Source of the DNA: an alpha proteobacterium MED-G10
Lineage (GTDB): Bacteria > Pseudomonadota > Alphaproteobacteria > Methylaequorales > Methylaequoraceae
Assembly (NCBI GenBank): GCA_002457065.1
Contig: NTKR01000006.1
Coordinates: forward strand, 1 to 36,821
Direction of reading: 5' to 3'
DNA: 36,821 nt
Part shown: piece by piece, positions 1-36,821 of the stretch
Position numbering within the stretch: position 1 is the stretch's first letter
How the letters are laid out: each line of letters starts with the position of its first letter
Program-made: the position numbers and the translations under genes
Notes under the pieces: model-generated
Told to the model about the DNA's origin: nothing
What the model saw: only the letters and a program-made list of their open reading frames with translations
Database searches by the model: none

Positions 1-1
1 A

Positions 2-820
2 AATATTAGAAAAAAAGGGGAGGACTTAAAAGAAAATCAAATTGTTTTTCGAAAAGGTCGTCAAATTAGGACTGTGGATATTGCACAACTATTATCAATA
101 GGTCAAAAAAAAATAAAGGTTTACAAGCAAGTTACTGTTGGTGTTTTGTCAACGGGAAGTGAAATTAATCAAACAAAAAAAAAACAGAATCATCTTATTT
201 TCGATGCAAATAAATTGACATTGATCTCAATGTTAAAAAAAATAGGATGTAATACAGTTGACTTGGGTACCATAAAGGATGATTTTCAAGACACAAAAAA
301 AAAAATTTTAAATAATATACCGAATTGTGATTTATTAATTTCTTCCGGTGGAGTGTCGGATAGTGATACAGATATGATAGGAAAAGTATTAATATCTCAC
401 GGTAAGATTAATTTTTGGAAGCTAGCGATAAAACCAGGGAGACCATTTGCATTTGGAGAAATTAAAAAAACTCCTTTTATTGGACTTCCAGGTAATCCAG
501 TAGCAACGATTGTAACATTTCTTATGCTTGTCGTTGATTACATAAAAGTTTTATCGGGAAATAGAGAGTTTCCAGATAGAAGCAGATATATTTCATCAGG
601 CTTCTCAATGAAGAAAAAATTAAATAGGCGTGAATGGATCAGAGGTTCAATAATAAATAAAGGAAAAAAACAACTTTTGGAGAAATATAAAACTACTGGT
701 TCTGGAATAATTTCCTCAATTTCACAATCAGAGGGTATAATTGAAGTTGAAGAGAATGTAGATTATATTAAAAAAGGTATGAAATTGAAATTTCTAACTT
801 TTGAGGATATTTTAAGTTGA
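2..820 (+). CDS. moeA: Molybdopterin molybdenumtransferase MoeA, 5'-truncated by window edge
   Basis: C-terminal two thirds of MoeA, which inserts molybdate into adenylylated molybdopterin in the cytoplasm, the last step of molybdenum cofactor synthesis. The reading frame is open from base 2: it starts with an IRKKGED motif and continues through a RTVDIAQLLSIG segment, both typical of MoeA domain boundaries. The GTG at 74 is therefore internal, not the start. The MoCF/MPT-binding domain follows, with LISSGGVSDSDTDM, KLAIKPGRPFAFG and FIGLPGNPVATIVTFL, which match the family's substrate-binding loops. The C-terminal beta-barrel domain IV ends near the stop. The stop overlaps the TTG start of moaD by 4 nt, so the two are translationally coupled. 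The N-terminal part, roughly 100–150 residues, lies outside the window. Confidence 0.93.
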   Translation, partial: NIRKKGEDLKENQIVFRKGRQIRTVDIAQLLSIGQKKIKVYKQVTVGVLSTGSEINQTKKKQNHLIFDANKLTLISMLKKIGCNTVDLGTIKDDFQDTKKKILNNIPNCDLLISSGGVSDSDTDMIGKVLISHGKINFWKLAIKPGRPFAFGEIKKTPFIGLPGNPVATIVTFLMLVVDYIKVLSGNREFPDRSRYISSGFSMKKKLNRREWIRGSIINKGKKQLLEKYKTTGSGIISSISQSEGIIEVEENVDYIKKGMKLKFLTFEDILS

Positions 821-1068
821 AAATATTATATTTTGCAGAACTAAAAGAACTAATTGGCAAAACCGAAGAGACTATCCTAATCAATACAGAAATCAGTATT
901 GACGATCTTATTAAAAGTCTAAAGAAAAAGGGTTCAAAATATGAAAGTTGCTTTGAAAAAAGTAAAAATATTAAATGTGCCGTCAATTGTGAATATGTAA
1001 AAAATTTTAAAAAAAAAATATGTAATGACGACGAGATTGCATTTTTTCCCCCTGTTACTGGAGGATAA
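817..1068 (+). CDS. moaD: Molybdopterin synthase small (sulfur carrier) subunit MoaD
   Basis: 83-residue ubiquitin-fold sulfur carrier of molybdopterin synthase. The protein starts MKILYFAELKELIG and ends in the diagnostic FFPPVTGG; the C-terminal Gly-Gly is the residue pair that MoeB adenylates and converts to a thiocarboxylate. The start is a TTG at 817 that overlaps the moeA stop (TTGA). No other start gives a full-length protein, so TTG is well supported. Its own stop TAA overlaps the ATG of moaE (TAATG), giving a moeA-moaD-moaE overlapping operon in which both synthase subunits are translated in sequence. MoaA, MoaC and MoeB are not in the window. Confidence 0.93.
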   Translation: MKILYFAELKELIGKTEETILINTEISIDDLIKSLKKKGSKYESCFEKSKNIKCAVNCEYVKNFKKKICNDDEIAFFPPVTGG

Positions 1069-1484
1069 TGAAAGTACTTTTTCAAAAAAAAAAAATTGAC
1101 CCTTACATTGAGCTAAAGAAATTTTCATTTATTAATAAATCATCAGGATCAATCCAATCATTTATTGGAAAAATGAGACCAACAAGAGATGGGAAAGCTG
1201 TATCAAATATGGAGATTGAGTTTTATAAAAAAATGGCATATTACCAAACTGAAAAAAATCTCAAAAATTTGTTAAGAAAAATTAAAATAGATGATTTTTT
1301 AATTATACATAGGTATGGGAAAATTCTACCAAGTGAAAATATAGTATTAGTTTTAGTTGCAAGTAAACATAGAAAAGAAGGATTCATTTTTAAGGAAGAA
1401 ATTTTAGATTGGTTTAAAAAAAAAATTACGTTCTGGAAAAAAGAAAATTTTAAACATCACTCAAGCTGGGTAGAAGCTGAATAA
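1068..1484 (+). CDS. moaE: Molybdopterin synthase catalytic subunit MoaE
   Basis: 138-residue large subunit of molybdopterin synthase, which transfers sulfur from MoaD thiocarboxylate to precursor Z (cPMP). Family signs include the GKMRPTRDGKAVSNMEIEFY segment (G-x-VR...G..V..L.YE.Y in other members), IIHRYGKILPSENIVLVLVAS, and the Lys-rich C-terminal helix with KKKITFWKKE, which corresponds to the catalytic LK..VPIWKKE region. A run of 12 A bases (1084–1095) lies in the first ten codons. The start overlaps the moaD stop by 1 nt. The gene converges on ilvE with only a 9-nt gap and no convincing terminator between them. Confidence 0.93.
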   Translation: MKVLFQKKKIDPYIELKKFSFINKSSGSIQSFIGKMRPTRDGKAVSNMEIEFYKKMAYYQTEKNLKNLLRKIKIDDFLIIHRYGKILPSENIVLVLVASKHRKEGFIFKEEILDWFKKKITFWKKENFKHHSSWVEAE

Positions 1485-1493
1485 AATTAGTCA

Positions 1494-2366
1494 TTAACTA
1501 AAAACCTTTTTTTGAAATTCTGTAATTAATTTTTTTGTAATTTCTCTCTCTCCAAACATATAATCATCAACAGATTGAACTGGTGTAATTTCTACTGCAG
1601 TTCCTGTTAGAAAAGATTCTTCACAGTCTAATAAAAACTCTGGCTTATAGTGCCCTTCGTTTACTACAAAATTATTATTTTTTGCAATCTGAATAACTGT
1701 TTGTCTCGTTATTCCATTTAAAAAACAATCTGCTACTGGGGTAAATAATTCTCCTTTTTTAACAAAAAAAATGTTTGCCCCCGTTGCTTCTGCAATAAAA
1801 CCACGATAATCAAGCATTAGAGCATCATCAAACCCTTTTTTTTCTGCCTCGTGCTTACTTAATGAACAAATCATATATAATCCAGCAGCTTTACTATCAG
1901 TCGGAGCTGATGAAGGAGATGGTCTTGTCCACTTTGATAAAGACAACCTTATACCCTCCATTAGTTTTTCAGGAGAAAAGTATGAAGGCCATTCCCAGCA
2001 AGCAATTGCGATATTAGTAGAACCTTTTTGAGCAGAAATAGCCATCATTTCACTTCCTCTCCATACAACAGGTCTTATATAACCATCACGCACTCCTTGT
2101 TTTTTTACTATATTTTTAGTTTGAATAATTATTTCGTTTAAATCGTAAGGGATTTTAAGATCTAAAATCTCTGCAGATTTAAATAGTCTTTCAATATGCT
2201 CATCTAATTTAAAAATTTTTCCATTATAAATTCTTACACCCTCAAAAACACAACTACCGTAATGCAAACCATGATTTAAAACGTGAATTTTGGCTTCTTC
2301 CCACTTAATCAGGGAACCATTAAACCATATAAACCCGTCTCTATTGTCAAAAGGTATCATTTGCAT
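1494..2366 (-). CDS. ilvE: Branched-chain amino acid aminotransferase
   Basis: 290-residue fold-type IV PLP enzyme that interconverts Leu/Ile/Val and their 2-oxo acids with 2-oxoglutarate/glutamate. Diagnostic sequence: HGLHYGSCVFEGVRIYNGK near residues 32–50, the PLP lysine in PTDSKAAGLY (Lys159, the same number as E. coli IlvE), EATGANIFFVKKGELFTP, NGITRQTVIQIA, and SFLTGTAVEITPVQSVD near the C terminus. Length is normal for the family. A D-amino-acid or 4-amino-4-deoxychorismate lyase assignment is unlikely given the FEG.R and GTA.EITPV motifs. It is divergently arranged with the response regulator at 2450, an order I recall from other alphaproteobacteria (ilvE near petR/ompR). Confidence 0.93.
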   Translation of the reverse strand: MQMIPFDNRDGFIWFNGSLIKWEEAKIHVLNHGLHYGSCVFEGVRIYNGKIFKLDEHIERLFKSAEILDLKIPYDLNEIIIQTKNIVKKQGVRDGYIRPVVWRGSEMMAISAQKGSTNIAIACWEWPSYFSPEKLMEGIRLSLSKWTRPSPSSAPTDSKAAGLYMICSLSKHEAEKKGFDDALMLDYRGFIAEATGANIFFVKKGELFTPVADCFLNGITRQTVIQIAKNNNFVVNEGHYKPEFLLDCEESFLTGTAVEITPVQSVDDYMFGEREITKKLITEFQKKVFS

Positions 2367-2393
2367 AATTTATCTCATAGGTTAAGATTTAGT

Positions 2394-2402
2394 ATTATAG
2401 CA
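2394..2402 (-). promoter_or_regulatory. Extended −10 promoter element for ilvE
   Basis: Reading the minus strand, the sequence TGCTATAAT lies about 28 nt before the ilvE ATG. It is a perfect extended −10 (TGnTATAAT). There is no convincing −35 upstream, which an extended −10 does not require. The predicted start point near 2387 would give a leader of about 20 nt containing GAGATAA as a weak ribosome-binding site. This is motif evidence only. Confidence 0.5.
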
Positions 2403-2449
2403 CTATTAAAAATAAATAAATACTTTGATTAAAAATTGAAGAAAAATTA

Positions 2450-3136
2450 ATGAAAAAAAAATCACATATTTTATGTATTGATGATGATGATAAGATTAGA
2501 GAACTTTTGGAGATCTTCTTAGCAAAACAAAATTTTTTAGTTACCACAGCCAAGGATGCTTTTGAAGGAGAAAAAGTTTCAAAATTTTTTGTTTTTGATC
2601 TGATAATTTTAGACATTATGATGCCTAAAAAAAATGGAATTGAATTTTTAAATTATTTCAGGAAAATAAATAAAAATATCCCTGTTTTGATGCTTACAGC
2701 AGATAATCAATTAGAAAAAAAGACCGAATCCTATAAATATGGTTGTGACGACTATCTTGTAAAACCATTTGAACCATTAGAATTAATTCTTAGAATAAAC
2801 AAATTACTCAACCCCAGAATTAACAAACTCAAATCATCCAATGAATATTTTTTTGGTGAATTTAAATATAACCTTAACGCTAAATCTTTGAAGAAAAATG
2901 ATGAAAATATAAAACTAACTAGCAAGGAACAATTTTTGTTAGAGATTCTATTAAATAACATAAACAAAGAAGTTTCACGAGAGTTGGTAATAAAAAAATT
3001 AGAATTAGAATCAAGCCTAAGATCAATAGATGTATTAGTAAATAGATTGAGAAAAAAAATTATGTCAAACTCCAAAACCTCTTTTTTAAAAACTATTAGA
3101 GGTAAAGGTTATATGTTAGTAAGCGAATATGAATAG
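2450..3136 (+). CDS. OmpR/PetR-family response regulator
   Basis: 228-residue two-component response regulator. The N-terminal receiver domain (about 1–120) has the acidic cluster DDDD at 11–14, phospho-acceptor Asp55 in LIILDIMMP, the Thr83 switch in MLTAD and Lys105 in YLVKPF. The C-terminal OmpR/PhoB winged helix (about 130–228) includes LTSKEQFLLE, RSIDVLVNRLRKKI and the terminal IRGKGYMLV wing. It overlaps the sensor kinase by 8 nt, so the two are a cognate pair. The divergent ilvE neighbour suggests the alphaproteobacterial OmpR/PetR group. Targets cannot be read from the sequence; osmotic/envelope or respiratory control are both possible. Confidence 0.93.
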   Translation: MKKKSHILCIDDDDKIRELLEIFLAKQNFLVTTAKDAFEGEKVSKFFVFDLIILDIMMPKKNGIEFLNYFRKINKNIPVLMLTADNQLEKKTESYKYGCDDYLVKPFEPLELILRINKLLNPRINKLKSSNEYFFGEFKYNLNAKSLKKNDENIKLTSKEQFLLEILLNNINKEVSRELVIKKLELESSLRSIDVLVNRLRKKIMSNSKTSFLKTIRGKGYMLVSEYE

Positions 3137-4415
3137 AGTCATTAAAAAATTTCTTCCAAGAAAAATTTTACCAAGGTTATTATTAATTTTTTTACTTCCA
3201 CTTATATTTACACAATGCCTATTAGTGTTTTTTTTCTATGATAGACATTGGGAAAAAATAATTACAAGATTTTCGAATATTGCAAGTAATCAAATAAATT
3301 TAATTATTTTTGAATTCGATACTAACGGTGAAGAAAAAGCTAAAGAAATTGCTGTAAAATTAAATATTGAATTTTCATTAATTAATCAAATGCCAGAAAA
3401 AGTAGAGAATACATTTCTTAAAAAAAAAATTGAAAACAATATAAAAAACCGATTAGGTAACAACTTTTTTTTAATTTTTGAAAAAGACTTTATTAATGTT
3501 TTCCGAGATCTGAAAGAAAATAAAATGATAATAAAATTTCCAAAAAAATACTTATTAAGCGAAACACCATTGATCCTTTTCTTGTGGATAATTTCAGTTT
3601 CTCTAGTATTATCTTTAATCGCTTTCCTCTTTCTGAGAATACAAATACGAGCAATTCAAAGACTAGCAAAATCTGCAGAGGATTTTGGTGCTGGAAAAAG
3701 AATGAAAAAATTTAAACCAGAAGGTGCGATGGAAATTAGACAGGCTGGGAACACCTTTATGAAAATGAGAAGAAGAATTAATAATTATGTTTCACAACGT
3801 ACAAACTTTTTAACAGGCATTTCTCACGATCTTGGTACTATTTTGACAAGAATAAAATTAAGTCTAGAACTTATTAATGAAGAAAAAAAAACTAAGCCTA
3901 TAAAAAAAGATATAAAAACGATGGAAATGCTTTTAAAAGAGTACCTTGATTTTTCGGAAAAAGTAAAAATAAAGAATTTATCAAATATAAATATTAAGGA
4001 GTTAATAGAAGAAGTAGTTGTGTCTTCATCAACACTGAAAAAAAGAACAAAAATATTTTGTGCATCAAGAATTTTTTTTAAGACCGATAAAAATTGTCTT
4101 TACAGAATTATTTTCAATTTACTTGAAAATGCATCTAAGTTTGGGAAAAATATTTCCATTTATGCAACTAAAAAGTTTAAAACTTTAATAATTGAAATAG
4201 AAGATGATGGTCCTGGTATTCCAGATAAATTTAAAGAAAAAATATTTAAACCATTCTATAAAATTGATGATTCAAGGAATCTTAACAAAGGCGGTTCAGG
4301 ACTAGGACTCAGTATAACTAATGAATTAATAAAGAAACTTAAAGGTAAAATAACACTTAAAGATTCCTTAAAAACAAAAGGCTCGATATTTAGCATTAGT
4401 TTAATTGAAGACTAA
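3129..4415 (+). CDS. EnvZ-type membrane sensor histidine kinase
   Basis: 428-residue inner-membrane kinase. TM1 spans about 17–37, followed by the FYDRHWE motif seen in alphaproteobacterial EnvZ relatives. A short periplasmic domain (about 40–145) precedes TM2 (about 147–169), a HAMP domain (170–222) and a HisKA helix with phospho-accepting His233. The HATPase domain has the N box NLLENASKFG, G1 IEDDGPGIPDKF, F box IFKPFYKID and G2 GGSGLGLSI, so ATP binding looks intact. The H-box reads HDLGTILTRIKL where EnvZ relatives have HDLRTPLTRxxL: the Arg and the near-invariant Pro are both replaced. It is the partner of the overlapping response regulator and ends 4 nt inside proC, which is convergent. 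Confidence 0.93.
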   Translation: MNRVIKKFLPRKILPRLLLIFLLPLIFTQCLLVFFFYDRHWEKIITRFSNIASNQINLIIFEFDTNGEEKAKEIAVKLNIEFSLINQMPEKVENTFLKKKIENNIKNRLGNNFFLIFEKDFINVFRDLKENKMIIKFPKKYLLSETPLILFLWIISVSLVLSLIAFLFLRIQIRAIQRLAKSAEDFGAGKRMKKFKPEGAMEIRQAGNTFMKMRRRINNYVSQRTNFLTGISHDLGTILTRIKLSLELINEEKKTKPIKKDIKTMEMLLKEYLDFSEKVKIKNLSNINIKELIEEVVVSSSTLKKRTKIFCASRIFFKTDKNCLYRIIFNLLENASKFGKNISIYATKKFKTLIIEIEDDGPGIPDKFKEKIFKPFYKIDDSRNLNKGGSGLGLSITNELIKKLKGKITLKDSLKTKGSIFSISLIED

Positions 4416-5224
4416 TCTTTTTTTTTAGACATTTTCACAGATTGCAGCTCTGCTTTTTTTATTGCTGTACTTAATAACAAGTTTAATTGAGATCTTTTTT
4501 TTAAAAAGTCTAATCCTTGTTGGGTTGTTCCTCCTTTGCTAGCAACTCTTTTAATAAGACCTAAGAAACTTATTTTTTCTTTTTTTATATAATTCAAAGT
4601 ATTTTCTAGAAGTTTAAGAACTAAAATATTGGAGTCTATTTCTTTGATTTGTCTTTTTTTTAATATGTTTTGTAAGTGCTCAAGAATTAAACTTATGTAT
4701 GCAGGTCCACCACCAAAAAAAGCTGTAAAAAAATCAATATCCTCCTCTTTTTTTAGCCAGACTATAGTACCAAAAAAACCAAAGTAATCTGAAATCTTAA
4801 TTTTCTCTTTTGAAACGATATTATTAGAATAAACTGCTGTTATGCTCTGGCCATATTTAATCGACAGATTAGGCATAAATCTTATTACTCTGTTTTTTAA
4901 ACCTAGATTAGTTTTAATTGTTTTAAGCTTTATACCTGCAACAAATGAAATTATTGTTGTACTCTTATTTATATAGTCTTTGAGGATATTTAAAAGATGG
5001 TGAATGTCTTTGGGTTTTACACAAATCATCAGATATTTTATATCATCCCATTTAATTTCTTTAAGATTTCTAAAGACAGAAAAATACTTTCCTGATTCCT
5101 TTTTTAGAAGATCAAAGTTGGACTTATTATTTTCAACAACAAGAATTTTTTTTTTTTTACTCTTAAATACCTGAACTATTGAGTATCCAAGACTTCCACA
5201 ACCAATAATAAGTATTTTTTTCAC
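4412..5224 (-). CDS. proC: Pyrroline-5-carboxylate reductase
   Basis: 270-residue NADPH-dependent enzyme that reduces pyrroline-5-carboxylate to proline, the last step of proline synthesis. The Rossmann start ILIIGCGSLGYSIVQVF (consensus GxGxMG), ICVKPKDIHHLL, FMPNLSIKYGQS, the active-site FFGGGPAYISLILEHL and the C-terminal KGGTTQQGLDFLKK (consensus PGGTT..GL) identify the family. A run of 13 A (coding strand, 5146–5158) encodes Lys within the first 30 codons. Its start overlaps the YbjN gene stop by 4 nt, so the two form a small operon. Confidence 0.91.
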   Translation of the reverse strand: MKKILIIGCGSLGYSIVQVFKSKKKKILVVENNKSNFDLLKKESGKYFSVFRNLKEIKWDDIKYLMICVKPKDIHHLLNILKDYINKSTTIISFVAGIKLKTIKTNLGLKNRVIRFMPNLSIKYGQSITAVYSNNIVSKEKIKISDYFGFFGTIVWLKKEEDIDFFTAFFGGGPAYISLILEHLQNILKKRQIKEIDSNILVLKLLENTLNYIKKEKISFLGLIKRVASKGGTTQQGLDFLKKRSQLNLLLSTAIKKAELQSVKMSKKKD

Positions 5225-5724
5225 GCTTCTCCATAAGTCTCGATTAATGAAGCGCTTAATACATACTTAGGGTCTTGTTTTTTAAAAAAGTATAAATAAA
5301 AAGCTGGAAAATATTTATCGCATTCTTTCGTAACAACATTAAGTAAATCTTCAACTTGCTCTTGATTAAGAAAATCAAAACCTTTAACTGAAACTTGATA
5401 TTTAAAAAAAACAGTTTTTACCTTAGAACAAAAATGAAAATAACCCAAGTTAACTTTTTCATTAACAATCGATACTAATGAATAAATATTCTTACTAATC
5501 TTCTCTTTTTTATTAATGTCAAAATGACTACTTACACTAATTATTTGGTTGTATTCATCCCACGAAAATATAACTTTATAATTTCTCCACTGCCCTCTAA
5601 AGTTAAGTGTTAAGAGATTTGGAGAATCTCTAAATAGATCAATACCAAATTTATAAATATGCTCCTCAATATAGTCTATTGGGTTTTCAAAAGAGTTTAT
5701 TTTATTTTGACTATCAAAAAACAC
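5221..5724 (-). CDS. YbjN-domain protein
   Basis: 167-residue cytoplasmic protein of the YbjN (putative sensory transduction regulator) family. The match I recognise runs along the whole length: RGQWRNYKVIFSWDE, then LVSIVNEKVNLGYFHF, and the C-terminal VTKECDKYFPAFYLYF followed by LIETYGEA, all of which have counterparts in alphaproteobacterial YbjN proteins next to proC. The family has a type III secretion chaperone-like fold, but its biochemical role is unsettled. It is the first gene of a two-gene operon with proC (4-nt overlap). There are no membrane segments or catalytic motifs. Confidence 0.85.
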   Translation of the reverse strand: MFFDSQNKINSFENPIDYIEEHIYKFGIDLFRDSPNLLTLNFRGQWRNYKVIFSWDEYNQIISVSSHFDINKKEKISKNIYSLVSIVNEKVNLGYFHFCSKVKTVFFKYQVSVKGFDFLNQEQVEDLLNVVTKECDKYFPAFYLYFFKKQDPKYVLSASLIETYGEA

Positions 5725-5803
5725 TTCATAATATTAATATAATAATTACAATTTAACAACAATTAGTATGAAAAATTAATCTTATACACAATATGTAGTT
5801 ACA

Positions 5804-5995
5804 ATGATCAAAGATACAATTACATTTTTTTTAATTCTATCCTACTTGATTTTCTTTGTTATCTGGTTAATCTGGTTTTATAAAAGTATCAAAAACTCAG
5901 GAAAGAAAAAAAAAAATCTATACTTATACAATATTATCGGATTTGTTATTGTAACCTATTTTTTTAGTTTTATCATATTAAAAATCTTAGCATAA
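5804..5995 (+). CDS. Small two-helix membrane protein, unknown
   Basis: 63-residue ORF that I do not recognise. Two hydrophobic segments (about 5–27 and 42–62) are separated by a basic loop, SIKNSGKKKKN, which would place the loop in the cytoplasm and both termini outside. The loop contains an 11-A run (5906–5916). It fills most of the gap between the divergent YbjN gene and hldD, with an ATG start but no clear Shine–Dalgarno. Its composition (alternating hydrophobic and basic blocks) looks coding rather than random, but no family can be named and it could be spurious. Confidence 0.5.
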   Translation: MIKDTITFFLILSYLIFFVIWLIWFYKSIKNSGKKKKNLYLYNIIGFVIVTYFFSFIILKILA

Positions 5996-6027
5996 ATGAC
6001 TACACTAGATAGCAATTGGATAATTAG

Positions 6028-6981
6028 ATGATATTAATTACTGGAGGGGCAGGATTTATAGGATCAAATCTTATTAATAGCTTACTTAGTAAGAATTTTT
6101 CAGAGATAGTGAGTGTTGATCATAAAAATTTTATTAATCAATCCTATTTTATAAATAAAAAGTTTTCTCGGATTCTGCCTGAAGAGCTTAATAGTTTTCT
6201 GAAAAAAAATAAAAAAAAAATAAAGACAGTAGTCCATTTAGGTGCAATCACCTCTACAACTGAGAGAAATGTTAAGTTAATAATAGAAAATAATCTTGAA
6301 TTATCAATTTTCCTATGGAATTGGTGCGAAAAAAATAAGAAACGCCTTATTTATGCGTCATCTGCAGCTACCTATGGCGATGGATCAAACTCATTTGATG
6401 ACAATGAAAGCGATGATTACCTTTCAAAGTTAGTCCCGCTAAACCTTTATGGATGGTCCAAACATATTTTTGACAGACTAATACTAAAGAAAAAAAAAAA
6501 ACCGTCTCAATTAGTCGGTTTAAAATTTTTTAACGTATATGGACCAAATGAATTTCATAAAAGTGAAATGAAAAGTGTGATTTTAAAAATTTACGAAAAA
6601 GTTTCTAACAATTTGCAAGTCAAATTATTCAAGTCTCATAATGTAAAGTTTAAGGATGGGGAACAACTTAGAGATTTTATCTATGTTAAAGACGTAATTT
6701 CAATATTAGAGTGGTTCTTGGATAATCCAAAAATTAATGGTCTTTATAATGTTGGTACAGGTAAGCCAAGAAGTTTTAATGACATTGCTAAATCTATTTT
6801 TAAGAATACAAACAAAGCAACAAGTCTCAAATATATCAGTACACCTCCAAAAATAAGAAAGCAATATCAATATTATACAAAAGCTAACATAAAAAAACTT
6901 AGAGACAGTGGTTACAAAAAGTCATTTTTTTCGCTTGAAGAAGGTATCAAAGACTACATAAGAGAATATTTAAGAAAATAA
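6028..6981 (+). CDS. hldD: ADP-L-glycero-D-manno-heptose 6-epimerase
   Basis: 317-residue extended SDR enzyme that makes ADP-L-glycero-D-manno-heptose for the lipopolysaccharide inner core. Features in order: NAD(P)-binding TGGAGFIGSN at 5–14, HLGAITSTTE (compare EGACSSTTE in E. coli HldD), YASSAATYG at 109–117, catalytic Tyr141/Lys145 in LNLYGWSKHIFD, FFNVYGPNEFHKSEMKSV, LRDFIYVKDV and YNVGTGKPRSFNDIA. The HK in NEFHKSEM corresponds to the second base of the HldD mechanism, which separates it from GalE-type epimerases. A 12-A run (6490–6501) encodes a Lys block. The lgt start follows after 1 nt. Its presence implies heptose-containing LPS. Confidence 0.93.
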   Translation: MILITGGAGFIGSNLINSLLSKNFSEIVSVDHKNFINQSYFINKKFSRILPEELNSFLKKNKKKIKTVVHLGAITSTTERNVKLIIENNLELSIFLWNWCEKNKKRLIYASSAATYGDGSNSFDDNESDDYLSKLVPLNLYGWSKHIFDRLILKKKKKPSQLVGLKFFNVYGPNEFHKSEMKSVILKIYEKVSNNLQVKLFKSHNVKFKDGEQLRDFIYVKDVISILEWFLDNPKINGLYNVGTGKPRSFNDIAKSIFKNTNKATSLKYISTPPKIRKQYQYYTKANIKKLRDSGYKKSFFSLEEGIKDYIREYLRK

Positions 6982-6982
6982 A

Positions 6983-7753
6983 ATGATATATGAACATAAT
7001 CTTAATCCTGTAGCTTTCTCTTTTTTTAATTTGAAGATTTATTGGTATTCATTAGCATATATTTTTGGATTCTTGTTTTCATTTTGGTACTCCAAGTATC
7101 TTGTAAAAAATAAAGTTATTATGTTAGATATAAAAATTGTTGATGACTTGATAACATTAGCAATCATTGCAGTTATTTTGGGAGGACGATTTGGTTATGT
7201 TATTTTTTATAACCTAAGTTACTATTTAGAAAATCCGTTTGAAATTATTAAATTGTGGAAAGGTGGAATGTCTTTCCATGGCGCGATTATTGGCTTAATT
7301 ATTCTTTTAGTCACATTTAGTGTAAGAAAAAAACAAAGTTTTAACGAACTAGCAAATCTGATAGCTTATTGTAGTCCTGTAGGAATTTTTTTAGGAAGAA
7401 TTGCAAATTTTATAAATGGTGAACTTATTGGCAGGCCAACAAATGAACAGTGGGGGGTTTTATATAATTTTGCTGATTCGGTAAGACATCCCTCCCAAAT
7501 TTATGAAGCAGTTCTAGAAGGACTCTTGATTTTTATTGTTTTATTTATTTTATCGAAAAATAAAATAAATAAGACAATTAATGCTTTTGCAGTTTTTCTA
7601 ATCTTATACTCATTGTTTAGATTTTTTTTAGAATACTTTAGAGAACCAGATGCTCAGGTTGGTTTTGTAATTTCCACCCTTTCAATGGGACAAATTCTAT
7701 CAATTCCGATGTTTTTGGTTGGTATAACTTTTTTAAAAAATGGCAAAAAATAA
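6983..7753 (+). CDS. lgt: Prolipoprotein diacylglyceryl transferase
   Basis: 256-residue inner-membrane enzyme with about seven TM helices. It transfers diacylglyceryl from phosphatidylglycerol to the lipobox cysteine of prolipoproteins. Hallmarks: KIYWYSLAYIFGF near residues 18–30, GGRFGYVIFYN, KGGMSFHGAIIG (the H-containing Lgt signature), GRIANFINGELIGRPT and RHPSQIYEAVLEG. Length is on the short side of normal. It starts 1 nt after hldD and overlaps the downstream methyltransferase by 14 nt. The lgt–methyltransferase–pgeF order is a conserved alphaproteobacterial arrangement, as far as I recall. Confidence 0.94.
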   Translation: MIYEHNLNPVAFSFFNLKIYWYSLAYIFGFLFSFWYSKYLVKNKVIMLDIKIVDDLITLAIIAVILGGRFGYVIFYNLSYYLENPFEIIKLWKGGMSFHGAIIGLIILLVTFSVRKKQSFNELANLIAYCSPVGIFLGRIANFINGELIGRPTNEQWGVLYNFADSVRHPSQIYEAVLEGLLIFIVLFILSKNKINKTINAFAVFLILYSLFRFFLEYFREPDAQVGFVISTLSMGQILSIPMFLVGITFLKNGKK

Positions 7754-8777
7754 AATTCACAGTTTTATAAAAAAGCATAATTCTATTTCTATTAGCAGAT
7801 TCATAAACTTTTGTTTGTATGAATCGGAAAATGGATATTATCAAAAAAAAAAAGTTGGTGAAGATTTTCTTACATCACCAGAGATCAGTCAAATGTTTGG
7901 GGAGTGTATTTCTGTATTTTTTGCTTTAATATTAAAAAAAATTAATACGACAATTAACTTTTGCGAATTTGGGCCAGGTAATGGAAATCTGATTAAAGAT
8001 ATTACTAGATCAATGCATAGAATAAGAAAACAAAAAATAAATTATTTTTTTTGGGAAAAATCTAAATTCTTAAATGAAAAAAATTTAAAAAAATTGCAAT
8101 CTAAAGCAAACATCAAAAAACTTCAAAAACTAAATTTCAAAAGAGAGCCTTACTATTTTATTTGTAATGAATTTTTTGATGCTCTACCTGTCAATCAATT
8201 TAAGAAACAAAATGATAATCTTTATGAAAGAAGAATAAAATTTCATGCAGAAAAACTAAAAATCTTTAACAAAAAAGTAAATTTTTCTTTCAGAGAAAAT
8301 TTCAATCTAAAAAATGGAGAAATAATTGAATCTTCTCCTTTACTAAAACTATATTTAAATAAAATCCTAAATCATATAAAAAAATTCCAAGGTGGACTCA
8401 TAATTTTCGATTACGCTCCATTTATAAAAAAAAAAATTGATACAATTCAGGCAATTTATAATAAAAAAAAATGTCATTTTTTAGATTATCCATATGATTC
8501 AGATATAACTTATCACATAGACATTAAAGAAATCTGCGATTTAGCTATTAAAAAAAATCTAAATGTCTATGGACCTATTAATCAAAAAAAATTTCTTTTT
8601 TATAATGGTATAAACGAAAGACACAATTTTTTAATAATGAATTGTGAATCAATTAAAAAAAAAAAAATATTAAATTTGCAATACCAAAGACTTATTGACC
8701 CAAATGGTCTTGGTGGTTTAATCAAATGTATTTACATTAGCAATGAAAAGTTAAATATGAAATTTTTTAATGAATAA
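7740..8777 (+). CDS. Class I SAM-dependent methyltransferase, MidA/NDUFAF7 family
   Basis: 345-residue member of the COG1565 family. Its mitochondrial relative NDUFAF7/MidA dimethylates an arginine of the complex I subunit NDUFS2. Features: YYQKKKVGEDFLTSPEISQMFGE-type N-terminal segment (family consensus YY....P.G..GDF.TSPEIS..FGE), the SAM-binding loop CEFGPGNGNL, and the family motif FICNEFFDALPVNQF. The start ATG at 7740 lies inside the end of lgt (14-nt overlap). A 13-A run at 8655–8667 encodes Lys near the C terminus. A complex I assembly role is inferred from the homologue only. Confidence 0.88.
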   Translation: MAKNKIHSFIKKHNSISISRFINFCLYESENGYYQKKKVGEDFLTSPEISQMFGECISVFFALILKKINTTINFCEFGPGNGNLIKDITRSMHRIRKQKINYFFWEKSKFLNEKNLKKLQSKANIKKLQKLNFKREPYYFICNEFFDALPVNQFKKQNDNLYERRIKFHAEKLKIFNKKVNFSFRENFNLKNGEIIESSPLLKLYLNKILNHIKKFQGGLIIFDYAPFIKKKIDTIQAIYNKKKCHFLDYPYDSDITYHIDIKEICDLAIKKNLNVYGPINQKKFLFYNGINERHNFLIMNCESIKKKKILNLQYQRLIDPNGLGGLIKCIYISNEKLNMKFFNE

Positions 8778-9510
8778 CAATCGAATTAGATATTATAAAA
8801 ATTTTAAATTCTGTTTTTTTTCAAGAAATGGAGGTGTTAGTAAAAAGAACTTTCGCTCACTTAATTGTGCTTTCAATTCTGAAGATACAAAAGAAAACGT
8901 AGAAAAAAATAGAGAATTAGCAAGAAAAAAATTTAGTAAATCAAAGAGAATTGTATTAATGAATCAAGTTCATTCTAATAAGGTCATTCTAGTTGATGAA
9001 GAAGAAAGAAAAATTCTAAATGTTGACGGTATGGTTTCAAAAAGAAAAGATTTATGTCTTGGTATTTTAACCGCTGATTGTGCCCCTATAATCATCTTGG
9101 GACAAAATTACTATGGAATAGTTCACGCTGGCTGGAGAGGACTTGTCAATGACATTTTACTTAATGCTGTAAATTTATTTAAGGACCAAGGTGAGTCTGA
9201 AAAGGACTTGCATCTATTTGTTGGACCGCATTTAAAAAAAAATTCTTTTGAAGTAAAAGGTGATTTTATTTCATTAATACAAAAAAAAAAAATCAATCCA
9301 GAATTATTTACAGAAAAAAGGGAAGGAAAGATTTATTTTGATTTTAGTAAATTAATAAAACAAAAAATTCAAGATCTTAACATCAGAAATTTTTGTATTT
9401 CTAAGATTGATACATTTAAAAATAATGAAAGATTCTTTAGCTATCGTTTTTACTCAAAAAAAGGAATAATTAATTGTGGTAGGCAGATAAGTTTAGTATG
9501 TTCTAATTAG
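8770..9510 (+). CDS. pgeF: Peptidoglycan editing factor / purine nucleoside phosphorylase, YfiH family
   Basis: 246-residue multicopper-oxidase-like (DUF152/YfiH) protein. Members act as Zn-dependent purine nucleoside phosphorylases/adenosine deaminases, and in E. coli as a muropeptide editing factor. The metal ligands are visible: His68 in NQVHSN, Cys104 in TADCAP and His119 in VHAGWRG, followed by the [13 protein letters not shown] segment. The start overlaps the upstream methyltransferase gene by 8 nt. A 12-A run (9281–9292) encodes Lys. Some family members also cleave methylthioadenosine, which is of interest because mtnP and mtnA are 4 kb away, but substrate preference cannot be told from sequence. 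Confidence 0.9.
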
Positions 9511-9521
9511 ATTTAATATTT

Positions 9522-10454
9522 ATGAAATTAGTCTCAGGAAATAGCAATATCCCATTATCTCAAGACATAGCAAAATATCTTGGTGTTGAACTTGTTAAAG
9601 CAACTATAAAAAAGTTTCCTGACAAAGAAATATTTGTTGAAATTCAAGAAAATGTGAGAGGAGAAGATGTATTTGTTTTACAATCCACCTCGTTTCCTAC
9701 AAATGATCATGTTATGGAACTTCTGATAACAATTGATGCTTTGAAAAGAGGATCATCAAAAAGTATAGCAGCAATAATGCCTTATTATGGTTATGCCAGA
9801 CAAGATAGAAAGTCAGGTCCCAGATCACCAATATCAGCAAAATTAGTCGCAAATCTAATAAGTACAGCCGGAGCTGACAGAGCCTTAATGGTTGACTTAC
9901 ATGCAGGACAAATTCAAGGTTTTTTTGATATTCCAACAGATAATTTATTTGCAGCACCGGTTTTTATTGATGACATAAAAAAGAATTTTGAAAGTAAAAA
10001 TACAGTTATTGTTTCACCAGATGTTGGTGGAGTCGTTAGAGCTAGAGCAATTGCAAAGCGTGTTAATTGTGATTTAGCTATTATTGATAAAAGAAGAGAA
10101 AAAGCAAGCGTTTCCGAGGTTATGAACGTAATTGGAGAGGTGGAAGAAAAAAAATGTATATTAATTGATGATATTTGTGATACAGCAGGAACTCTTACTA
10201 ATGCTGCAAATGCACTTAAAAGTAAAAATGCCGACTCTGTATATGCATATATAACTCACGGAGTCTTGTCAAATCCTGCAATTGAACGAATTAACAATTC
10301 GCCAATTGATAAAATGATAATTACTGATAGTATTCTTGCTAGAAATGATGTAAAAGAATCAACAAAAATAAAGCAATTATCAATTGCGCCTTTAATTGGA
10401 GAAGCAATTGGAAGAATTACTGAAAATAAATCGGTTTCAAGCTTATTTGCGTAG
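9522..10454 (+). CDS. prs: Ribose-phosphate pyrophosphokinase
   Basis: 310-residue class I PRPP synthetase, making PRPP from ribose 5-phosphate and ATP for nucleotide, His and Trp synthesis. Seen: [20 protein letters not shown] at the N terminus, [20 protein letters not shown], the ATP/Mg motif [12 protein letters not shown], the flexible loop [36 protein letters not shown], the [13 protein letters not shown] segment and the PRPP loop [13 protein letters not shown]. It ends 12 nt before rplY. The leader is AT-only with no Shine–Dalgarno. Length and all motifs are canonical. Confidence 0.96.
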
Positions 10455-10466
10455 TAGGAGATTTTT

Positions 10467-11171
10467 ATGAATGACATTGTACAGATTAAAGTTAATAAAA
10501 GGACTGTTTCAGGAACTGGTTCATCGAGAGCAATAAGATCTGATAAGAAGGTACCAGGTATTATTTATGGAGAAAAAAAAGACCCAGTTCTTATAAGTAT
10601 TGACGAAAAAATATTGAAGTTAAGAGTCCAAGATTCAGGTTTTTTCTCAAAACAATGTGAATTAAACTTAGATAGTGAAACTTTGAAAGTTCTTCCTAAG
10701 GACATTCAACTTCATCCGGTTAAAGAGAGCATTTTACATATAGATTTTCTTAGAGTTGGCGAGAACACCTCGGTAACACTTTTCGTTCCAGTAAAATTTA
10801 TGAATGAAAACTTATGTCCAGGTTTAAAGCAAGGTGGTGTAATAAATATAGTTAGACATGAAGTTGAGTTGAAAGCTCCAGTTTCGAAAATACCTGAATT
10901 CCTTGAAGCCAATCTTGATGGCCTTGAGATTGGTGATAGCATTCACATAAGTTCAGTTAATATTGAAGATGGGGTGATGCCTACTATTAAAGATAGGGAT
11001 TTCACTATTGCAACAATAGCTCCGCCGACTGTAATGAAAGTAGAGGAAGGAAAACCAGCCTCTGATGTCGAAGCCGATACTGAAGCCTCAGATGACTCTG
11101 CAGCTAAACAAGAGGCAAAAGAAGATGGTGGAAAACCAGATAATAAAGATGCTGAGGATACAAAAAGTTAA
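10467..11171 (+). CDS. rplY: 50S ribosomal protein L25, Ctc form
   Basis: 234-residue L25/general stress protein Ctc, which binds 5S rRNA. The N-terminal L25 domain (about 1–95) includes TVSGTGSSRAIRSDKKVPGIIYG. The C-terminal TL5/Ctc domain (about 96–185) has VPVKFMNENLCPGLKQGG and the LEIGDSIHISS turn. A low-complexity acidic tail (about 195–234: EADTEASDDS, KEDGGKPDNKDAED) is common in Ctc forms. The prs–rplY–pth–ychF order is a well-known conserved bacterial string. One of the few strong Shine–Dalgarno sequences here, TAGGAG at 10455–10460, precedes the ATG. Confidence 0.94.
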   Translation: MNDIVQIKVNKRTVSGTGSSRAIRSDKKVPGIIYGEKKDPVLISIDEKILKLRVQDSGFFSKQCELNLDSETLKVLPKDIQLHPVKESILHIDFLRVGENTSVTLFVPVKFMNENLCPGLKQGGVINIVRHEVELKAPVSKIPEFLEANLDGLEIGDSIHISSVNIEDGVMPTIKDRDFTIATIAPPTVMKVEEGKPASDVEADTEASDDSAAKQEAKEDGGKPDNKDAEDTKS

Positions 11172-11188
11172 TAGTTTAAATTTTTAAA

Positions 11189-11752
11189 ATGATTTTAATT
11201 GTTGGGTTAGGAAACCCAGGTAAAGAATTCAAAAAAACTAGACATAATATCGGTTTCGAAATAATAAATGAAATACAAAAAGAATTATTTTTTCCAAGTT
11301 TTATTAGAAAGTTTAACGGTGTATATTCAAAAAAGTATATTTTCAATCAAGAAGTAATTCTTTTCAAACCAATGAAATTTATGAACTTAAGTGGCAATCC
11401 AACTCAGCAAGTTTTTAATTTTTTCAATATCGAAAATACAGATAATTTAGTTGTCTTTCACGATGATCTAGATCTAGAGTTTCCTATAATTCGTTGTAAA
11501 ACAATAGGTGGTCATGGAGGGCATAATGGAATAAGAAATATTATAGGTATTTTTGGTGAAAAATTTAATAGAATAAAAGTTGGAATAAAGAATAGCTTTT
11601 ATAATGATAATAATATTCCAGCTGATAAATTCGTATTAGCTAATTTTTCTGATGAAGAATTAGATAAAATAAAACTTTTAAAAAAAAAAATTACAAATAA
11701 TCTAGAACTAATTGTTAATAAAAACTTCTGTTCATTTAAAAGTAAGATTTGA
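11189..11752 (+). CDS. pth: Peptidyl-tRNA hydrolase
   Basis: 187-residue enzyme that releases peptides from peptidyl-tRNA dropped by ribosomes. It carries the family signature VGLGNPGKEFKKTRHNIGFE with Asn9 and catalytic His19, then KPMKFMNLSGNP, the active-site Asp segment HDDLDL and GGHGGHNGIRNI. The length is slightly short of the E. coli enzyme (194). A run of 11 A (11680–11690) encodes Lys near the C terminus. The stop precedes the ychF ATG by 1 nt. Confidence 0.95.
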   Translation: MILIVGLGNPGKEFKKTRHNIGFEIINEIQKELFFPSFIRKFNGVYSKKYIFNQEVILFKPMKFMNLSGNPTQQVFNFFNIENTDNLVVFHDDLDLEFPIIRCKTIGGHGGHNGIRNIIGIFGEKFNRIKVGIKNSFYNDNNIPADKFVLANFSDEELDKIKLLKKKITNNLELIVNKNFCSFKSKI

Positions 11753-11753
11753 A

Positions 11754-12851
11754 ATGGGATTTAATTGTGGAATTCTTGGTTTACCAAATGTTGGAAAATC
11801 GACTCTATTTAATGCTTTAACCTCAACTCAGATTGCAGAATCTAAAAATTATCCTTTCTGTACAATTGAACCAAATGTAGGAAAAGTAGAGATAAAAGAT
11901 AAAAGGCTTGATCTAATATCAGAAATCTCTAAATCTGAAAAAAAAATTTACAATCAATTAGAATTTGTAGATATTGCTGGTTTAGTCAAAGGAGCGAGCA
12001 AAGGTGAAGGCCTAGGAAATAAGTTTCTATCAAATCTTTCGGAAGTGGATGCTATAATACATTTAGTTAGATGTTTTAATGATAAAAATATAACACACGT
12101 TGATGATGAAATTTCACCACTTAATGATATTTCAGTTATCGAAACAGAATTACTCTTATCCGACTTATCAAAAGCCGAAAATATTTATGAAAATTTTAAG
12201 AAAAAAAATAAAGGTAAGAAAACAGATGAAAATATAATTTCATTGTATGAAAAAGTTGTTAAAAATTTAAATGATGGAAAACTTTTAAGAAATTGTAGTT
12301 TTTCAAATTCAGAAATAAAAATTTTAAAAGAATTTAATTTGTTGACAATTAAACCTCAAATATATGTTTGTAATGTTGATGAAAACTCTATTATTGAAGG
12401 AAATGATTTAAGCAAACAAGTAGAGGCTTTTGCTAAAACTAAAAATATAAAGGTATTAAATATTTCAGCTGGTATAGAATCAGAAATTTCCCAAATAGAA
12501 AGTATTCAAGAAAAAAATGAATTTTTATCATCTATTGGTTTAAAAGAAACCTCCTTATCGAAACTCATTAAAGATGGTTATGATTTACTAAATTTAATTT
12601 CTTTTTTTACATCTGGTCCAAAAGAATCAAAATCTTGGTCATGCCAAACCGGTACACTCGCTCCGGATGCAGGAGCAAAAATACATACTGATTTCAAGAA
12701 AGGTTTTATAAAAGCCGAGGTCATTAGCTATTCTGATTTTGTAGAATATAAAGGTGAACAAAATTGTAAGGACATAGGTAAAATGAGATTTGAAGGAAAA
12801 GATTATATTGTTTCTGATGCTGATATTATAACTTTCAAATTTAACGTTTAG
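11754..12851 (+). CDS. ychF: Redox-regulated ATPase YchF
   Basis: 365-residue Obg-family P-loop protein that prefers ATP and binds ribosomes. The G1 loop GLPNVGKSTL lies at residues 8–17 and G3 is DIAGLVKGASKGEGLG. The base-recognition element NVDE replaces NKxD, as is typical of YchF and the reason it prefers ATP. The C-terminal TGS-like domain has FFTSGPKESKSW, GTLAPDAGAKIHTDF and KGFIKAEVISY. I chose the ATG at 11754 (MGFNCGILG) because family members start a few residues before the P-loop. The longer frame from 11712 would overlap pth by 41 nt. It converges on the aldolase gene with an 11-nt overlap. Confidence 0.95.
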   Translation: MGFNCGILGLPNVGKSTLFNALTSTQIAESKNYPFCTIEPNVGKVEIKDKRLDLISEISKSEKKIYNQLEFVDIAGLVKGASKGEGLGNKFLSNLSEVDAIIHLVRCFNDKNITHVDDEISPLNDISVIETELLLSDLSKAENIYENFKKKNKGKKTDENIISLYEKVVKNLNDGKLLRNCSFSNSEIKILKEFNLLTIKPQIYVCNVDENSIIEGNDLSKQVEAFAKTKNIKVLNISAGIESEISQIESIQEKNEFLSSIGLKETSLSKLIKDGYDLLNLISFFTSGPKESKSWSCQTGTLAPDAGAKIHTDFKKGFIKAEVISYSDFVEYKGEQNCKDIGKMRFEGKDYIVSDADIITFKFNV

Positions 12852-13485
12852 ATTTATATCCAGGGAATAATCTGATTACCTCATTTATTTCTTCATCTTT
12901 TAAAATCACATTTGATTTAGATAAAAGGCAAAAGAAGTATTGTTTAGATAGTTTTTCTAAGGCTAATGACAAATGAGAGGCTTCTTCTAGACCGTTACCA
13001 ACACAAATTTGTCCATGGTTTGAAAGCAAGCAACCTTTCCTATCTCTCATCACTTTCAATACATTTTGTGCAAGTTCCTTAGTACCAAAAGTTGCATATT
13101 TGGCGCATTTAACATCTTTTCCACCAAATTCGGCTATCATATAGTGAAATGGAGGAATATCTTTACGAAGGCATGATAATGTTGAGGCCCACTGCGAGTG
13201 ACAGTGGACCACAGAATTAATATCTTTCCTGGATTTATAAAGTGATAAATGTAAGTCTACTTCACTTGAGGGTTGAATTTTATTCTTTACATAACCATCG
13301 ATGTCAATGATACTTATTTGTGCTTGATCTAAATCACTTATATTTATACCAGAAGGTGTAATATAAATTTCTTCATCATTGACTCTTACGCTAATATTGC
13401 CTTCGGCTCCAATGTTTAAACCTTTATCAAGATGATTTTTATAAGTTTCTAAAATTTTTCCACTTGTATTTTTAATTTTATTCAT
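12841..13485 (-). CDS. Class II aldolase, FucA-like (probable 5-deoxyribulose/methylthioribulose 1-phosphate aldolase)
   Basis: 214-residue zinc aldolase of the AraD/FucA fold. Glu75 (PSSEVDLH), His94 and His96 (VVHCHSQW) and His157 (LLSNHGQI) fall two residues from the E73/H92/H94/H155 set of E. coli fuculose-1-phosphate aldolase. HYMIAEFGGKDV and YATFGTKELA also follow FucA closely, rather than the dehydratase MtnB. It is the last gene of an overlapping mtnP-mtnA-aldolase string (8-nt overlap with mtnA). By analogy with the DHAP shunt, in which MtnP, MtnA and an Ald2 aldolase split 5'-methylthioadenosine or 5'-deoxyadenosine products into DHAP and an aldehyde, I infer this role. True fuculose metabolism is less likely because no fucose genes are nearby. 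Confidence 0.8.
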   Translation of the reverse strand: MNKIKNTSGKILETYKNHLDKGLNIGAEGNISVRVNDEEIYITPSGINISDLDQAQISIIDIDGYVKNKIQPSSEVDLHLSLYKSRKDINSVVHCHSQWASTLSCLRKDIPPFHYMIAEFGGKDVKCAKYATFGTKELAQNVLKVMRDRKGCLLSNHGQICVGNGLEEASHLSLALEKLSKQYFFCLLSKSNVILKDEEINEVIRLFPGYKSKR

Positions 13486-14548
13486 TTTTTAATAGTTTGC
13501 TTATAGATTCTTGATTTGGTTCACAGATTCCTTTCTCAGTAATTAATTTTGTAATTAGTTTAGAAGGAGTAACATCAAATGCTGGGTTGAATGTGGGAGT
13601 CCCATCCTCAAAAATTTTACCTTCAACAATTCTATGAAAAAAATTAAATTTACTTTTTGATAACTCTTCTCCAGACCTTGTCTCTATTGGTATTTGAGAT
13701 ATTTTCTTAATTTTGGCATCAATTGTTGACGTTGGTAATGCAACATAAAACGGAATCTTATTTTCTTTGGCTGCTAATGCTTTTAAATAAGTACCAATTT
13801 TATTACAAACATTTCCACTAATGGTAGTTCTATCACTACCAACCAGACACATATCTACTTCTTGATTTTGCATTAAATGTCCTCCTGCATTATCTACGAT
13901 TACAGTATGAGGCACCTTTTCGTTTTTGAGCTCCCACGAAGTTAGAAGAGCACCTTGATTTCTTGGTCTAGTTTCATCTACCCAAATATGCAAAGGAATG
14001 CCTTGTCTATGTGCAAAAAAAATTGGAGCTAAAGCGGTTCCCCAGTCAACAGTTGCTAGCCAGCCAGCATTACAATGTGTGAGAATATTAATCTTTGATT
14101 TTTTCTTTTTGTAAATTTGTTTAATAATATCTAAACCATTTTTCCCAATTCTTTTGCAAAAATTTATATCATCTTCTCTTATTTTTTTTGCAATCTCTAA
14201 TGATTTCAAAGCCCTGTCTTGTTTTGGTTTTTTCATAACACTCTTAACTTTGTCGATAGCCCATCTTAGATTTACAGCTGTTGGTCTACTTTCTAAAAGT
14301 TTTTTTGCAGCTTCTTCAATGTTATGATTCTCTGCATTTCTAAAAATTTCAAAGGCCAATCCAAATGCCGCTGTAACCCCAATTAAGGGTGCACCTCTAA
14401 CCTCCATAGCTTTGATTGCATTTACAAATGAGGTCAGTGAACTTAATTCTTTGATTTTAAACTTAAAAGGTAATTTTGTCTGATCAATAATCTTTATTTT
14501 TTTGCCACTTAACCAGATAGTTGAATAATTTTTCTCATTTACAATCAT
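13478..14548 (-). CDS. mtnA: S-methyl-5-thioribose-1-phosphate isomerase
   Basis: 356-residue aldose–ketose isomerase of the eIF2B-like fold, converting 5-methylthioribose 1-phosphate to methylthioribulose 1-phosphate. In the DHAP shunt it also acts on the 5-deoxyribose equivalent. Visible: MEVRGAPLIGVTAAFGLAF near 48–66, RPTAVNLRWAID, catalytic Cys159 in ILTHCNAGWLA, DETRPRNQGALLT and catalytic Asp239 in VGSDRTTISGNV. These fall within one residue of C160/D240 of B. subtilis MtnA. It overlaps mtnP by 4 nt upstream and the aldolase by 8 nt downstream. Confidence 0.94.
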   Translation of the reverse strand: MIVNEKNYSTIWLSGKKIKIIDQTKLPFKFKIKELSSLTSFVNAIKAMEVRGAPLIGVTAAFGLAFEIFRNAENHNIEEAAKKLLESRPTAVNLRWAIDKVKSVMKKPKQDRALKSLEIAKKIREDDINFCKRIGKNGLDIIKQIYKKKKSKINILTHCNAGWLATVDWGTALAPIFFAHRQGIPLHIWVDETRPRNQGALLTSWELKNEKVPHTVIVDNAGGHLMQNQEVDMCLVGSDRTTISGNVCNKIGTYLKALAAKENKIPFYVALPTSTIDAKIKKISQIPIETRSGEELSKSKFNFFHRIVEGKIFEDGTPTFNPAFDVTPSKLITKLITEKGICEPNQESISKLLKNE

Positions 14549-15405
14549 AAATCTTCTAAAATATTACTTAATTTTTTCTTTGTTTTTTGTTTGATTTTTT
14601 TTCTGTTTGTAATTAATGATTTATTTGAAATTCCTTTAGTTTCATTGTCGCAGATGATTTTTTTTTCTTTACAAATTTCATTTATTAATTTGAGAGCATT
14701 CTCTGAGTTTTCGTTCATATTTTGAATAATTTGATCAACAGTTACAGAATCGTGTTTAGGATGCCAACAATCATAGTCTGTAACCATTGATAAGCTTACG
14801 TAGCATATTCCTGCTTCCTTCGCTAATTTCGCTTCAGGCATATTTGTCATACCAATAACATCACATCCCCAAGACCTATATAAATTAGATTCGGCAAGAG
14901 TTGAAAATTGCGGACCTTCAATGCATAAGTAAGTCCCACCATTATGAAAACTAAGTTTGATTTTTTTTAAAATCTCTGAGCATTTTTCAACTAAATTTCT
15001 GCAAACTGGAGAAGACATTGGTATATGGACAACACAGTCGTCATCAAAGAAACTCTTTTTTCTTAAGTAAGTTTTATCTATAAACTGATCGACTAGAACA
15101 AAATCCATAGGTTTAAAGTCTTCACGAAGGCTGCCTACAGCTGATATTGAGATTATATTTTGAACTTTTAGTTTTTTTAATACATCTATGTTTGCTCTGT
15201 AATTAATTTTTGATGGTGAAATGTTGTGATCAAGACCGTGTCTAGGAAGAAATGCTATCTCTTTCCCGTTTAAAACTCCAACCATTATTTTCGATGAAGG
15301 TTCACCAAATCCTGAGGTGACTGTGAGCCATTTTGAATTTTTTAAATTAGGTATTTTGTAAAGACCACTTCCTCCAATGAAAGCGATTTCTATTTCTTTC
15401 ATCAA
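14545..15405 (-). CDS. mtnP: S-methyl-5'-thioadenosine phosphorylase
   Basis: 286-residue purine nucleoside phosphorylase-family trimer. It phosphorolyses 5'-methylthioadenosine to adenine and methylthioribose 1-phosphate. Seen: IAFIGGSGLYKIP at the start, the phosphate/ribose residues in PRHGLDHNISPSKINYRANI, YLCIEGPQFSTLAES and the purine-site MTNMPEAKLAKEAGICY followed by MVTDYDCWH. It starts 1 nt after the petC stop and overlaps mtnA by 4 nt, so it should be co-transcribed with the bc1 operon. An MtnP gene downstream of petC is an arrangement I recall from other alphaproteobacteria. The lysine-rich last 30 residues are not conserved in the family as I know it. Confidence 0.94.
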   Translation of the reverse strand: MMKEIEIAFIGGSGLYKIPNLKNSKWLTVTSGFGEPSSKIMVGVLNGKEIAFLPRHGLDHNISPSKINYRANIDVLKKLKVQNIISISAVGSLREDFKPMDFVLVDQFIDKTYLRKKSFFDDDCVVHIPMSSPVCRNLVEKCSEILKKIKLSFHNGGTYLCIEGPQFSTLAESNLYRSWGCDVIGMTNMPEAKLAKEAGICYVSLSMVTDYDCWHPKHDSVTVDQIIQNMNENSENALKLINEICKEKKIICDNETKGISNKSLITNRKKIKQKTKKKLSNILEDL

Positions 15406-15406
15406 A

Positions 15407-16174
15407 CTATTCTACGTCTTTCCATACTTTTCTTTTTACTCCCAACAACATAATTGTAATTAAAATTAAGAAAAATAAGGTTTTCACTCCTAGGCTTTTC
15501 CTTTCTTCAAGCTCAGGCTCCGCTGTCCATGCAAGAAAGGACGTAACATCTTTAGCTATTTGAGACTGTGTTGCTTCCGTTCCATCAGAGTATTCTACGA
15601 TATCATCCATTAAAATTGAAGGCATAGCGATTTGATTACCAGGGTAATATTCATTGTAGTACATTCCTTCACTCGCCTCAAAATTATCCGGAAATTCCTT
15701 GTAACCATTTAAAAGACTGTAAATATAGTCAGCTCCACCGGCTCTAGCTTTAACAATTAAGGAGAGATCAGGTGGGTAAGCACCATTGTTAGCAAGCCTA
15801 GCAATTTTATCATTCTCATATGGACCAATGAATTTGTCACTCGGCCTTCCTTCCCGATCAAACATTTCACCATTATCATCCGGGCCATCCATAACTTCAT
15901 AATCTGCAGCAATTACTTTGATTTCATCATTCGAGTAACCAATTCCTTTTAAATCTCTGTAAGAAACATGTCGTATGCCATGACAAGCAGAGCAAACTTC
16001 TCTGTAAACCTGAAATCCTCTTTGCAAAGAGGACTCATCAAATCTTCCAAAGATACCGTTAAAAGGCCATTTTTGTTGCATAAGTTCAATGTCAGTTGAA
16101 GCACTAAACAATTTAGTGGGAGTGATAAAAATTATGTGCAGTATAAATGCTAGTCTTAAAAGATTATTTGGCAT
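15407..16174 (-). CDS. petC: Cytochrome c1 of the bc1 complex
   Basis: 255-residue heme-c subunit of complex III. The signal peptide is about residues 1–25 ([20 protein letters not shown]). The heme site is CSACH at 61–65, the axial Met184 sits in NQIAMPSIL, and one C-terminal anchor helix (about 228–247) precedes a basic tail. It transfers electrons from the Rieske protein to soluble cytochrome c on the periplasmic face. I chose the ATG at 16174 because the signal peptide begins there. A TTG seven codons earlier (16195) would lengthen the overlap with petB from 11 to 32 nt. Confidence 0.93.
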
Positions 16175-17420
16175 AACTCTCAGTATCCCTATCAACTCTA
16201 TCGAATTTCTCTGATAATACTGCCGAAGAAATGCTAGAGGGGAGTTCTCCTACCTTTTCAAAACGAGAGAGTATTGGCATTATCAGCAAAAAGAAAGAAA
16301 AATAGTAAATTGAAGCTGCTCTTGAAATAGTTACGTATATTCCTTCAGCTGGCATAGCACCAACCCAGCCTAAAATTATACAGTCGATTAGAAAAAGCCA
16401 ATAAAATTGTTTATAATAAGGTCTAAATTGGGCGCTTCTTACTCTATGTTTATCTAGCCAAGGAAGTAAAAAAAGCACAGCAACAGCTGCAAACATTAAA
16501 AGCACTCCTATTAATTTGTCTGGAACCGCTCTAAGTATCGCATAGAATGGAAGGAAATACCATTCAGGAACTATATGAGCTGGTGTTTGAAGTGGGTTTG
16601 CAGGAATATAGTTGTCTGGGTGTCCCAAAAAGTTTGGTGCAAAAAATACCAATCCAGCAAATATAATTAAGTATACCCCTAGTCCTAGATAATCTTTAAC
16701 TGTGTAATATGGATGAAAAGGAATAGTGTCTCCGTCAGATTTAACATCAATACCTGTAGGGTTGTTAGAACCAAACTGATGAAGCGCAACTAAGTGTAAT
16801 GCCACAACTCCTACAATTCCAAATGGAAGTAGATAGTGAAGAACAAAAAATCTGCTTAAGGTTGGATTATCAACTGAAAATCCACCCCATAAAAAGGTTA
16901 CAATGTAATCACCAATGACTGGAAAGGCAGAAAAAAGATTTGTAATAACGGTTGCCCCCCAAAAACTCATCTGACCCCAAGGGAGAACGTAACCCAAAAA
17001 TGCCGAGGCCATCATTAAGAGAAGTATTACAACACCTAACATCCAGAGAATCTCCCTTGGATATTTATACGAACCATAATAGAGCCCTCTGAAAATGTGA
17101 ATGTAGACAATAATGAAAAACATCGATGCTCCATTCATATGGATATATCTTAAGAGCCAACCATTGTTGACATCTCTCATTATTCTTTCGACGCTGTCAA
17201 ACGCTATATCAGTGTTAGCTGTGTACTGCATAGCTAACAAAATACCCGTGACAATCATTATGACAAGGGTTATACCGGCCAAAGACCCGAAATTCCAAAA
17301 ATAATTTAAATTTTTTGGGGTGGGATAATCTCTTAAATTATGATTGATAAAAGTAAATACTGGAAGTCTTTTATCGATCCAAGATGACAAACTACTATTT
17401 TCTTTTTTATTTTCACTCAT
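16164..17420 (-). CDS. petB: Cytochrome b of the bc1 complex
   Basis: 418-residue quinol-oxidising core of complex III with eight TM helices. The four heme ligands are visible with canonical 14-residue spacing: His94/His108 in helix B and His195/His209 in helix D. The Qo-site PEWY motif is at 285–288, and [19 protein letters not shown] marks the cd1 helix region. The single long chain (not split like b6/subunit IV) is the purple-bacterial/mitochondrial type. It follows petA by 3 nt and overlaps petC by 11 nt. The C-terminal extension after helix H (about 30 residues) is hydrophilic. Confidence 0.96.
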
Positions 17421-17423
17421 TAT

Positions 17424-17981
17424 TTAACCTATTTTTATTATATCGTCACTTACAAATTTATATGGAGGAATTTCAAGGTTTAAAGGAGCTGGACCTTTCC
17501 TTATCCTACCTGAAGTATCATAGTGTGATCCATGACAAGGGCAGAACCACCCTCCAAACTCACCTTTATTATCCCCTATTTTTTGTCCTAATGGTACACA
17601 TCCTAGATGGGTACACACACCAACAACTACAAGCCATTTTGGGTTTTCAACTCTTGAATCATCAGAAGCTTTGTGGATAAGATCGTTTTCAGCAACATTT
17701 TTTGCAGAATCAATTTCATCTTTGGTTCTGTGTCTGATAAAGATTGGTTTCCCTCTCCACATAACTGTTAAACTTTGACCCTCTTCAACCGGAGATAAAT
17801 CAACCTCAGTCGTTGACAGAGCTAATACGTCCTTTGCCGGGTTCATTGTATTTATCAGAGATACTGCTGTCACAGCTCCACCTGCAATAGCGAGTCCAGC
17901 TGTAGTTACGAATAAAAAATCTCTCTTCTCCTCGTCAACTGGCGAAACCTCGTTTTTTGTGTTTGATTCTGTTTTTTTCAT
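17424..17981 (-). CDS. petA: Ubiquinol-cytochrome c reductase Rieske iron-sulfur subunit
   Basis: 185-residue 2Fe-2S subunit of complex III, first gene of petABC. Cluster ligands are Cys123/His125 (CTHLGC box 1) and Cys147/His150 (CPCHGSHYD box 2); Cys128 and Cys149 form the stabilising disulfide. The uncleaved N-terminal anchor (about 22–45) follows EEKRDFLFV, so the twin-arginine Tat motif usually read as RRDFL is KRDFL here. Its ATG is only about 50 nt from the hemF ATG on the other strand, so the two share a divergent promoter region. Confidence 0.95.
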   Translation of the reverse strand: MKKTESNTKNEVSPVDEEKRDFLFVTTAGLAIAGGAVTAVSLINTMNPAKDVLALSTTEVDLSPVEEGQSLTVMWRGKPIFIRHRTKDEIDSAKNVAENDLIHKASDDSRVENPKWLVVVGVCTHLGCVPLGQKIGDNKGEFGGWFCPCHGSHYDTSGRIRKGPAPLNLEIPPYKFVSDDIIKIG

Positions 17982-18031
17982 ATACCTATAATCTCATTGA
18001 TTATAATATAAAAAAAAAATATTTTAAAACA
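17982..18031. promoter_or_regulatory. Divergent promoter region between petA and hemF
   Basis: A 50-nt spacer drives two genes in opposite directions. On the plus strand TATAAT occurs at 17987–17992 and 18002–18007. On the minus strand a TATAAT reads across 18005–18000, about 19 nt before the petA ATG, and AGG lies a few bases before that ATG as a weak ribosome-binding site. A run of 10 A (18010–18019) follows on the hemF side. Motif evidence only; −35 boxes are not convincing. Confidence 0.4.
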
Positions 18032-18877
18032 ATGAAAAAAATAGAAGAAAGAAAAAAAATTTGCTCAAAATGGTTTAAAAACCTCAGAAATTCAATCTGC
18101 CAAGAACTTGAACACATAGAAAAGAGTGATGAAAAATTCAAAAGAAAATCTTGGTCAAGGAATTCAAATGCCAAAAAAGATCTTGGTGGAGGAGAGATGA
18201 GTATTTTAAGAGGAAAAACTTTTGAAAAAGCAGGAGTTAATATCTCTACTGTTTTTGGAAATTTTTCCGATAACCTTAAAGGAAAAATTCCAGGTACTGA
18301 AAAATCATCAAAGTTTTGGGCTTCAGGCATTTCAGTCGTTATTCATCCATTTTCTCCCAAAATTCCTGCTGTACATATGAATACAAGACATATTATAACT
18401 GAAAAATCATGGTTTGGGGGTGGAATGGACATAACACCGACTAATTTAAACTCAGTTGAATCTAAGAATATTGCAAAGTTTTTCCACCTTAAGTTAGAGG
18501 AAATTTGCGAAGAAAACTTAAAAGGAAGTTATAAAAAATATAAAAAGTGGTGTGATGACTATTTTTATTTGCCGCACAGGCAGGAACCTAGGGGATTAGG
18601 GGGTATTTTTTACGATTATCTAAATACAGAAGATTGGAAAGCAGACTTTGATTTTACCAAAAAGGTTGGAGAAACATTTATAAGTTCCTACAAAAAAATT
18701 GTTAATCAAACAATTAACAAAAAATGGAATCAAAGTGACAAAAAGCTTCAAATTCATAGACGTTCAAGGTACACTGAGTTCAATCTACTTCACGATAGAG
18801 GCACAAAGTTTGGTCTTCAAACAAACGGAAATATAGATGCTATCCTTATGTCACTTCCTCCTCTTACCGGATGGTAA
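18032..18877 (+). CDS. hemF: Oxygen-dependent coproporphyrinogen III oxidase
   Basis: 281-residue enzyme that decarboxylates coproporphyrinogen III to protoporphyrinogen IX using O2. Matches along the length: WSRNSNAKKDLGGGEMSILRG, VIHPFSPKIPAVHMNTRH, WFGGGMDITP, KWCDDYFYLPHRQEPRGLGGIFYD, and RRSRYTEFNLLHDRGTKFGLQ followed by ILMSLPPLTGW. I chose the ATG at 18032; the upstream frame (from 17957) runs through the promoter spacer and has no family resemblance. It ends right after the SLPP..W motif, lacking about 25 residues present in E. coli HemF, and overlaps the convergent CCA gene by 27 nt. Placement opposite petABC ties heme supply to the cytochrome operon. Confidence 0.93.
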   Translation: MKKIEERKKICSKWFKNLRNSICQELEHIEKSDEKFKRKSWSRNSNAKKDLGGGEMSILRGKTFEKAGVNISTVFGNFSDNLKGKIPGTEKSSKFWASGISVVIHPFSPKIPAVHMNTRHIITEKSWFGGGMDITPTNLNSVESKNIAKFFHLKLEEICEENLKGSYKKYKKWCDDYFYLPHRQEPRGLGGIFYDYLNTEDWKADFDFTKKVGETFISSYKKIVNQTINKKWNQSDKKLQIHRRSRYTEFNLLHDRGTKFGLQTNGNIDAILMSLPPLTGW

Positions 18878-20080
18878 TTCTTTTGCGTAAAGCAAACAAT
18901 GTTTTTTGTCTGGCTCAAGATCATTTTCAACCCACCATTTCTCAATTTTATCTAGCGTTAAACCAATTTTCTTTCCTTCCCAAAATCCAAACTTCATCAG
19001 ATCAGATCCTCTAACTGGAAATGATTTCCCTTCAAGTTTTTCAACATCTCTGATTTCTCGTAGTAATTTGTTTCTACTTATTTGTTTGTCTGCGTATTTA
19101 ATTAAAACATTGTCATATATCAAAAACTTCTCTGAGGATTGCATCATTTTAAAAATTTTGTATTTTGAATATTTGTAAATATCAAGGTTACTAACTAGCC
19201 TTTTACGAAAGGATTTTTTAATCTTAGTCAAAAAATTTAGTTTTTTTTTTGATTTTCTGGTCAAAAACTTTAATCTTCTCTCAAAGGATACAAGTTTTAA
19301 ATCGCGCTCAATTTTACATAGTCTTTCATAGTTATTTATGCATACATTTGACTCTAAAGCTGATTGTAGGACTGATTTAATTTTCTTGAGACTAGACTGT
19401 TTTTCACAATTTGGCGTGACTAAGATTTTGCTTAATTCATTTAGCCTTCTTTCAAATGACAAATTTTTTAATTTTTTCTGGAACTTTAAACAAGCTTTGA
19501 ATCCATTATTGTCAAATTTATTCGAATATATTAGTGTAAATCTTAAAAATCTAAGGATTCTTAAAAAATCTTCCTGAATTCTTTCCGAAGGCTTACCAAT
19601 AAAAACAATCTTTGATTTTTTTAAATCTTTAATACCACCATTTGGGTCAAATAGATTTCCCTGTAAATCACAATATATAGAGTTTACTGTAAAGTCTCTT
19701 CTAGCCGCATCTTCAAAAATATTTTTTGTATATTCTATCTCAGGATGTCTTCCATCACTTTTAATGTCTTTCCTCATTGAGGTTATGTCAATTGGATTGT
19801 TTTTTGGAATTGCAATTACAGATCCGAACTTAATTCCTACATCTAAAACTTTTATTTTTTGATCCTTTAAACATCGAACAATTAATCGTATAGGAAGATC
19901 ACACACTAAATCTGGATTAGTATTTAATTTTTCTTTTAAAATTAAATCTCTTACGCTGCCTCCAACCAAGAATAAGTTTCCTTTTTTTCTTTTTAAAGAA
20001 GATTCAATTATTTTAATATCGTTAAAATTCAATCCTAATCTTGATGAAAATCGTCTAAAATTTATGATTTTATTCATCAA
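18851..20080 (-). CDS. CCA tRNA nucleotidyltransferase / poly(A) polymerase family protein
   Basis: 409-residue class II polymerase-beta superfamily protein. The N-terminal fingers are typical: FLVGGSVRDLIL at 38–48, KFGSVIAI, ITSMRKDIKSDGRHPEIEYT, DAARRDFTVNSIYCD, DPNGGIKDL, and RIQEDFLRILRFLRF (the RRxxR-like helix), followed by a family C-terminal domain. The catalytic DxD that normally follows GG.VRD reads Asn55-Pro-Asp57 (N-P-D), so one metal-binding carboxylate appears replaced. It may still be the tRNA CCA-adding/repair enzyme of this organism or a poly(A) polymerase. The tRNA in this window carries an encoded CCA. It overlaps the DUF6111-like gene by 11 nt upstream and hemF by 27 nt downstream. 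Confidence 0.82.
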   Translation of the reverse strand: MMNKIINFRRFSSRLGLNFNDIKIIESSLKRKKGNLFLVGGSVRDLILKEKLNTNPDLVCDLPIRLIVRCLKDQKIKVLDVGIKFGSVIAIPKNNPIDITSMRKDIKSDGRHPEIEYTKNIFEDAARRDFTVNSIYCDLQGNLFDPNGGIKDLKKSKIVFIGKPSERIQEDFLRILRFLRFTLIYSNKFDNNGFKACLKFQKKLKNLSFERRLNELSKILVTPNCEKQSSLKKIKSVLQSALESNVCINNYERLCKIERDLKLVSFERRLKFLTRKSKKKLNFLTKIKKSFRKRLVSNLDIYKYSKYKIFKMMQSSEKFLIYDNVLIKYADKQISRNKLLREIRDVEKLEGKSFPVRGSDLMKFGFWEGKKIGLTLDKIEKWWVENDLEPDKKHCLLYAKELPSGKRRK

Positions 20081-20294
20081 AACTTCCAGGTACTATTTCT
20101 TTTCCATCATAGTATGGTGGATTATAAATCTTATTGAGATTTGACTCATTCTTAAAAAAAAGAATTAAAATTATTAAAAGCATTATGAATCCAAAGAAAT
20201 AATTAATCACTACAAACTTTTTGCCAAACTTATAAGAATAATAATTAATAATCAGAAAAAATATTAATAAAGATATAAAAATTAAAGCTTTCAT
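20070..20294 (-). CDS. DUF6111-like small membrane protein
   Basis: 74-residue protein with two hydrophobic helices (about 3–20 and 26–47) and a short soluble tail ending NPPYYDGKEIVPGSFDE. This tail resembles the Y.PP...DG.IVPG.F end of small DUF6111-type proteins that, as I recall, sit next to the CCA nucleotidyltransferase gene in alphaproteobacteria. It overlaps the CCA-family gene by 11 nt, in line with that context. Function is unknown. The family assignment is from memory of the tail motif and context, not a search. Confidence 0.65.
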   Translation of the reverse strand: MKALIFISLLIFFLIINYYSYKFGKKFVVINYFFGFIMLLIILILFFKNESNLNKIYNPPYYDGKEIVPGSFDE

Positions 20295-20349
20295 CGGTAT
20301 CTAAAAAATATTATGTTATCTATCATAAACAATATCTAAAAAAATTATA

Positions 20350-21162
20350 ATGCTCTTTAACTCAAAAACAAAATTTCTAAAAACGTTTCTGTTAACTGTT
20401 TTTTTCACTTTTTCCTCTTCGCCAGTCTTGTCACAGCTTTTGTCATATCAAAGTGAATACGAAGTCGAACTGGGTAACTCAGAAGTTGTTAGAGTTCCTG
20501 GAAAAACATATGTAGACAAGGCCTCAGGACAATTATTTATAGACTGGATTAATAATTGTAATAATTCTTGGGTTTCTAATCAAAGAATGATGACTAGATT
20601 CATTAATTCTCACGGCGTAGGAACTTTAAGTGAGATAAACTATTCAGTAAATGAAAGCATAGATGGAGACAAAATGGATTTTGTCCTAGAAATAAAAGAA
20701 GATGCCGAGCTTGTTGATAGAACAATAGGAGAGGCAATTAAAGCAAAAAAAGTAACTGTAAATTTTCCAAGAACAGATAAAGAGAAGTTAATGTTTCCCG
20801 AAGACGTAATCTTTCCGCATAGTTTTCTTAAAGAAGTTTCTGGCAAGTTAGATAAAGACCAAAAAATAATTACACATAAAGTTTATGAAGGCACAATACC
20901 AAATAATTTCTTTAATATTTCAGTATTTTTTACGGACGAAACAGTAAAAGAGTCCAACGTTAAATTACCCAATAAAATTAATAACAAATTTAAGAAAATT
21001 AGAATGTCATATTACAAAGGAAGTGAATCAACCCCTATTTTTGAGCAAACAGTTCAATTAAATGAACAAGGTATAGCCAATTACTTTAAATACGATTACC
21101 CCGACTATTCATTGATTGTCAAACTTAAAAAAATTTCTTTAGTAAAGTTAAATTGTGATTAG
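20350..21162 (+). CDS. EipB-like periplasmic envelope-integrity protein (DUF1849)
   Basis: 270-residue secreted protein with a signal peptide of about 28 residues. The mature part starts LLSYQSEYEVELGN and contains GQLFIDWINNCNNSWVSNQR, resembling the RAVYELSL...Y.W...CDG......R opening of EipB (DUF1849). EipB is a beta-spiral periplasmic protein needed for envelope integrity in Brucella. FPEDVIFPHSFLKEV and IRMSYYKGSESTPIFEQT also fit the family. Two cysteines, Cys70 and Cys269, match the conserved disulfide pair of EipB (Cys69–Cys278 in Brucella). The gene is alone on its strand and overlaps its convergent neighbour by 15 nt. Confidence 0.82.
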   Translation: MLFNSKTKFLKTFLLTVFFTFSSSPVLSQLLSYQSEYEVELGNSEVVRVPGKTYVDKASGQLFIDWINNCNNSWVSNQRMMTRFINSHGVGTLSEINYSVNESIDGDKMDFVLEIKEDAELVDRTIGEAIKAKKVTVNFPRTDKEKLMFPEDVIFPHSFLKEVSGKLDKDQKIITHKVYEGTIPNNFFNISVFFTDETVKESNVKLPNKINNKFKKIRMSYYKGSESTPIFEQTVQLNEQGIANYFKYDYPDYSLIVKLKKISLVKLNCD

Positions 21163-21873
21163 TTCAATCATACCTTCAAATTTTTTTTTGTAAGATTTAT
21201 AAATACTTAAAATTCTTTGATTATTAATTACTCGATCTTGTCCAATGGTTATGTAGAAGGTATTTGGTGAAGTTCTATTTCTTAATACTGGATATTTAAC
21301 CTTAAGACCATTAGTTTTTAAAAAATTAGTTATCTCAGATATGTAAGGGAAAAAACTTTTATTATAAGATTGAAATTGAGTAAAAATTATAATCTTCCCT
21401 TTTGATTGATAGCTTTTGAGCTCATCTAATAACACATACTTCTGAGAATTTCTTCCGTTAGGTCTTTTTAAAATTCCGTTATCGGGATCTAAAAAAATGA
21501 TTTCGTTTCTACAGAAAAAATTTATTGAATTTTCAAACCATAGTTTCCTTTCGTTTCTCATTATTTTTTCGTTGTAAAACTTAACAAATTTTTGAAGGTG
21601 AGTTTTTGTTGTAAAATTTTTTAAATTTCTATTTTTTTTTTTAACTAAATCACTTAATTCAGATGATAGCTTCTCATCAAGATTTGTTACTTTTGGGTTA
21701 TTTAAATAACTACGCTTTTCTCCATCATTTTTTTTCAGTTCAGACTTGCTTATACTTTTTGGATCTACAAGAAACCAATTTAACCCAATTCGAACCTTTA
21801 AATTACTAGCTAAATGTTTAATAAATAAAAATTTGTAAAAATCATGAATATCCCCCAAATATCTCTCTTGCAT
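21148..21873 (-). CDS. Uncharacterised LDPDNG-motif protein
   Basis: 241-residue soluble protein without a signal peptide. The N terminus RYLGDIHDFYKFLFIKHLA, then RIGLNWFLVDP and the central FLDPDNGI with a following KYVLLDEL, match a widespread bacterial family that I recall only as hypothetical (RY.GD..D..KY.LLR.L....R.G..WYL....DG...YL; FLDPDNGLE). The FLDPDNG strand-end motif is reminiscent of the catalytic strand of Rossmann-like methyltransferases such as RlmJ, but no GxGxG SAM loop is apparent, so I do not assign that function. It stands alone, divergent from amtB by 193 bp and overlapping the eipB-like gene by 15 nt. Confidence 0.75.
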   Translation of the reverse strand: MQERYLGDIHDFYKFLFIKHLASNLKVRIGLNWFLVDPKSISKSELKKNDGEKRSYLNNPKVTNLDEKLSSELSDLVKKKNRNLKNFTTKTHLQKFVKFYNEKIMRNERKLWFENSINFFCRNEIIFLDPDNGILKRPNGRNSQKYVLLDELKSYQSKGKIIIFTQFQSYNKSFFPYISEITNFLKTNGLKVKYPVLRNRTSPNTFYITIGQDRVINNQRILSIYKSYKKKFEGMIELITI

Positions 21874-21998
21874 ACTTTAATAATAGTCATTTGTTGATTA
21901 ATTTATAGGCAATTTTTTAAATTGTATCATAAACAGCTTAAATATTAACCCTTAAGAATTTTATTTATAATTATTCATCAATATTATCAATGCTTTAA

Positions 21999-22031
21999 AA
22001 TTAATTTAAATTAATTGGCATAGTTTATGCA
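21999..22031 (+). promoter_or_regulatory. Candidate amtB control region: 18-bp palindrome plus −24/−12 element
   Basis: An 18-bp perfect palindrome (21999–22016, AATTAATTTAAATTAATT) abuts TTGGCAT at 22015–22021. A second block, ATGCA at 22027–22031, leaves exactly 10 nt between the GG (22017–22018) and GC (22029–22030) dinucleotides. This is the spacing of a sigma-54 promoter (TGGCAC-N5-TTGCW). Transcription would start near 22042, 25 nt before amtB. The same TTGGCA could instead be a sigma-70 −35, but no good −10 stands at 16–18 nt. AT-only palindromes are not rare at this composition. Confidence 0.4.
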
Positions 22032-22066
22032 TCTATTGTTTTTAATTTAATTTAAGGGAGATTATA

Positions 22067-23410
22067 ATGATTAATATATTAAAAAATTGGACATCTTCAC
22101 CCTTAAATGGAAATCTTTCTAAAATTGTTTCTTTTGGAGTAATTTTAGCATTTTCATTTAGTGTTGGTGCTCAAGAATCTGCAGAAGTTCCTGCAGTTTC
22201 AAGTGAAGTTGCCTACATCCTTAATACATTCTTATTTTTGGTTTGTGGCTTCTTGGTAATGTTTATGGCTGCAGGTTTCTGTATGCTTGAGGCTGGACAA
22301 GTAAGAAGTAAAAATACTGCGGTAATATGTCTTAAGAATATAGGGCTATTTTCTATTGCAGGTTTTATGTATTACTTGGTTGGATACAATTTAATGTACG
22401 ACGGTGTAGATGGTGGTTATATGGGTTCTTTTTCAATATTCGACAGGAGTTCAGATGTTGATTTAGAAACAGGTTATGCTGCAGCATCTGATTGGTATTT
22501 TCAGATGGTTTTTGTAGCTACAACTGCATCAATTGTTTCGGGTGCATTGGCTGAAAGAATTCTAATTTGGCCTTTTTTCCTTTTCACAGCTATTTTAACA
22601 GCATTTATTTATCCTATTGCTGGTTCATGGCAGTGGGGTGGCGGATGGTTAAGCGAGATGGGCTTTTCTGATTTCGCTGGCTCGACACTAGTTCATTCCG
22701 TTGGAGGATATGCAGCGTTAGCCGGAGCAATAATACTAGGACCTAGAGACGGAAAATATTCTGCCGATGGTAAGGTAAATGTATTAGGAGGATGCTCGCT
22801 TCCAATGACTACGCTCGGTGTATTTATACTTTGGCTTGGTTGGTTTGGATTCAATGGCGGATCTCAATTAGCACTTGGTTCTGGTGCCGACGCTACAGCT
22901 GTAGCAGACATATTTGTTAATACAAACCTTGCGGCTGCCGGAGGTGTATTGGCTTGTATGATTGTAAGCAAAGCTACAAATAGCCATACAAACATTGCTG
23001 CTACCCTAAACGGAGCTATTGCTGGTTTAGTGGCAATAACTGCAGAACCATTGACTCCATCAATGGGACAAGCTGTTATAATCGGTGCAATTGGTGGTAT
23101 CATTTGTATGTATGGTATGAAACTCTTAGATATGTTGAAAATAGATGATGTCGTTGGTGCCATTCCAGCTCACCTGTTTGCGGGTATCTGGGGAACACTT
23201 GTTGTTGCGTGGACTAATCCTGACGCTAAACTTGGAGTTCAAGCTATCGGTGTTGTTTCATACGGGGTTTTTGCATTAGTTGCAAGCTTCATTGTTTGGT
23301 TCGTTATTAAAACCATTATTGGTATTAGAGCTTCAAAAGATGATGAAGAATATGGCCTAGATATGAGTGAGTTAGGGACAGTATCATTTCCTGACTTTAC
23401 AAAAAAATAA
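22067..23410 (+). CDS. amtB: Ammonium transporter AmtB
   Basis: 447-residue Amt/Rh family channel for ammonium uptake. An N-terminal signal peptide (about 1–35, ending GAQES) is followed by about 11 TM helices. The twin pore histidines are His210 (STLVHSVGGYAALAG) and His369 (PAHLFAGIWGT), and AGFCMLEAGQVRSKNT is the family signature. The ribosome-binding site AAGGGAG at 22054–22060 is one of the strongest in the window, suggesting high expression. No glnK gene is adjacent, unlike the usual glnK-amtB pair. A hairpin terminator follows directly. Confidence 0.95.
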   Translation: MINILKNWTSSPLNGNLSKIVSFGVILAFSFSVGAQESAEVPAVSSEVAYILNTFLFLVCGFLVMFMAAGFCMLEAGQVRSKNTAVICLKNIGLFSIAGFMYYLVGYNLMYDGVDGGYMGSFSIFDRSSDVDLETGYAAASDWYFQMVFVATTASIVSGALAERILIWPFFLFTAILTAFIYPIAGSWQWGGGWLSEMGFSDFAGSTLVHSVGGYAALAGAIILGPRDGKYSADGKVNVLGGCSLPMTTLGVFILWLGWFGFNGGSQLALGSGADATAVADIFVNTNLAAAGGVLACMIVSKATNSHTNIAATLNGAIAGLVAITAEPLTPSMGQAVIIGAIGGIICMYGMKLLDMLKIDDVVGAIPAHLFAGIWGTLVVAWTNPDAKLGVQAIGVVSYGVFALVASFIVWFVIKTIIGIRASKDDEEYGLDMSELGTVSFPDFTKK

Positions 23411-23423
23411 AAGAGCTCCCCAT

Positions 23424-23457
23424 AAAAAAAGGGCCTATCTCAGGCCCTTTTTCCCTT
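23424..23457. terminator. Bidirectional rho-independent terminator after amtB
   Basis: GGGCCT (23431–23436), a 5-nt ATCTC loop and AGGCCC (23442–23447) form a perfect GC-rich hairpin, flanked by an A run on the left and a T run on the right. Read forward it ends amtB with TTTTT; read in reverse it ends the long minus-strand block with TTTTTTT. The stop codon and last codons of the HpnL-like gene lie inside the hairpin. It is the only classical intrinsic terminator I found in the window. Confidence 0.88.
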
Positions 23458-24423
23458 TTTATTATAAAATACAAAAATCCAAATTAAAACTGCTGGTATC
23501 CCTACAATTATTTCTCTTATTCTTCTCCCAATTGCTATTGAAAAGGCTACTGTATCTCCCAGACCGACGTAATTACCAATAAGAACAAAAGCTAATTCTT
23601 GAACACCAAGCCCAGCTGGAATGAAAAAGGCAACCGCTCTCACAATCCCTGTAAATGCCTCAATTAAAATTACGTCGAGCAAAGATGCATCAACGCCAAT
23701 AATAAAAAGAAAAACATAGATTTCGAACGCTCCAGCAATCCAACCCAATAATCTACTTAATAGCGCCTTTAATAAATTTAGTCTATTTCTACTGAGAAGA
23801 AATAGTGAAAAATCAATTTTAAATAAAATTCTTAGATTTTTTTTATTAAGTCTAAATCCAAAAATATTTTCTTTTTTTAAAAGAAATTTTATCAACCTTA
23901 ATTTAATGAAAAAGTAGAAAAATATACAGCCCAAAAACATTAAAAAAAGTGATACATATAAGTAAAAACTTTTTTGATTATTAAACAATGAAATACTATC
24001 AAAGGTCACAACTAATAAGCTGAAAATAGAAATCAAAAACAAAGAAAATGTCGCAATTATGAGATCCGCAAAAACAGTTGATGATGACTCATAAATTGTC
24101 AATCCTCTTTTAACACCTAAGTAAACCCTAATAAACTCTCCTGATATTGTTCCGGTAGGAAAGAATTTACCTGACGCCTGGGATATCCAAGTAATCAAAA
24201 AGGTCCACAATACTGATAATCTCTCTTTTTTTATGAAAACTTGCCATGCTATAGCATCAAAGTACAAGGTAGGAATGTGGGCAAAAATAATCAAATAAAG
24301 ATTTGACTTATTTTCATTAATTAATTTTATTGAATCTGGACTTCCAAAAAAATCATAAACCCACTTAAGTAAGAATAAACCAATTAGTAAGAAAAAAAAA
24401 AATTTGAAAAATTTGAACGACAT
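23440..24423 (-). CDS. HpnL-like/lysylphosphatidylglycerol synthase-type integral membrane protein (UPF0104)
   Basis: 327-residue polytopic protein with about eight hydrophobic segments, of the family that includes the TM domain of MprF and the hopanoid-associated HpnL. Seen: WISQASGKFFPTGTISGEFIRVYLGVKRG (consensus PG..GGE..R...L), FADLI, and the C-terminal FFIPAGLGVQELAFVLIGNYVGLG then IGRRIREIIVGIPAVLIW, which is close to HpnL. No MprF-type acyltransferase domain is present. I chose the ATG at 24423 (ATGA overlap with the PIG-L stop); an upstream in-frame ATG at 24450 is also possible. With the deacetylase and glycosyltransferase upstream it probably moves or helps make a glycolipid. The last codons form the terminator hairpin. 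Confidence 0.8.
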   Translation of the reverse strand: MSFKFFKFFFFLLIGLFLLKWVYDFFGSPDSIKLINENKSNLYLIIFAHIPTLYFDAIAWQVFIKKERLSVLWTFLITWISQASGKFFPTGTISGEFIRVYLGVKRGLTIYESSSTVFADLIIATFSLFLISIFSLLVVTFDSISLFNNQKSFYLYVSLFLMFLGCIFFYFFIKLRLIKFLLKKENIFGFRLNKKNLRILFKIDFSLFLLSRNRLNLLKALLSRLLGWIAGAFEIYVFLFIIGVDASLLDVILIEAFTGIVRAVAFFIPAGLGVQELAFVLIGNYVGLGDTVAFSIAIGRRIREIIVGIPAVLIWIFVFYNKKGKRA

Positions 24424-25172
24424 CAGAATATTTTTGATTCTGCAATACATTTACATATTAATTCAGGACTGTCAGAGTCAACTCTTGGATGCCAATCAAA
24501 AAAAGAAAACCTTCTATAAAATAATGTCCCTTGATGTGGAGGTTTCATATAATCATAATTTATTAATTTTCTATACGATTCTTGTTTTAGTGAAATGTAA
24601 TTTAAATTATTTGATTCTGACAAATAAATATTTAACATTTTTCTTTTAATCTTTTTTTCCTCGTTTGTTAACTCTATTATAATATCCTTCTTCGCTGGCT
24701 TGATGAACTTGTTACTATTTATTTTCTTTTGAAAAAAATTGTATTCAGCAAATTCATATATACTGAAATATACATTCAACCTGGAGCAAATAAAGTTAGC
24801 GACATCGTGATCTTGGTGACCTCCCTCATATGCTGGACAAAAAATAGTATCAATTTTATAGGATTTTCCTATTTTCAAAATTTTATTATAGGTTTTTTCA
24901 ATATTTAATTTTAATGATCTAGTTGGTATATTTTGTAAAAAAAACTTTTTAAAACCAAGGTGAGATATTGAGCTCTTCATTTCTTTATTTCTTCTCTTTA
25001 CTTTCTTTTCGTGCCCATTTCTATCCCAATACCATTGTTGATTTTTAGAAATGACCCCATTCGTAAGGAAAAAAAAAAATAAATTTTTTTTTTTTAATAG
25101 TCGATTAATTATTATAGATGCTCCCACAATTTCATCATCCGGATGAGGAATTATAAAAAGAATATTATTCAT
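24423..25172 (-). CDS. PIG-L/LmbE-family zinc deacetylase
   Basis: 249-residue member of the PIG-L family, whose characterised members (PIG-L, MshB, BshB) de-N-acetylate GlcNAc conjugates. Zinc and catalytic residues are visible: IIPHPDDEIVGA gives His10, Asp12 and Asp13, and GGHQDHD supplies His119 and His122. Two back-to-back homopolymers (A12 then T11 on the coding strand, 25069–25095) encode KKKNLFFFF at residues 27–35. The gene overlaps the glycosyltransferase by 4 nt and the HpnL-like gene by a few nt, so the three should be made together. Substrate is unknown; a GlcNAc-lipid is the best guess from context. Confidence 0.85.
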   Translation of the reverse strand: MNNILFIIPHPDDEIVGASIIINRLLKKKNLFFFFLTNGVISKNQQWYWDRNGHEKKVKRRNKEMKSSISHLGFKKFFLQNIPTRSLKLNIEKTYNKILKIGKSYKIDTIFCPAYEGGHQDHDVANFICSRLNVYFSIYEFAEYNFFQKKINSNKFIKPAKKDIIIELTNEEKKIKRKMLNIYLSESNNLNYISLKQESYRKLINYDYMKPPHQGTLFYRRFSFFDWHPRVDSDSPELICKCIAESKIF

Positions 25173-26392
25173 TTATTTGTCAACTCTTTCCAATTTTTAA
25201 AAAAATACTGAAAAAAAATATCTTTCCACGATTTTTGTGAATTGTCATTTTTTAATTTCTTTTTAATTTGATGTATTTTTGTATTATTAATTAGCAAATC
25301 TTCTATTTTCTCTGCCCAAAGATTAGCTTCATATTTTTTTATTATTATACCATCTTCGCCACTTTTCCTTATTCTTCTTCCACCTCCATTTGGTGAAACA
25401 ATACAAACTGCTTGACAGGATTTTGCCTCTAAAACAACTTGAGGACCAGTTTCATACAATGAAGGAAAGACAAATAAATCACAAATATTTAAAAAAGATG
25501 AAATTTCCTTTTCATTAATATGGTCCAATATTACAAGGTTTCTTCCACCTAGCCTTTTACAATCATCTCCCTGAAGATTTTCTCCAGCTAAAATTGTAGT
25601 AACTTTATGTTTTCTTGATTTAAGGATTTTATGTATCTCTGATAAAAATAAAACTCCTTTAAGCTCGTGAATTCTTCCACAAAAAAAAATAATCTTTTGG
25701 TCAGAATTTATATTGTACTTTCTTAAAAAATTTAGTTTATTAACATTCTTTTTTTTAAAAATTTTTTTATCTATTCCTCTTTCAAGCTTAATAATTTTAT
25801 CTTGAAGGTGTTCTACCCTAAAGTTGTCATATGAGAAATCGCTAATCATTATTTTTTTACAATATTTAAAATATGAAATGATATTGGATATTTGATTTGC
25901 AGAAACTTTTTCAGGTAACTTTAATTTATTTATAAAAAAACCTGAAAAAGGTAAATGATTTAGAAATTTGCTTACATAAAATTTGGTATAATTGGGAGCG
26001 TCAGTGTGATAAGAGCTAGTAAGAGGAATGTTGTATTTTTTTGAAACCAATTTTGCTGTTTTTGACATCGTAAACAATTGATCGGTTGTATGAATTAAAT
26101 CAAATTTTTTTAACTTTAGGTATAAACTTGGATTTACGGGAGATAAATCAGTATAATCGGCATCAATGCCAAAAAACCTAAGAAATGAAGACGAAAAGAT
26201 TGGTTTAATTATATTCAAACTTATAAACTTATTAACAAGCTTTCGTTCTTTTTTTTTACCTAGAAAAAAAAATTCTAAGTAACAATCTAAATTTTCTTTT
26301 TCTAGTGATTTATATATTCGTTCCCAAAACTTTACATGGCCACCAGATTTTCTTGATAATTCCAAATCTACTAAAATTGCAACTTTAAACAT
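25169..26392 (-). CDS. GT4-family glycosyltransferase
   Basis: 407-residue GT-B glycosyltransferase. The C-terminal domain has FFCGRIHELKGVLFLSEI (GR....KG signature), TTILAGENLQGDD, HINEKEISSFL and FVFPSLYETGPQVVLEAKSC (the E-x7-E nucleotide-sugar site). The N-terminal acceptor domain has LIHTTDQLF and SSYHTDAPNY. It does not look like BshA or a typical LPS core enzyme at its N terminus. First of three overlapping genes with a PIG-L deacetylase and an HpnL-like membrane protein, suggesting transfer of an N-acetylhexosamine to a lipid. The donor sugar cannot be read from the sequence. Confidence 0.86.
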   Translation of the reverse strand: MFKVAILVDLELSRKSGGHVKFWERIYKSLEKENLDCYLEFFFLGKKKERKLVNKFISLNIIKPIFSSSFLRFFGIDADYTDLSPVNPSLYLKLKKFDLIHTTDQLFTMSKTAKLVSKKYNIPLTSSYHTDAPNYTKFYVSKFLNHLPFSGFFINKLKLPEKVSANQISNIISYFKYCKKIMISDFSYDNFRVEHLQDKIIKLERGIDKKIFKKKNVNKLNFLRKYNINSDQKIIFFCGRIHELKGVLFLSEIHKILKSRKHKVTTILAGENLQGDDCKRLGGRNLVILDHINEKEISSFLNICDLFVFPSLYETGPQVVLEAKSCQAVCIVSPNGGGRRIRKSGEDGIIIKKYEANLWAEKIEDLLINNTKIHQIKKKLKNDNSQKSWKDIFFQYFFKNWKELTNK

Positions 26393-26398
26393 TTCTAA

Positions 26399-27796
26399 TT
26401 ACAAAAAACTTAATCCAAAAAAATAAACATAAAAAGATATCATTAATATTGAAATTATATTCATTACAAGGCCAGTTTTAATCATAAAACTTATATTTAT
26501 TTGATTAGTTGAGAAAACAATTGCATTTGGCGGAGTTGATATTGGCATCATAAAAGCACAACTTGCTGCTAAGACAACTGGCAAAATAACTGTAACAACA
26601 TTTATATCTGAATTTATTGCAAAGGTACCAAGTAATGGTAAAAGTAAAAAAGTAGTTGCTGTATTACTCGTAAACTCTGTAAATAAAGATGTTAAAAAAG
26701 TGAGAATGAAAATAATTAAAAGTAAACTTAATTGATTTAAAAAAACTATATTTTTCGACAACTCGTTTGCTAATCCCGTTTCCATTATCAAAGAGGCCAT
26801 AGATAATCCTCCACCAAATAAAATTAAAACATTCCAAGGAATATTTTTAAACCAATCAAAACCAAGAATTACATCCATTTTTTTATTTACAGGTAAAATA
26901 AAAAATAAAATAGCACTAAATAAAGCAATTCCGGAGTCATTTAAATTAATATCTAAAAAGTTATTAATTTTAATTTTAAATATCCAAAGTAAAGCTGCTA
27001 AGATTAATATAAATAATGAAACCTTTTCTTTATTTGAAAATTTTCCAAGTGATTCATATTTTAATTTTAACTTTTTTTGATTAATTTTTTCAGTTTTATG
27101 CGAAATTCCTAAGGACAAATAAAGCCACAATATAAAAAGTAATGCCATTGATAAAGGACTTATAAAAACCACCCATTCTATAAAACTTATTTCTAAATTA
27201 AAATTTTCAGCTAAGAAGCCAATCATTACAGCGTTAGGAATCGTTCCAATAGGGGTCATCATACCACCAATTGATGAAGCATAAGCTACACACAAAATTA
27301 GCATTTTTGAAAATTTTTGATTTTCATCTCCTTTAAAATTATTTTCAACAATAAATTTGACAATTGGAAGCATCAAAAGGCAAGTTGCTGTATTTGATAA
27401 CCACATACTTATAAATGCTGTAATAAAAATAAAACACATTAAGAGAGAATTTTTATTTTTTCCAAACATTATTATGCTCTTAACTGCAAATCTTTGATGT
27501 AAATTGCTTCTTTCAAAACCATTAGCCAACAAAAAGCCTCCAAGTAAAAGAAAAACTACTGGACTAGAATATGGAGAAAAAACATCAACCAAATTAATGT
27601 CTTTCAATAGAGGAGCGATTATAATAGGAATTAGTGCAGTAATTGACAACGGTATTGCTTCCGTAACCCAAAAAAAGATCATAGTTATCATTAACTGAAG
27701 GACAATTCCTGCATTATAATCAAGATCACCATTTAAATTGAGAATTTCTGGAATAAATCCAACTAAAATTCCAACTAAAAAAAGTCTAGGTTTCAT
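26399..27796 (-). CDS. SLC13/DASS-family anion permease
   Basis: 465-residue membrane protein with about 11–12 TM segments, of the divalent anion/sodium symporter family (dicarboxylates, citrate or sulfate). The two SNT motifs that mark sodium and substrate sites are present: MWLSNTATCLLMLP in the first half and TEFTSNTATTFLLLPLL in the second. TEAIPLSITALIPII, GTIPNAVMIG and PISTPPNAIVFS are also typical. No TrkA-C domain is inserted. It overlaps uup by 11 nt upstream and precedes the glycosyltransferase by 6 nt. A C4-dicarboxylate substrate is plausible but not proven by sequence. Confidence 0.88.
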   Translation of the reverse strand: MKPRLFLVGILVGFIPEILNLNGDLDYNAGIVLQLMITMIFFWVTEAIPLSITALIPIIIAPLLKDINLVDVFSPYSSPVVFLLLGGFLLANGFERSNLHQRFAVKSIIMFGKNKNSLLMCFIFITAFISMWLSNTATCLLMLPIVKFIVENNFKGDENQKFSKMLILCVAYASSIGGMMTPIGTIPNAVMIGFLAENFNLEISFIEWVVFISPLSMALLFILWLYLSLGISHKTEKINQKKLKLKYESLGKFSNKEKVSLFILILAALLWIFKIKINNFLDINLNDSGIALFSAILFFILPVNKKMDVILGFDWFKNIPWNVLILFGGGLSMASLIMETGLANELSKNIVFLNQLSLLLIIFILTFLTSLFTEFTSNTATTFLLLPLLGTFAINSDINVVTVILPVVLAASCAFMMPISTPPNAIVFSTNQINISFMIKTGLVMNIISILMISFYVYFFGLSFL

Positions 27797-29609
27797 TGTG
27801 CTCTGATTTTATTTGTTCTAGTGATTTTTCTTCAATTTCAAACCACTCATTTTCAAGTGATGATATTTCATTTTGAATAGTATTTATACTTTTAATTAGA
27901 CTTTGATAGTCATCAGAATTCAAATCAAACTTTTGATTAAAATTTTTTAACTTGAGTGTTAATTCATTTAACATTAACTCTTTTTTTTCAATTTTTTTAA
28001 GAATTCTATTGATTTTTTTTTCAGCATTCTCTTCTTTCTCTTTTTTTATATTCAAACTTTTATCTTTTTTTTCCTTAACATCTTGTTCATCCTTACTACC
28101 AAATAAATTTTGGGGCCATTCATTCAACACTCTGTGATTACCCAATCCGTCTAGAAAAATTATTTTATTTACTACTTTCTCTAGAAAATCCCTATCATGT
28201 GAAACAACAAAAACACCTCCATTAAATTTATTTAAAAACTCAATTAAAATATCAATAGTTTCAATATCTAAATCATTTGTTGGTTCATCTAAAATTAAAA
28301 TCTCTCTAGGCTTGGCTAAGATTTTTGCCAAAAGCAATCGGTTCCTTTCACCTCCGGATAAAACTCCAACTTCAAAGTTAATTTTCTTTGGATCAAATAA
28401 AAAGTTTTTAAGATACCCACATATATGACATTTTTTATCGCCAACAAATAAGTAATCACCACCACCTGGAATCATATTTTCTTTTATTGTTTTATTATCA
28501 TTAAACTGTTCTCCTGACTGATCAAAATAACTAATTCCCAAATTTTTTCTTATTTTTATATTTCCCTCATCAATAATATTTTTATCTTTTATCAAATTCA
28601 AAAAAGTTGATTTGCCCGATCCGTTCTTCCCAATAATTCCAATTTTATCACCCTTCATTAGTTTGAAATTAAAGTTTTTCAATATAACCTTCTCATCATT
28701 TTCCATTAAAAATTTTTTTTTAACATTATGAAAATTTATCAATAAATTCGTACCACTTTGCTCCTCTTCGTCATATGAAATCTTTACCTTAGAAATTGAT
28801 TTTAAAAATTCACTTCTTTGTTTTTCAAAATCCTCTTTAAATGTAAAAATTTCAGACTTTCTTCTAACATTTCTTTTTCTCCTTGCAGTAACACCTTTTG
28901 ATAACCATTCCATTTCTTGAGTAAGAATTTTTTTTTTATTTTCTATTTCCCTTTTTTCTTGTCCAATTAAATTCTGACTCCAATTTTCAAAATCACTAAA
29001 ACCTTTCGGTGATATTTTAATCCCTGTTCTATCAATCCAGAAAACCTTATTTGTAATATTTTTCAAAAAACTTCTGTTATGACTTATTACCAGAAAAGAA
29101 CCTCTAAATTCTTCCTTTAAAAATATCTCAAGCCAATTAATTGATTCCAAATCTAGATGATTTGTAGGCTCATCTAAAAGAATAAGATCTGGGTTTGTAA
29201 TGATTACTGAAGCAAGATTTAATTTTCTCTTCATTCCCCCAGACAGTTGGTTTAATTTGTCAAATGGGTTTATCTTAAGACCTTCACATAAACGTTTTAC
29301 TATAAATTGATCATTTTCTTTATTATTAGTAAATTGATCCAAATACTCTAATATCCCAACTTCTTGATTAAAATTTTCTCTTTGATTTAAATAACCGATT
29401 TTAATTTTTGGGTTAGTCCATAATTCTCCAGAATCAATAGGTAAGCTTTGTGAAATAATATTAAAGAGTGTAGACTTCCCTACCCCATTTTTGCCTACTA
29501 TAGCGATATTATCGTTGTTATGGATACTTAGTGAAGCATCGTCAAAAATAACTTTTTTACCAAAAGCTAAGTTACAATGATTCAAAGAAAAAAAAACTTC
29601 TCTCTGCAT
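27786..29609 (-). CDS. uup: ABC-F ATPase Uup
   Basis: 607-residue soluble ABC-F protein with two ATPase domains and no membrane segments. First domain: Walker A GKNGVGKST (39–47), signature LSGGMKRK (122–129), Walker B LILLDEPTNHLD. Second domain: GKNGSGKST (327–335), signature LSGGERNRL (417–425), ILILDEPTNDLD. The linker WLSKGVTARRKRNVRR (236–251) and a lysine-rich coiled coil from about 500 to the end are Uup marks, which separate it from EttA. Uup is linked to ribosome function and transposon excision. The segment CHIC (394–397) is a CxxC where relatives usually have HV..Y. Its ATG lies 9 nt after the tRNA-Gln gene. Confidence 0.92.
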   Translation of the reverse strand: MQREVFFSLNHCNLAFGKKVIFDDASLSIHNNDNIAIVGKNGVGKSTLFNIISQSLPIDSGELWTNPKIKIGYLNQRENFNQEVGILEYLDQFTNNKENDQFIVKRLCEGLKINPFDKLNQLSGGMKRKLNLASVIITNPDLILLDEPTNHLDLESINWLEIFLKEEFRGSFLVISHNRSFLKNITNKVFWIDRTGIKISPKGFSDFENWSQNLIGQEKREIENKKKILTQEMEWLSKGVTARRKRNVRRKSEIFTFKEDFEKQRSEFLKSISKVKISYDEEEQSGTNLLINFHNVKKKFLMENDEKVILKNFNFKLMKGDKIGIIGKNGSGKSTFLNLIKDKNIIDEGNIKIRKNLGISYFDQSGEQFNDNKTIKENMIPGGGDYLFVGDKKCHICGYLKNFLFDPKKINFEVGVLSGGERNRLLLAKILAKPREILILDEPTNDLDIETIDILIEFLNKFNGGVFVVSHDRDFLEKVVNKIIFLDGLGNHRVLNEWPQNLFGSKDEQDVKEKKDKSLNIKKEKEENAEKKINRILKKIEKKELMLNELTLKLKNFNQKFDLNSDDYQSLIKSINTIQNEISSLENEWFEIEEKSLEQIKSEHNET

Positions 29610-29618
29610 TACATCTTA

Positions 29619-29693
29619 TGGCTGGGGTGGTAGGATTCGAACCTACGAATGCCGCTACCAAAAAGCGGTGCCTTACCACTTGGCCACACCCCA
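29619..29693 (-). tRNA. tRNA-Gln(UUG)
   Basis: 75-nt cloverleaf on the minus strand. The acceptor stem TGGGGTG pairs with CACCCCA, followed by G and an encoded CCA. The anticodon stem CCGCT/AGCGG encloses TTTTGGT with anticodon TTG (reads CAA). The T-arm contains GGTTCGAATCC. The 3' CCA is genomically encoded. It lies between ispE (53 nt upstream) and uup (9 nt downstream), all in the same direction, so it is probably part of a longer transcript. Confidence 0.97.
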
Positions 29694-29746
29694 ATAGTTT
29701 ATAAAAACATAATCATTTTTCATTTTTTATACAACCCAAATATTCT

Positions 29747-30622
29747 TTAAATTTTATTTATTATTTTTGTTTTTTTGGTCCATATTTCTTTAAACACACT
29801 ATTAATTAAAATATCAGCTTTATTCAAATCAGATAAATTGTTAAATATTCCAAAACATGTAGCTCCTGACCCTGTCATCCTTACGAGCTTGGAATTTGTT
29901 TCTGTTTTTAGTAAAGAGGTTATTTCTTTTATAGTAGGACAAATTCTTTCAGCCACGCACTCTAAATCATTATTTCTATTGTTTAACCCTTCAAAGAAAA
30001 GATCTGAATTAAAAAAGTCTATGTCATTATCGACTCTATTTTGACTAGATAACCTTACACCTTCAAAAATTTTTTTTGTAGAAATCTCAATGAGAGGATT
30101 TATAAGTAAAACAGGTAATTCTGGAATCTTTGATGATAAAAATTCAATGTTCTCACCCTTACCTTTTACAATTGCAGTTTTTCTAAAAAAACAAAAGGGT
30201 ACATCAGCACCTAACGAAAATAATAATGAATCTAAAGTATTTTTTTCGATTGAAATTTTAAATAGGTCTTTTAAACAATGAATTACTGTCGCAGCATTTG
30301 ATGATCCTCCTCCCATTCCAGAGGCTATAGGAATATTCTTTGTTAACTTAATGTGAACATTGATTTTAAATTTTGCATACTCTTCTAATAATTTTACTGC
30401 ATCCAAGATAATATTTTCAGTTTTAGATAAATTTTTTGCAAAAGGACCATCAATAGTAAAACTAAAATCCTTTTCTTCTTTAATACTTATAAAATCACCA
30501 TAATCACAAAAAGTCATTAAACTCTCTAGATTATGATAACCATCACAGGTTTTATTTATTAAATGTAAATATAAATTTAGTTTCAGTGGTGAAATATAAC
30601 TTTTTAAATCATTTTTGATCAT
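29747..30622 (-). CDS. ispE: 4-diphosphocytidyl-2-C-methyl-D-erythritol kinase
   Basis: 291-residue GHMP kinase of the non-mevalonate isoprenoid pathway. It phosphorylates CDP-methylerythritol. Seen: SPLKLNLYLHLINKTCDGYHNLESLM at the N terminus (catalytic Lys and substrate Asp region), the ATP loop NIPIASGMGGGSSNAA (PxxxGLGGGSSNAA), LGADVPFCFF and VRMTGSGATCFGIF near the C terminus. Length is typical. Its start overlaps the TPR gene stop by 4 nt. It is followed by tRNA-Gln after 53 nt. Confidence 0.94.
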   Translation of the reverse strand: MIKNDLKSYISPLKLNLYLHLINKTCDGYHNLESLMTFCDYGDFISIKEEKDFSFTIDGPFAKNLSKTENIILDAVKLLEEYAKFKINVHIKLTKNIPIASGMGGGSSNAATVIHCLKDLFKISIEKNTLDSLLFSLGADVPFCFFRKTAIVKGKGENIEFLSSKIPELPVLLINPLIEISTKKIFEGVRLSSQNRVDNDIDFFNSDLFFEGLNNRNNDLECVAERICPTIKEITSLLKTETNSKLVRMTGSGATCFGIFNNLSDLNKADILINSVFKEIWTKKTKIINKI

Positions 30623-32238
30623 AGTCCTGAGCTAATTTTCTTCTTCACGATTTCCTTGTTTTTAAACTCAGGGTCAATAATCAAAACTCTTTTCCATTGT
30701 GACTGAGCTTCACTAAACCTTCCGGCTTTCCAATAAGCATCTCCTAAATGATCATTAAGCGTTGCATCACCTGGTAAGAAAGAAACAGCTTTTTCAAGAA
30801 AATATATTGATTTTTCTATAAAATCTGAGAGATAGTAAGCCCATCCTAAAGAATCTAGAATATATCCATCCATAGGTTCTAACTCCACGGCTTTCTCTAA
30901 TAAATCCAGTGCTTCTTCTATATTTTTTTTTCTGTCTAACCAACTATAAGCAAGATAATTTATAACATAGGGATCATCAGGCTTCAGTTTCATAGCCATT
31001 TTTAAATCAGACTCTGCTTTCTCCCATTTATTCAGTCTTTCAAATGCAATGCCTCTTGAGTAAAATATTGACCATTTATTTTGAAATGGTTCATTATCAA
31101 TTATTTGTGAATATAATTTTATGGACTCAGTAAATAATTTTTTTGACCTGTATTTATCTGCTAAAAGAATTTTTATTTCGTAGTTTTTAGGATAATCTTC
31201 TAATAATTTTTTCAGTTCTTCAAGAATATCATTGTCATTTTTTAAACTATCTTGTAACGATAATCTCATTTTTAGAAATTTCATAAAATAAGGGTTCGTT
31301 CTTCTCGGATTTGATATTATTTGTTCAGCATTTCGATTCAGATTAATTATTTCAAAAGAACTCGCCAGTAATAATCTCATAGCATTAAAATCTTTCCTTA
31401 GTTTCAATGACAATTTTCCAAAAAAAATCGAATATTTATAAAGGTTTTTTTGATAGTACCAACTTGATATATTATAAAAAACTTCGGCTAAACCATCCTT
31501 TCTTGTTAAAACTGGGTTAAGAATTTCAAGATTATTTGAAATATTTTTTTTATTATATTTCTCTAAATTCAAATTTTGATATGAAAGCACTTCAATTAGT
31601 TCCTGAACCCCTTGCGAATTTTTTATTTTTAAATTTGCAAACAAGAGAATTTCATTAACCCTAGTAGATGAAAAATTTTTTTTTTCTATTTTTTGAAAAA
31701 ATTCATATGCTCTCTTCTTCTTTGCTCTTATCAACAAATCTAAACCATAATGAACACAAATAAGAGGTATACATTCTTCAAGATCCTCTTCGCTGTATTT
31801 TTTTGGTTTTTTTGAGGTCCAAATTTGTAATGCTTTAATAAAATTTGTATCTAAATGTTTTTCTAAATTTGAAAGATTTGATAAGTTTAACCCTTTTTTA
31901 GAGATAAAATCGTCAACTAGTAAAAAAAGATTAGCCGTTAAATTTTCTTTGTTTAATTTATTTATTTCTGATGCTATGTTTTTTGAATTTTCCCAATCAT
32001 CAAATATAACTGATTCAAAAAATAATTCCTCTAATGTCTCTTCCTTAACTACAGATAAATCTATTCTATTAAAAGTTTTTTTTAGTTTTGAGATATCATT
32101 AACCTCTTTGGCATAGAGCCACTGAAGGTAATCGCCATAAGATGTCTGATTTGAAGTTCTAGCTTGCAGATTATTGAAGCAGCTTATAAAAAAATAAGCT
32201 ATTAAAACTAATTTACATATTTGTGTAATTTGGCCCAC
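30619..32238 (-). CDS. Secreted TPR-repeat protein
   Basis: About 539 residues. A hydrophobic N-terminal segment (CKLVLIAYFFISCFNNLQA) acts as a signal peptide; the weak FISC could be a lipobox. Degenerate helical repeats fill the middle. At least four clear TPRs lie in the C-terminal 200 residues, with KWEKAESDLKMAMKLKPDDP, EEALDLLEKAVELEPMDG, EKSIYFLEKAVSFLPGDA and SEAQSQWKRVLIIDPEFK. The start is uncertain: the frame opens from an ATG at 32352, but that would overlap the ETF-QO gene by 140 nt. Three GTG codons (32244, 32241, 32238) precede the signal peptide, and the last has GAGGG at good spacing. A position between ETF-QO and ispE is common in alphaproteobacteria as I recall. Confidence 0.82.
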   Translation of the reverse strand: MGQITQICKLVLIAYFFISCFNNLQARTSNQTSYGDYLQWLYAKEVNDISKLKKTFNRIDLSVVKEETLEELFFESVIFDDWENSKNIASEINKLNKENLTANLFLLVDDFISKKGLNLSNLSNLEKHLDTNFIKALQIWTSKKPKKYSEEDLEECIPLICVHYGLDLLIRAKKKRAYEFFQKIEKKNFSSTRVNEILLFANLKIKNSQGVQELIEVLSYQNLNLEKYNKKNISNNLEILNPVLTRKDGLAEVFYNISSWYYQKNLYKYSIFFGKLSLKLRKDFNAMRLLLASSFEIINLNRNAEQIISNPRRTNPYFMKFLKMRLSLQDSLKNDNDILEELKKLLEDYPKNYEIKILLADKYRSKKLFTESIKLYSQIIDNEPFQNKWSIFYSRGIAFERLNKWEKAESDLKMAMKLKPDDPYVINYLAYSWLDRKKNIEEALDLLEKAVELEPMDGYILDSLGWAYYLSDFIEKSIYFLEKAVSFLPGDATLNDHLGDAYWKAGRFSEAQSQWKRVLIIDPEFKNKEIVKKKISSGL

Positions 32239-33868
32239 CACCACCCTCAGGTGAAACCCAATTGATGTTTTGTTTTGGATCCTTAATATCACATGTTTTA
32301 CAATGAATACAGTTTTGGGAATTAATTTGAAGTTTAGGTTGATTGTTTTCATTTAATATCTCATAAACTCCTGCAGGACAGTATCTCTGTTCAGGAGAAT
32401 CATAGTGTTCAAAATTATTAGATATAGGTATACTAGCATCAGTTAACTTTAAATGACAAGGTTGATTTTCTTCATGATAAGTTGATGAGAAAGAAACATT
32501 GGTTAGTTTATCAAATGTAAGTTTTCCATCAGGTTTAGGATAATTAATAGGTTTACATTCACTTTTCTTCATCAATGACAAATGGTCTGGTTCAGAGTGA
32601 TTCAAAGTCCATGGAACATTACCTCTGAATAAAATTTGATCAACTCCAGAGTAAAGCATCCCTATTTTCAGACCGTATTTGAATGACGGTCTTACATTAC
32701 GTGCTTTTTTTAATTCAACTCCAGCCCAAGATGCTCTAAACTTTTCTTGAAAGTCTTCTAAGGCCGTATGTTTTCTCCCCATTACAAGTTCATTAAAGAC
32801 CTCCTCAGCAGCTATCATTCCAGATTTCATAGCTGTATGTGTTCCTTTTATTTTTGGTGTATTAAGCGTCCCTGCGTCACAACCTATCAAAGAACCACCA
32901 GCAAATGTCAGTTTAGGCAAAGATTGCCATCCCCCCTCATTTAGAGCTCTAGCTCCGTATGAAATTCGTCTACCACCTTCAAACATATTCTTAATTTTGG
33001 GGTGGGTTTTGAATTTTTGAAATTCATCGTAAGGTGAAAGAAAAGGATTTTTATAATCTAGTCCGATTACAAATCCAACTGAAACTAAATTATCAGACAA
33101 ATGATAAAGAAATGAACCTCCATATGTATTTTGATCTAATGGCCAGCCTATAGTATGAAGAACCTCACCAACATTTGCATTTTCTGGTTTAATTTCCCAT
33201 AGTTCCTTTAATCCTAGTCCGTATGTCTGATGTTGAGAATCACTTCTTAGATTAAATTCTTCCATTAGTTTTTTTCCAAGGTGTCCCCTGCAACCTTCTG
33301 CAAACAATGTATATTTACTGTGTATTTCTATTCCTGGTTGAAAATTAGGACCTGGATTTCCGTCTTTATCAAGACCTAAATCGCTAGTGATAATACCACA
33401 CAGCTTTTTATCCTCTAACAAAACATCAGATGCCGCAAAACCAGGGTAGATTTCAACTCCAAATTTTTCAGCCTCTTGAGACAACCATTTACAGAAAGAA
33501 CCAAGGGAAATGATGTAATTGCCGTCATTATGCATCACTGGAGGTATAATAATTTTTGGAAGTGTGAATGTATTATCTTCTGTTAGAAATTTTACTGTTT
33601 CTTTCTTAACTTTAACTTTTACTGGGCAATTTGTGTCATCCATCCAATTGTCAATCAACTCATTTAATGCTGTTGGCTCTAAAATAGCCCCTGACAGAAT
33701 GTGCGCTCCAACTTCAGAACCTTTTTCAACCACGCATACTGAGAAATCTTTATTATTTTCTTTACATTTCTTTTTAAAATTTATAGCGGCAGACAAACCT
33801 GACGGGCCGGCACCTACCACAACTAGGTCGTATTCCATTTTTTCTCTAGTAATATTTGAATCTGTCAT
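32213..33868 (-). CDS. Electron transfer flavoprotein-ubiquinone oxidoreductase
   Basis: 551-residue membrane-associated ETF-QO (ETFDH), which passes electrons from electron-transfer flavoprotein to ubiquinone during fatty and amino acid oxidation. The FAD motif VVVGAGPSGLSAA is at 17–29, followed by VVEKGSEVGAHILSGAILEP and AEGCRGHLGKKL. GGSLIGCDAGTLNTPKIKG is the ETF-QO signature, and the C-terminal 4Fe-4S site uses YCPAGVY and CIHCKTCDIKDP. It ends WVSPEGGGGPNYTNM, as expected. It feeds the same quinone pool as the bc1 complex in this window. Its ATG is 44 nt from the divergent glycosylase ATG. Confidence 0.95.
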   Translation of the reverse strand: MTDSNITREKMEYDLVVVGAGPSGLSAAINFKKKCKENNKDFSVCVVEKGSEVGAHILSGAILEPTALNELIDNWMDDTNCPVKVKVKKETVKFLTEDNTFTLPKIIIPPVMHNDGNYIISLGSFCKWLSQEAEKFGVEIYPGFAASDVLLEDKKLCGIITSDLGLDKDGNPGPNFQPGIEIHSKYTLFAEGCRGHLGKKLMEEFNLRSDSQHQTYGLGLKELWEIKPENANVGEVLHTIGWPLDQNTYGGSFLYHLSDNLVSVGFVIGLDYKNPFLSPYDEFQKFKTHPKIKNMFEGGRRISYGARALNEGGWQSLPKLTFAGGSLIGCDAGTLNTPKIKGTHTAMKSGMIAAEEVFNELVMGRKHTALEDFQEKFRASWAGVELKKARNVRPSFKYGLKIGMLYSGVDQILFRGNVPWTLNHSEPDHLSLMKKSECKPINYPKPDGKLTFDKLTNVSFSSTYHEENQPCHLKLTDASIPISNNFEHYDSPEQRYCPAGVYEILNENNQPKLQINSQNCIHCKTCDIKDPKQNINWVSPEGGGGPNYTNM

Positions 33869-33884
33869 AGTTATTCTTTTAAAA

Positions 33885-33902
33885 TATAATAATTCTTATA
33901 AT
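33885..33902 (+). promoter_or_regulatory. Tandem −10 elements before the uracil-DNA glycosylase gene
   Basis: Two perfect TATAAT hexamers (33885–33890 and 33897–33902) lie in the 44-nt AT-only spacer between the divergent ETF-QO and glycosylase genes. The second would start transcription about 3–4 nt before the ATG at 33913, giving a nearly leaderless mRNA. No Shine–Dalgarno is present. −35 boxes are weak, and the region is so AT-rich that chance hexamers are expected. Confidence 0.35.
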
Positions 33903-33912
33903 ATATATATTA

Positions 33913-34653
33913 ATGAATGTTAAAAACATAAAGTCTTTTATTGAATTTTATGAATCTCTTGGTGTTTCAACTTTTATCACACCTTATTCAAGGAATTCCA
34001 GGGAAATAAATGAGAAAGTTAAATGTTTATTTAAAACTGAAGATGATTTTGAGGACACCAAAGATTTTAATAATAAAAGCTACCAGTTAGAGCTTCTAAA
34101 AAAACAAATAACTGAAAGTAATTGCAATTTAAAAGATATTGCAACAAATCTTGTATTTTCAGAAGGTAATTATGATTCTAAAATAATGTTAATAGGGGAG
34201 GCACCTGGTGCTGAAGAAGATAGAATTGGGAAGCCATTTGTCGGTCAAGCAGGAAAGCTTCTAGATGAAATGTTACAGTTAATTTCATTGAACAGAAATA
34301 AAAACGTTTATTTGACAAATATTATATTTTGGAGACCTCCTGGGAACAGAACACCAAATTCTGAAGAAGTAAAGATTTGTTTACCTTTTGTGCAAAAACA
34401 CATAGATATAATAGACCCTGAACTAATAATTGTTCTGGGTAATGTTGCTTCAAAAGCTCTTCTAAACAAAACTGATGGAATTACGAAATTGAGAACTCAA
34501 GAACATTTCTATATTAACACAAAAAATGCAAAGATTCCTTTAAAGGCTATATTCCATCCTGCATATCTTTTAAGAAATCCCTCTGAAAAAAAAAAAACTT
34601 GGGATGATTTAAAAAATATATACGATTATATATTAAACAGAAATTTATTATAA
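33913..34653 (+). CDS. Uracil-DNA glycosylase, family 4-like
   Basis: 246-residue base-excision repair enzyme removing uracil from DNA. Family 4 motifs: IMLIGEAPGAEEDRIGKPFV then GQAGKLLDEML (93–121), TNIIFWRPPGNRTP (135–148), LIIVLGNVASKALL and the catalytic-side IFHPAYLLRNPS. Of the four iron-sulfur cysteines of family 4 (CxxC, C86 and C102 in Thermus numbering), only two counterparts are seen: Cys71 in ESNCNL and Cys156 in KICLPF; a Trp (140) holds the C86 place. An N-terminal extension of about 65 residues precedes the core. A 12-A run lies at 34586–34597. The stop overlaps the moaB ATG (TAATG). Confidence 0.88.
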   Translation: MNVKNIKSFIEFYESLGVSTFITPYSRNSREINEKVKCLFKTEDDFEDTKDFNNKSYQLELLKKQITESNCNLKDIATNLVFSEGNYDSKIMLIGEAPGAEEDRIGKPFVGQAGKLLDEMLQLISLNRNKNVYLTNIIFWRPPGNRTPNSEEVKICLPFVQKHIDIIDPELIIVLGNVASKALLNKTDGITKLRTQEHFYINTKNAKIPLKAIFHPAYLLRNPSEKKKTWDDLKNIYDYILNRNLL

Positions 34654-35174
34654 TGAATGAAAATAAAGATTTTGTAATTTTAAATATATCAATATTTGTA
34701 GTTTCGGACTCTAGAAATCAGAGATCAGATAAGTCAGGCAAAATACTTGAAGAAAATATTCTTGAATCAGGACACCAACTAAAAGAAAAAAAATTTGTAA
34801 CCGATGACAAAGAATTAATCATCAAAGAATTATCTAATTCAATAAATAAAAAAGAAATTGATGTTGTAATTCTAACCGGAGGCACTGGCTTAACTGGAAG
34901 AGACTCTACACCCGAAGCAGTTGAAGAAGTAATTGAAAAAAAAATACCTGGATTTGGAGAAATCTTTAGATATGTAAGTTTTAAAAAGATTGGAACATCT
35001 TCTCTTCAATCTAGGGCACTTGCGGGTTTAGCAAATGGAAAATTTATTTTTGCCCTTCCAGGCTCACCAAGTGCATGCAAGGATGCATGGAATGAAATCC
35101 TTAAATTTCAGCTCGATTCTAGGACAAAGCCCTGTAATCTTGTAGAATTAATCCCTCGATTAAATGAAAATTAA
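34653..35174 (+). CDS. moaB: Molybdopterin adenylyltransferase-type protein MoaB
   Basis: 173-residue MoCF-domain protein that adenylates molybdopterin before MoeA inserts molybdate. It follows E. coli MoaB almost end to end: SIFVVSDSRNQRSDKSGKIL, DVVILTGGTGLTGRDSTPEAV, the GFGEIFRYVSFKKIGTSSLQ segment, RALAGLANGKFIFALPGSPSACKDAW and the terminal LDSRTKPCNLVELIPRL. The RD in GLTGRDSTPEA and the PGSPSA loop are the usual active-site parts. It forms a 1-nt overlapping pair with the glycosylase, 33 kb from moeA-moaD-moaE at the other end of the window. Confidence 0.93.
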   Translation: MNENKDFVILNISIFVVSDSRNQRSDKSGKILEENILESGHQLKEKKFVTDDKELIIKELSNSINKKEIDVVILTGGTGLTGRDSTPEAVEEVIEKKIPGFGEIFRYVSFKKIGTSSLQSRALAGLANGKFIFALPGSPSACKDAWNEILKFQLDSRTKPCNLVELIPRLNEN

Positions 35175-35182
35175 TGAGTTTT

Positions 35183-35788
35183 TCAAAACTTTTCTTTAGC
35201 TGACTTTATCCATTCCTTTACTTCTGTATCAGTCCTCATACAACAGGATGTGATCGGAAAATTTCTTTTCTGAGATTCTGTTAACCTGTAATCATCCTCA
35301 CTTGGTTGAACAAACATTAGACAATTTATATGATGTATCACTCCATTATTAGCATTTATATTTTCTTTAACAACAACCATATCTTTGACAAATAGACTAT
35401 CTTTTTTGAAGAGTTGAAGAGGTTTATTACTAACCGTTACAACAGTTGTAGCATCTTCTCCAAAATCTGAACTTATTTTCTGACCAGTTAGCAAATGATC
35501 CATCATCAAACTTTTACTAAAAGATTTATCTGATAGAATTTTATCTTTTGCTGTCTGTGGAATAGATTTGAATGCCTTATTAGTAGGAGCAAAAACTGTC
35601 CATTTCCAGGGTAATTTTTTTTCCAGCACTTCTTCAAGGCCAGTTTCTTTTAGATGTGAATAAAATAAACTTAAATCTGGATTTGTTTTTATAAGATCAA
35701 CAACAGTTTTGCTATTTAAATTAAAAGGGATTAGAATAACTAAAAAAAGTAAAACTTTGTAACTAATGTTTGTTATGTTTTTCATCAT
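35183..35788 (-). CDS. Secreted fasciclin (FAS1) domain protein
   Basis: 201-residue exported protein. The signal peptide is about residues 1–26 (VLLFLVILIPFNLNS). One FAS1 domain follows (about 28–160): TVVDLIKTNPDLSLFYSHLK, KWTVFAPTNKAFKSIP (the FAPTN.AF hallmark), LMMDHLLTGQKIS (H box-like) and ANNGVIHHINCLM (NG.IH.I). The C-terminal 40 residues include adjacent cysteines (SCC) plus Cys in HHINCLM, unusual for a FAS1 protein and suggesting a disulfide or metal site. A role in adhesion or envelope structure is typical of the family but is not shown here. Confidence 0.86.
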   Translation of the reverse strand: MMKNITNISYKVLLFLVILIPFNLNSKTVVDLIKTNPDLSLFYSHLKETGLEEVLEKKLPWKWTVFAPTNKAFKSIPQTAKDKILSDKSFSKSLMMDHLLTGQKISSDFGEDATTVVTVSNKPLQLFKKDSLFVKDMVVVKENINANNGVIHHINCLMFVQPSEDDYRLTESQKRNFPITSCCMRTDTEVKEWIKSAKEKF

Positions 35789-35813
35789 TTTATATTAGAA
35801 TATCAACAAACAA

Positions 35814-36425
35814 TTGACTAGATATTTGTTAAAAAATGAAAAAAAATTTTTTGAGGACGTTACTAACAATATTATCGGTGTAGATGAAGTTGGGCGAGGT
35901 GCATTATGTGGACCAGTTGTTTCTTGCAGCGTTCTTTTAAAAAAGGAGATCCTTCAATTTGACTTGGTAAATCAAATCAATGACTCAAAAAAAATTTCTG
36001 AGAAGAAAAGAAAAACTTTATCTAATTTTATTAAAAAAAATTCAACCTTTTATTTTGGCATTGCAAGTAATTTAGAAATTGATGAAATCAATATCCTTCA
36101 GGCTACGATTTTATCAATGAAAAGATCGTTGAAAAACTTCTGTAATCATAAAAATAAAACAAAGATTGATGGTCAAAAAACTTTTCATCACAATAACAAT
36201 ACTTTTTTTATAAAAAAGGGAGACCAAAAATCTATTTCAATAGCGTCGGCTTCTATCTTAGCAAAAACTTTCAGAGACAAATTAATTTGTAATTATGGAA
36301 ATGAATATCCGGAATATGATTTGTGCTCAAACAAAGGATATGGAACAAAAAAACATTTTAAAGCTATAAAACATTTTGGAATAACACCAATTCATAGAAA
36401 AAGTTTTTTGAGAAATTTCTTATAA
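35814..36425 (+). CDS. rnhB: Ribonuclease HII
   Basis: 203-residue enzyme cleaving RNA in RNA–DNA hybrids and single ribonucleotides in DNA. The DEDD catalytic set is visible: Asp24 and Glu25 in GVDEVGRGALCGPVV, Asp119 in TKIDGQKT and Asp155 in ILAKTFRDKL. NDSKKISEKKR and KGYGTKKHFKAIKHFGITPIHRKSF complete the family signature. The start is a TTG at 35814; no ATG is available at the right place and the spacer from the divergent FAS1 gene is only 25 nt, so the promoter must lie partly in that gene. It overlaps the downstream convergent kinase by 6 nt. Confidence 0.94.
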   Translation: MTRYLLKNEKKFFEDVTNNIIGVDEVGRGALCGPVVSCSVLLKKEILQFDLVNQINDSKKISEKKRKTLSNFIKKNSTFYFGIASNLEIDEINILQATILSMKRSLKNFCNHKNKTKIDGQKTFHHNNNTFFIKKGDQKSISIASASILAKTFRDKLICNYGNEYPEYDLCSNKGYGTKKHFKAIKHFGITPIHRKSFLRNFL

Positions 36426-36821
36426 AATAGAAATAGGTAATATAATGTTTACTTGCAGACCTCCTAGATTTTTTGATTTTTCCAACCAAACCTTGCCTTT
36501 ATAAACCTCAACAATATCTTTAACTATATTAAGACCCAGACCAGTTCCTGAGGTTTGTTCATCAAGTCTAAATCCCCTTGCAAAAACTTCATTCATTTTC
36601 TGATCAGGTAAACCAGGTCCATCATCTGAAATCTCAATTTTTATTTCACTATCTGACATATTGAAGAGTTTGATTCCAATCTTTTTTTTTCCAAACTTAC
36701 AACCATTTTCTATTAAGTTTCCTACAACCTCTTCGATATCCTCCATACTCCCGTAAATAAAAAATTCTTTATAATCTTTAGGATAATCAATGGTTATTTC
36801 AGGATAAATTTTATTGAAAAT
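36420..36821 (-). CDS. Histidine kinase C-terminal ATPase domain, truncated by window edge
   Basis: Open frame from the window end to the stop at 36420; about 133 residues of the HATPase_c domain are visible. The N box EEVVGNLIENGCKFGKK, G1 SDDGPGLPDQKMNEVFARGF, then RLDEQTSGTGLGLNIVKDI (G2) and GGLQVNIILP at the end match kinases of the PhoQ/AlgZ-like group (RG.RLDE..GTGLGL.IV.D). The ATG at 36746 is internal, since coding sequence (DYPKDYKEFFIYGS) precedes it. The sensor and dimerisation parts and any response regulator lie outside the window. Confidence 0.9.
   Translation of the reverse strand: MFNKIYPEITIDYPKDYKEFFIYGSMEDIEEVVGNLIENGCKFGKKKIGIKLFNMSDSEIKIEISDDGPGLPDQKMNEVFARGFRLDEQTSGTGLGLNIVKDIVEVYKGKVWLEKSKNLGGLQVNIILPISIL

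Follow-up and report, generated by a model that had tools for sequence, protein, structure and literature searches.

A candidate hopanoid head-group module made of a GT4 glycosyltransferase, a PIG-L deacetylase and an HpnL-like protein in a marine alphaproteobacterial lineage

Hopanoids are the bacterial counterparts of cholesterol, and composite hopanoids are known both as membrane-ordering lipids and as sediment biomarkers. HpnH and HpnG carry out steps toward extended hopanoids, and in the HpnI/HpnK route bacteriohopanetetrol (BHT) is converted into BHT-GlcNAc and then BHT-GlcN, from which HpnJ generates the cyclitol ether. A GT4 transferase paired with a PIG-L deacetylase, the two working on a GlcNAc conjugate, is a feature which the locus described here would share with BshA/BshB, MshA/MshB and PIG-A/PIG-L. 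The acceptors of these enzymes are soluble or phosphatidylinositol, and we know of no HpnL-like partner for them. Two further systems follow a synthase-deacetylase-flippase logic. The gpgSDF genes of Pseudomonas aeruginosa produce GlcNAc-PG and then GlcN-PG, the third gene being a predicted flippase (PMC12713373), and hexSDF of Clostridioides difficile applies the same logic to hexosyl-diradylglycerol (PMC10128005).

The window, a stretch of 36,821 nucleotides, is contig C39 of a draft alphaproteobacterial genome (0.99 Mb, 77.9% complete) which is marine and small. It carries three consecutive genes that resemble the HpnI/HpnK/HpnL system in that a glycosyltransferase is followed by a deacetylase and directly by a protein of the HpnL clade, in hosts with HpnH and SHC. 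The enzyme families differ, being GT4 and PIG-L, with a retaining transferase expected where HpnI is inverting. Synthase-deacetylase-flippase order, the GT4 family and a membrane protein of the LPG_synthase_TM/UPF0104 superfamily are shared with gpgSDF, whose deacetylase is however of the COG3233 type and whose acceptor is phosphatidylglycerol, whereas the window has PIG-L, a separate GT4 subfamily and a separate flippase clade. The hexSDF system likewise has the same gene order and logic and an amino-sugar glycolipid product, as would be expected for the window, but it employs an MGDG-synthase-like transferase, HexD of the polysaccharide deacetylase family, an MprF-like HexF and a hexosyl-diradylglycerol acceptor. 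An earlier note on this DNA was aware of no pathway that had been described with precisely these three genes; their order is in fact published for gpgSDF and hexSDF, with other deacetylase families (PMC12713373, PMC10128005). The logic is thus already known, and what is new here is the probable hopanoid acceptor together with the enzyme families.

The trio and its conservation in the family

The genes are transcribed in the order GT4, PIG-L, HpnL-like, and their position and families, as first read from the letters, were verified by open reading frames, Pfam matches and intact catalytic motifs (Table 1). The GT4 and PIG-L genes have 4 nt (ATGA) in common, as described earlier; the second junction, also described as ATGA-type, is strictly a TGATG in which the PIG-L stop and the likely HpnL-like start overlap by 1 nt at 24423. 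An upstream ATG at 24450 would give a 28-nt overlap, but relatives use the later one.

Table 1. Features of the trio in the window.
Feature	Position	Strand	Family or basis
GT4 glycosyltransferase, 407 aa	25169-26392	minus	PF00534 Glycos_transf_1
PIG-L family de-N-acetylase, 249 aa	24423-25172	minus	PF02585
HpnL-like polytopic membrane protein, LPG_synthase_TM	23440-24450 (likely start 24423, 327 aa)	minus	PF03706
ATGA overlap, GT4 stop/PIG-L start	25169-25172	minus	sequence

The transferase matched its Pfam family with 93.8 bits (1.1e-26; gathering score 26.4) and the deacetylase with 74.9 bits (1.1e-20; gathering score 28.2). Among 21 family members, the EX7E motif (E314, E322) and R240/K245 of GT4 are invariant, as are the HPDDE and HQDH metal-site motifs of PIG-L, in agreement with the intact deacetylase site reported before. 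The fold matches of a structural model of PIG-L were sugar de-N-acetylases, namely MshB, BshB and diacetylchitobiose deacetylase. PIG-L is the only Pfam match of the window deacetylase, which is neither COG3233 nor HpnK, and the transferase, being GT4, falls outside HpnI (TIGR03472, cut-off 310). Of the GT4 and PIG-L proteins tested against NCBIfam, none was covered by a curated equivalog model.

The third protein scored 94.9 bits (7.8e-27) against PF03706, likewise far over the gathering score, and 156.4 bits (1.1e-45) against the HpnL model TIGR03476, which is below the cut-off of 195.65; in other lineages, the HpnL homologues that accompany GT4/PIG-L reached 237-331 bits, above it. In a maximum-likelihood tree with GpgF as the only outgroup, which separates the protein from GpgF and not from every flippase family, the window, trio-linked and HpnK-linked proteins were split from GpgF by a branch supported at 100/100. 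In most of the HpnK genomes examined HpnL lies directly after HpnK, the same place that the HpnL-like gene takes after PIG-L. The AlphaFold model (pLDDT 83) was compared with known structures, as had been suggested, and gave one clear PDB fold relative, MprF.

Conservation was studied in 32 mostly incomplete family genomes from 12 genera; related records are single-cell genomes and MAGs that carry the labels Alphaproteobacteria, Rickettsiales or Pelagibacteraceae. A PIG-L orthologue is present in 27 of the 32, covering 11 of the 12 genera. In a scan of genome contigs the window PIG-L as a single sequence gave no match, and an alignment did. Both GT4 and the HpnL-like gene flank PIG-L wherever the contig is long enough, with identities to the window proteins as low as ~44%. 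Such block conservation is not due to chance, and bears out the proposal of a single module. The DASS transporter upstream of the trio is absent from several genera and the Amt (ammonium transporter) gene, convergent or displaced, is not constant in place or direction with respect to a conserved gene at 21148-21873, so that the conserved unit is the trio alone. A phosphate-stress glycolipid was rejected on the same grounds, neither transporter gene belonging to the module. The suggestion that the lipid would matter in phosphate-poor seawater thus found no footing, since nothing links the genes with phosphate and a hopanoid is the acceptor that the evidence favours. The gene at 21148-21873 (minus strand) has no significant Pfam family and keeps its synteny with the trio in almost every genome of the family. 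In one relative (genome G006, L069:10001-10773), a frameshift around residues 52-58 splits PIG-L while GT4 and the HpnL-like gene are intact, reflecting either a pseudogene or an assembly error.

Association with hopanoid genes

A set of extended-hopanoid genes (SHC, HpnA-E, G, H and M) is present in the window's own genome, with a cluster on contig C23 comprising HpnB, HpnC, dxs, HpnD, HpnE, SHC, HpnG, HpnH, ispH, HpnA and HpnM. The assignment of HpnB, C, G, H, A, M and ispH comes from their own NCBIfam scores, those of HpnG, HpnC and HpnM lying under the cut-offs; SHC was found by Pfam. For HpnD, HpnE and dxs the scoring was done in a sister genus, and the genes at the corresponding places of the own cluster were used as queries in the linkage search. 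The earlier note had invoked hopanoids as an analogy; the analogy holds, but it stopped there although the lineage has this cluster elsewhere in its genome. SHC was found in the own genome and 23 of the 32 family relatives, a count that would be near the ceiling which mean completeness allows for a core gene. Neither HpnK (TIGR03473) nor HpnI above its cut-off of 310 (TIGR03472) was found in any of the 32. The trio lies outside the hpn cluster in this lineage except in genus g10 (L052), where a cluster of HpnH, HpnG, SHC, HpnE and HpnD starts ~2.3 kb past it. Literature on the HIMB59/AEGEAN-169 clade, to which the window may belong, contained no statement on hopanoid synthesis.

Several neighbouring genes were also recorded. 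Genome G006 has two tandem HpnH-like radical SAM genes (L107:6183-8563), 82% and 52% identical to HpnH of the window lineage, and genus g10 a divergent HpnH-like copy adjoining HpnG and SHC (L052:14003-15118). Formylmethanofuran dehydrogenase subunit C- and B-like genes lie near the hopanoid cluster of the own genome (L102:14783-17661), and a subunit B-like gene lies near ispE in a relative (L052:4849-5925).

A set of 385 alphaproteobacterial genomes, sampled evenly, contained the PIG-L orthologue (threshold E<=1e-35) in 18, HpnH in 106 (27.5%) and HpnK in 29. All 13 PIG-L carriers outside the window's own family, which represent 8 families and 10 genera, had HpnH (hypergeometric p 2.4e-8 by genome and 1.1e-6 by genus, kinship being treated by merging at genus level only). 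The association is no looser than the one seen for HpnK, which occurs with HpnH in 27 of its 29 genomes. The only exceptions to the pairing in the class sample were two incomplete genomes of the own family, G012 (92% complete) and G025 (89%), which bear the trio and lack both SHC and HpnH, perhaps because the hpn cluster lies on one missing stretch. HpnK was absent from all 18 PIG-L carriers, whereas 4.1 shared genomes would be expected within the HpnH-bearing set (p 0.006 by genome, ~0.02 by genus); merging related genomes leaves a modest exclusion, which is supportive rather than strong. GT4 and PIG-L were neighbours in 10 of 13 class genomes. The other three, all HpnH-bearing, have PIG-L without an adjacent GT4 (L131, L133 and L137), and a search for its transferase partner in these did not find one.

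More widely, a GT4 orthologue adjoins PIG-L in four phyla, the two being neighbours at 12 of 14 distant loci, and the PIG-L signature PAYEGGHQDHD is kept across phyla with small variations. Among the 14 named carriers at such distances, which come from four phyla and include Planctomycetota, Myxococcota and Desulfobacteraceae, 13 had an HpnH scoring over the cut-off, although at least two of these 13 share HpnH coordinates with class-sample genomes, which makes the two sets partly dependent; the exception was the Myxococcales MAG L056. Paramagnetospirillum marisnigri and Azospirillum oleiclasticum are carriers available in culture. The genes near these distant loci were at one stage taken as random, a view that was abandoned when hpn genes were found nearby by tblastn searches using hopanoid proteins of the family as queries. 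The pair is in or beside hpn clusters in A. oleiclasticum and in genome G539: GT4 of A. oleiclasticum (L067) is separated by 140 bp from the HpnB gene of its hpn cluster, and the order HpnL-HpnA-PIGL-GT4-HpnM-HpnH-SHC is seen at L134. The pair lies ~4 kb from HpnG-SHC-HpnH-HpnL in a Desulfobacteraceae MAG (L070) and adjoins HpnA/HpnL in MAGs of Myxococcota (L068) and Planctomycetota (L058). In the PIG-L tree, two paralogues of the PIG-L family (L030, L083) split from the orthologues and a long-branched plasmid paralogue sits within unresolved forks. A PIG-L of Skermanella plasmids was set aside as a distant paralogue (~31% identical) in a glycan locus. Directly 3' of GT4/PIG-L in the Desulfobacteraceae MAG is a radical SAM gene (L070:10828-11934) without an NCBIfam equivalog above cut-off, whose product could act on the amino sugar like HpnJ or be unrelated.

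Proposed function and alternative readings

Comparative genomics, namely conservation, motifs, folds, the hopanoid pathway, HpnH co-occurrence, HpnK exclusion and hpn linkage, suggests that the trio is probably a hopanoid head-group module in which GT4 and PIG-L are a non-homologous replacement of HpnI and HpnK making glucosaminyl-BHT, with transport by the HpnL-like protein. From this we infer donor, acceptor, linkage, order of steps and flipping. GT4 would transfer GlcNAc, presumably from UDP-GlcNAc, to the side chain of BHT at the cytoplasmic face. PIG-L would then remove the acetyl group from the GlcNAc-hopanoid to give glucosaminyl-BHT, and the HpnL-like protein, a putative flippase, would move the product across the inner membrane or hand it on from there. 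HpnL would be the part common to this route and to that of HpnI (GT2) and HpnK. In the CAZy classification GT4 is a retaining family and GT2 an inverting one, so the sugar should be alpha-linked, unlike that of the HpnI product. Taken together, these results confirm the initial observation and support part of its interpretation: GlcNAc-type transfer followed by deacetylation and the parallel with HpnI/HpnK/HpnL are upheld, and HpnH co-occurrence and hpn linkage make a lipid acceptor likely.

Within a hopanoid setting, the product may differ from glucosaminyl-BHT, either as an amino sugar on another bacteriohopanepolyol or as a cyclitol-ether-type precursor for further enzymes. The presence of HpnA, HpnB and other hopanoid-associated enzymes without assigned function is compatible with this, as are the radical SAM gene following GT4/PIG-L at L070 and the cyclitol-ether-type products of species without hpnI/J/K (PMC12583986), but no constant extra enzyme accompanies the family trio and we regard such a product as rather unlikely. 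Lower still is the probability of a gpgSDF-like module which would place GlcNAc on phosphatidylglycerol (or diacylglycerol), with deacetylation by PIG-L, flipping by the third protein and a hopanoid co-occurrence due to ecology or descent. Gene order and logic do match gpgSDF and hexSDF (PMC12713373, PMC10128005), and GT4 weakly resembles the GlcN-PG synthase model NF053787 (34.7 bits, with relatives up to 96.8). That score is however far under the cut-off of 480, and GpgS loci in turn reach at most 33 bits against the GT4 profile of the window family, so the trio is not gpgSDF by homology. The third protein had no match at E<=0.1 to the GlcN-PG flippase model NF053789 (cut-off 320), for which GpgF loci score 466-533, and it groups in the HpnL clade; GlcN-PG by direct homology was rejected on the scores of both models. 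HpnH in 13 of 13 carriers over 10 genera, together with hpn-cluster linkage, would also be unexpected for a PG-modifying system.

A role of GT4 and PIG-L in LPS, capsule or other surface-glycan assembly, the HpnL-like protein being a bystander or a mover of undecaprenyl-linked sugars, appears very improbable. The family does make LPS, as LpxC is present in 27 of 32 genomes, and GT4/PIG-L pairs are known in glycan loci such as those of Skermanella plasmids; yet the PIG-L found there is the distant paralogue mentioned above, no surface-glycan gene was recognised among trio neighbours in the family and distant loci examined, and the conserved partners are HpnH and HpnL.

Implications for hopanoid sources

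A 2025 survey of alphaproteobacteria reported cyclitol-ether-type hopanoids, unexplained, in four species without hpnI/J/K, as well as a late-eluting BHT-glucosamine isomer of open structure, and HpnL is there without an established function (PMC12583986). More tentatively than the module itself, and with somewhat less than even confidence, we propose a second, cross-phylum glucosaminyl-hopanoid pathway through a retaining GT4 and PIG-L. Its alpha-linked BHT-glucosamine might account for the late-eluting isomer and for cyclitol-ether-type products formed without hpnI, hpnJ and hpnK, and amino-sugar hopanoids might then occur in open-ocean bacterioplankton. The GT4/PIG-L pair makes the source of the cyclitol ethers, the BHT-glucosamine isomer and the role of HpnL directly testable. 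Marker surveys based on hpnI/hpnK alone would overlook GT4/PIG-L producers and, if the proposed function is true, a marine lineage with small genomes joins the likely sources of amino-sugar hopanoids.
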